Shown here: positions 1 to 39,542 of the stretch, in pieces
Numbering within the stretch: position 1 is the stretch's first letter
How the letters are laid out: every line of letters starts with the position of its first letter
Position numbers and translations under genes: made by a program
The notes under the pieces: generated by a model
Databases searched by the model: none
What the model was told of the DNA's origin: nothing
What the model saw: the letters and a program-made list of their open reading frames with translations, nothing else
Assembly: GCA_028710135.1 (NCBI GenBank)
Contig: JAQUSS010000011.1
Span: 1-39,542 of the forward strand
Direction: 5' to 3'
Length of the DNA: 39,542 nucleotides
DNA from: Gemmiger sp.
GTDB taxonomy: Bacteria > Bacillota > Clostridia > Oscillospirales > Ruminococcaceae

Positions 1-49
1 ACATTCCTGCTTCTCCCCTGCGTGTAAGTGGTTGGATAATCACTTTTAA

Positions 50-1225
50 TTATACACAAAATCCACCCCGGTGCAAGGCAAATCCCCAAATTTCATCAAA
101 AAACGGGCGGCCATAGGTAAAATTTTGCCCGTTTACGGCAAGGGGGGCGTAATATTCCACCAGCGAATCCACGCAGGCCCCGTAGCTTTGCATCCCAAGC
201 GGCTGGCCGTACCCCTTTAAAAAAGTGGTGTACACGGTTTCGCCCGCCGTTTTGGCAGGCCCCTGCCACCCGGCCCAGTAGGCGTTATTTTCGGCAAGGT
301 CGGCCTGGGCGGTTTCGCAAAGGGTGGCGTAGCTGGCGGTGGCCGCGGTGGCATCGGCACGGTACAGCGCGTTGGAAAGGTAGAGGTACCCAAACAGCCA
401 GCCCGAATAGGCATAGCAGGGCTCGCCGCAGGTAACCGCGGCGCGGATGCCGCAAAAGTTAGCCTCCTGCTCGGCGGCAACGCCCCGCTGGTGGGCAAGC
501 TCGTGCGCCACCGTCACCGGCAAAAACACGGCCGGGCAATCGGTGTTCAGGGTACTTTCGCCAAACAGCGGGCAAAGGTAGCCGGTAAAGCCCGCCGCGC
601 TCATCAGCTTGGAATACACCGCCGGTTTGGCGCGCCGCACCGGCCCGGCCAAAAAGGGGTACTCGCCCTCCAGCGCCGTGTATACAAACGCGGTATCGCG
701 CAAAACGCTTTGTTTGTCCACCGCCGTGCGGTTGGCATCCGTGGCGGCATCGTTCACCTGGGCGGCAAAATAACCGGTTACGGCCTGCAAATCCGCCGTG
801 GCCACCGGCCCGCCCACCATACCGGCATTGGCGGCAAAGCCGGGTATATAATACTGGGTGCCCCAAAAGGCGCACACCAGCGCGTAAACCCACACCCCCG
901 CCGTGGCCGTGTGCAGCAGCCATGCCCCCAGCCGGTTTTGCCGCCGGGCCACCAGCAGCCACAGGGTGTAGCCCAGCCGCGCCGCCACCGCCCCCAGCAG
1001 CAGGGTGGCCCCGGCCTCGCACAGGCTAAAGGGGGCGGCATCCGCCAGGGCCGATACCCCCCACTTGTAGGGCATGGATACCGTTGCCACCCACCAGGCC
1101 ATCAGGGCGGCCTGCCCCCGCGCCAGCCAAAACAGGCAAACCGCAAGGCAGCCCGCCCCCAGCAGGGCAAGCCCGGCCTTGTGGGCGGCCACCCCGCGCC
1201 GCAACCGCTGTTGTATGTTTTGCAT
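50..1225 (-). CDS. DUF3810 family membrane protein with HExxH metalloprotease-like motif
   Basis: Protein of 391 aa. The N-terminal third has about three hydrophobic segments (around residues 15-35, 60-95 and 105-125) that should anchor it in the membrane. The remainder carries VAHELAHQRG at about residues 239-248, an HExxH zinc-site signature, followed by an AEQEANF stretch that could give the third ligand. This layout fits the DUF3810 family, which is common in Clostridia and has no assigned substrate. The ORF track begins 33 codons earlier. I moved the start to the ATG at 1225 because AAAGGGAGGGG lies just upstream and the promoter at 1255-1283 falls inside the longer ORF. It is divergent from the branching enzyme gene. 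The family call is fairly sure; proteolytic activity is inferred from the motif only. Confidence 0.8.
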   Translation of the reverse strand: MQNIQQRLRRGVAAHKAGLALLGAGCLAVCLFWLARGQAALMAWWVATVSMPYKWGVSALADAAPFSLCEAGATLLLGAVAARLGYTLWLLVARRQNRLGAWLLHTATAGVWVYALVCAFWGTQYYIPGFAANAGMVGGPVATADLQAVTGYFAAQVNDAATDANRTAVDKQSVLRDTAFVYTALEGEYPFLAGPVRRAKPAVYSKLMSAAGFTGYLCPLFGESTLNTDCPAVFLPVTVAHELAHQRGVAAEQEANFCGIRAAVTCGEPCYAYSGWLFGYLYLSNALYRADATAATASYATLCETAQADLAENNAYWAGWQGPAKTAGETVYTTFLKGYGQPLGMQSYGACVDSLVEYYAPLAVNGQNFTYGRPFFDEIWGFALHRGGFCV

Positions 1226-1254
1226 CTTGGCCCCTCCCTTTACCTTATAGTACC

Positions 1255-1283
1255 AGTATACGTGCCCCACGGCCGGGCTGCAA
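1255..1283 (-). promoter_or_regulatory. Sigma-70-type promoter of the DUF3810 gene
   Basis: On the minus strand TTGCAG is followed after 17 nt by TATACT. The transcript would start about 23 nt before the ATG at 1225, which supports that start over the longer ORF. Confidence 0.6.
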
Positions 1284-1316
1284 GGGCAAATTTCGTTCGC
1301 CTTTTTGCGGCGGGCA

Positions 1317-1325
1317 TGGTACAAT
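1317..1325 (+). promoter_or_regulatory. glgB: Candidate extended -10 promoter for the branching enzyme gene
   Basis: TGGTACAAT matches an extended -10 (TGn + TACAAT), with no good -35 at normal spacing. The predicted transcript start would be only about 17 nt before the ATG, right at the ribosome binding site, so this call is tentative. Confidence 0.35.
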
Positions 1326-1348
1326 TTCTATCGGAAGGGGGCAGCAAG

Positions 1349-3130
1349 ATGGAACCGCAAGAATTTTACGGCGGCATCGCCTTTGATGCCTACGAAACCC
1401 TGGGCGTGCACCCCTGCGCCCCCCACAGTGGCCACCGGGGGTGGCGCTTTTGCGTGTTTGCCCCCCATGCCCGCCAGGTGCAGGTGGTGGGCGATTGGAA
1501 TGGCTGGAACCTTTACCGCGCCACCCGCCTAACCCGTGGAGAAGATGGCCTGTGGCATGGCCGCGCCGCCACCGCCCGGGCTGGGCAGCTTTACAAATAC
1601 AATATCCAGGGGGCAAACGGGTGCTGGCACCTGCGGGCCGACCCCTACGCTTTTGCGTTTGAGCCACTACCCGGCACCGCCAGCCGCCTGTGCGACCCAC
1701 AGTTTGCCTTTACCGATGCCGCCTGGCTGGCCCGCCGCGGTGTTGACCCCAACGCCCCCCTTGCCATTTATGAGGTACACGCCGGAAGCTGGCAGCGCCA
1801 CCCGGATGGCAGCTACTACCATTATACCGAGCTTGCCGCCGCGCTGATCCCCCACCTGTTGGCCCACCACTATACCCATGTGGAGTTTTTGCCCCTGGCC
1901 GAGTACCCGTTTGATGGCAGCGGTGGGTACCAGGGCACCGGTTACTTTGCCCCCACCGCCCGCTTTGGCACCCCGCAGGAATTTTGCGCCCTGGTAAACG
2001 CCCTGCACGGGGCGGGCCTTGGCGTGCTGATGGATTTTGTGCCGGTGCATTTTGCGGTGGACGATGGTTTTTTGGCCGCCTTTGATGGCGAACCCCTCTA
2101 CGAATACCCGGGCGCGGCGGGCCGCAGCCCCTGGGGTAGCCTGCGGTTTGATTTAAGCCGGGGCGAGATACGCAGCTTTTTGTTAAGTGCCGCCGCCTTT
2201 TGGCTGCACCGCTGCCACTGCGATGGCCTGCGGGTGGATGCCATTGGCCAGGCGCTTTACCACCCCGGCACGGGTGGCAGCTCCTGGCAGGCTGCCGAAT
2301 TTTTTAAAACCCTGGCGGCAGGGCTGCACGCCCGCTGCCCCGGCGTCACCCTGATTGCCGAGGATACGGCAGGCTGCCTGCTTGCCACCCGCCCCACCGG
2401 CCAGGGCGGGCTGGGCTTTGATTATAAGTGGGATATTGGCTGGGCGCACCGGGCGCTTGGCTATTTTGCCGCCCCCTTTGCGGCCCGCCCGGCCCTTTAC
2501 CCGGCCCTGGCCGAGGATATGGCGGGCTTTTTTGAGGAGCGGGGGCTAAACGCCGCCAGCCACGACGATAACACCGCCGGGGCAATTTTGGCCGGGATGT
2601 ACGGCAACTATGATGAAAAATTTGCCCAGGCACGGCTGTTTTACCTCTACCTATACACCCGCCCCGGCAAAAAGCTGGATTTTATGGGGGGCGAGCTGGG
2701 GCACTTTCGCGCGTTTGACCCCTTCCGCCCGCTGGATTGGGCGCTGACGGCCTACCCCGCCCATGCAGATTTTGCCGCCTACCGCGCCGCCCTGGGCGGG
2801 CTGTACACCGCCCACCCGGCCCTGCACAGCGGCGAGTACGACCCTGCCTGCTATGCCTGGGTTGCGAACGACCCCCGCACCAATGGCCCCGCCGGGGTGC
2901 TGGCCTGGCTGCGGATGGCCGGGGGTGAGGTGCTACTTTGTGTGCTGAACACCGCCCCCCGCCCCCTGCAAAGCTATGGGCTAGATTTGCGCCGCCTTGG
3001 CGGGGCGCGTACCCTTGCCCCCTGCTTTGCCACCTGCCCCGGCCAACCGGCGGGGGTGCTGCACACCCAAAACGGCTGGCTCACCCTCAGCCTGCCACCC
3101 CTGGCCGGGTGCGTTTTGGCGGTTTTGTAG
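1349..3130 (+). CDS. glgB: 1,4-alpha-glucan branching enzyme (GH13)
   Basis: Protein of 593 aa that transfers alpha-1,4-glucan segments to make alpha-1,6 branches in glycogen. An N-terminal CBM48-like domain (about residues 15-105, with FCVFAPHA and GDWNGWN) precedes the GH13 barrel. Expected catalytic residues are visible: the nucleophile Asp in DGLRVDAIG (about D297), the acid/base Glu in LIAEDT (about E338), and the transition-state Asp in SHDDN (about D406). A C-terminal beta domain follows. It is shorter than many GlgB proteins (roughly 630-730 aa), mostly at the N-terminus. The track ORF starts far upstream through antisense sequence. The ATG at 1349 is chosen for the GGAAGGGGGC site 8 nt before it and the start of homology. 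No other glycogen gene is in the window. No convincing terminator follows it. Confidence 0.9.
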   Translation: MEPQEFYGGIAFDAYETLGVHPCAPHSGHRGWRFCVFAPHARQVQVVGDWNGWNLYRATRLTRGEDGLWHGRAATARAGQLYKYNIQGANGCWHLRADPYAFAFEPLPGTASRLCDPQFAFTDAAWLARRGVDPNAPLAIYEVHAGSWQRHPDGSYYHYTELAAALIPHLLAHHYTHVEFLPLAEYPFDGSGGYQGTGYFAPTARFGTPQEFCALVNALHGAGLGVLMDFVPVHFAVDDGFLAAFDGEPLYEYPGAAGRSPWGSLRFDLSRGEIRSFLLSAAAFWLHRCHCDGLRVDAIGQALYHPGTGGSSWQAAEFFKTLAAGLHARCPGVTLIAEDTAGCLLATRPTGQGGLGFDYKWDIGWAHRALGYFAAPFAARPALYPALAEDMAGFFEERGLNAASHDDNTAGAILAGMYGNYDEKFAQARLFYLYLYTRPGKKLDFMGGELGHFRAFDPFRPLDWALTAYPAHADFAAYRAALGGLYTAHPALHSGEYDPACYAWVANDPRTNGPAGVLAWLRMAGGEVLLCVLNTAPRPLQSYGLDLRRLGGARTLAPCFATCPGQPAGVLHTQNGWLTLSLPPLAGCVLAVL

Positions 3131-3192
3131 CAGTTTTTTGGCGGCCAGCGCCCAAAAAAGCCGAAAATTGGCCGGATCGTAAAAATGGGGGC

Positions 3193-3220
3193 TTGACATT
3201 TCTCACAAATCGGCTATACT
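3193..3220 (+). promoter_or_regulatory. thiT: Sigma-70-type promoter of the TPP riboswitch-thiT unit
   Basis: A consensus TTGACA is followed after 16 nt by TATACT. Transcription would start near 3227, about 10 nt before the riboswitch aptamer. Confidence 0.75.
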
Positions 3221-3236
3221 ATTTTTGGACATAAGA

Positions 3237-3334
3237 ACAGGGGCGCTGGGGGCTTTCCCCGGCTGAGATTGAGGCAAATTGCAGCCTCAGGTCGCCTAGA
3301 ACCTGATCCGGGTAATGCCGGCGTAGGAAGTTTG
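3237..3334 (+). ncRNA. TPP riboswitch (THI element) aptamer
   Basis: Contains the conserved aptamer blocks in order: GGGGCGC, GGCTGAGATTGAGGC, then ACCTGATCCGGGTAATGCCG and GCGTAGGAAG. These are the pyrimidine- and pyrophosphate-sensing cores of the TPP aptamer. It lies in the leader of thiT and is followed by an intrinsic terminator, so bound TPP should stop transcription. The ends are approximate. Confidence 0.95.
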
Positions 3335-3356
3335 GCCATACAGTCAACACGCTTTT

Positions 3357-3398
3357 TGCGCCTGCGATTTTATATTGCAGGCGCATTTCTTGTTTTTA
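3357..3398 (+). terminator. Intrinsic terminator of the TPP riboswitch expression platform
   Basis: Perfect 9-bp stem TGCGCCTGC/GCAGGCGCA with an 11-nt A/T-rich loop, followed by a U-rich tail (TTTCTTGTTTTT). It sits 22 nt after the aptamer and 28 nt before the thiT start, the expected place for TPP-dependent attenuation. Confidence 0.85.
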
Positions 3399-3425
3399 TG
3401 TACTTTTTTGTGAGGAGTGTCCACT

Positions 3426-3989
3426 ATGTCTACCACCGCAAATTCCAAAACCCGCATCCTTGTTGAGGGCGCACTGATGATTGCCCTTGCAACGGTACTA
3501 TCCTACCTCAAGTTTTTTGACCTGCCGCAGGGCGGCTCCATCACGCTGGAAATGCTGCCCCTTGTGCTGATGGGCCTGCGCAACGGCCCCAAATGGGGCT
3601 GCTTTACCGGCTTTGTGCACGGGCTGCTGCAAATGATGCTTGGCTTCCAAAATGTGCTGTACTGCGCCACGCTGCCCAGCCAGCTTGCCTGCGTTTTGCT
3701 GGACTATCTGGTTGCCTTCACCGTGCTGGGCTTTGCCCCGGTGTTTGCCCGCTTTTTCAAGAACGATTATGTCGGCGTTACGGTCGGTGCCGTGGCGGCA
3801 GGGCTACTGCGCTTTGCTTGCAGCTTTTTGTCCGGCATTTTGGTTTGGGGTGCCTATGCACCTGAGGGTACCCCCGTGTGGATTTACAGCCTGACCTATA
3901 ACGGCTCCTACATGGTGCCCAACTGCATCATCATGGCGGTTATCTGCCTGCTGCTGCGCAAGTTTGCCCCCAAGCTGTTTGGCAAATAA
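3426..3989 (+). CDS. thiT: ECF-type thiamine transporter substrate-binding subunit ThiT
   Basis: Hydrophobic protein of 187 aa with about six membrane segments. ThiT is the S-component that binds thiamine outside the cell and pairs with the shared ECF energy module (EcfT and two ATPases), whose genes are not in this window. The GGSITLEMLPL stretch near residues 36-46 and the later GAYAPEGTP and YNGSYM segments match the family, and the TPP riboswitch upstream supports the substrate. I chose ATG 3426 over the GTG at 3417 because TGAGGAG at 3411-3417 is correctly spaced for the ATG. It is a monocistronic unit, closed by a terminator at 4030. Confidence 0.92.
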   Translation: MSTTANSKTRILVEGALMIALATVLSYLKFFDLPQGGSITLEMLPLVLMGLRNGPKWGCFTGFVHGLLQMMLGFQNVLYCATLPSQLACVLLDYLVAFTVLGFAPVFARFFKNDYVGVTVGAVAAGLLRFACSFLSGILVWGAYAPEGTPVWIYSLTYNGSYMVPNCIIMAVICLLLRKFAPKLFGK

Positions 3990-4029
3990 ACCGCCACCGC
4001 CAAAAAAATGGCCAGCAAAATACGCATTT

Positions 4030-4061
4030 CGCCCTCCGCCCTGCGCGGGGGGCGTTTTTTT
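4030..4061 (+). terminator. Intrinsic terminator after thiT
   Basis: G+C-rich hairpin with CGCCCTCC against GGGGGGCG (one G-U pair or an alternative inner register), followed directly by TTTTTTT. Confidence 0.7.
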
Positions 4062-4104
4062 GATGGTGGGCAAAAAATAGTTCCCGCTATTTTTTCTTGG
4101 GCGC

Positions 4105-4133
4105 TTGCTATGCCCGGGTGGCCATGCTACAAT
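4105..4133 (+). promoter_or_regulatory. Sigma-70-type promoter of the 4180 membrane protein gene
   Basis: TTGCTA, 17-nt spacer, TACAAT (with a TG one base before the -10). The start point would be near 4140, leaving a 40-nt leader. Confidence 0.65.
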
Positions 4134-4179
4134 GTAACTGTTGAAATTGTCGGTATTTACCATTTTGGGAGGAATTTTC

Positions 4180-4722
4180 ATGAATGCAACGTTATTGGTT
4201 TCCTGGCCTGCTGCCCTTGTTGCCCTGGTGCTGGGCGCACTTGTTTGCTTTGCGGGCTACCGTTTCCGCAAGGTGAGCGCCGGTTTGGTGGCACTGGCCC
4301 TGGGCGCCGCTTTTGGCTACCGCATTGCCGCCGAGTTTACCACCACGGGCTATGCCCTGCTGGCGGGTGCCATTGTTGGCATTGTGCTGCTGCTGGTTTG
4401 CGTGTTCCTTTATAATGCGGGGGTGTTTATCCTGTGCGGCGGCTGCGCGGTGTTCTTCTGCGCGCTGATTCTTGCCCAGTACACCCTGCCCTGGTACGCC
4501 AACCTGATCATCTCGCTGGTGGTATTTGTGGCCGTGGGCGTGTTGTCGGTCAAGTTCATGCGCCCTGTCATGATTTTTAGCACCGCGCTCTCGGGCGCTG
4601 GCAGTATGCTGGCGGCCCTCGCGGCCCTGCTAAACATCACCCTGCCCTACACCACCGCCTTAACCCTTGCGCTGGGCGCTGTGGGCATTGTGGTGCAGGC
4701 CCTAACCACCAAAAAAGAGTAA
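4180..4722 (+). CDS. Small multi-pass membrane protein, DUF4203/TMEM198-like
   Basis: Protein of 180 aa made almost entirely of hydrophobic helices (about seven segments, starting around residues 5-25, 30-50, 55-75 and 80-100), with few charged residues and a short KKE C-terminus. The overall look resembles the DUF4203 (TMEM198-type) membrane domain, but I see no diagnostic motif. The start at 4180 is fixed by GGGAGGAA 6 nt upstream; the track ORF extends 13 codons further into the leader without a site. It has its own promoter and terminator, so it is probably monocistronic. Its function is unknown. Confidence 0.75.
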   Translation: MNATLLVSWPAALVALVLGALVCFAGYRFRKVSAGLVALALGAAFGYRIAAEFTTTGYALLAGAIVGIVLLLVCVFLYNAGVFILCGGCAVFFCALILAQYTLPWYANLIISLVVFVAVGVLSVKFMRPVMIFSTALSGAGSMLAALAALLNITLPYTTALTLALGAVGIVVQALTTKKE

Positions 4723-4741
4723 TTTTTACAAAAATGCAACC

Positions 4742-4777
4742 ACCGGCTTCTGCTGTACAGGCAGGGGCCGGTTTTTT
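4742..4777 (+). terminator. Intrinsic terminator after the 4180 gene
   Basis: ACCGGC pairs with GCCGGT and an inner CTGC pairs with GCAG; the hairpin runs into six T residues. Confidence 0.75.
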
Positions 4778-4859
4778 GTGGCAAAACGCAAAAAAAGCAA
4801 TAGATGGACAAACCTTGAATAAATTGGTTGTTTTTTTCATTATCTTGCGATATCTATTT

Positions 4860-4865
4860 TATAAT
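4860..4865 (+). promoter_or_regulatory. Candidate -10 box upstream of the PTS gene
   Basis: TATAAT in an A/T-rich stretch, with only a weak TTCATT/TCATTA at -35 spacing. If used, the leader to the PTS start codon would be about 180 nt and would include both dyads described next. The 330-nt gap 4723-5051 contains the preceding terminator, this box and those dyads; I see no gene in it. Confidence 0.4.
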
Positions 4866-4950
4866 GACGAAATTTTAGCCAAATGCAGCGGTTTAAATGC
4901 AGCAATTCACACAATATTATAAAAACTCTCTTTCTTTTTTGTGTCTAATG

Positions 4951-4969
4951 TGTTAATATGGTTTTAACA
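4951..4969. promoter_or_regulatory. Palindrome TGTTAA-N7-TTAACA, candidate operator
   Basis: Perfect 6-bp inverted repeat with a 7-nt centre, 82 nt before the PTS start. It overlaps a second possible -10 (TAATAT, 4954-4959). Either a repressor site or a weak RNA hairpin is possible. Confidence 0.4.
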
Positions 4970-4971
4970 AA

Positions 4972-5009
4972 ATGTTCAAGAACGTGAACCAGACACGCCC
5001 CTTGAACAT
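4972..5009. promoter_or_regulatory. Inverted repeat ATGTTCAAG-N20-CTTGAACAT, candidate operator or leader hairpin
   Basis: Perfect 9-bp arms separated by 20 nt. A shorter dyad GTTCA-N6-TGAAC (4974-4989) is nested in the left part, so there are three related half-sites. No U-run follows, which argues against a terminator. Its place just upstream of the GlcNAc PTS gene suggests regulation of amino-sugar uptake. Confidence 0.45.
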
Positions 5010-5051
5010 AATGTACGTATTCATATTTTGTTCTTTAGGAGGAATGCACTT

Positions 5052-6527
5052 ATGATGAAGTATCTGCAAAAGCTAGGCAAATCTCTGATGCTTCCCGTCG
5101 CGGTTCTACCCATCTGTGGTATCTTGATGGGCCTGGGCTACGCATTCGCCCCCGCCGCCATGGCGGGCGAGGTCAACGGTTATGTCGCAAGCGGTGCGGC
5201 ATACACCTTCGGCCTGTTCTTAATCAAGGCGGGCGGCGCTTTGATTGATAATATGGCACTTCTGTTCGCCGTTGGCGTGGCCGTTGGTATGTCGGATGAC
5301 CACGATGGCACCGCCTCTCTGGCCGGCCTGGTTTCCTGGTTGATGATGACCAAGCTGCTGCTGGCAGCGCCCGCCATCTTCCCCAGCATTGCCGGTGGCG
5401 AAGTGCAAGCCCTTGCCTTTAGCAAGGTCGAAAATGCGTTTATCGGCATCCTGGCCGGTATCATCGGCGCAACCTGCTACAACAAATTCAAGAGCATTCA
5501 GCTCCCCGATTTCCTGGCCTTCTTCAGTGGCAAGCGCTTTGTAGCCATTGCCACCGGCCTTATCTCCATCGTGGCCGCTGCCATTTTGCTGGTTGTATGG
5601 CCCATCATCTTCGGCGCACTGGTTGCTTTGGGCAACGGCATTGTGGGCATGGGCGCTGTTGGCGCTGGCATCTACGCCTTCCTCAACCGCCTGCTCATCC
5701 CCACCGGCCTGCACCACGCCCTCAACAACGTGTTCTGGTTTGATACCATCGGCTTGGGCGACCTGCAAAACTTCTGGGCTGGCAAAACCAGCGCCGATGT
5801 CAGCTGGGATTTGGGTATGTATATGTCCGGCTTCTTCCCCTGCATGATGTTTGGTATCCCGGGCGCGGCCCTTGCCATGGTGCGCACCGCCAAAACCAAC
5901 AAGAAAAAGGTTGCCATTGGCCTGGTAGCTTCCGCTGCCCTTTGCGCCTTTATCTGCGGCGTTACCGAGCCGTTTGAGTTCGGCTTCATGTTCCTGGCGT
6001 TCCCGCTGTATGTTGTGTACGCCGCGCTGTACGGTATCTTCACCATCATCACCGTATTGCTTGGCTTCCGGGCTGGCTTCTCCCTCTCCGCCGGTTTGAC
6101 TGACCTTATCTTCTCGGCCAGCCTGCCCGCCGCCCGCAACACCTGGTTGATTATCCCGCTGGGCATTGCCGCTTTCCTTGTGTTCTACTTTGTGTTCTAC
6201 TTTGCCATCACCAAGTTCAACCTCAAGACCCCTGGCCGTGAGGATGACGATGAGGATGACGAGAGCCGCATCGAGCTTGCCAACAACGATTTTACCGCCA
6301 TGGCCAAGGGTGTTTTGGCCGGTGTTGGCGGCAAGGGCAATGTATCGAATGTCGATTACTGTGCAACCCGCCTCCGCTTCGAGATTAAGGAGCAGACCGG
6401 TGTTGACGAAAAAGCCATCAAAAACAGCGGTGCCGCCGGCGTTATCCGCCCGGGCAAAACTTCCGTTCAGGTTGTTATCGGCCCCAAGGTACAGTTTGTT
6501 TATGATGAGCTGAAAAAGATGCTGTAA
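5052..6527 (+). CDS. nagE: PTS transporter subunit EIIBC, probably N-acetylglucosamine-specific
   Basis: Protein of 491 aa. Residues 1 to about 385 form the membrane EIIC domain (glucose/GlcNAc superfamily, opening MMKYLQKLGKSLMLPVAVLP). A highly acidic linker (REDDDEDDES) leads to a C-terminal EIIB domain with the phosphorylated Cys in DYCATRLRFE (C437). The EIIA domain present in E. coli NagE is absent, so phosphate must come from a separate EIIA. Adjacent nagB and nagA are the main reason to favour GlcNAc over glucose. The start is ATG 5052 (or 5055), with TAGGAGGA 9 nt upstream; the TTG at 5028 in the track is not used. The gene makes cytosolic GlcNAc-6-P. The symbol is by analogy. Confidence 0.85.
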   Translation: MMKYLQKLGKSLMLPVAVLPICGILMGLGYAFAPAAMAGEVNGYVASGAAYTFGLFLIKAGGALIDNMALLFAVGVAVGMSDDHDGTASLAGLVSWLMMTKLLLAAPAIFPSIAGGEVQALAFSKVENAFIGILAGIIGATCYNKFKSIQLPDFLAFFSGKRFVAIATGLISIVAAAILLVVWPIIFGALVALGNGIVGMGAVGAGIYAFLNRLLIPTGLHHALNNVFWFDTIGLGDLQNFWAGKTSADVSWDLGMYMSGFFPCMMFGIPGAALAMVRTAKTNKKKVAIGLVASAALCAFICGVTEPFEFGFMFLAFPLYVVYAALYGIFTIITVLLGFRAGFSLSAGLTDLIFSASLPAARNTWLIIPLGIAAFLVFYFVFYFAITKFNLKTPGREDDDEDDESRIELANNDFTAMAKGVLAGVGGKGNVSNVDYCATRLRFEIKEQTGVDEKAIKNSGAAGVIRPGKTSVQVVIGPKVQFVYDELKKML

Positions 6528-6577
6528 CCCCTTCTTCCCACCGCAGCCCGCAGGGGTTCTGGTTTCCTCTGCTTTCC

Positions 6578-6608
6578 GCCTCGGGCGGGCTTAACGCCTG
6601 CCCGGGGC
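6578..6608 (+). terminator. Possible terminator or stabilising hairpin after the PTS gene
   Basis: GCCTCGGGC pairs with GCCCGGGGC (one G-U), but only a short ATTCTT follows, so termination may be partial. A second weak dyad, AACCCC/GGGGTT, spans the PTS stop codon. Confidence 0.4.
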
Positions 6609-6697
6609 ATTCTTATGCGCAGCCATCTTCCATTTTTGCTGAATTTTGTTTTTTCCTGTGCAATCTGCTATTTGCTAATGCAGGGTTCACAAATGCG

Positions 6698-6706
6698 TGG
6701 TATACT
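6698..6706 (+). promoter_or_regulatory. nagB: Extended -10 promoter upstream of nagB
   Basis: TGGTATACT is a full extended -10 element without a convincing -35. It gives a leader of about 40 nt and suggests nagBA can be transcribed separately from the PTS gene. Confidence 0.55.
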
Positions 6707-6754
6707 GAAAGAAACGTGGGGGCCCGGCCCCCTATATGTAAAGGAGTAGGAACT

Positions 6755-7480
6755 ATGAAAATCATCCGTGCAAAAGATTACGATGCCATGTCCCGCAAGG
6801 CGGCCAACATTATTTCCGCCCAGGTCATCCTCAAGCCCGACTGTGTGCTGGGCCTTGCCACCGGCGGCACCCCCGTGGGCACCTACAAGCAGCTGATTGA
6901 ATGGTACAACAAGGGCGATGTAGATTTTTCGGAGGTTACCACCGTCAACCTGGATGAATACCGTGGCCTGCCGCGGGAGAACGAGCAAAGCTACTGGAGC
7001 TTTATGCACCACAACCTGTTTGACCATGTAAACATTGACCCCAACCGTGTTCACCTGCCCGATGGCACCAACCTGGATGCCGAGGCCGAGTGCCGCCACT
7101 ACGACGAGGTGATTCGCCAGCTTGGCGGGGTGGATTTGCAGCTGCTGGGCATTGGTGGCGATGGCCACATCGGCTTTAACGAGCCTGGCCCCGCCTTTGA
7201 TTTGGGCACCCACTGTGTCGATTTGACCGAGAGCACGATTGAGGCCAACAAGCGCTTTTTTGAGAAGAAGGAAGATGTGCCCCGCCAGGCCTACACCATG
7301 GGCATCAAAACCATTATGCAGGCCCGCAAGGTGCTGCTGGTAGCCAACGGCGCAGGCAAGGCCGAGATTGTTAAAAAGGCGTTCTTTGGCCCCGTCACCC
7401 CCGAGGTTCCGGCTTCCATCCTCCAGATGCACCCCGATTTTGTGCTGGTGGGCGACGAGGATGCACTTGCACTGATTTAA
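6755..7480 (+). CDS. nagB: Glucosamine-6-phosphate deaminase
   Basis: Protein of 241 aa that converts glucosamine-6-P to fructose-6-P and ammonia in the cytoplasm, the last step of amino-sugar use. Signature segments are LATGGTPVGTY (about 34-44), NLDEYRG (D67, the proton-relay Asp) and GIGGDGHIGFNEP (about 132-144, with catalytic D136, H138 and E143 equivalents). The length matches the short Gram-positive form rather than the 266-aa allosteric E. coli enzyme. The start is ATG 6755 with AAAGGAG upstream; the track start 39 nt earlier lacks a site. nagA follows after 41 nt, so the two form an operon. Confidence 0.95.
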   Translation: MKIIRAKDYDAMSRKAANIISAQVILKPDCVLGLATGGTPVGTYKQLIEWYNKGDVDFSEVTTVNLDEYRGLPRENEQSYWSFMHHNLFDHVNIDPNRVHLPDGTNLDAEAECRHYDEVIRQLGGVDLQLLGIGGDGHIGFNEPGPAFDLGTHCVDLTESTIEANKRFFEKKEDVPRQAYTMGIKTIMQARKVLLVANGAGKAEIVKKAFFGPVTPEVPASILQMHPDFVLVGDEDALALI

Positions 7481-7521
7481 CATTTAACCCAAGCCCACAC
7501 GGTTTAAGGAGGGTTTACCGC

Positions 7522-8652
7522 ATGATTATCAAAAACGCCAACATTTATACGCCATCCCACACCTTTGCCCTTGGCGATGTTGCCATACGGGATGGGCGCT
7601 TTACCTTTGGGGTGCCCACCCAGCCCGCCCCCGGCGAGGAAGTGCTGGATGCCGAGGGGCTGTATGCCCTGCCGGGCCTGGTGGATATCCACTTCCACGG
7701 CGCAGTCGGCCACGATTTTTGTGATGGCACCGAGGAATCTATCCAGGCCCTGGCAGATTTTGAAGCCAGCAAGGGCGTGCTTGCCATCTGCCCCGCCACC
7801 ATGACCTTTAACGAGGAAATTTTGGGGCATATTATGGATGCGGCGGCGGCCCACAAAAACGAGGCCGGGGCCGATTTGGTAGGCATTAATATGGAAGGCC
7901 CCTTCATCAGCCCCAAAAAGGTGGGGGCGCAAAACCCCAAATACCTGCAACCGGCCGATGCCGCCATGTTCCGGCGGCTGCAAGCCCGGGCGGGCGGGCT
8001 GATACGCCTGGTGGATATTGCCCCCGAGGAACCTGGCGCAATGGAGTTTATTGCCGCCTGCAAGGGCGAAACGCGCATTTCCATTGCCCATACCTGTGCC
8101 GATTACGACACCGCCAAGGCCGCTTTTGCCGCCGGTGCCAGCCACATGACCCATTTGTACAACGCCATGCCGGGCATGACCCACCGCGCCCCCGGCCCGA
8201 TTATTGCCGCGCTGGAGGACCATGCCGAGGTTGAGCTGATTACCGATGGCGTACACATCCACCCGGCCATGGTGCGCTTTACCTTTAACACCTTTGGGGA
8301 CGACCGTGTGGTGCTGATTGCTGACAGCATGATGGCCTGCGGCCTGCCCGACGGCCAGTACAGCCTGGGCGGCCAAGCCGTGACGGTGCAAGGGCCGAAA
8401 GCCACCCTGACCAGCGACCCCGGCACCATTGCGGGCAGCGCCACCAGCCTGTACGACTGTATGCGCCGCGCCGTGCTGGAGATGGGCGTGCCGCTGGAAA
8501 GCGCGGTGCGCGCCGCCAGCGAAAACCCCGCCCGCAGCATTGGGGTGGAGGCCGATTATGGCAGCATTGCCCCCGGCCGCTATGGCAACCTGATTTTGGC
8601 CGACAAAGCGCTAAACATTCGCCAAGTGATTCGGCGGGGCGAACGCCTGTAA
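7522..8652 (+). CDS. nagA: N-acetylglucosamine-6-phosphate deacetylase
   Basis: Protein of 376 aa, amidohydrolase superfamily, which removes acetate from GlcNAc-6-P to feed NagB. Metal-site residues are visible: HFHG (H57, H59), E125 in INMEGPFIS, H190 in SIAHT and H211 in THLYNAM. The catalytic Asp is D268 in LIADSMMA. H57 and H59 show that the HxH motif is intact. Start ATG 7522 has AAGGAGGG upstream. With the upstream PTS permease and nagB it completes import and conversion of GlcNAc to fructose-6-P. No clear terminator follows before the ireB promoter at 8720. Confidence 0.95.
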   Translation: MIIKNANIYTPSHTFALGDVAIRDGRFTFGVPTQPAPGEEVLDAEGLYALPGLVDIHFHGAVGHDFCDGTEESIQALADFEASKGVLAICPATMTFNEEILGHIMDAAAAHKNEAGADLVGINMEGPFISPKKVGAQNPKYLQPADAAMFRRLQARAGGLIRLVDIAPEEPGAMEFIAACKGETRISIAHTCADYDTAKAAFAAGASHMTHLYNAMPGMTHRAPGPIIAALEDHAEVELITDGVHIHPAMVRFTFNTFGDDRVVLIADSMMACGLPDGQYSLGGQAVTVQGPKATLTSDPGTIAGSATSLYDCMRRAVLEMGVPLESAVRAASENPARSIGVEADYGSIAPGRYGNLILADKALNIRQVIRRGERL

Positions 8653-8719
8653 AACCCGGTTATTTTTGTGTAATTTTGAACTTTTGTCAAAAATATATAC
8701 AAAACTTGCGGCATAGCCC

Positions 8720-8748
8720 TTGCGCACATCGTCATTTTCGTATATAAT
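8720..8748 (+). promoter_or_regulatory. Sigma-70-type promoter of the ireB-like gene
   Basis: TTGCGC, 17-nt spacer, TATAAT. The start near 8755 leaves a leader of about 65 nt before ATG 8821. Confidence 0.7.
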
Positions 8749-8820
8749 GCGAATATAGTAGCCGTGTTTCACGCAATTCGACATTATTTACGCGCAACTT
8801 TCCAAAAGGGGGTTATTGCC

Positions 8821-9072
8821 ATGGCTGTCTCTGAACCAACTGCGGTATTTTCTATCCGGGATGATAAAGACCAGGAAATTAAGCAGGTTATGCTCCAGGT
8901 TTATGGTGCGTTGGAGGAAAAGGGGTATAACCCCATCAACCAACTGGTTGGTTATATTTTGTCGGAAGACCCTACCTATATTACCACCTACAAAAATGCC
9001 CGCGCCCTGATTCGCCGCATTGACCGGGACGATTTATTGCAGGCGCTTGTGCGGGATTATGTCCGCGAATAA
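8821..9072 (+). CDS. ireB: IreB family regulatory phosphoprotein (UPF0297)
   Basis: Small protein of 83 aa. The core NPINQLVGYILSEDPTYITTYKNAR is the hallmark of the IreB/UPF0297 family. In Enterococcus, IreB is phosphorylated by the PASTA kinase IreK on N-terminal threonines and influences cephalosporin resistance. T7 here (SEPTAVF) aligns with one of those sites. In many Firmicutes the gene precedes ruvX and a DUF1292 gene, but here it stands alone, closed by a terminator. The start at ATG 8821 has AAAAGGGGG upstream. The family is sure; the regulatory role in this organism is inferred. Confidence 0.92.
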   Translation: MAVSEPTAVFSIRDDKDQEIKQVMLQVYGALEEKGYNPINQLVGYILSEDPTYITTYKNARALIRRIDRDDLLQALVRDYVRE

Positions 9073-9184
9073 AACCACCCTCCGCTAAGGTGCCCCCCTT
9101 GGGCTGGCCCCTTATTGCGCTGTGCACTTTTACCATCTGCACGTTTGCCATGCGGTGGCCCCACCAAATACCGATAAACCAAAA

Positions 9185-9240
9185 CACGCACCCGCCAAGC
9201 TGTACCAAGCGATACAGTTTTTGGCGGGTGCGTGCTTTTT
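9185..9240. terminator. Long bidirectional terminator between ireB and the PLP-lyase gene
   Basis: Perfect 14-bp stem CACGCACCCGCCAA/TTGGCGGGTGCGTG with an inner CTGTA/TACAG helix. It is followed by CTTTTT on the plus strand and by TTTTGG on the minus strand, so it can serve both convergent genes. Confidence 0.85.
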
Positions 9241-9288
9241 ATTTTGCCTAAAAATACTTTAAAACGCTGAAAATGCTGTTGTTTTTAT

Positions 9289-9324
9289 TTTGGGGCCTGA
9301 TTTGTGGCCTGATTTTGGGCCTTA
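9289..9324. repeat. Three tandem 12-bp repeats at the 3' end of the PLP-lyase gene
   Basis: Units TTTGGGGCCTGA, TTTGTGGCCTGA and TTTTGGGCCTTA follow one another exactly. The last unit contains the stop codon of the minus-strand gene. Confidence 0.7.
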
Positions 9325-10587
9325 TTTTTTTGCAAAAAAGGCGTTTTGCACGGCGCACAGCACCGCGGCGCGGCCCGCCGTAAAGTTGACACCACCCTGC
9401 AAGTAGCAGGTGTAGGGGGGGCGCAGGGGGCCATCGCAGCTCAGTTCAATGGTGCTGCCCTCGGTAAAGGCCCCGGCGGCCATAATCACCTTATCGGTGT
9501 AGCCCGGCTCCTCGGCAGGCTCGGGGGTGGCCAGGCTATCCACCGGGCTGCCCTGCTGTATGCCGCTGCAAAAGCCCTGCAAGGCCGCTTCGCTGCCCGA
9601 ATCAAAGCAGGTTACAATATCGTTATGCTCCTCGGTATAGGCCGGTACCGGGTGTACCCCGGCCAGCGCCAGCAGGCACTGGGCGTAGATGGCGGTTTTT
9701 AACGCCTCGCACACCACGCCGGGGGCGTAGTACAGCCCCAAAAACATGGCCCGCAGGTTGTCTTGGGTGCAACCCAAATCCTTGCCGATGCCGGGGGCGG
9801 TAAACCGGTGGCTGATTTTTTCAACCAGGCCGGCCTTGCCCGCAATGTACCCGCCGGTGGGGGTGATGCCGCCGCCCGGGTTTTTGATAAAGCTGCCCGC
9901 AATAATATCCGCCCCCACGGCCAGCGGTTCGGCCGTTTGGGTAAACTCGCCATAGCAGTTATCCACAAAGATGACGGCTGCCGGGTTTACCTCCCGCACC
10001 GCTGCCACCACCTGGCCGATCACCTCCAGCGAGAATGCGTTGCGCTGGGTGTAGCCCCGGCTGCGCTGGATGTGTACCACCGTGGCCGTGGCGGCCTTTT
10101 GGCGGATGGCCGGATAATCGGGCAGGCTATCGGCGGTTAGGGGGGCTTCATCATACTGGATGCCATACTCCCGCAGGGTGCCGCAGCCCTTGCCGGCTTC
10201 GCCCAGGCCAATCACCCCTTCCAAGGTATCGTAGGGGCGGCCGGTGGCGGCCAGCAGGGTATTGCCGGGGCGCAGCAGCCCAAACAGGGCCACCGCAATG
10301 GTGTGGGTGCCGCTCATAAACTGGGGGCGCACCAGGGCATCCTCGGCCCCTACCGCCTTGCAAAACACCTGCTCCAGCTTATTGCGGCTATCGTCCCACA
10401 CGCCGTACCCGGTTGAGCCAACCAGGTGGCGGGCCTCCACGCCGCAATCGGTAAAGGCGCGCAGCATTTTTAGCTGGTTATAATCCCGTATCTGCTCGGT
10501 TTTGGCAAACTGTGCGCTGCACAGGGCCAGGGCCTGGCGGTCCAGCTCCAGCACGTTGGGCTGTATATCATAAAATTGCTCAATCAT
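9322..10587 (-). CDS. PLP-dependent methionine gamma-lyase-like (aluminium resistance family) protein
   Basis: Protein of 421 aa, PLP aspartate-aminotransferase fold, in the family annotated as aluminium resistance or methionine gamma-lyase family (YnbB-like, PF06838). The PLP-binding lysine is probably in GSFIKNPGGGITPTGGY. HLVGSTGYGVWDDSRNKLE near the N-terminus and VDNCYGEF are also typical. The true reaction is not established for this family. I place the start at ATG 10587: GGATGGGAGA lies upstream and it gives an 8-nt overlap with the preceding gene, suggesting translational coupling. The track start 18 nt earlier has no site. It is the last gene of the murD unit and ends at a shared terminator. 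Confidence 0.85.
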   Translation of the reverse strand: MIEQFYDIQPNVLELDRQALALCSAQFAKTEQIRDYNQLKMLRAFTDCGVEARHLVGSTGYGVWDDSRNKLEQVFCKAVGAEDALVRPQFMSGTHTIAVALFGLLRPGNTLLAATGRPYDTLEGVIGLGEAGKGCGTLREYGIQYDEAPLTADSLPDYPAIRQKAATATVVHIQRSRGYTQRNAFSLEVIGQVVAAVREVNPAAVIFVDNCYGEFTQTAEPLAVGADIIAGSFIKNPGGGITPTGGYIAGKAGLVEKISHRFTAPGIGKDLGCTQDNLRAMFLGLYYAPGVVCEALKTAIYAQCLLALAGVHPVPAYTEEHNDIVTCFDSGSEAALQGFCSGIQQGSPVDSLATPEPAEEPGYTDKVIMAAGAFTEGSTIELSCDGPLRPPYTCYLQGGVNFTAGRAAVLCAVQNAFFAKK

Positions 10588-11356
10588 TTTGGCGGGTTCT
10601 CCCATCCATATTTGTATTATATTCTATATAATATCCATTTTGTATAAAACCGCAGCGGTCATAAAAGTGGCGCCGCTCCGCACCGCACAAAAAGCTGACC
10701 CTATCCCCCGCCCCGGCCAGCCGGTTTGCCAGCGCGGGGATTAGCCACCCACCCAGCCCCTGCCCGCGCAGGGCAGGCAGGGTTTCCCCCGCCGCCATGT
10801 AGGCCTCGCCGTTCCACCGCTCGTAGCAGCCCACCGTGGCAACCGGGCGGCCATCCTGTAGCAGCGCCCAGCAGCAGCCGATGCCGTGGTTGATGGCGGT
10901 GCAGGCAACCGTATAAAAATACTCCTGCTGGGCGGACTCGGTGGCAAAAATCAGGGCGGCCACCGGGGCCATGGCAGGGTGCTGGTCCAGCACTAGGTGG
11001 GCGGGCGGGGGTGGCGGCAGGGGCAGCGACTGCCCGGGGCCCAGCGTGTACCGGTAAAACCGCTGGTTTTCCACCCAATTTGCCGGTGGCGGGCAGGCCG
11101 ATAGCAGGCGCTCCACCCCGGCAAACCGCAAAAAGCCGGCCAGCTCCTCCCAATCGGGCGGGGTGCCGCAAAGCTGCGCGCGCCGCCCGCTTAGGGTGAG
11201 GGCCGCCCCGCCTGCCAGGTACAGCTTAATGGGTGCCCCCGGGTTGTTGCCCCACAGGGCAAGGGCCGTGCCCTGCACCGCCTGGAAATAGCCCACACCC
11301 TGGATGGCCGCCCCAAAGGCCGCCTGCTGGGTGGGGGTGGTAACCGCCTCAATCAT
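10580..11356 (-). CDS. GNAT family N-acetyltransferase
   Basis: Protein of 258 aa. The C-terminal half carries the GNAT acetyl-CoA loop in LPALRGQGLGGWL (about residues 195-207), followed by a FYDRCGF stretch typical of the GNAT C-terminus. The N-terminal half (1 to about 125) is less conserved and includes a proline run. The substrate cannot be told. It overlaps murD by 4 nt (ATGA) and the following PLP-enzyme by 8 nt, so the three genes form a tightly coupled operon. No signal peptide is visible, so it should be cytosolic. Confidence 0.8.
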   Translation of the reverse strand: MIEAVTTPTQQAAFGAAIQGVGYFQAVQGTALALWGNNPGAPIKLYLAGGAALTLSGRRAQLCGTPPDWEELAGFLRFAGVERLLSACPPPANWVENQRFYRYTLGPGQSLPLPPPPPAHLVLDQHPAMAPVAALIFATESAQQEYFYTVACTAINHGIGCCWALLQDGRPVATVGCYERWNGEAYMAAGETLPALRGQGLGGWLIPALANRLAGAGDRVSFLCGAERRHFYDRCGFIQNGYYIEYNTNMDGRTRQND

Positions 11357-12768
11357 ACCAGCTCGTTTACAATCCGCTTATAATCCCGGCCACGCACCTC
11401 AAAGTTGGGGTACAGGTCAAAGGAGGCGGAGGCTGGCGAAAGGCTGACGATATCCCCGGCCACGGCGTTTGCCCGGGCCAGCGCAACGGCCTCGGCCATG
11501 CCGGCAGCGTGCAAAATTTTCAGCCCCGGGGCAGCGGCCGCAAAATCGGGGTGTTCGCGCACGGCCTTCTCAATCCGCGGCCCGGTTGCACCCATCAAAA
11601 CCAGCACCTTTACGTGCTGCAAAATTTCGGGGGCCAGTGGTTCGTAGGGGATTTTTTTATCGTACCCGCCCGCAATCAGGATAATTTTTTGGTCAAAGCT
11701 GCGCAGGCCCGCAATCACGCGGGTGGGGCTGGAGGCGATGGAATCGTTATAGTATTGCACGCCATCCAGGGTGCGCACCGGCTCAATGCGGTGCTCCACC
11801 CCGGTAAAGCTGGCCCCCACCTGGCGCATCACGGCCAGGGGCACCTGGCCCCACACGGCGGCAATGGCGGCCAGCAGGTTTTCAACATTGTGCAGCCCCC
11901 GCAGCTTTACCTCGGCCCGGGGCAGCACGGGGGTAACCTTTACCCCATCGGCCCCCGGCTCGGCGTAGCACAGGGTATCGTCGGATGCCCGCAAAAAGGC
12001 ACCGTTATCGGTATCGTGCAGCCGGGTAAACCACACCTGCTGGCCCTTGCAATCGGCCTGCATCCCCCGGCTAATCTCGTTCTCAAAGCCCAGCACGGCG
12101 CGGCAGGGCGGGGTTTGCCAGCGCAAAATATTCCGCTTGGCATCGATATATTCCTGCATATCCTTATGGTGGTCCAGGTGGTTGGGGGTAACGTTGGTTA
12201 CCACGGCCACCCGGGGGCTGGTTTTCATGCTGATGAGCTGAAAGCTCGATAGCTCCACCACGGCCACATCCCCGGGCGTTACCTCGGGCAGCTGGGGCAG
12301 CAGGGCGGCCCCAATGTTGCCCCCCAAAAACACCCGGCGGCCCGCTGCCCGGTACATGGCAGCAATCAGGCTGGTGGTGGTGGTTTTGCCGTCCGAGCCG
12401 GTTACCGCTACCAGTTCGCAGGGGCAAAGCTCAAAAAATAGCTCCACCTCGCTGGTAACCATGGTGCCCGCCGCCAGCGCCGCCTGTAGCGCGGGCTGGT
12501 AAAACTCGTAGCCGGGGGTGCGCAGGATGATATCCTGCCCGCGGAAGCCCTCGGTGTAGCCCTTGCCCAGGCAGAGGTTGACCTGTAAGCGGCGAAGGGT
12601 ATCGGCGTACTCTCCAAAATCCGCAAGGGTTTCCTTCTGGTCGCAAAGGGTTACTTTGGCACCCAGCCCCACCAATTGCTCAATGCAGGGCTTGTGGCTG
12701 ACCCCCGCGCCGATAAGGGCCACCTTTTTGCCCTGCACAAGGGCCTGCAAGCGTTCCACTGGCAGCAT
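11353..12768 (-). CDS. murD: UDP-N-acetylmuramoyl-L-alanine--D-glutamate ligase
   Basis: Protein of 471 aa that adds D-Glu to UDP-MurNAc-L-Ala with ATP in cytosolic peptidoglycan precursor synthesis. An N-terminal Rossmann-like domain binds UDP; the central ATPase domain has TGSDGKTTTT (about 123-132), NVTPNHLDHH, and the lysine of EYIDAKRN that is carbamoylated in Mur ligases; the C-terminal domain has YNDSIASSP and AGGYDKK. The start is ATG 12768 because GAGGAG lies 8 nt upstream and the promoter at 12803-12831 overlaps the longer track ORF. It heads a three-gene unit and is far from any dcw cluster in this window. Confidence 0.93.
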   Translation of the reverse strand: MLPVERLQALVQGKKVALIGAGVSHKPCIEQLVGLGAKVTLCDQKETLADFGEYADTLRRLQVNLCLGKGYTEGFRGQDIILRTPGYEFYQPALQAALAAGTMVTSEVELFFELCPCELVAVTGSDGKTTTTSLIAAMYRAAGRRVFLGGNIGAALLPQLPEVTPGDVAVVELSSFQLISMKTSPRVAVVTNVTPNHLDHHKDMQEYIDAKRNILRWQTPPCRAVLGFENEISRGMQADCKGQQVWFTRLHDTDNGAFLRASDDTLCYAEPGADGVKVTPVLPRAEVKLRGLHNVENLLAAIAAVWGQVPLAVMRQVGASFTGVEHRIEPVRTLDGVQYYNDSIASSPTRVIAGLRSFDQKIILIAGGYDKKIPYEPLAPEILQHVKVLVLMGATGPRIEKAVREHPDFAAAAPGLKILHAAGMAEAVALARANAVAGDIVSLSPASASFDLYPNFEVRGRDYKRIVNELV

Positions 12769-12802
12769 AACAACATCTCCTCGCAAAAAATTGTCTTTTT
12801 CC

Positions 12803-12831
12803 ATTATATACGCTCGGGGGCGAATATGCAA
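12803..12831 (-). promoter_or_regulatory. murD: Sigma-70-type promoter of the murD operon
   Basis: Minus-strand TTGCAT, 17-nt spacer, TATAAT. The start near 12796 lies downstream of two in-frame ATG/GTG candidates and so supports ATG 12768. Confidence 0.75.
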
Positions 12832-12878
12832 ATTCGCACGCCCCCTTTGTGGCAGCCGGGCAAGGCCCCGCCACTGGG

Positions 12879-12914
12879 TACGCGGGGCACGTGGGGTACT
12901 CGGGGTACCCGGGC
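12879..12914. repeat. Four tandem 9-bp G-rich repeats between murD and prs
   Basis: Units TACGCGGGG, CACGTGGGG, TACTCGGGG and TACCCGGGC lie head to tail in the spacer between the murD promoter and the prs terminator. No function is evident. Confidence 0.65.
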
Positions 12915-12932
12915 TTTGGGCGGCCCGTTACA

Positions 12933-12967
12933 CACCAAACGCCCCGCTACAGGCGGGGCGTTTGGTG
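12933..12967. terminator. 15-bp hairpin after prs, probable terminator
   Basis: CACCAAACGCCCCGC and GCGGGGCGTTTGGTG are perfect arms around a 5-nt loop, 17 nt after the prs stop. The T-tract is only TTT within the stem, so efficiency is uncertain. Confidence 0.6.
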
Positions 12968-12984
12968 GAAAGGCAAAAGGGATT

Positions 12985-14148
12985 TTAGCCGCCCAGTTCC
13001 AGGCCATGGTTGTTGAACAGGGTGCGGATTTTGGTGATGGGGTCAATGATGCTGCTGACGGATTTATCGTGGTTGATGGCCGCGATAAAATAGGCGGTAT
13101 ACTTCGATACATCCACGTCGTAGTACCATTCCCGGCCCAGCAGCTCCGGGGTGCGGTAGGTCAGGTTGGTGCCAAGCACCGCGCTAACCACCCCATCCTT
13201 GTACATTTTATCAAACTTTTCAAGCCCGGCTGTGAACAGCGGGAAGGTGGCGCAGGTAAAGATGTGCTTTGCGCCCCGCATCTTCAGTTCGTAGGCAATA
13301 TCCAGCATACTTTCGCCCGAGGCAATAATGTCATCGGCAATAAAAACATCCTTGCCCTGCACGCTCTCGCCCAGGTATTCGTGGGCAACGATGGGGTTGC
13401 GGCCGTTTACCACCCGGCTATAATCCCGCCGCTTGTAGAACATCCCCAGGTTGCAGCCCAACACGCTGGAATAGTACATATTCCGGCTCATGGCCCCCTC
13501 ATCGGGGGAAACCACCATGAAATGGTCCTTGTCAAAGCAGACATCCGGCACATGATGGAGCAGGCATTTCAGCACCTGGTAGGTGGGCATAACGTTGTCA
13601 AAGCTCATCAGGGGCACAGCGTTCATCACGCGGGGGTCGTGGGCATCAAAGGTGATGATGTTTTTAACGCCCATGCCGCGCAGCTGCTGCAATGCACAGG
13701 CACAATCCAGGCTCTCGCGGGAGATGCGGCGGTGCTGCCGCCCGCCGTACAGGCTGGGCATAATCACGGTGATGCGGTGTGCGCGGCCCGAGGCCGCCTG
13801 AATCAACCGAATCAGGTTTTGGAAATGGTCATCGGGGGAAAGATGGTTGTCGTACCCAAACAGCTTATAGGTTACGCTATAGTTGCCCGGATCCACAAAA
13901 ACAAACAAATCGTCGCCACGGGTGGATTGCTTGACCAAGCCCTTTGCGTCCCCCGACTGAAAGCGCGGGCAATCCGACGGAATAATAAAGCTATCTACCT
14001 TGATGCCAACCTCGTTAGCCCAGCGTACCAAATGCCCATCCACCAGCTTGGCAAGCTCCTCTGCACCGGGGCAGGCAATCAGCCCCAAGTCAGCAACGGC
14101 ATCCTCCTTGGCGAAAAAGTCGCGCGGGCCTAAGTTCTGTTCAGCCAT
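12985..14148 (-). CDS. prs: Ribose-phosphate pyrophosphokinase (long clostridial form)
   Basis: Protein of 387 aa predicted to make PRPP from ribose-5-P and ATP for nucleotide, histidine and NAD synthesis. Two tandem phosphoribosyltransferase-fold halves are seen: IMPSLYGGRQHRR takes the place of the classic catalytic PYYGYARQDRK block, ITFDAHDP follows, and DVFIADDIIASGESMLD is the PRPP-binding loop. It is about 70 aa longer than the usual 310-320 aa enzyme, and its motifs are divergent. Such proteins are annotated as PRPP synthetase in Clostridia, but a classical paralog could exist elsewhere. The start is ATG 14148, with AGGAGC 8 nt upstream; the track start 11 codons earlier has no site. 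Confidence 0.8.
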   Translation of the reverse strand: MAEQNLGPRDFFAKEDAVADLGLIACPGAEELAKLVDGHLVRWANEVGIKVDSFIIPSDCPRFQSGDAKGLVKQSTRGDDLFVFVDPGNYSVTYKLFGYDNHLSPDDHFQNLIRLIQAASGRAHRITVIMPSLYGGRQHRRISRESLDCACALQQLRGMGVKNIITFDAHDPRVMNAVPLMSFDNVMPTYQVLKCLLHHVPDVCFDKDHFMVVSPDEGAMSRNMYYSSVLGCNLGMFYKRRDYSRVVNGRNPIVAHEYLGESVQGKDVFIADDIIASGESMLDIAYELKMRGAKHIFTCATFPLFTAGLEKFDKMYKDGVVSAVLGTNLTYRTPELLGREWYYDVDVSKYTAYFIAAINHDKSVSSIIDPITKIRTLFNNHGLELGG

Positions 14149-14183
14149 TTTTTTGCTCCTACTTCCTCTGTGATGCTTCATTT

Positions 14184-14208
14184 TGTAGGTGTACCACGCA
14201 CACCCACA
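14184..14208. promoter_or_regulatory. Inverted repeat in the prs leader
   Basis: TGTAGGTGT and ACACCCACA are 9-bp arms with one G-U pair around a 7-nt centre. It lies just downstream of the candidate prs -10, so it could be an operator or a leader hairpin. Confidence 0.35.
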
Positions 14209-14219
14209 GGTTCACTACT

Positions 14220-14228
14220 ATTTTATCA
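14220..14228 (-). promoter_or_regulatory. prs: Candidate extended -10 promoter of prs
   Basis: Minus-strand TGATAAAAT matches an extended -10; no good -35 is at normal spacing. The 315-nt gap between prs and rplQ holds this box, the inverted repeat and the rplQ terminator; no gene is seen in it. Confidence 0.4.
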
Positions 14229-14382
14229 CACTGCCACGGCAAAATCAGCAGTTCCTGCGCGTTTTTTTACTTTTCTTTGATTTTTTCCACCTTGCACATC
14301 AGTTTCCCCTCTTTACACAAATTTCTGTGTCTATTTACAAATTTCATGCTTTTGGGCCAGCCCCGCATGGCGGGGGCGCAAC

Positions 14383-14415
14383 AAAAAACGCCCCTGCCTT
14401 TCGGCAGAAGCGTTT
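14383..14415 (-). terminator. Terminator of the ribosomal protein supercluster
   Basis: Minus-strand AAACGC-CTGCC pairs with GGCAG-GCGTTT around a GAAA loop and runs into TTTTTTG. It is 48 nt after the rplQ stop and is the only strong minus-strand terminator I found between rpsJ and here. Confidence 0.85.
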
Positions 14416-14463
14416 GAAATATTTGCTAAGGGGTTCTCCGCGCATCAGGCGGCAAGCGGGTGT

Positions 14464-14805
14464 TTAAACCAGCTCGATAATCGCCATCTCGGCAGCGTCG
14501 CCACGGCGGGCGCCGATTTTGATAATGCGGGTGTAGCCGCCATTGCGGTCGGCATACTTGGGGGCATAGTCATCCATAACCTTCTTGGCAACATCCTCTT
14601 TGGTGATGTAGGAGAAGATCTGGCGCTTTGCGTGCAGTTCATCTCGCTTGCCAAGAGTGACCATTTTTTCGGCCATAGCGCGAACTTCTTTGGCGCGGGT
14701 AACGGTGGTTTCAATCTTACCGTTCTCAAACAGGTAAGTCACCATGGCGCGCAGCATTGCGTTGCGGCTATCGGCAGCACGGCCAAGCTTTCTAGTACCG
14801 GGCAT
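14464..14805 (-). CDS. rplQ: 50S ribosomal protein L17
   Basis: Protein of 113 aa of the large subunit, near the peptide exit tunnel. The opening [21 protein letters not shown] and the following [13 protein letters not shown] match L17, and the length is normal for Firmicutes. A GGAGTG site precedes ATG 14805, 28 nt after rpoA. It is the last gene of the alpha segment, as in most bacteria, and a terminator follows. Confidence 0.97.
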
Positions 14806-14833
14806 TCCGTTTCACTCCTTTTGATCGTAATCG

Positions 14834-15793
14834 TTAATTTTCATCGTCGTGGGTAAGCGTAAAGCCCAGGCTATCCAGCTTTGCCATGACTTCTTCCAGG
14901 CTCTTGCGGCCAAGGTTGCGGACCTTCATCATTTCGTCCTCGCTCTTGTTGATGAGATCCCCCACCGTATTGATGCCTGCGCGCTTGAGGCAGTTGAAGG
15001 AGCGAACCGAAAGGTCCAGCTCTTCAATCGTCATTTCCAGCGCTTTTTCCTTGCCCTTTTCGTCGTTTTCCACCATGATTTCTGCCTCAGCCGCCTCGTC
15101 ACACAGGTTGACGAAAAGGTTCAGGTGTTCAATCAGAACCCGTGCAGCCAGGCTCAAAGCCTCCTGCGCGGTGATGGTACCGTCGCTCCACACTTCCATG
15201 GTCAGCTTGTCATAGTCGGTAATCTGGCCTACACGGGTGTTTTCCACCGCATAGTTGACCTTGAGTACCGGGGTATAGATGCTGTCAACCGGCAAGGTGC
15301 TGATATCCGCTTTTTCAATCATCGCCTGCTTGTTACGGTCGGCAGGAACATAGCCGCGGCCTTTATCGAACGTAATTTCCATCACGATCTTGCCGCCTTC
15401 CACCAAAGAAGCAATGTGCCACTCGGGGTTCAGGATCTCCAGGTCATCGCCCTGCTTGATGCTGCCGGCCGTGACTTCGCACGGGCCGACTGCTTCCACG
15501 CGGACGGTCTTGGGGCCGTCGCCATAGATCTTGGCGGCAATGCCCTTCAGGTTCAAAACGATCTCGGTAACGTCCTCTTTCACACCCGTAATGGTGGAAA
15601 ACTCGTGTACCACGCCGTCAATCTTGACGCTGGTAACGGCCACACCGGGCAATGAAGAAAGCAGGATCCGCCGCAGGCTGTTGCCAAGGGTGGTACCAAA
15701 ACCACGCTCAAGCGGCTCCACAACGAACTTACCGTAGCGACCGTCCGGGGAAAGGCTGGCCGTTTCGATCTTGGGGCGTTCAATCTCCATCAT
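14834..15793 (-). CDS. rpoA: DNA-directed RNA polymerase subunit alpha
   Basis: Protein of 319 aa. The N-terminal domain (to about residue 230) dimerises and scaffolds beta and beta'; it contains [21 protein letters not shown] flexible acidic/lysine linker follows, then the C-terminal domain (about 250-319, with [17 protein letters not shown] and LGRKSLEEV) that contacts UP elements and activators. This matters here because the S10 promoter has an A-tract upstream. Two ATGs (15793, 15790) sit behind AAGGAGGG; either may be used. The position between rpsD and rplQ is the usual one. Confidence 0.97.
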
Positions 15794-15860
15794 AAAAACC
15801 CTCCTTGATCAGCCGGCAAATGCCGGTTTCATGAATAGTATCGGTGTACAAAACAGAGGA

Positions 15861-16487
15861 TTACTTGGAGTACAACTCAACGATCAGGTGTTCCTCGACC
15901 TCAAGGTCAATTTCACTGCGCTCGGGCATACGATCCACGGTAACGCTCATATGCTCGGCATTTTTGCTCATCCAAACGGGCACGGGGCGGGAAGCGTTCT
16001 TCTCAACGCACTCCTTCAGCTTGCCGTTATCGGTGTCGCGCACGGCGATAACATCGCCAGCCTTCAGCAGGTAGCTCGGGATGTTGACAATCTGGCCGTT
16101 CACGGTGAAGTGACGGTGCAGCACCAACTGGCGGGCTTCCTTGCGGCTCATGGCGTAGCCGGCACGATAAACAACGTTATCAAGGCGGCTCTCCAGGATG
16201 CGGAGCAGGTTCTCGCCCGACATACCAGCCTGGCGGTTACCCATATCAAAATACTTAGCAAACTGGCTCTCCAGCACACCGTAGTATTTCTTTGCCTTCT
16301 GCTTGGCGCGCAACTGCAAGCCATATTCAGAAGTCTTTTTGCGGGCCTGGTTCGGCCCATGCTGGCCGGGAACAGTGCTGCGGCGGGCAAAAGCACACTT
16401 ATCGGAATAGCAGCGTTCGCCTTTCAGGAAAAGTTTTGCGCCTTCACGGCGGCACTGGCGGCATTCTGCGCCTGTATATCTTGCCAT
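15861..16487 (-). CDS. rpsD: 30S ribosomal protein S4 (zinc-binding form)
   Basis: Protein of 208 aa, primary binder of the 16S 5' domain. Four cysteines at C9, C12, C26 and C31 form the zinc site of the C+ type known from Geobacillus S4. The S4 RNA-binding domain spans about residues 99-160 ([24 protein letters not shown]). In E. coli S4 represses its own alpha operon, and in Bacillus it regulates its own monocistronic rpsD gene. Here it is inside the alpha cluster between rpsK and rpoA, so an autoregulatory site would be expected in the rpmJ-rpsM spacer. Confidence 0.97.
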
Positions 16488-16505
16488 CTTGTTACTCCTC
16501 CTTCG

Positions 16506-16910
16506 TTAAATGCGGCGACGCTTGGGCGGGCGGCAGCCATTGTGCGGAATGGGCGTCACGTCGCGAATCATGGTGACTTCCAGCCCGGTGGACTGCAGCG
16601 CACGGATAGCGCTTTCACGCCCCGAACCGGGGCCCTTCACAAATACCTCAACGGTTTTCATGCCATGCTCCATGGCAGCCTTGGCGGCAACCTCAGCGGC
16701 GCTTTGCGCGGCATAAGGCGTGCTTTTACGGGAACCGCGGAAGTTCAGAGCGCCCGTGCTGGCCCACGAAATCGTGTTGCCCTGGGTATCGGTAATGGTC
16801 ACGATCGTGTTGTTGAACGTGCTCTGGATATGGGCAGCGCCAGTATTGATGTTCTTGCGTTCCTTTTTCTTGGTGCGGGTTTTTGCCGCACTAGCTTTCG
16901 TAGCAGCCAT
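16506..16910 (-). CDS. rpsK: 30S ribosomal protein S11
   Basis: Protein of 134 aa, platform protein of the small subunit near the mRNA exit. The lysine-rich N-terminus is followed by [29 protein letters not shown] and the C-terminal [15 protein letters not shown], all diagnostic. It starts 12 nt after rpsM with GGAGGA upstream, in the standard alpha order. Confidence 0.97.
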
Positions 16911-16922
16911 TTCAGTTCCTCC

Positions 16923-17294
16923 TTACTTCTTCTTGTTAGCGACGGTACGCTTCGGACCTTTGCAGGTACGGGCATTGGTCTTGGTGCGCTGGCCGCGGCA
17001 AGGCAGGCTCTTGCGATGGCGCAATCCACGGTAGCACTGGATTTCCGTCAAGCGTTTGATGTCCAGCGCCACGTTACGGCGAAGGTCGCCTTCCACCAAA
17101 ATGTTATTTTTGTCGATATAATCGCGGATCTTGGCTTCCTCATCGGTAGAAAGATCTTTGACGCGGGTATCAGGGTTAATTCCGGTACCGGCGAGAATGT
17201 CGTCGGCAGTGCTCTGACCAATACCATAAACGTAGGTCAGACCAACTTCAATCCGCTTCTCACGAGGCAGATCAACACCAGCAATACGTGCCAT
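16923..17294 (-). CDS. rpsM: 30S ribosomal protein S13
   Basis: Protein of 123 aa at the head of the 30S subunit, contacting the P-site tRNA through its basic C-terminus. [30 protein letters not shown] and the ending [16 protein letters not shown] are typical. The track start 9 codons earlier is rejected because GGAGGTG sits just before ATG 17294. The 115-nt structured spacer upstream of it is unusual within this compact cluster. Confidence 0.97.
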
Positions 17295-17330
17295 AAAAGC
17301 ACCTCCATAATTACATCCCATGTCCTGGTC

Positions 17331-17405
17331 GGGGCCTGCGCCGGGAATCTACGCACTTGGCCCCCTAACGCGTTGGGTATGGTTTCTGCGGTTACTTACC
17401 GCAGA
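17331..17405 (-). promoter_or_regulatory. Two strong hairpins in the rpmJ-rpsM spacer, candidate autoregulatory leader
   Basis: In transcript order, TCTGCGGT/ACCGCAGA forms a perfect 8-bp stem (17385-17405). Then GGGGCC-TGCG pairs with CGCA-GGCCCC (17331-17364; 10 bp with a 3-nt bulge). Neither has a U-tail, so they are not terminators. E. coli S4 binds a pseudoknot at this same place upstream of rpsM; identity with that element is only an inference. Confidence 0.5.
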
Positions 17406-17408
17406 CCT

Positions 17409-17522
17409 TTAGCCCTGGCGCTGCTTATGCTTGGGGTTGGGGCAAATAATCATCACGCGGCCTTTGCGCTTGATGACTTTGCACTTTTCGCAAATGGGTT
17501 TCACGGAAGGTTTTACCTTCAT
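17409..17522 (-). CDS. rpmJ: 50S ribosomal protein L36 (zinc-binding form)
   Basis: Read directly from the sequence because it is too short for the ORF track: 37 aa, [20 protein letters not shown] followed by [18 protein letters not shown]11, C14, C27 and H32 make the zinc site of the C+ type. ATG 17522 has TTAAAGGAGG upstream. It lies between infA and rpsM as in other Firmicutes. Confidence 0.97.
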
Positions 17523-17554
17523 GATGTTAACCTCCTTTAACAAACACGCGGCAC

Positions 17555-17791
17555 TTACTTGGAGCGCCAGGTGATACGGGCCTTTGTCAGGTCGTAGGGC
17601 GACATCTCCATGGTGACCTTATCGCCGGGCAGGATGCGGATGAAATTCGTCCGCAGTTTGCCGGAGATGTGTGCTAGCACCGTATGCCCGTTGGGTTTGC
17701 CCTCGGCGTTCATCAGTTCAACGCTGAATACCGTGTTGGGCATGGCCTCGCGCACGATGCCTTCTACTTCGATGACATCTTCTTTAGACAA
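17555..17791 (-). CDS. infA: Translation initiation factor IF-1, TTG start, with small insertion
   Basis: Protein of 78 aa, OB-fold factor that binds the 30S A site during initiation. [30 protein letters not shown] and [10 protein letters not shown] are classic. The track ORF begins 15 codons earlier, but AAGGAGGG lies 8 nt before the TTG at 17791 and homology begins there, so a TTG start is chosen. The usual length is 71-72 aa. The extra residues come from the NAEGKPNGH loop between strands, where the common form has only ENGH. Confidence 0.92.
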
Positions 17792-17816
17792 GCTGGTTTC
17801 CCTCCTTGAGCGTGTA

Positions 17817-18068
17817 TCATACAGGGTGGGCCGCATTGTAGGCGGCTATCGCCCCGCTGAGTTGTTGATCACTTTGCAGGAGCGCGTTTCCCAGAACGAT
17901 GGCTGTAGTGGCTACATGCCTCCTCTTTTTGCGCTTGGGGTGCGCAATACCGCGCAGGCTTCCGTCTGCGAGAAGAAGCATCTGGCCGTCCACGGCCATA
18001 ACGGCGTAGGTACGGGTTTTATCCCGCCCTGCTTTGGAGCGTACCAAACGGCCTTCTACAAAGTCCAT
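17817..18068 (-). CDS. KOW domain RNA-binding protein (L14e/COG2163-like)
   Basis: Basic protein of 83 aa. The N-terminal half [21 protein letters not shown] looks like a KOW-type SH3 fold as in L14e/L6e-like proteins, followed by a lysine/arginine patch (HPKRKKRRH). Such genes are often found between map and infA in Clostridia, but their role on the ribosome is not established. The start at ATG 18068 has GGAGGAAC upstream and overlaps the end of map by 13 nt, suggesting coupling. The C-terminal part (about 60-83) lacks a recognisable motif. Confidence 0.8.
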
Positions 18069-18829
18069 CCGGGTTCCTCCCAGCCGTGGGTCAGGATTTC
18101 AGGCCCCGCCGGTGTGATGGCCAAGGTATGCTCAAAATGAGCAGCCAGGCCGCCGTCACAGGTTTTGACCGTCCATCCATCGGAAAGTGTCTTTACCGCG
18201 CAAGCCTTTTGGTTTACCATCGGTTCAATGGCAATGCACATCCCCGGCACAAGGCGGGGGCCGCGGCCCGGGTTGCCGTAGTTTGGCACCTCGGGCTCCT
18301 CATGCAGTTCCTTGCCAACACCGTGGCCAACAAAGGTTCGCACCACCGAGAAACCGTTCTCCTCCACATACTGCTGCACCGCATGGCCAACATCCCCGGT
18401 GCGGTTTCCCGCAAGGGCGGCGGCAATGCCGCGGTGCAAGCTCTCCTTGGTAACATCCATCAACCGCTGGGCTTCGCTATCCACCTTGCCACAGGCGTAG
18501 GTGCAGGCGTTATCGCCGTTATAGCCATCAATCACACAGCCGGTATCAATCGAAACGATATCACCGGGGCGAATTTTGACCTTGCGGGAGGGGATGCCGT
18601 GAATCACAGTATCGTTTACGCTGATGCAGGCGGTAGCCGGGAAGCCGTACAGGTGCAAAAAGTTTGGCCTGGCCCCATGCCGCACGATAAAGTCGTAGAT
18701 GATTTTATCAATCTCTGCGGTGGAAATCCCCGCCTCGATTGCTTCGCCGCCCGCCTTGAGTGCCGCCGCGCTGATTGCGCAGGCACGGCGCATTTTCTCA
18801 ATTTCTGCGGCATTTTTGATTTGGATCAT
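18056..18829 (-). CDS. map: Type I methionine aminopeptidase
   Basis: Protein of 257 aa that removes the initiator Met from nascent chains. The dimetal site is complete: SIDTGCVIDGYNGDN supplies the two Asp ligands, HGVG the His, and IEPM and FEHTLAIT the two Glu. There is no N-terminal zinc-finger extension. ATG 18829 is 4 nt after the adk stop, with GGAGGC upstream inside adk. The position after secY-adk is the usual Firmicute order. Confidence 0.96.
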   Translation of the reverse strand: MIQIKNAAEIEKMRRACAISAAALKAGGEAIEAGISTAEIDKIIYDFIVRHGARPNFLHLYGFPATACISVNDTVIHGIPSRKVKIRPGDIVSIDTGCVIDGYNGDNACTYACGKVDSEAQRLMDVTKESLHRGIAAALAGNRTGDVGHAVQQYVEENGFSVVRTFVGHGVGKELHEEPEVPNYGNPGRGPRLVPGMCIAIEPMVNQKACAVKTLSDGWTVKTCDGGLAAHFEHTLAITPAGPEILTHGWEEPGWTL

Positions 18830-18833
18830 GGGC

Positions 18834-19466
18834 TCACGCCTCCAATTGCTTCAGGATATAAGCGTTGGTGGCCTGAATGGAACCCTGCTCCGGGATTTCA
18901 ACCAACTTGCCGCGGCTGCGGTAGAAGGCTACCAGCGGTTCGGTCTGCTCGTGATAGGCTTTCAAGCGATCCTGCACGGTGGCGGGCTCGTCATCCTTGC
19001 GGATGGCCAGCTCCCCGCCGCAGCGGTCGCAAACACCCTCCTGAACGCTGGGTTTATTTTTGATGTGATAGCTTGCGCCGCACTTAGCACAGACCCGCCG
19101 GCCGGACATACGCCCTACGATTGCGGCATCGTCCACCACAAGGTCCAAAACCTTGTCAATGGCAACACCCATCGTTTCCAGCGCTTCGCCCTGTGCAATG
19201 GTGCGAGGCATACCATCCAGAATAAACCCACCCTCACAGTCAGGGGCGGCCAGGCGTTCCTTCACAATGCCAACAATGACATCATCGGGAACCAGCGCGC
19301 CCGCGTCCATAAAGGTTTTTGCTTTCAGGCCCATCGGGGTGCCTTCCTTGAGGGCGGCACGCAGGATGTTGCCGGTGGAGATGGTGGGGATACCCAGTTT
19401 ATCGCTCAAAAGCTCTGCCTGGGTACCCTTTCCGGCGCCCGGGGCGCCCAACAGTATCAATTTCAT
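18834..19466 (-). CDS. adk: Adenylate kinase (zinc LID form)
   Basis: Protein of 210 aa catalysing ATP + AMP to 2 ADP. GAPGAGKGTQAE is the P-loop, DGMPRTIAQ the nucleotide-binding block. The LID domain (about residues 125-155) has CAKC and CDRC, the four-cysteine zinc site common in Gram-positive enzymes. It lies between secY and map in the spc segment, with GGAAAGGGG before ATG 19466. Confidence 0.97.
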   Translation of the reverse strand: MKLILLGAPGAGKGTQAELLSDKLGIPTISTGNILRAALKEGTPMGLKAKTFMDAGALVPDDVIVGIVKERLAAPDCEGGFILDGMPRTIAQGEALETMGVAIDKVLDLVVDDAAIVGRMSGRRVCAKCGASYHIKNKPSVQEGVCDRCGGELAIRKDDEPATVQDRLKAYHEQTEPLVAFYRSRGKLVEIPEQGSIQATNAYILKQLEA

Positions 19467-19493
19467 ACCGTTTCCCCTTTCCGCTTGCCTGGC

Positions 19494-20792
19494 TTAATCC
19501 AGGAAGCCCTTGTGGTGGCGCGAGGTCATATACCCCTCCAGCGAGCGCCCGGTATCCAGTGCAACACCAACCACAATCAGCAGGCTGGTACCACCCAACT
19601 GGATGGATACCCCCATCACATTGCCAAGCACAATGGGCAAAGCTGCCACAATGGCCAGGAAAATTGCGCCCACCAGGGTAATCTTGTTGAGCGTTTTTGT
19701 GATGAAATCGCTGGTGGGCTTGCCCGGGCGGATGCCCGGCACGGTGCCGTTGTTTTTGCGGAGCTGGTTGGAGATATCCACCGGGTTATACTGAATTGCC
19801 ACGTAGAAATAGTTGAAGGCAACAATCAGCAGCACGTAGATAACGATGTACAGCGGGCTGGTATAGTTAAAGGTGCGGAAGAAGTTATACCAGATGGGGT
19901 GGGCGGCAGCGTCAATGTTGATAAAGCTGCCGATCATACCCGGGATGCTGCACAAAGTGGATGCAAAGATGATGGGCATAACGCCGGTCATGTTCACCTT
20001 GATGGGGATGTAGCTGTTTTGGCCACCGTACATCTTGCGGCCAACCACCCGCTTGGCATACTGTACCGGGATGCGGCGCTCGGCGTTGGTTAGCACCACG
20101 ACGAACACCACGGCAACCAGTGCCAGCACAACAATCAGGGGCAGGAAGATGTAGTACTGAGGTTTACCACTCTGGGCCTGGGTCAACAGGTTTTGAACAG
20201 AGCTGTAAATGCTGGACCAGCGCGCCACGATGCCGGCAAAAATCAACATCGAGATACCGTTGCCGATACCCTTTTTGTCAATCTCGTTGCCAAGCCAGGT
20301 GAGGAGCTGTGCGCCAGCGGTAAAGCAAAGCACAATAACGACGGCGGCAAACACACCCTCAAAACCGGTGGTGTATTTCAGCGCGCTCATGTTGCGGATG
20401 ATGAAATAGTAGCCGATGGAAAGCGCGAGGCCGATGGCACCGCCAACATAGTTGGAGATGCGGGTCAGCTTGCGGCGGCCCTCCTCCCCTTCCTTAGAGA
20501 GATTCTCCAGATAGGGGATGGCCACAGTCAGCAACTGAATGATGATGGTAGCGTTGATGTAGGGCTGAACACCCAGCGCAAACAGGGTGCATTCGCTCAA
20601 CGCGCCGCCGGACATCATGTTCAGGTAGGTCAGCATACTGCCTGTAGTGAACATGGAGGAAAGAGCGTCCGAGGTAATATAAGGTACCGGAATGGCGCTG
20701 CCCACCCGGAAAAGAACGATAATCAAGAAAGTAAACAGTAGCTTTTTCCGAAGATCATCGATTTTCCAGGCATTGCGAAACGTTTCGAACAC
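19494..20792 (-). CDS. secY: Preprotein translocase subunit SecY
   Basis: Protein of 432 aa with ten membrane segments, the channel for Sec-dependent export. Typical marks are GSAIPVPYI near the N-terminus, the plug-region NMMSGGALSECTLFALGVQPYI, and GIRPGKPTSDFI in a cytosolic loop. The codon at 20792 is GTG, only one base after the rplO stop, with GAGGTGAT as ribosome binding site inside rplO. This is the standard position at the end of the spc r-protein run. Confidence 0.96.
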   Translation of the reverse strand: MFETFRNAWKIDDLRKKLLFTFLIIVLFRVGSAIPVPYITSDALSSMFTTGSMLTYLNMMSGGALSECTLFALGVQPYINATIIIQLLTVAIPYLENLSKEGEEGRRKLTRISNYVGGAIGLALSIGYYFIIRNMSALKYTTGFEGVFAAVVIVLCFTAGAQLLTWLGNEIDKKGIGNGISMLIFAGIVARWSSIYSSVQNLLTQAQSGKPQYYIFLPLIVVLALVAVVFVVVLTNAERRIPVQYAKRVVGRKMYGGQNSYIPIKVNMTGVMPIIFASTLCSIPGMIGSFINIDAAAHPIWYNFFRTFNYTSPLYIVIYVLLIVAFNYFYVAIQYNPVDISNQLRKNNGTVPGIRPGKPTSDFITKTLNKITLVGAIFLAIVAALPIVLGNVMGVSIQLGGTSLLIVVGVALDTGRSLEGYMTSRHHKGFLD

Positions 20793-20793
20793 C

Positions 20794-21231
20794 TTAGATC
20801 ACCTCAGCCTTCCCGCCTGCTTTCTCAATTTTCTCTTTTGCGGAGGCCGTATAGGCGGCCACCTGTACGTTGACAGCCTTGGTCACTTCCCCGTTGCCGA
20901 GGACCTTGATGCCATCCAGCGTTTTGGAAATAATGCCCTTCTCAAGGAGAGCCTTGGCATCGACCGTAGCGCCAGCCTCAAATTGCTCCAAATCAGCAAC
21001 CTTGATGGTTACATATTTGGTAGCGAAGATGTTGTTAAAACCGCGCTTAGGCAAACGACGCTGCAAAGGCATCTGGCCGCCTTCAAACCCGGCCTTTTTA
21101 ACGCCCGAACGGGCTTTCTGGCCCTTGTGGCCATAGCCGGCAGTTTTGCCGTTGCCGGAGCCTGCACCGCGGCCCTTGCGGGTGGGGGCAGTGTTTGCGC
21201 CCTTGGACGCTTTCAATTCATGAAGCTTCAT
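20794..21231 (-). CDS. rplO: 50S ribosomal protein L15
   Basis: Protein of 145 aa. MKLHELKASKGANTAPTRKG and GRGAGSGNGKTAGYGHKGQ form the glycine-rich N-terminal tail that threads into 23S rRNA. The start is ATG 21231, because AAGGAGGTG is right before it; the track start 6 codons earlier has none. It follows rpmD and is coupled to secY. Confidence 0.96.
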   Translation of the reverse strand: MKLHELKASKGANTAPTRKGRGAGSGNGKTAGYGHKGQKARSGVKKAGFEGGQMPLQRRLPKRGFNNIFATKYVTIKVADLEQFEAGATVDAKALLEKGIISKTLDGIKVLGNGEVTKAVNVQVAAYTASAKEKIEKAGGKAEVI

Positions 21232-21248
21232 GCTTGCACCTCCTTGCA

Positions 21249-21458
21249 TTACAGCTTGGTCACGACGACCAGATGAGAGATCTTGGCGATCTTGCCATTG
21301 GTGGCGGCATTGTCAGGCTGCACGGTGACATGGCCGGGCTTGCGAAGGCCCAGGCTAAGTGCAACGGCGGTCTGCTTTTTGCCACAACCATTCAGGCTTT
21401 TGGCCAAGCGAATGCTCAGGTTTGCGGCAGCATCCACGGTATTTTTGTTTTCAGCCAT
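21249..21458 (-). CDS. rpmD: 50S ribosomal protein L30
   Basis: Protein of 69 aa. LSIRLAKSLNGCGKKQTAVA and the later LGLRKPGHVTVQPDNAAT fit L30. It has about 8-10 extra residues at the N-terminus compared with the common 58-60 aa form. It sits between rpsE and rplO, 14 nt after rpsE, as expected in the spc segment. Confidence 0.95.
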   Translation of the reverse strand: MAENKNTVDAAANLSIRLAKSLNGCGKKQTAVALSLGLRKPGHVTVQPDNAATNGKIAKISHLVVVTKL

Positions 21459-21472
21459 TGTTTGCTACCCCC

Positions 21473-21979
21473 TTAACCCAGAATTTCCGCAACGGTTTTA
21501 CCGCGCTTGGCTGCAACGCTCTCGGCGCTGGTCAAGCTGCACAGACCACTGATGGTCGCGGCGGTAACGTTGATCGGATTGTTGGAGCGCAGGCTCTTGG
21601 TACGAATATCCTTGATGCCGACGGCTTCCAGCACGGCACGGACAGGGCCACCGGCGATAACGCCGGTACCGGGGGCGGCGGGGCGCATCAGCACCCGGCC
21701 TGCACCCGACTCACCCACAACCTCGTGGGGGATGCTGGTGCCCTTAAGGGCCATTTTGCGCATATTCTTTTTGGCTGCGCCCTCGCCCTTGCGGATTGCT
21801 TCCGGCACCTCGCCGGATTTGCCGATGCCAAAGCCTACGCTACCCTTGCCGTCGCCCACAACGATGAGCGCGGCGAATTTCATAACGCGGCCGCCCTTCA
21901 CGGTTTTGGATACACGGTTGATGGAGACGACCTTGGTGATCATGCCATCATCTTGATCTCTGTTTCTCTGCATGGCCAT
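21473..21979 (-). CDS. rpsE: 30S ribosomal protein S5
   Basis: Protein of 168 aa at the mRNA entry channel. The double-stranded-RNA-binding-like N-domain has [20 protein letters not shown] and [19 protein letters not shown]; the C-domain has [20 protein letters not shown], all diagnostic of S5. GGAGGGAG lies before ATG 21979, and the gene starts 16 nt after rplR. Confidence 0.96.
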
Positions 21980-21995
21980 TTTATCTTCTCCCTCC

Positions 21996-22355
21996 TTACA
22001 GCTTCAGGCCGCCCTCGCGGGCACCCTCAGCCAAGGCCTGTACACGGCCGTGATATACGAAACCGCCGCGGTCATAAACCACTTCGGCAATGCCATTTGC
22101 AAGGCATTTTTCCGCCACTTTTTTGCCAACAGCCTTGGCGCCTTCAATGTTGCCGCCAAAGCCCTCAAAATCTTTTTCCATGCTCGATGCGCTTACCAGC
22201 GTCTTACCGGTCACATCATCGATAACCTGGGCGTAGATGTGTTTGGCAGAGCGGAAAACATCCAGACGAGGACGCTCGGCAGTGCCGCTGATCTTGCCGC
22301 GAACGCGGCGGTGACGGCGCAAACGAGCTTCGTTCTTATCAGCCTTATTGACCAT
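21996..22355 (-). CDS. rplR: 50S ribosomal protein L18
   Basis: Protein of 119 aa that binds 5S r[22 protein letters not shown] and the C-terminal [20 protein letters not shown] are family signatures. The length is normal. It lies 18 nt after rplF in spc order. Confidence 0.96.
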
Positions 22356-22373
22356 AATGTTTCTCCTCTCCTA

Positions 22374-22922
22374 TTATTTACCTTTACCGGCTTTGCCTTC
22401 CTTACGGATGACAAATTCGCCCTTGTAACGAATGCCCTTGCCCTTATAAGGCTCCGGCGGACGCTTTGCGCGGACCTCAGCGGCAAACTGGCCAACTTCC
22501 TGCTTATCAATGCCGCTGATGCTGAAGTTTACAGCATCCTTCACATCGATTTTGATGCTGTCGGTTTCCACCACGTTTACGGGGTGAGAGAAGCCCAGCG
22601 TCAACACCAGGGTGTTGCCCTGCTTGGCGCAGCGGTAGCCAACGCCCTGAATCTCTAGGTCTTTCTTGAAGCCCTCCGTCACACCGACAACCATGTTATG
22701 GGTCAGGGTACGGGTCAGGCCGTGGAGGCTGCGTGCCTCCTTCTCGTCATTGGGGCGGGTAACCAAAATCTCATTGCCCTCGACCTTAACGGTCATCAGG
22801 GGATGATACTTGGAATGCAGGGTACCCTTGGGGCCCTTCACGGTAATGGTGTGACCGGCCTCGTCGATCTTAACATCCACACCCGCAGGAATGACGATGG
22901 GTTTTCTTCCAATTCTCGACAT
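22374..22922 (-). CDS. rplF: 50S ribosomal protein L6
   Basis: Protein of 182 aa with two repeated alpha/beta domains, near the GTPase centre. MSRIGRKPIVIPAGV opens it, and the C-terminal RPPEPYKGKGIRYKGE is the L6 signature. It starts 16 nt after rpsH. Confidence 0.97.
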   Translation of the reverse strand: MSRIGRKPIVIPAGVDVKIDEAGHTITVKGPKGTLHSKYHPLMTVKVEGNEILVTRPNDEKEARSLHGLTRTLTHNMVVGVTEGFKKDLEIQGVGYRCAKQGNTLVLTLGFSHPVNVVETDSIKIDVKDAVNFSISGIDKQEVGQFAAEVRAKRPPEPYKGKGIRYKGEFVIRKEGKAGKGK

Positions 22923-22938
22923 TGTCTATGCCCCTTTC

Positions 22939-23337
22939 TTACCACACAAAGGCGAGTACTTCACCACCGATGTGGGCTGCGCGGGCAGCTTTATCGGTCA
23001 TAACGCCTTTAGAGGTGGAAATAATTGCGATGCCAAGGCCCTTCATGACCTTGGGCATATCCTCGCAGTTGGTGTAGATGCGCAGCCCCGGCTTGGAAAC
23101 GCGCTTGATACCGGCAATAACCGGCATCCCGTTTTCCTGGTACTTCAAAGCAAGGCGAATGTTGCCCTGCTTATTGTCCTCGGTCACTTGCATACCCTTG
23201 ATGTAGCCCTCGTCAATCAGAATCTGGCAAACAGCCTTTTTCAGGTTGGAAGCGGGAACGTCCACGGAAGGGTGTTTGGCAGTGCTGGCATTGCGGATGC
23301 GGGTAAGCAGGTCCGCGATTGGATCGGTGATTTGCAT
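22939..23337 (-). CDS. rpsH: 30S ribosomal protein S8
   Basis: Protein of 132 aa that binds the 16S central domain; in E. coli it represses the spc operon. [17 protein letters not shown] and the C-terminal [20 protein letters not shown] are typical. The upstream spacer to rpsN is 50 nt, with AAGGAGG before ATG 23337. I see no obvious S8 operator near rplE. Confidence 0.97.
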
Positions 23338-23387
23338 GCCACTAACCTCCTTAGGTTGTGTAATTTCAGGTTGTTACGTCCGTTGGT

Positions 23388-23573
23388 TTACCAGGATGCT
23401 TTGCGCACGCCGGGAATTTCGCCCTTGTAGGCCAGCTCACGGAAGCAGATACGGCAAACGCCGTACTTGCGCAGGTAAGCATGGGGGCGGCCGCAAATTT
23501 TGCAGCGGTTGTACGCACGGCTGGAGAACTTGGCAGGACGCTGCTGCTTGAGCTTCATAGAAGTTTTTGCCAT
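23388..23573 (-). CDS. rpsN: 30S ribosomal protein S14, zinc-binding (type Z)
   Basis: Protein of 61 aa, the short zinc-containing S14 form (S14p/S29e, rpsZ type). C24, C27, C40 and C43 in [20 protein letters not shown] give the zinc site, and [18 protein letters not shown] is the conserved C-terminus. It lies 12 nt after rplE in the spc order. Confidence 0.97.
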
Positions 23574-23585
23574 GTTTGTTCCTCC

Positions 23586-24125
23586 TTAGTTCGCAAAGGG
23601 AGCGCCCAGAGCCTTTAGCAGCTCTTTTGCTTCCTCGTCGGTTTTGGCCGTGGTTACAAAACAGATATCCATACCGCGAATGGCATCAACCTTATCAAAG
23701 TCGATTTCGGGGAAGATAATCTGCTCTTTGAGGCCAAAGGCATAGTTGCCGCGGCCGTCAAAAGAGTTGCCGCTGATACCGCGGAAGTCGCGGACACGGG
23801 GCAGCGCCACGTTGAACAGGCGGTCTACAAACTCGTACATACGCTCGCCACGCAGGGTAACCTTTGCGCCAATGGGCATACCCTGGCGCAGTTTAAAGTT
23901 TGCAACGCTCTTTTTGGCTTTGCAAACAATGGCCTTCTGGCCGGTAATCTGCCCCAGGTCCGACACGATAGCGTCGATAACCTTGGCGTTCTCTTTTGCC
24001 TCGCCGGCAGCAACATTGATGATAACCTTGTCCAGCTTGGGGATCTGCATCGGGCTCTTGTAATTGAACTTGGTGTTCAGGGCCGGAGCGATCTCGCTAG
24101 CATACTGTTCTTTCAAACGTGCCAT
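23586..24125 (-). CDS. rplE: 50S ribosomal protein L5
   Basis: Protein of 179 aa that binds 5S rRNA and forms bridge B1b with S13. [12 protein letters not shown] opens it; [14 protein letters not shown] and [20 protein letters not shown]-like segments are typical. The start is ATG 24125 with GGGAGGAGC upstream. The track ORF extends 38 codons further into rplX and is not credible. Confidence 0.96.
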
Positions 24126-24141
24126 AATATAAGCTCCTCCC

Positions 24142-24456
24142 TTACACTTCTGCGCCGCACTTGCGGCAAATACGGACGTTTTTACCGTCCTTGACAGAGT
24201 GGCCGATACGAACCGTTTTGCCGCACTTGGGGCAGACAAGCTGCACCTTGCAGGCGTAAACGGCGCCCTCAGCCTTCACGATGCCGCCCTGCTCGCCCTG
24301 ACGGCGAGGTTTGACGTGCTTCGTGACCATGTTCAGGCCCTCTACGATGACCTTGCCTTCTTTCGGCGCAACCTGCAAAACCTTACCGGTCTTGCCCTTG
24401 TCTTTGCCGGAGATGACCATAACGTTGTCGCCGGTTTTAACATGAATATTGTTCAT
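24142..24456 (-). CDS. rplX: 50S ribosomal protein L24
   Basis: Protein of 104 aa, an assembly initiator at the exit tunnel. The KOW motif is in [20 protein letters not shown] (about 8-27). The C-terminal third has CPKC and CRKC, a four-cysteine zinc-ribbon-like tail found in many Firmicute L24 proteins. It lies 15 nt after rplN. Confidence 0.96.
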
Positions 24457-24471
24457 TTAATTAAAACCTCC

Positions 24472-24840
24472 TTACAGCGATTCGGGCGCCAGGGACAGGA
24501 TCTTTGCGAACCCGGCATCGCGAAGCTCGCGCGCCACTGGTCCAAAGATACGAGTGCCCTTGGGGCTCTTATCGGCCATTACAACCACGGCGGCGTTCTC
24601 ATCAATACGGATGTAGGAACCGTCGTCGCGGCGCAGGCCGTGCTTGCTGCGAACGATGACGGTCTTGACCACATCGCCCTTTTTAACGGTGCCACCGAGG
24701 GCAGCCTTTTTGACGCTGCAGACCACGATGTCGCCAATATTTGCATATCTCTTGCGGGTACCGCCCAGTACACGGAAGCACATTAACTCCTTGGCACCGG
24801 TATTGTCGGCCACTTTGAGATAAGTTTGCATCTGAACCAT
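24472..24840 (-). CDS. rplN: 50S ribosomal protein L14
   Basis: Protein of 122 aa, interface protein forming bridges B5 and B8. [20 protein letters not shown] and [14 protein letters not shown] are signature segments. It is the first gene of the classical spc segment and follows rpsQ by 30 nt, with no visible promoter or terminator between them. Confidence 0.97.
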
Positions 24841-24870
24841 CTTTCAGGTCCTCCTTTCAAAGTACCAGGC

Positions 24871-25125
24871 TTATTTCGCCTTTTCAAGAATTTTGACCAG
24901 GCGCCAGTGAACTTCCCTGGAAATCTTGCGGGTCTCCATAATCTCGACGCGGTCACCGGTGCCAGCTTCATTGTTTTCATCATGAACCTTAAACTTTACG
25001 GTGCGCTTCAAAATCTTTTTGTAGAGGGGGTGCTGTACGCTATCCTTGACAGCGACGACGATGGTCTTATCCATCTTGTCGGATACGACAGTGCCGATAC
25101 GGGTCTTTCTCAAATTGCGTTCCAT
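24871..25125 (-). CDS. rpsQ: 30S ribosomal protein S17
   Basis: Protein of 84 aa, OB-fold, binds the 16S 5' domain. [20 protein letters not shown] and [20 protein letters not shown] are diagnostic. It follows rpmC by 15 nt and ends the S10 segment. Confidence 0.97.
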
Positions 25126-25140
25126 CGTTTTACCTCCCTC

Positions 25141-25338
25141 TTAAGATTTTTTCGCATTGTTTTGCGCCATAACGGTCATCACGCGGGCGATGTCCTTTTT
25201 TACGGCCTCAATGCGAATGGGGTTATCCAACTGGTTGATGGCGTGCTGAAAGCGCAGGTTGAACAGCTCGGCTTTCAGGTCCTTGAGCTTTTTGCTCAAC
25301 TCAACTTCGGTCATATCGCGCAGTTCTGTGGCTTTCAT
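25141..25338 (-). CDS. rpmC: 50S ribosomal protein L29
   Basis: Protein of 65 aa, two-helix protein at the tunnel exit near the SRP and trigger-factor sites. [20 protein letters not shown] and [15 protein letters not shown] match. It overlaps the rplP stop by 4 nt (ATGA), so translation is probably coupled. Confidence 0.97.
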
Positions 25339-25775
25339 TCAGCGTCATCCTCCTTTACAGCGTCAAGGGTTTCACGCTTGACAAATTTGCAGCGGATCGG
25401 CAGCTTGTGGGAGGCCAGGCGGAGAGATTCACGCGCGGTTTCCTCATCCACATCGGCCAGCTCAAACAGCACACGGCCGGGCTTAACCACGGCCACCCAG
25501 TATTCCGGGCTGCCTTTACCGGAGCCCATACGGGTACCGGCCGGCTTTTCGGTAACGGGCTTATCGGGGAAAATTTTAATCCAAACCTTACCGCCACGCT
25601 TGATGTAGCGGGTCATGGCAATACGAGCTGCCTCGATTTGGTTGGAAGTAATCCACGAAGGCTCCAGGGCTACCAGGCCGTAATCGCCCTGGTTTACCTT
25701 GTTGCCACGCATGGCCTTGCCGGTCATACGGCCACGCTGTACGCGGCGATATTTAACACGTTTCGGCAGTAACAT
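25335..25775 (-). CDS. rplP: 50S ribosomal protein L16
   Basis: Protein of 146 aa that helps position tRNA in the A site. [19 protein letters not shown] and [20 protein letters not shown] are hallmark segments. Its ATG shares one base with the rpsC stop codon (TAATG) and its end overlaps rpmC, so rpsC-rplP-rpmC look coupled. Confidence 0.97.
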
Positions 25776-26485
25776 TACAGTGTGCCTCCTTCCTTTTTGG
25801 GAGCAGGCTTAGCGGCGGCTTTGGCTCCCTTAAGGATTTCGCCCTTGTAGATCCAAACCTTAACGCCGACCTTGCCATAGGTGGTGTTGGCCTCCGTGAA
25901 GCCATAGTCGATGTCAGCACGCAGCGTCTGCAGGGGGATGGTACCCTCGTGGTAGCTTTCGGTGCGGGCGATATCGGCACCGGCCAAGCGGCCGGCCAAC
26001 ATGCACTTGATGCCCTTGGCAGGAATGCCGCCGCGGGGCTGCATGGCGTTGCGGATGGCCATTTTCATGGCGCGGCGGAACGCGATGCGGCGCTCGAGCT
26101 GGGAAGCGATATCCTCGGCAACCAGCTGGGCATTGGTGGAAACGTTGCGAACCTCAACAATGTTCAGGTTTACATTTTTGCCGGTCAACTTGGCAAGCTG
26201 TGCCTCAATCTTGGCGCTTTCAGCACCGCCCTTGCCGATGACAATGCCCGGCTTGGCGCAGTAGATGTTGACCTTGACGCGGGGTGCGCCGGACTGGCTA
26301 TCCACCGTGCGCTCGATCTCGATTTTGGGTACGCCAGCGGCGTAGAGCTGCTTTTTCAGCAGTTTGCGAATTTTATAGTCCTCAACGAGGGTGTCGCCAA
26401 ATTCCTGCTTAGAGGTAAACCAGCGGCTATCCCAATCTTTGATGACACCCACGCGCATGCCGTGGGGATTGACTTTCTGGCCCAT
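25775..26485 (-). CDS. rpsC: 30S ribosomal protein S3
   Basis: Protein of 236 aa at the mRNA entry site with helicase-related function. [20 protein letters not shown] opens it; a KH type-2 domain has [18 protein letters not shown] (about 75-92). The alanine/lysine-rich C-terminal tail (about 220-236) is typical of the family. It starts 12 nt after rplV. Confidence 0.97.
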
Positions 26486-26497
26486 ATGTTTACCTCC

Positions 26498-26833
26498 TTA
26501 CTCTTTCTCTTTAAGAACGACAGTCATGTGGCTGGTTCTTTTGAGAATACGGAATGCGCGGCCCTGTGCGCGGGGCATAATACGCTTCAGCGTGGGGCCG
26601 GGGCAGACATAACATTCTGCGACATAAAGATTTCCGCGGTCCATGCTGAAATTGTTTTCAGCATTCGCGGCTGCAGAGTTCACCAGCTTGAGAAGGGGCT
26701 CACAAGCGGCCTTCGGGGTGTACTGCAGGATCGCCAGCGCTTCGTCCAGGGGTTTGCTGCGGATGAGATCCATCACAACAGAAACCTTGCGGGGACTAAT
26801 GCGGGCGTAACGAAGAATTGCCCGAGCTTCCAT
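26498..26833 (-). CDS. rplV: 50S ribosomal protein L22
   Basis: Protein of 111 aa whose hairpin lines the exit tunnel. [20 protein letters not shown] at the start and the arm segment [16 protein letters not shown] are typical. It starts 20 nt after rpsS in S10 order. Confidence 0.97.
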
Positions 26834-26853
26834 TTGTTTGTTCCTCCTCTTAC

Positions 26854-27129
26854 TTATTTCCCGGTGGTTTTGCCGCCGCCGTGGCCGGTGAATTTGCGGG
26901 TTGGTGCAAATTCGCCCAGCTTGTGGCCAACCATATCCTCGGTTACATACACGGGGACATGCTTGCGGCCGTCGTGCACTGCGAAGGTGTGGCCGACGAA
27001 ATCCGGGAAGATGGTGGAAGAACGGCTCCAGGTTTTGACGACGCTCTTCTTGCCACTATCATTCATGACCTCAACCTTTTTCAAAAGCGAAGGCAGAACG
27101 TAAGGGCCCTTTTTCGTGCTTCTAGACAT
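26854..27129 (-). CDS. rpsS: 30S ribosomal protein S19
   Basis: Protein of 91 aa at the 30S head, partner of S13. [19 protein letters not shown] and [20 protein letters not shown] are diagnostic. It starts 15 nt after rplB. Confidence 0.97.
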
Positions 27130-27144
27130 AGTTCAAATCCTCCC

Positions 27145-27975
27145 TTAGCCGTTGGCGCGCTTCACAATGAATTTGTTGGAGCGGGCATGATGTTTGCGGG
27201 TCTTGAGGCCCATTGCAGGCTTGCCCCACGGGGTCATTGGGCCACTGTGGCCAACCGGGGCGCGGCCCTCGCCGCCGCCATGCGGGTGATCACACGGGTT
27301 CATGACAGAGCCACGGCTGCCGGGGCGAACGCCGCGATGGCGGTTGCGGCCGGCCTTGCCCAGGTTGACATTCTCGTGGTCAATGTTCGACACAACGCCA
27401 ATGCTGGCGATGCAGTTGAGGGGCACCTTGCGCATCTCGCCGGAAGGCAGGCGAACCAGCGCGTAGCCGTTCTCCTTTGCCATCAGCTGGGCCATAACGC
27501 CAGCCGAGCGAACCATCTGGCCGCCCTTGCCGGGGTAAAGCTCAATGTTATGGATCATGGTACCAACGGGGATGTTCTCAAACGGAAGGGCATTGCCCGG
27601 CTTGATATCCGCGGAGGGGCCAGCCATAACAGCATCGCCAACCTTGAGGCCGTCGGGTGCAAGGATGTAGCTTTTCACGCCGTCCTCGTACTCCACCAAA
27701 GCGATAAAGGCGGAACGGTTCGGGTCGTACTCCAGCGTTTTCACGGTGGCGGGCACATCGAACTTGTTGCGCTTGAAATCGATGACGCGGTACTTGGTGC
27801 GGTTGCCGCCGCCGTGATGGCGAACGGTGATTTTGCCGGTGTTGTTGCGCCCGGCATGGTGCTTCATAGGCTCCAGCAGGCTGCGCTCGGGCTCAACCTT
27901 GGACAGCACGCTGTAATCGGTAACAGTCATGCCACGGCGGCCCGGGGTAGTCGGCTTGTACTTTTTGATAGCCAT
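27145..27975 (-). CDS. rplB: 50S ribosomal protein L2
   Basis: Protein of 276 aa, near the peptidyl transferase centre. [18 protein letters not shown] and the C-terminal [20 protein letters not shown] block, with its conserved His, match L2. A 71-nt spacer with two hairpins separates it from rplW, which is long for this cluster. AAAGGAG precedes ATG 27975. Confidence 0.97.
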
Positions 27976-28009
27976 TTGTTTCTCCTTTTGTTTATCTTAT
28001 GATGTTATC

Positions 28010-28046
28010 GGGGTCATATCCCCATACGCGAGCCTTCGGCAGGCTC
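28010..28046 (-). promoter_or_regulatory. Two hairpins in the rplW-rplB spacer
   Basis: In transcript order, GAGCCT/AGGCTC (6 bp, 5-nt loop) abuts the rplW stop codon, and GGGG/CCCC (6-nt loop) follows. No U-tail is present. They may be r-protein binding or mRNA processing elements. Confidence 0.4.
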
Positions 28047-28340
28047 TTAGGTCATGCTGGTAAAGAACTCGATCTCCTTGGAGTCGGCCTTCAGCGTGAC
28101 AATCGCCTTTTTGGTGGCGGCGGTGTAGCCCGCGTGCGCCCCCTGGCGGCGGTAACGACCACGAACATTCATGGTGTTGACCTTTTCGACCTTAACACCG
28201 AACAGTTCCTCGACCGCCTTGGCGATATCGATTTTGGTGGCATCGGTAGCGACCTTGAAGGTGTACTTCTTGTCGGTGATACCGGCCATGGACTTTTCGG
28301 TGATAATGGGAGCGAGAACGATATCCTGTGCGAATTTCAT
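28047..28340 (-). CDS. rplW: 50S ribosomal protein L23
   Basis: Protein of 97 aa at the tunnel exit, docking site for trigger factor and SRP. MKFAQDIVLAPIITEKSMAG and RGRYRRQGAHAGYTAATKKA match. Its ATG shares one base with the rplD stop (TGATG), suggesting coupling. Confidence 0.97.
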   Translation of the reverse strand: MKFAQDIVLAPIITEKSMAGITDKKYTFKVATDATKIDIAKAVEELFGVKVEKVNTMNVRGRYRRQGAHAGYTAATKKAIVTLKADSKEIEFFTSMT

Positions 28341-28963
28341 CAGCCCAGTACCTCCTCAAGTTTCTTTACGGCTTCCAGGCTGATGATCAGCTTATCGGCG
28401 TTTACAACGTCGTAAGTGTTCACGCTGGTAGCGGTGGTGGTTTTCACACCCGGGATGTTGGCGGCGCTTTTTACGAACATATTGTCAACGTTATCGTTCA
28501 CAACCAGGTTCTTTTTGGCGGCGCCCACAGCGGTGAGCATAGCGACGACCGTTTTGGTCTTGTAGGCATCTGCAGCGAGCTTGTCAACAATAACAATGTT
28601 GCCGGTGGCAGCTTTGTCAGACAGAGCGCTTAACACAGCCAGGCGCTTTACCTTTTTATTGATGGTGTAGCTGTAGTCACGCGGCTTGGGGCCCAGAGCA
28701 ACACCGCCGTGCGTCCACTGAGGAGCGCGGGTGGAACCTTGGCGTGCGTGGCCGGTGCCCTTTTGGCGCCAGGGCTTTTTGCCGCCGCCCGAAACTTCCA
28801 TACGGATTTTGGTGTTCTGGGTGCCCTGGCGCTGGTTTGCCAGGAAGTTAACCACTGCCTCGTGGACAGCCTTTTCGTTCGGGGTGATACCGAACACGGC
28901 GTCGGAAAGCTCAACGGTGGAAACCTTCTTGCCGCTCATATCAACGACATCAAAATTAGCCAT
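28340..28963 (-). CDS. rplD: 50S ribosomal protein L4
   Basis: Protein of 207 aa with an extended loop (GGGKKPWRQKGTGHARQGST, about 45-64) that lines the exit tunnel. In gamma-proteobacteria L4 also represses the S10 operon through its leader RNA; whether that holds here is unknown, but the leader upstream of rpsJ is long enough. It starts 14 nt after rplC. Confidence 0.97.
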   Translation of the reverse strand: MANFDVVDMSGKKVSTVELSDAVFGITPNEKAVHEAVVNFLANQRQGTQNTKIRMEVSGGGKKPWRQKGTGHARQGSTRAPQWTHGGVALGPKPRDYSYTINKKVKRLAVLSALSDKAATGNIVIVDKLAADAYKTKTVVAMLTAVGAAKKNLVVNDNVDNMFVKSAANIPGVKTTTATSVNTYDVVNADKLIISLEAVKKLEEVLG

Positions 28964-28977
28964 TGTGTTTTCCTCCT

Positions 28978-29610
28978 TTACGCTTTCACGCTGTCGTGGA
29001 TGGTGACCACAGCGCCCTTGGCACCGGGGATAGCACCCTTGATGGCGATCAGATTGTTTTCAGCATCGACTTTTACGATGATCAGGTTCTGCACGGTAAC
29101 CCGCACAGCGCCCATGTGGCCGGGCAGCTTTTTGCCGGGGAACACACGGGACGGGCTGGAGGTGGAACCGTTGGAACCGGCGTGGCGGGCCACAGGGCCG
29201 GTGCCGTGGCTCTCACGCAGGCGGTGCTGGCCATAGCGTTTGATAACGCCCTGGTAGCCCTTGCCCTTGCTGATGCCAACCACATCGACGTGGTCGCCTG
29301 CAGCGAAGGTGTCTGCCTTCAGTACATCGCCCACGTTAACGGCGGCGATGTCGGCCAGACGGAACTCCCGAAGGGTGCGTTTCGGGGCAGCGTCTGCCTT
29401 GTCAAAGTGGCCCTTGGCAGCCTTATTGACCTTTTTGGCGGAAATTTCGCCATAGCCGAGCTGCACAGCCTGGTAGCCATCGCTCTCGGCGGTCTTTTTC
29501 TGCACAACGGTGCAGGGGCCGGCCTCAATGACGGTAACGGGAACGACCTTGCCGTTCTCGTCGAACAACTGGGTCATGCCCAGCTTCTTGCCGATGATAC
29601 CTTTTACCAT
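28978..29610 (-). CDS. rplC: 50S ribosomal protein L3
   Basis: Protein of 210 aa, an early assembly protein near the peptidyl transferase centre. MVKGIIGKKLGMTQLFDENG opens it, and the extended loop has RHAGSNGSTSSPSRVFPGKK. ACAGGAGGA precedes ATG 29610. It is separated from rpsJ by 173 nt of hairpin-rich sequence, the longest gap inside the cluster. Confidence 0.97.
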   Translation of the reverse strand: MVKGIIGKKLGMTQLFDENGKVVPVTVIEAGPCTVVQKKTAESDGYQAVQLGYGEISAKKVNKAAKGHFDKADAAPKRTLREFRLADIAAVNVGDVLKADTFAAGDHVDVVGISKGKGYQGVIKRYGQHRLRESHGTGPVARHAGSNGSTSSPSRVFPGKKLPGHMGAVRVTVQNLIIVKVDAENNLIAIKGAIPGAKGAVVTIHDSVKA

Positions 29611-29637
29611 GTTAAAATCCTCCTGTAAAGGTTATTG

Positions 29638-29774
29638 GTTGATGGTTACCCACCAACATGACCTCTCCGCTCATTCGGTTGATGCGGGGTCAAGTTTCGA
29701 CTTCGTTTTTGCTTAACACAATGCCGGTGGTCAGCGGAACACGGCCGCTCGGACCGGCGCTTTGTGCAAGCGCC
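29638..29774 (-). promoter_or_regulatory. Three hairpins in the rpsJ-rplC spacer, candidate cis-regulatory RNA
   Basis: In transcript order: GGCGCTT/AAGCGCC (29756-29774, 5-nt loop); directly abutting, GGTC-AGCGG/CCGCT-GACC with a 2-nt bulge (29729-29755); then GTTGGTGG/CCATCAAC capped by a GUAA (GNRA) tetraloop (29638-29657), 27 nt before the rplC start codon. None has a U-tail and no promoter is obvious. The function is unknown. Confidence 0.55.
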
Positions 29775-29783
29775 TTCACAAAA

Positions 29784-30095
29784 TCAAAGCTTAATCTCAA
29801 TATCAACGCCGGCGGGGAGCTGCAGGCTCATAAGAGCCTCAACCGTCTTGTTGGACGGCTTCAGAATGTCGATCAGGCGCTTGTGGGTACGCATCTCGAA
29901 CTGCTCGCGGCTATCCTTATACTTATGGACAGCGCGCAGAACCGTGATGATCTCCTTGTCGGTGGGCAGGGGGATGGGGCCGGACACGCGAGCGCCCGTG
30001 CGCTTTGCGGTCTCCACGATCTTCTCTGCCGCTGCATCGATCATCGATGCGTCGTAGCTCTTTAACCGGATTCTGATTTTTTCTTTGACTGCCAT
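29784..30095 (-). CDS. rpsJ: 30S ribosomal protein S10
   Basis: Protein of 103 aa, also the NusE partner of NusB in antitermination. [38 protein letters not shown] and [11 protein letters not shown] are diagnostic. TTAGGAGGCG precedes ATG 30095. It is the first gene of the supercluster; no tuf or fusA lies upstream in this window. Confidence 0.98.
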
Positions 30096-30433
30096 TGCTT
30101 TCGCCTCCTAATATAAATTTGTTGCCTTAGGCGAGCCGATAAATCACACACGCTTCCGGGTGTTCAACCATTTTGTACGAGAAAATCCGGTGAACCGCGC
30201 ACCCGCAGTTCAGCCGGAGAGAATCATTACAAAGCTGGCGGAAATTGGTCCGGCCCGCAGACAGCAGTACCGTACGTATCCCTTTGCATCCGTAATTCTT
30301 TCGCCCGGTTCTAAGATCGGACATACTCCGCGGAAAAACCCGTACCACCTATCGGCGGCGCGGCAACCTCCCGCATCAACGCATATCGTGGCTTGTAATA
30401 GAACGCCTGTTCCACACAAGCCGTTCGCAGCCG
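30096..30433 (-). promoter_or_regulatory. Long 5' leader of the S10 operon
   Basis: About 340 nt lie between the predicted start point and rpsJ without a credible gene. Hairpins seen: GGCTTGT/ACAAGCC with an inner GAAC/GTTC (30390-30422), and TCCGG-TGAAC/GTTCACCGGA followed by TTTTCTC (30186-30218), which looks like a weak attenuator. A 14-codon reading frame (MVEHPEACVIYRLA) exists near the end but lacks a ribosome binding site. This fits an r-protein autoregulatory leader, but the ligand is unknown. Confidence 0.5.
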
Positions 30434-30439
30434 TATATT

Positions 30440-30468
30440 ATAGTAACACACCTTGCCGGGCGTTGCAA
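30440..30468 (-). promoter_or_regulatory. S10 operon promoter with A-tract UP-like element
   Basis: Minus-strand TTGCAA, 17-nt spacer, TACTAT (a TATAAT register overlaps it 3 nt further on). Immediately upstream are an A8 run (GCAAAAAAAACAC) and then a TTTTTAAAAAAATT stretch, resembling an UP element for the alpha C-terminal domain. This suits strong ribosomal transcription. Confidence 0.7.
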
Positions 30469-30555
30469 GTGTTTTTTTTGCAATTCGATGAATTTTTTTA
30501 AAAATTTTCTCCCTTTTGCCAAATCCCCCGTTTGCGGGCTTGCCCCTGCCCTGCC

Positions 30556-30577
30556 TGGCGCGGGCAAACCCGCGCCA
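30556..30577. terminator. Possible terminator hairpin after the lipoprotein gene
   Basis: TGGCGCGGG/CCCGCGCCA is a perfect 9-bp stem with a 4-nt loop about 60 nt after the lipoprotein stop. It has no U-tail on either strand, so it may only stop RNA decay. Confidence 0.4.
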
Positions 30578-30607
30578 AAGCCCGGCCCGCTGCGCCCCGG
30601 CAGCCCT

Positions 30608-30639
30608 GTTCCGCTGTTCCGCTGTTCCGCCGTTCCGCC
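30608..30639. repeat. Four tandem 8-bp repeats (GTTCCGCY) abutting the lipoprotein stop codon
   Basis: GTTCCGCT twice, then GTTCCGCC twice, directly against the TAA (tta at 30640) of the minus-strand gene. The repeats are in the 3' untranslated part. Confidence 0.75.
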
Positions 30640-32607
30640 TTAGCCCGGCGCGCCCAGCTGGGCCACCCGGTAGCCATCCCCCGTCCAGCAAAGCTGCACA
30701 CGGCTCATGTAGGCGATGTAGGATGGGGTGCCCGCCTGCCCGCCTGCCGCCGCACCGGCGTTTTGATGGATGGACAAAATTTTGAGCCAAATGTCCCCCT
30801 GGGGCCGTATCTCCGGCTCGGTGTAAAGCATCCCCAGGTAGGTGGGGTCAGCGCGCCGCGCCCCGTAGCCAAACTGCCCAAATTGTCCAAATTCTAAAGC
30901 ATCCTCGGGGCCGCGCAGAAAGCCCGCCTGTTGCCATTTGCCGTCCCACTCGCCGTGGGTTAGCTCCTCCGTGATAGAACCGCCGAACACCTGGTTTAAA
31001 TAGGCCCGCAGCTTGCTAAACTGGCTGAACCGCGCCCCGGGCAGCGCCTGATAGAGTGCTGCCTCCCCCTTGGTGCTGCTTTCGGCAAGCTGCTTTGCGG
31101 GGCGGTAGCCCAGCGCCCCTTCATAATGCGCCGAGAAATCGAGTGCTTCGGCCAGCGCCACCCCGGCCTGGGCATCCAGGGCATCCGGCACCGGGTAGCT
31201 GCGCGTGCAGGGGGCGCCATCCTCCTGGTAGCGGATGGTGACCGCCCGCACCGCAATTTGCGGCAGGGTGTAGCTTTGTTGCAGCAATAGCCCTTGCATC
31301 TCGCCACCATCCCGCGCGCCCGGGTTCAGCGCCCGCAGGGTTTCCTCCTCCACACCGGTATACAGCGCCACCCCGGCCAAGTCCTCCGGCTGCCAGTTGC
31401 CCGGCCCCGTTCCGCCGCCGTAGCGCAGCTCCACCGTGCAGTTTTGCGATATCTCGCCGCAGGCAGCGCCATCCCGCCACAGAGCGGCGGTGGCGGGATG
31501 TTGGGTGTAGCGTGCCTGGGGGTCGGGCTGGGCGGGGGTGGAAAGTTGCTCCGACGGCAGGGCGCTTTGGTGCCAGCCGTCCGCCTCCTTGAGCCATAGG
31601 GTAGTCCCCTCCCAGGCGGCCCCCGCGTAGTGGGCGGGCAGGGTTTCGGTGCCCTCGCCGTTCAGCAGCCCCCAACCGCCATCCCGGCAGACCGCAGCAT
31701 AGCCGTTTTGCAGGTAAGCGGCCAAGTCGGGGGCGGTGGAGGCATTTTCGCCGTAGGAATCCTTTACGCTGTAGGTGGCATCGTACACGGCCTCGGTGGC
31801 AGCGCCGCCGTTCCGGTCGATATAGCGCCACTTGCCGTTCTGCTCCACCGGGGCCAGCGGCTGGTCAAAAAACCAGTTGGCATTTTGGGCTTCCGGCCCC
31901 ATGCCGGAGCCGTTCCGGCTGATGTACCAGTAGCCATCCTCCGGCTTGCCCGGCTCCACCGTGCCATTGTTTTCCACCTCGTGGGCGCTGAACACCGGCA
32001 ATAGGTCACCATAGGTATCCCAGTCTTGCTCGGTCACCTGCGCGATCGTGCCGGGGCCATCCATCCCCCGGCAGGCGCAGAGCGCGTTGCCATCCAGCGC
32101 ATAGATATCCCGCCCCGGCCAATCCAGGTCGTAAAAAAAGTAGCCGTAGGCCCCGCCGTGGCCGGGGCAGACCCCATTTTCCCCCGCGCCTTCCAGCGTG
32201 GCGGTGTATTGGTCAAGCTCTGCCCAGTCCATCCCGGCCACCGGCCATACCCAGTGGTGGTTGCCACATTCGGCCACCGGCCTATCCGCCCGGCAGGGCA
32301 GCAGCTCGGTGCCATCAGCCCGTATCAGCCCCCACTTGCCGCCCTGGCTGACCGTAAAGTAGCCGGTGGCAATGGTGGCCGGGCGGATGCCATGCACCGC
32401 CACCGGGCGCAGCGCATCGTAAGGCAGGCCCGGGGTGGCGGTGGGCACTGGGGTTGCCGTGGCAATGGGCGCGGCGGTAGGCGCGGCGGTAGGCGTAGTT
32501 GCCACCGTGGGCGCAGGGGTGGGCGCGGCAGTGCCCGCCGCAGGCCCGGCCTGGCACCCCGCCAGCAGCACCGCCGCCAGCAGGGCCATAACGCTATATT
32601 TTTTCAT
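30640..32607 (-). CDS. WG-repeat lipoprotein of unknown function
   Basis: Protein of 655 aa. A signal peptide with lipobox LLAGC (lipidated C18) is followed by a long Thr/Pro/Ala spacer (about 20-60), so it should be anchored outside the membrane. WG-type beta repeats are visible (QGGKWGLIRADG, QNGKWRYIDRNG, RDGGWGLLNGEG). A middle segment (VALYTGVEEETLRALNPGA) resembles LysM. The C-terminal part (about 515-655) has a YLNQVFG-like fold reminiscent of IseA-type endopeptidase inhibitors; this last point is weak. It is monocistronic, with its own promoter signal at 32628-32636. A cell-envelope role is inferred only from localisation. Confidence 0.75.
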   Translation of the reverse strand: MKKYSVMALLAAVLLAGCQAGPAAGTAAPTPAPTVATTPTAAPTAAPIATATPVPTATPGLPYDALRPVAVHGIRPATIATGYFTVSQGGKWGLIRADGTELLPCRADRPVAECGNHHWVWPVAGMDWAELDQYTATLEGAGENGVCPGHGGAYGYFFYDLDWPGRDIYALDGNALCACRGMDGPGTIAQVTEQDWDTYGDLLPVFSAHEVENNGTVEPGKPEDGYWYISRNGSGMGPEAQNANWFFDQPLAPVEQNGKWRYIDRNGGAATEAVYDATYSVKDSYGENASTAPDLAAYLQNGYAAVCRDGGWGLLNGEGTETLPAHYAGAAWEGTTLWLKEADGWHQSALPSEQLSTPAQPDPQARYTQHPATAALWRDGAACGEISQNCTVELRYGGGTGPGNWQPEDLAGVALYTGVEEETLRALNPGARDGGEMQGLLLQQSYTLPQIAVRAVTIRYQEDGAPCTRSYPVPDALDAQAGVALAEALDFSAHYEGALGYRPAKQLAESSTKGEAALYQALPGARFSQFSKLRAYLNQVFGGSITEELTHGEWDGKWQQAGFLRGPEDALEFGQFGQFGYGARRADPTYLGMLYTEPEIRPQGDIWLKILSIHQNAGAAAGGQAGTPSYIAYMSRVQLCWTGDGYRVAQLGAPG

Positions 32608-32627
32608 CGTTTCGCCCCCTTTTCCCC

Positions 32628-32636
32628 ATCATACCA
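32628..32636 (-). promoter_or_regulatory. Candidate extended -10 promoter of the lipoprotein gene
   Basis: Minus-strand TGGTATGAT directly follows the rqcH terminator; no -35 is recognisable. The start point would be about 15 nt before AAAAGGGGGCG and the ATG at 32607. Confidence 0.45.
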
Positions 32637-32638
32637 CA

Positions 32639-32680
32639 AAACCTGCCCGCCGGGCTACCAGTAAGCCCGGCGCGCAGGTT
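32639..32680 (-). terminator. Terminator of the DUF2142-rqcH operon
   Basis: Minus-strand AACCTGC and CCGGGCT pair with AGCCCGG and GCAGGTT around a short loop, followed by TTTTG. It lies about 170 nt after the rqcH stop; the G+C-rich stretch in between holds no gene that I can support. Confidence 0.7.
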
Positions 32681-32848
32681 TCCACATTTTTTTAGCGCAA
32701 GCGCGCACAAAAGCCAGGCCCGCCGCGCTTTTTGCTGCGGCCAAGGCCGGCCATAGGCGGCCGGAAGTAGCCGCGCGCAGCCGGGGGCAGCGGCAGGCCG
32801 CGCCACACGGCAGGGCCTCGCTTTTTTTGGGGGCGGGGCCTCCCCCGC

Positions 32849-34606
32849 TCACTTCTTTGCTTTTAAGGTTTCCTCCAGCCCGTCCCGTGGGGTCACGTAG
32901 ACGGTGGTGTATACCTCATATAGCACCATGCCGGGCTTTGCGCCGTTCGCCTTCCAGATGTTTTTCACCTCGGTGGTATCCACCGGCACCTTTACCGCGC
33001 CGTTTTTGGTGTAGGCGCTGGAATGTATCACCGCCAGCTCGGCGGCTTCCTGCCGGGTGGCATCAGGCACGGCCTCGCCCCGGCAAAGCACTACCGCATG
33101 GCTGCCCGGCGCTTTTTGTACATGGAACCACACATCCCGCCCGCGGGCGGTGTGCAGGGTCAGCTTATCGTTTTGCAGGTTGTTGCGGCCCACCAATATC
33201 TCAAAGCCATCGCTGGAGGTATAGCGCAGGAAATCGGCCGGTTTTTGCTTTTTATCCCGCTGCTTATAATATTTTAGGTACCCCTGGCTTTTCAGCTCGG
33301 CCCGTATCTCGCCCAGGGCCTGTTCGCCGGGGGCGCTCTCCACCTCGTACAGCACGGTGGCAAGGTACTCAATCTCCCCCGCGCCCTCAGCCAGCAGCTT
33401 TTCCAGCATCACAGCGGCGGTCTGCCGCTTTTTATAATCCTTAAAATACTTTTGGGCGTTCTCGTTGGGGCCAAGGCGGGGGTCAAGCGGGATGGTTACA
33501 TCCTGCCCGGTATAGTAGTTTTGCACCGTCACCTTGCGGTCGCCCTTTTGGGCGGCCCAAAGGTTTGCTTGCAGCAGCTCGCCATACAGGCGCAGGGTAT
33601 CGGATTTATGGCTTTGGGCCAGCTCCTCCCACCGGGCGGCCTGCTTGCGCACGGCGCGCTCGTGCATATTGTGTACCGCCTTGTACAGCTCTTTGCTTTT
33701 TTGGCGCAGCCGCTCGGCACGGTCCTTGGTGGAATAATAATCCTCCAGCAGGGCGCTGTAGCTGGGGTAGGGGGTCAACTGTGCGGTGGGGCCGTATTGC
33801 TGAGGGGCAAAAAAGCTGTACTCCACCGGCTTGCCGCTTTCCAGCCGGACGGCGGTGGGGGTACCGCCCGCCGAATGTTCGCCCCGCAGGCCCGCCAGCG
33901 CCGCCACCAGGGCCGCCCGCTGTTCGGCGTTCAGCTCACTGGCAAGCAGGGGCGTTTCCCCGCCGAAGGCGCGGTACGCGGCCTCCCGCATGACGACCGG
34001 GCCAACGCCCCCCACGGTTTTGTTGAGGGCTTCGGCCACCGGCAGCTCTTTTTGGCAGGCAGCCGCCACCATCTCCTCGGGGGTGGTGGCCAAAAAATCC
34101 GGCTTGCCGGGCTGGGGGGGCAGGGTGTAGGGCAGGCCGGGCAAAAGCTGGCGAATCTCGCTGGCTTCAAAATCCACCCGCTTGAGGGCATCCATAATTT
34201 TTTCCTGCTGAATCAGCACCAGGTTGGAGTAGCGGCCCATCAGTTCAGCCGCCAGGGTGTTCACCACCAAATCCCCCATCTCGTTGGTACAGCGGAAATC
34301 AAAAAATACGATGCGGTCCCCCGGCAGCATATGCAAATCAATCAGCCGCCCACCCGCCAGGTATTTGCGCAGCAGCATACAAAAGCCCGGTGGGGTTTGG
34401 GGGTTTTCAAACCCCTCCCGCGTTAGGCAAACCCGGGCCGAGCCGCTGCGGGCCGAGAGCAGCAGCTTGTGTGTTTCGGTGCGGGAGCGCAGGGTGATAA
34501 CCACCTCGTCCCGCGTCGGCTCAAAAATTTTATCAATTTTTGCATCCAACAATTTTGTTTTCAGTTCCGCGGCCACCAGGGCCAGCGTTGCGGCATCCAA
34601 AGCCAT
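32849..34606 (-). CDS. rqcH: Ribosome-associated quality control protein RqcH (NFACT/FbpA family)
   Basis: Protein of 585 aa, bacterial Rqc2/NEMF homolog that binds stalled 50S-peptidyl-tRNA and directs alanine-tail addition. It has the NFACT-N domain (about 1-180), helix-hairpin-helix and coiled-coil parts (about 280-420), and the NFACT-R domain (about 450-560, with DVWFHVQKAPGSHAV). Residues D97 and R98 in PGDRIVFFDFR match the DR pair needed for Ala-tailing in characterised RqcH proteins. The family was first described as fibronectin-binding FbpA. The start is ATG 34606 with AAGGAG upstream; the track ORF begins 38 codons earlier without support. A 146-nt spacer without a clear promoter separates it from the nif3-like gene. 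Confidence 0.93.
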   Translation of the reverse strand: MALDAATLALVAAELKTKLLDAKIDKIFEPTRDEVVITLRSRTETHKLLLSARSGSARVCLTREGFENPQTPPGFCMLLRKYLAGGRLIDLHMLPGDRIVFFDFRCTNEMGDLVVNTLAAELMGRYSNLVLIQQEKIMDALKRVDFEASEIRQLLPGLPYTLPPQPGKPDFLATTPEEMVAAACQKELPVAEALNKTVGGVGPVVMREAAYRAFGGETPLLASELNAEQRAALVAALAGLRGEHSAGGTPTAVRLESGKPVEYSFFAPQQYGPTAQLTPYPSYSALLEDYYSTKDRAERLRQKSKELYKAVHNMHERAVRKQAARWEELAQSHKSDTLRLYGELLQANLWAAQKGDRKVTVQNYYTGQDVTIPLDPRLGPNENAQKYFKDYKKRQTAAVMLEKLLAEGAGEIEYLATVLYEVESAPGEQALGEIRAELKSQGYLKYYKQRDKKQKPADFLRYTSSDGFEILVGRNNLQNDKLTLHTARGRDVWFHVQKAPGSHAVVLCRGEAVPDATRQEAAELAVIHSSAYTKNGAVKVPVDTTEVKNIWKANGAKPGMVLYEVYTTVYVTPRDGLEETLKAKK

Positions 34607-34752
34607 GATTTTCTCCTTAACGGCAATCCGCCGCGCACCACAGGCAAGCCACCCAAAAGCAAAGCACCGGCAAGGCAGGGGCGGAACACCGCCGCAGCCT
34701 TTGCGGATGCAATTTTTCAAGCAGTTTGCAGGGCAGCGCGGCGGCTATGCCT

Positions 34753-35514
34753 TTATAAATAGGTATAGGGGTCGGCATCTCGGGCCGATACCTCAGCCGG
34801 TATGCCGGGCAGGGCCTTTTGCAGGTAGCCCGCCAGCACGGCGGCAATTGGGCGCTCGGTGGCCCAGTGGCCCGCCACCACCACGCTCAACCCCGCTTGC
34901 AGGGCATCGCAGGCATGGTGATGGCTAGCTTCGCCGGTAACCAGGCAATCGGCCCCCTGGGCCAGTGCCTCCTCCCAAAAGCTGCCGCCCGAGCCACTCA
35001 CCTCGGCCAAGCGGCGCACCGGCTTGCCGGCATCCGCATATTTTACCCGCGCACCCAGCACGTTTTCGCACAGGGCCGCCAGCGCGGCGGCGGTGGTGGG
35101 GGCGGCAAGCGCCCCTACCCGGCCACAGCCCCCGGCAAACACGGTGGTATCCGTCATCCCCAGCAGGGCCGCCAGGGTATCGTTCACCCCGCCCGGCGCA
35201 GCATCCAAATTGGTGTGCATACAGATGGCGGAAATGCCGTTTTTCAGCAGCAGCCCGGGTACCGACCCTGCCGAGAGGGCTTTGAGGGGGGCAAAGATAA
35301 CCGGGTGGTGGGCAACAATCAGCCCGCAGCCCTTGCCGGCGGCCTCGGCCACCACGGCGGGGGTGATATCGAGGGTGGTCAGTATCCGGCTTATCGGCGC
35401 ACCGGCATCCACCAGCAAACCGATATTATCCCAGCTTTCGGCCAGCTCGGGCGGGGCCAGGGCTTGCAGCTGCTGCAAAACCTCCCCCGCTGTCACGGTT
35501 TTTATCACGGCCAT
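34753..35514 (-). CDS. Nif3-like dinuclear metal centre protein
   Basis: Protein of 253 aa, Nif3/YqfO/YbgI family (GTP cyclohydrolase I type 2 label in some databases; function unproven). LAESWDNIGLLV, LIVAHHPVIF and CMHTNLDAAPGGVN carry metal ligands, and the C-terminal CLVTGEASHHHACDA and GHWATERP complete the site. It is the compact form without the PII-like insertion seen in YqfO (about 370 aa). It overlaps trmK by 10 nt; the trmK-nif3 pairing is widespread in Firmicutes. Confidence 0.9.
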   Translation of the reverse strand: MAVIKTVTAGEVLQQLQALAPPELAESWDNIGLLVDAGAPISRILTTLDITPAVVAEAAGKGCGLIVAHHPVIFAPLKALSAGSVPGLLLKNGISAICMHTNLDAAPGGVNDTLAALLGMTDTTVFAGGCGRVGALAAPTTAAALAALCENVLGARVKYADAGKPVRRLAEVSGSGGSFWEEALAQGADCLVTGEASHHHACDALQAGLSVVVAGHWATERPIAAVLAGYLQKALPGIPAEVSARDADPYTYL

Positions 35515-36194
35515 CGCGTTCCCTCCAATTCATTCAGCAGCGCGTCCACCCCCGCAGCCTCGGGGCCGGGGGGCAGGCCACGGCGGTATTTTTGCAGCTT
35601 GGCGGCCTGCGCGGCCCGGTACTCCGCCGCACCGGGTTGCCCCGCCACCTTGCCGCAAAGGCAGGAAAGCCCATCCGGCTCGGTGGGGTGGCCCGTGTAG
35701 GCCGCCTGCATCACCGCATAGTACCGGCCCGCCGCCTGGCAAAGGGTTTCGGCCTGCAGGGCAAAGCCGTTGCGGGCCAGCCACTGGCGCAGGGCACTGT
35801 GCTTGGTGGCAGGCACCAGCACCAGGTTGTACCGCCCGGGCTCCGCCCGTAGCCAGGGCGCGGCGGCCAAAATTTGGCAGATGGTTTCGGCCCCCATCCC
35901 GGCAATTACAATATCATCCACCTCGCCGGGGGCAACCACCGAAAGCCCGTCCCCCAGCCGCAGCACCACCTTCTCGCCCCAGGGGGCACAGGTGGCGCGG
36001 GCTTTGGCAAGGGGGCCGGGCCGAAGGTCGCAAGCAAGAATACGCGGGCAGCGTCCGCTGCCCGCGAGATAGGCGCTCAATTTGCCATGGTCGCACCCGA
36101 TGTCCGCCACCCGGCTTCCGCTGCGCACATAGGCGGCAGCGGCGGCCAGGCGGGCATCCAGCAAGGGGGCGCGGGGGTTACTGCTGGGTAGCAA
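35505..36194 (-). CDS. trmK: tRNA (adenine(22)-N1)-methyltransferase
   Basis: Protein of about 229 aa, SAM-dependent enzyme that makes m1A22 in tRNA. VADIGCDHGKLSAYL is the SAM-binding motif I, followed by CDLRPGPLAKAR and VIAGMGAETI. The codon at 36194 is TTG and overlaps the upstream gene by 17 nt; no strong ribosome binding site is seen, so initiation probably depends on coupling. A second TTG at 36164 is also possible. Downstream it overlaps the nif3-like gene. Confidence 0.88.
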   Translation of the reverse strand: MLPSSNPRAPLLDARLAAAAAYVRSGSRVADIGCDHGKLSAYLAGSGRCPRILACDLRPGPLAKARATCAPWGEKVVLRLGDGLSVVAPGEVDDIVIAGMGAETICQILAAAPWLRAEPGRYNLVLVPATKHSALRQWLARNGFALQAETLCQAAGRYYAVMQAAYTGHPTEPDGLSCLCGKVAGQPGAAEYRAAQAAKLQKYRRGLPPGPEAAGVDALLNELEGTRWP

Positions 36195-36387
36195 AATACT
36201 CGTTCAGCTGGGCGCAAAGGGCATCGGCATCCACGCCATGCACACCGCAGGCCTGCTCCACCGTTTCGCCATGGGCAGCCATGCAGCCCAGGCAGTGCAT
36301 ACCGGTGGCCATGAAGATGGGCACGCAGCCCTGCTTGGGGTCGTTGTTCAAAATTTCGGCAATGATGGTATTTTTCGTAACAGTCAT
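36178..36387 (-). CDS. DUF1858 domain protein
   Basis: Small protein of 69 aa. KNTIIAEILNNDP and GMHCLGCMAAHGETVEQAC are typical of DUF1858, a domain also found fused to iron-sulfur or ScdA-type proteins; the CxxC may bind metal or act in redox. The start is moved to ATG 36387 (MTVTKNT), with AAAGGAAAT upstream, from the track start 7 codons earlier. It is 36 nt after the DUF2142 gene and overlaps trmK. Its function is unknown. Confidence 0.85.
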   Translation of the reverse strand: MTVTKNTIIAEILNNDPKQGCVPIFMATGMHCLGCMAAHGETVEQACGVHGVDADALCAQLNEYFATQQ

Positions 36388-36423
36388 GGTAATTTCCTTT
36401 CTATTCAAAGCAGATTGTTCTTA

Positions 36424-38709
36424 TTATATCCCAAAGGTGGCATAAAGGCCATACCCTTGTAGCAAAACGAAGGCGCTTAACACCGTTACGCCAAATATGG
36501 CCCCCCGGGCGGGGTCTTTTTTGGCGGCAAAGGTTTTGGTTTGGCCTACCAGCAGCAGGGCCAGGGGCAGCACCGGCAACCAGTACCGGCCCTGCACCCC
36601 AAAGATGGTTTGGTAATTGATGGGCGTCCAGGTGAGGGCCGCCAAAAACGATAGCCCCACCACCGTGAAGAATACCAGCCCCACGCACCAGCTGCCCCGC
36701 CTGCCCAGCTTAGGGCGGGCATCGGCGGTGGTTAGGGGCAGCGCGGCGGCCACCAGCGCCAAAACCAGCCCCACCCCCAGCACCCAGCTTACCAAAATGG
36801 GGTAGACGATGGGTTCGCCCAGGGCGGTGCCCAGCACCCCCTGTAGCCAGAGCGCGCCCTGGCTTTCGGCACTGCGCAGAAGCAGCTTGACGGTGCCCGG
36901 CAGGTTGCGGCAGATATACCCCACCGAGTAGGTGTAGATGGAATCGCCATTTTCCTGGATGCTGCCCACCAGGTCCTCGGGGGTAAGGCCGCCCCACATA
37001 TGGGTAAGCTTGTAGAGCGCCACCGGCAGGGCCACCGCCGCGCAGAGGGCCAGCGCCCCCCAAAACAGCTTTTTGCCCCGCGCCGTGCGGCGGGCCAGCG
37101 CGTAGGCGCCGCCCAAAAGGGCTGCCGCCACCGCCAAGGCCAGGGCCGCACGGGTAAGGCCCACGTTATCCACATCCCGCGTGGCGTAAAGCAGGGCCGA
37201 TAAATTGGTGGCCAGCCACCCGGCCACGGCCACCGCCAGCACCCCCAGCTTAAGCCACCGGCCACGGCGGCGAAGCTGCGGGGCATTCTGCCCGCCCCAG
37301 CCAAGGTGGGCATCCGGCACCAGCAGGCAAAGCAGGGCCACCGGCAGGTAAATGGCCTTGAGCGGGCCAATGAACAGCGCATACCCCACCAGCAGCAGCC
37401 GTTCGCCCCGGTGGGCGGGGCGGCCGCGCAGGCTTAGGCAAAGGGCCGTGTAGCCAAAGGCAAGCCCCAGCACCACACCATCGCCCGAAAGGCTGGCCCC
37501 CAGCTGGGTGGCCATAGGCAGCAGCGCCACGGTGGCAAACAGCCCGCGCCAGGCCACCGGGGCCAGCGCCACGGCCATCGCCGCCAACAGGGTGTACACC
37601 GCCAGGCTGCCCAACCGCCCCAGCAGCAGCATACCATAAAAGCCCAGCCCCAACACCCGTGCCAGGGCAATGCCCAGGGTTTGGCCGGGGTAAAGGCGGT
37701 AACCATTCTCCGCCACTGCCACGGTGGTGGCGGTGTCGCAGGCCGGGGCCGCGCCGGTATCCCCCAGGTGCTCCAGCATGGTTTTGTAGGCAAAAATGCC
37801 CACCGCGCCGGTATCACTGCGGAAATACGGGGCATCGCAGGCTCGTGCCTGCAAATATAAAGTACCGTCTTTTTCCACCGCCGTCTGTTGCCCCAGCAAC
37901 GTGCTTGCCTGGCGGTAGCTGGCGGCAAGGTGGGTATATTCGTCCGGGGCCACCAGTGGCGGGGTAACCAGGGCAAACGCGCCGCCCAGCAGCAGCGCCT
38001 CCACCGCAAACACCGCCACCAGCCCGGCCCGCCGCCAAAACAGCAGCCCGCACCCCAGCGTAACGGCCAAAAACAGCAGCACCCCCACCACGGCCGATAG
38101 CGTGCTCGCCCAATTGCCCGAATAATCCACCACATACTGTAGCGCGGCGGTGGCATTTTGGGGTTGCCCGGCCACGACCAGGGGCAGCCCGGCCACCGCG
38201 CCCTCGCTGGCCCAAAGGCCAAGCGGGTGGCCCGCATCCACCGGGTCGGCCTGGTACTGCAAAGCAAGGGTCAGCTCGGCGGCAGCCGGGGCGGTGTAGG
38301 GTGCCGCAAAAATAACTTCCGCAAAGGTATTGTCCTTCAGTTCCAGCAGGGGGCGCTGCCCGGTGGCAACCGCGCTGCCATCCGCCGTGTATAGCGTGGC
38401 ATAAAGCGCCCCGCCCGAAAACGCATGGTCGTAGGTGGCAATATCCAACCGCACGCCATACAGCCGCTGCCCCGCCACCACGGGCAGGGTTTGGGTAAGC
38501 CCTGTGGCGAGTGCACTCTCTCCCGCCACGGCGGGCAGGGCGACAATTTGGCTGTAATCGTCGTTTACAATCTCGTACACGGGGGTATTATCCACCCGCT
38601 GGGCAAGGTCAAACCCGGCCCAGGCCAGCACCAGGGCGGCAGCCAGCGCCACCCCCAGCAGCATCAGCAGCGGGCGGTGGGCGGCGCAAAAACGTTTGAT
38701 TGTTTGCAT
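36424..38709 (-). CDS. DUF2142 family multi-pass membrane protein
   Basis: Protein of 761 aa. An N-terminal membrane helix (about 14-33) is followed by a large predicted extracytoplasmic beta-rich domain (about 40-210) and then about eleven membrane helices. TPPLVAPDEYTHLAASYRQ is the characteristic PPDE-type motif of DUF2142, which resembles GT-C glycosyltransferases. A role in cell-surface glycan transfer is plausible but unproven. The start is ATG 38709 with GGGGGC upstream, not the track start, which lies upstream of the promoter. It is the first gene of the operon leading to rqcH. Confidence 0.82.
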   Translation of the reverse strand: MQTIKRFCAAHRPLLMLLGVALAAALVLAWAGFDLAQRVDNTPVYEIVNDDYSQIVALPAVAGESALATGLTQTLPVVAGQRLYGVRLDIATYDHAFSGGALYATLYTADGSAVATGQRPLLELKDNTFAEVIFAAPYTAPAAAELTLALQYQADPVDAGHPLGLWASEGAVAGLPLVVAGQPQNATAALQYVVDYSGNWASTLSAVVGVLLFLAVTLGCGLLFWRRAGLVAVFAVEALLLGGAFALVTPPLVAPDEYTHLAASYRQASTLLGQQTAVEKDGTLYLQARACDAPYFRSDTGAVGIFAYKTMLEHLGDTGAAPACDTATTVAVAENGYRLYPGQTLGIALARVLGLGFYGMLLLGRLGSLAVYTLLAAMAVALAPVAWRGLFATVALLPMATQLGASLSGDGVVLGLAFGYTALCLSLRGRPAHRGERLLLVGYALFIGPLKAIYLPVALLCLLVPDAHLGWGGQNAPQLRRRGRWLKLGVLAVAVAGWLATNLSALLYATRDVDNVGLTRAALALAVAAALLGGAYALARRTARGKKLFWGALALCAAVALPVALYKLTHMWGGLTPEDLVGSIQENGDSIYTYSVGYICRNLPGTVKLLLRSAESQGALWLQGVLGTALGEPIVYPILVSWVLGVGLVLALVAAALPLTTADARPKLGRRGSWCVGLVFFTVVGLSFLAALTWTPINYQTIFGVQGRYWLPVLPLALLLVGQTKTFAAKKDPARGAIFGVTVLSAFVLLQGYGLYATFGI

Positions 38710-38746
38710 AAAGCCCCCGTTCAAAAAATTGTGTTTTCTGCCAGGT

Positions 38747-38775
38747 ATTATACCGCAATACCACCAAAAGAGCAA
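38747..38775 (-). promoter_or_regulatory. Sigma-70-type promoter of the DUF2142-rqcH operon
   Basis: Minus-strand TTGCTC, 17-nt spacer, TATAAT. The start near 38740 leaves a leader of about 30 nt. Confidence 0.75.
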
Positions 38776-38796
38776 CCCGCGCCCCGGCAGGGATGC

Positions 38797-38835
38797 AAAA
38801 AAGGGGTGCGCCCCTTACAGGACGCACCCCTTTTT
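38797..38835. terminator. Bidirectional terminator after the zinc-ribbon gene
   Basis: GGGGTGCG/CGCACCCC is a perfect 8-bp stem with a 12-nt loop. It has T6 on the minus strand and T5 on the plus strand. Confidence 0.85.
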
Positions 38836-38850
38836 GTGTGCAAATTGCAA

Positions 38851-39126
38851 TTAGTTCTGCTTCATCTTCGCAAAGCACTCGCTGCAGTAGACCGGACGGT
38901 CTTCACGAGGCTGGAAGGGAACCTTGCAGGTCTTGCCGCAGCTAGCACAGACGGCGTCAAACATCTGACGCTCGCCACGGGTGCTGTTCTTGCGGGAATC
39001 GCGGCAGGGCTTGCAGCGCTGGGGCTCGTTCTCAAATCCACGGCTGGAATAGAACTCCTGCTCGCCGGCAGTCCAGATGAACTCCTTGCCACAGTCTTTG
39101 CATACTAAAGTTTTGTCTTCGAACAT
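38851..39126 (-). CDS. Zinc-ribbon domain protein with CxxC...CxxC pairs
   Basis: Protein of 91 aa with two cysteine modules. The first has CKDCGKEFIW near residues 9-18 and CKPC near 38-41, like the probable zinc-ribbon (zf-trcl) domain. The second has CASCGKTCKVPFQPREDRPVYCSEC, the CxxCxxCxxC/SSSS-type ribbon. Such proteins are common in Firmicutes and have no known role; nucleic acid binding is plausible. AGAGGAG precedes ATG 39126. Its leader contains a degenerate tRNA-like element starting at the predicted transcript 5' end, which is unusual. Confidence 0.85.
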   Translation of the reverse strand: MFEDKTLVCKDCGKEFIWTAGEQEFYSSRGFENEPQRCKPCRDSRKNSTRGERQMFDAVCASCGKTCKVPFQPREDRPVYCSECFAKMKQN

Positions 39127-39155
39127 AATTGGGTATCTCCTCTTAATTTAGTATT

Positions 39156-39227
39156 TGCCCGCGGAAGGATTTCAACCGACACCTTTGGTGAAAGGACCAA
39201 CGCTCTTAATGTTAAGCTACTGGGGGC
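39156..39227 (-). tRNA. Degenerate tRNA-like element (possible pseudo-tRNA) in the zinc-ribbon leader
   Basis: A 72-nt span aligns to a tRNA. The acceptor GCCC/GGGC pairs, but then has a C-C mismatch and a bulged A. TA is at positions 8-9, and the D-stem GCTT/GAGC is intact. The anticodon stem TTGGT/ACCAA is perfect but encloses only six bases (CCTTTC). The T-stem GTCGG/CCTTC has two mismatches, and its loop reads TTGAAAT, lacking the usual C56. The D-loop AACATTAA lacks GG. No CCA is encoded. An amino acid cannot be assigned. It ends about 30 nt before the zinc-ribbon ATG, so both are probably on one transcript. It may be a decayed tRNA or a tRNA-mimicking leader. Confidence 0.5.
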
Positions 39228-39235
39228 AGATATAT

Positions 39236-39265
39236 ATTTAAGCCAAGTGGCTTAAATTCGGTCAA
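39236..39265 (-). promoter_or_regulatory. Candidate promoter of the tRNA-like element and zinc-ribbon gene
   Basis: Minus-strand TTGACC, 18-nt spacer, TTAAAT. The predicted start is near 39229, almost exactly the 5' end of the tRNA-like element. Confidence 0.5.
39237..39256. promoter_or_regulatory. Perfect palindrome TTTAAGCCA-AG-TGGCTTAAA, candidate operator
   Basis: Nine-bp arms around two bases span the spacer and -10 of the promoter above. The two-base centre makes it better suited to a dimeric repressor than to an RNA hairpin, though it might also act as a weak terminator for the sigma factor gene. Confidence 0.5.
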
Positions 39266-39276
39266 GGTAGGGTGTT

Positions 39277-39542
39277 TCAGCTTCCCTTTAGCTTCCGCCG
39301 TGCCCGTGCCAGGGCATTTTCAGCGGCTTTAGGAGCGCAGCCCAAACAGGCGGCAATCTCGGCAGTGGTATTGCCTGCTACCGAAAGTAGCAGGGCGCGG
39401 CGTTCCCGTGTGGAAAGCTCCGTTTCCATCCGTAACAGGATGGCGGCATATTCCTCCCCAGCAATGGCAATTGCTTCGGGGTCGGGCGCGGTGCGCGCAC
39501 CAGCGGGCGGTGTGCCATGTTGGCCATCGTCCAGTGGCAAAG
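39277..39542 (-). CDS. RNA polymerase sigma factor, SigH-like, C-terminal part (cut by window end)
   Basis: At least 87 codons are visible. LSTRERRALLLSVAGNTTAE and IAACLGCAPKAAENALARAR form a sigma region 4 helix-turn-helix that binds the -35 element. The pattern APKAAENALARARRKLKG matches the end of the sigma-H (SigH/Spo0H, sigma-30) group better than ECF factors. The reading frame is open to the window edge, so the real start lies beyond 39542; the TTG at 39540 in the track is not credible. Non-sporulating gut Clostridia often keep this gene. Confidence 0.75.
   Translation of the reverse strand, partial: LPLDDGQHGTPPAGARTAPDPEAIAIAGEEYAAILLRMETELSTRERRALLLSVAGNTTAEIAACLGCAPKAAENALARARRKLKGS

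Follow-up and report, generated by a model that had tools for sequence, protein, structure and literature searches.

We identify, with high confidence, a conserved and structured leader RNA of tRNA origin that stands before the gene for a small zinc-ribbon protein in Gemmiger sp. The element lies near one end of the window, by which we mean the whole stretch of 39,542 nucleotides that was analyzed, and it fits neither a tRNA gene, in view of its score, anticodon loop and elbow, nor a neutral pseudogene, in view of its covariation. Comparison with relatives established the homology, placement and fold of the element, its covariation, a core of the tRNA type and a 5' edge like that of a pre-tRNA, and the call in the window is based on the Rfam tRNA score, a covariance model (R1) and the presence of the element at the same site in orthologues. 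An earlier note, made from the letters of the window, had described a degenerate, tRNA-derived leader of the zinc-ribbon gene; the Rfam alignment and the recurrence of the same element in orthologues bear this out. The features of the locus are as follows.

38851..39126, minus strand: zinc-ribbon protein, 91 aa, with zf_Tbcl (PF13451) and zf_Tbcl_2/CxxC-x17-CxxC (PF23477, TIGR04272) matches
39136..39144, minus strand: ribosome-binding region AAGAGGAGA of the zinc-ribbon gene, from sequence
39156..39228, minus strand: tRNA-like leader element, with U-1 at 39228, G1 at 39227 and A73 at 39156
39156..39162, minus strand: 3' strand of the acceptor helix (GCGGGCA) with A73, from sequence and covariation; CCA is absent after it
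39164..39180, minus strand: T-arm GUCGG-UUGAAAU-CCUUC, 3 of 5 pairs formed, U54 and A58 kept, C56 lost
39185..39200, minus strand: anticodon-arm remnant, a 5-bp stem UUGGU/ACCAA with a 6-nt loop, from sequence
39202..39217, minus strand: D-arm GCUU-AACAUUAA-GAGC, loop without GG, from sequence
39220..39228, minus strand: 5' strand of the acceptor helix, UGCCCCCAG, of which UGCCC pairs with GGGCA and covaries in relatives
39229..39236, minus strand: A/U-rich linker 5' of the acceptor, with A at -4, U at -3 and C at -2; position -1 (39228) is U
39237..39256, minus strand: hairpin P0, UUUAAGCCA-CU-UGGCUUAAA, with no U-run after it
39277..39540, minus strand: sigH-like sigma-factor ORF, C-terminal part (Sigma70_r4_2); the contig ends inside it

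The element is 73 nt long (minus strand, 39228-39156) and shares its strand with the zinc-ribbon gene. The Rfam tRNA model (RF00005) spans it from end to end (39226-39156, model positions 1-71 of 71) with a score of 25.8 bits, below the curated gathering score of 29, and with E = 0.0013 in a search space of 181 bases only; scored by this model, genuine tRNAs from that genome reach about 65-73 bits. ARAGORN called no tRNA in the window, and an Rfam scan of 39100-39280 matched only the tRNA family, with no T-box or other leader RNA. Elsewhere in the window, we observed a TPP riboswitch (RF00059) at 3229-3346 on the plus strand (64.3 bits) and an S10-Clostridia ribosomal protein leader (RF03136) at 30301-30387 on the minus strand (42 bits). 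With R1, built from 40 seeds that include the window copy, the element scored 61.4 bits (E = 2.7e-17) in a genome-wide search and was the top match in the genome; the next matches reached at most 42.8 bits, and those that were fetched are tRNAs by ARAGORN.

The layout proposed in the earlier note is present in the sequence, namely U8-A9, a 4-bp D-stem (GCTT/GAGC) and a perfect anticodon stem (TTGGT/ACCAA), and the outer acceptor pairs UGCCC/GGGCA are intact as well. The parts that it had listed as missing are indeed absent. The D-loop, AACATTAA, has no GG, the T-loop TTGAAAT lacks C56, so that the pair between D-loop G18G19 and T-loop U55C56 that helps to define a tRNA does not form, and the T-stem GTCGG/CCTTC pairs at 3 of 5 positions. 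The anticodon loop has 6 nt, as against the 7 nt with U33 and a readable anticodon that define a tRNA. A73 is followed by A-rich sequence and 3' CCA is not encoded; its addition by the CCA enzyme would need earlier 3' cleavage. Thermodynamic folding gave z = -1.55 against shuffles, and the minimum-energy fold differs from the cloverleaf. The case for the element is therefore comparative, since thermodynamics alone would not reveal it.

Within the order, Oscillospirales, 12 families have the same element directly before their zf_Tbcl/CxxC zinc-ribbon gene, as do several families that belong to other orders of the Clostridia, and the upstream regions of zinc-ribbon orthologues carry it at the matching place in other genera, families and orders. 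At E <= 1e-12, R1 detected it in 45 of 148 genomes of the order; with two 76-nt matches resembling ordinary tRNAs in one genome (G056) set aside, each genome has a single match, and 12 families are represented. All R1 matches whose location was checked lie just before the zinc-ribbon gene. A different collection of 80 named loci, partly held out in that some loci come from close relatives of the seed species, gave R1 matches of 37-70 bits in 39 loci, all at the leader position, and nothing above 32 bits in the rest of their 206 kb. Members from other orders (L144, L145, L153, L157, L158, L160, L163 and L166, of families f47, f41, f46, f30 and f50) include some that retain the elbow contact and two, L157 and L158, that match weakly. 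Across the phylum, the top R1 matches resemble ordinary tRNAs of 73-75 nt and reach 57 bits, so R1 is not a reliable guide to the element outside the class.

Some relatives exceed the Rfam tRNA cut-off (L025 with 48.8, L072 with 40.7 and L045 with 38.9 bits), and members above this generic threshold would be annotated as tRNAs or pseudogenes. In L189, ARAGORN calls a tRNA-Leu(CAA) at 1500-1573 on the minus strand, yet this is a zinc-ribbon leader with a mismatched anticodon arm, and the call is likely a misannotation in public genomes. A nearest-tRNA comparison for the parent tRNA, limited to 72 tRNAs, gave as its best match a 'tRNA-Leu' that was itself the L189 leader. Among 20 relatives scanned, no Rfam family other than tRNA reached its gathering score over the element. 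Separately, a genuine tRNA-Gly(CCC) occurs just upstream of the zinc-ribbon leader in nine class-level loci of other orders, on the minus strand at L153 1883-1953, L160 1873-1943 and L166 1889-1959, and also in L147, L150, L151, L155, L156 and L158; there, the zinc-ribbon gene is preceded by a tandem of a real tRNA and a tRNA-like element or what remains of one.

The fold itself is conserved across families. In a MAFFT alignment, not fitted to the structure, 86.4% of cells were paired as against 82.1 +/- 0.7 in shuffles, with 0 of 500 shuffles as high; the covariation score was 0.208 compared with 0.132, and double changes occurred in 13 of 20 pairs, compared with 6.1 in shuffles that leave sequence relatedness uncorrected. 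Covarying pairs, which the earlier note had suggested looking for, are thus present, and an unconstrained tRNA pseudogene is contradicted by the 13 compensatory pairs and the 500 shuffles. Shifting the partner by 1-3 columns reduced pairing to 54% or less. Among 54 sequences fitted to the model, 89.8% of cells were paired, and 13 pairs showed 95 double-change cells. Acceptor pairs vary from GC to AU, GU and CG, pairs of the T-stem and anticodon stem vary too, and the D-stem is paired in 98-99.5% across relatives; the acceptor is mismatched at 5-68 and 6-67 in most members. The seeds had been chosen by a TAGCT[T/C]A anchor, which makes those bases invariant by construction in the first alignment (A1). 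RNAalifold recovered only the T-stem from the alignment, so the cloverleaf rests on the named structure and the covariation counts, not on de novo prediction.

These results bear on the possibility that the element is a fossil, that is, a dead tRNA gene in decay whose functionless remnant has survived by chance. The anticodon region is degenerate and variable, as such a remnant would be, and decay is evident inside Gemmiger and Faecalibacterium; the true tRNA-Gly(CCC) upstream in other orders indicates that the site is or was a tRNA site. Against this stand the compensatory changes, which need very long selection and extend over 12 or more families of the order as well as other orders. We therefore regard a fossil as extremely improbable; judged by its distribution in many gut Clostridia, the element is too widely conserved for a random leftover. 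Intact tRNAs were not seen at the leader position of orthologues, where no leader joins a sound anticodon arm to CCA.

The pattern of kept and lost parts is informative. In the 54 members, U54, A58, G53-C61 and G45 are invariant, and U8 is found in 48, A14 in 51 and A21 in 49. The acceptor, D and T stems and the tertiary core are kept in the family, as seen from covariation and invariant positions, with the window T-stem at its 3 of 5 pairs, and the anticodon loop is highly variable in length among relatives; the window copy and almost every other member lack CCA. Because the core and T-loop positions are kept and the anticodon loop and CCA are not, the object under selection looks like the body of a tRNA stripped of the ends that decode and are charged. 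The joint absence of D-loop GG and C56, on which the earlier note had remarked, extends across relatives. Of 12 elements with D-loop GG, 8 have UUC in the T-loop, compared with 2 of the 42 that lack GG (Fisher P = 2e-5, indicative only, as the sequences are related). Both partners are kept in 8 of the 54 relatives, and the elbow contact between G18G19 and U55C56 is lost as a unit.

A tRNA tertiary core that persists without decoding parts is what a protein binding at the elbow or on the side of the D- and T-arms would need, and the leader might therefore be an operator, a tRNA decoy for a tRNA-binding protein, possibly the zinc-ribbon protein itself, with feedback like that of thrS. The protein is small, rich in Cys, Lys and Arg and extremely conserved (42 columns are invariant in the class), as might be expected if it bound nucleic acid, and each genome has a single element, always at the zinc-ribbon gene. 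We found no informative sequence or fold relative of the protein in the PDB, and hence no solved or fold relative that suggests RNA binding. The ribosome-binding site is hidden no more in relatives than with shuffled elements (0.44 versus 0.40 unpaired), which gives no sign of a translational lock, and the pre-tRNA-like AUAU edge described below is left unexplained. On balance, an operator seems rather unlikely. A switch between the D-arm and the Shine-Dalgarno sequence (GCUUAA with UUAAGC) was also considered and rejected, as Shine-Dalgarno sequences did not track changes in the D-arm. Of 245 good genomes from the order, 238 have the zinc-ribbon gene, which is thus nearly universal there. Its nearest named orthologues are those of Gemmiger, and the organism is close to Gemmiger formicilis. 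Our literature search found no paper on this protein family.

Despite its wide conservation, the element can be lost. Most sister species in Gemmiger score 15-19 bits with R1; of those checked, about 62 bits was reached only by G. gallinarum, Ca. G. faecavium, the species of the window and L004, a close relative of it. Conservation inside the genus is 93% and 98% for the two acceptor strands and 79% for the interior, and the element is decaying there toward a plain helix. The earlier note had offered a decaying tRNA and a mimic as alternatives; both descriptions apply, given a fold conserved in many lineages and decay in Gemmiger, and the either/or falls away. Other lineages of the order have a hairpin alone at the same place, for example GCCC-GCAA-GGGC in L131. 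Leaders reduced to hairpins at the acceptor site take several forms (GCCC-AA-GGGC, CCC-CGAAA-GGG, CCTTG-GAAA-CAAGG and GCCC-GCAA-GGGC, in L064, L099, L112, L131 and others). About ten orthologues in which the D and anticodon arms are lost or replaced still hold the T-arm, most of them together with the acceptor (T-arm in 11 of 88, one of the 11 spurious, versus 1.2% in shuffles). The tRNA shape is most likely ancestral and was long maintained, yet it can be replaced; the direction of change is taken from taxonomic spread.

Such reduction invites the view that the leader is passive, a stable helix before the ribosome-binding site that stabilizes or insulates the message, with the tRNA shape a historical accident. 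The lineages that hold just a hairpin (for example GCCC..GGGC) and the drifting interior between conserved acceptor strands in Gemmiger would agree with it. It leaves unexplained why 54 divergent members strictly retain U54, A58, G45, G53-C61 and the D-stem, why partly reduced members keep the T-arm and why U-1 disappears along with the fold. We consider this view unlikely.

The bases before G1 carry a signature of their own. Among the 54 members, U-1 occurs in 50 and A-2, U-3 and A-4 in 41 each, and none beyond -5 is strongly conserved. This consensus recurs, in weaker form, in the 72 tRNAs of the fetched loci (U-1 in 37, A-2 in 35, U-3 in 38 and A-4 in 34; L189 is counted among them, with negligible effect). 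The model R1 takes in -1 and -2 and excludes -3 and -4. The window copy has U-1 and A-4, the leader contacts of RNase P, with C at -2. As U-1 is often able to pair with A73, the junction would move by one base in such cases. In orthologues with a bare hairpin, the base before the helix is U in 1 of 31, an approximate control because helix bounds from minimum-energy folds could hide some paired U-1. Since U-1 drops to this level where only the hairpin is left, the AUAU signature appears to track the tRNA fold and neither the gene nor a promoter.

The earlier note had placed the transcript start at the 5' end of the element, and the AUAU edge could accordingly be read as a -10 promoter box, with the element at the start of the primary transcript. 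In the window, TATAT occurs just upstream, where the eye can also pick out a loose TTGACC/TTAAAT pair. Our results do not support this placement. Conservation is limited to -4 to -1, so that transcription would begin within the acceptor stem, and a conserved -35 box is lacking; a search of 38700-39542 gave no sigma-70 consensus promoter. The stop codon of the sigH-like ORF falls inside the element or no more than 25 nt from G1 in 33 of 50 relatives, where a promoter would have no space, and the element is preceded by P0 hairpins whose sequences are unrelated. Four orthologues (L022, L033, L034 and L077) have a recognizable TTGACA-type promoter, and it sits upstream of the element, with the -10 box ending 122-138 nt 5' of the ATG. 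A promoter at this edge is thus very unlikely.

The gene arrangement points instead to a shared message. The best NCBIfam match of the sigH-like ORF in the window is spore_sigH, at a score below the whole-protein cut-off, as expected of a truncated ORF. Of the 54 members, 50 have a sigH-like ORF that ends just upstream on the strand of the element. Because this ORF adjoins the element and its stop is often within 25 nt, the element is most likely intercistronic between the sigH-like ORF and the zinc-ribbon gene. In the window, a gap of 50 nt separates the sigH-like ORF from the element and holds the 9-bp hairpin P0. Related species have a hairpin of unrelated sequence at the P0 position, such as UUAUGGGUGGCGACCCAUAA in L035; in the window and in orthologues, this hairpin changes in sequence and keeps its position between the sigH stop and the element, with no terminator U-run. 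Some families without the tRNA-like body have a hairpin of the type GCGA..CAGG..CCTG..TCGC in the P0 region.

We favor a function for the element in a dicistron of sigH and the zinc-ribbon gene, as a signal for processing by RNase P, in agreement with the example given in the earlier note, and rate the chances of this reading as about even. Under this proposal, an ancient tRNA-derived domain would have been captured between the sigH and zinc-ribbon genes of Clostridia and retained as a cis element. A dicistronic RNA of the two genes, which we take to be co-transcribed, would carry the element, and the acceptor and T-arm, braced by the core of the D-arm and variable loop, would offer a site like that of a pre-tRNA to RNase P, with the predicted cut just 5' of G(1), after U(-1). 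A 3' hairpin, P0 where present, would remain on the sigH message, and the zinc-ribbon message would gain a defined 5' end within a helix just upstream of its ribosome-binding site, so that the two genes may be expressed at different levels. The element thus probably marks a cut site that splits a shared message in two.

The RNase P reading draws on the AUAU edge, which is like that of pre-tRNA leaders, and on the retention of acceptor and T-arm in partly reduced relatives. RNase P is known to accept hairpins made of an acceptor and T-arm and can also act on mRNAs, and its protein is reported to contact position -4 (PMC11143913). The stack of acceptor and T-arm is found in the family despite the mismatches at 5-68 and 6-67, and it is imperfect in the window copy. 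The 3' RCCA that aids bacterial RNase P is missing from the element, which counts against the proposal. In lineages with short hairpins, RNase P cutting is not expected, and the processing function, if real, would be dispensable or replaced there. We also considered an extension in which the leader would compete with pre-tRNAs for RNase P or another tRNA-handling enzyme and zinc-ribbon expression would report the capacity for tRNA synthesis or processing, with an evolutionary series from near-complete tRNA to bare hairpin in living species; this idea is quite doubtful.

Comparison with known systems helps to place the element. In the E. coli thrS operator, a tRNA mimic in the mRNA leader imitates anticodon arms and binds ThrRS. 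That operator is likewise a tRNA-resembling leader of a protein gene; in contrast, our element has lost the anticodon arm, and its downstream gene encodes no synthetase. The tRNA-like domain of tmRNA and the 3' tRNA-like structures of plant viruses are 3' ends with CCA that are aminoacylated. They too are partial tRNA mimics, whereas the element lacks CCA and runs on into mRNA. To our knowledge, the RNase P sites known in polycistronic mRNAs are not conserved tRNA-derived domains. With tRNA itself (RF00005), the element shares the cloverleaf, U8-A14, A21, U54-A58, G53-C61 and variable-loop G45; it differs in having no usable anticodon loop or CCA, in the usual loss of the elbow and in being a leader between two ORFs. 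The mascRNA of MALAT1 (PMC12016569) is also a tRNA-like domain in a longer transcript, and RNase P cuts that of MALAT1, but it is eukaryotic and lies at the 3' end of a long noncoding RNA, whereas the element is bacterial and lies between coding regions, with cleavage predicted. Works cited in PMC11143913 concern RNase P acting on bacterial polycistronic mRNAs, where an intercistronic cut sets the downstream 5' end, as is proposed here.

Rfam holds no family for the element beyond the generic tRNA, and our literature searches, outside the list of candidates in the human-microbiome study PMC8040213, returned no account of a leader of this kind. Most known mimics of tRNA in mRNAs come from viruses or eukaryotic noncoding RNA, or from isolated bacterial examples like thrS. 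Here, a tRNA-derived cis element is conserved in many families of one bacterial class, is tied to one widespread gene and is partly mistaken for tRNA by standard models. Related genomes show a graded loss of tRNA parts, which makes possible a direct test of which parts are selected. If RNase P does cut the element, it would be a conserved natural mRNA target of this enzyme.
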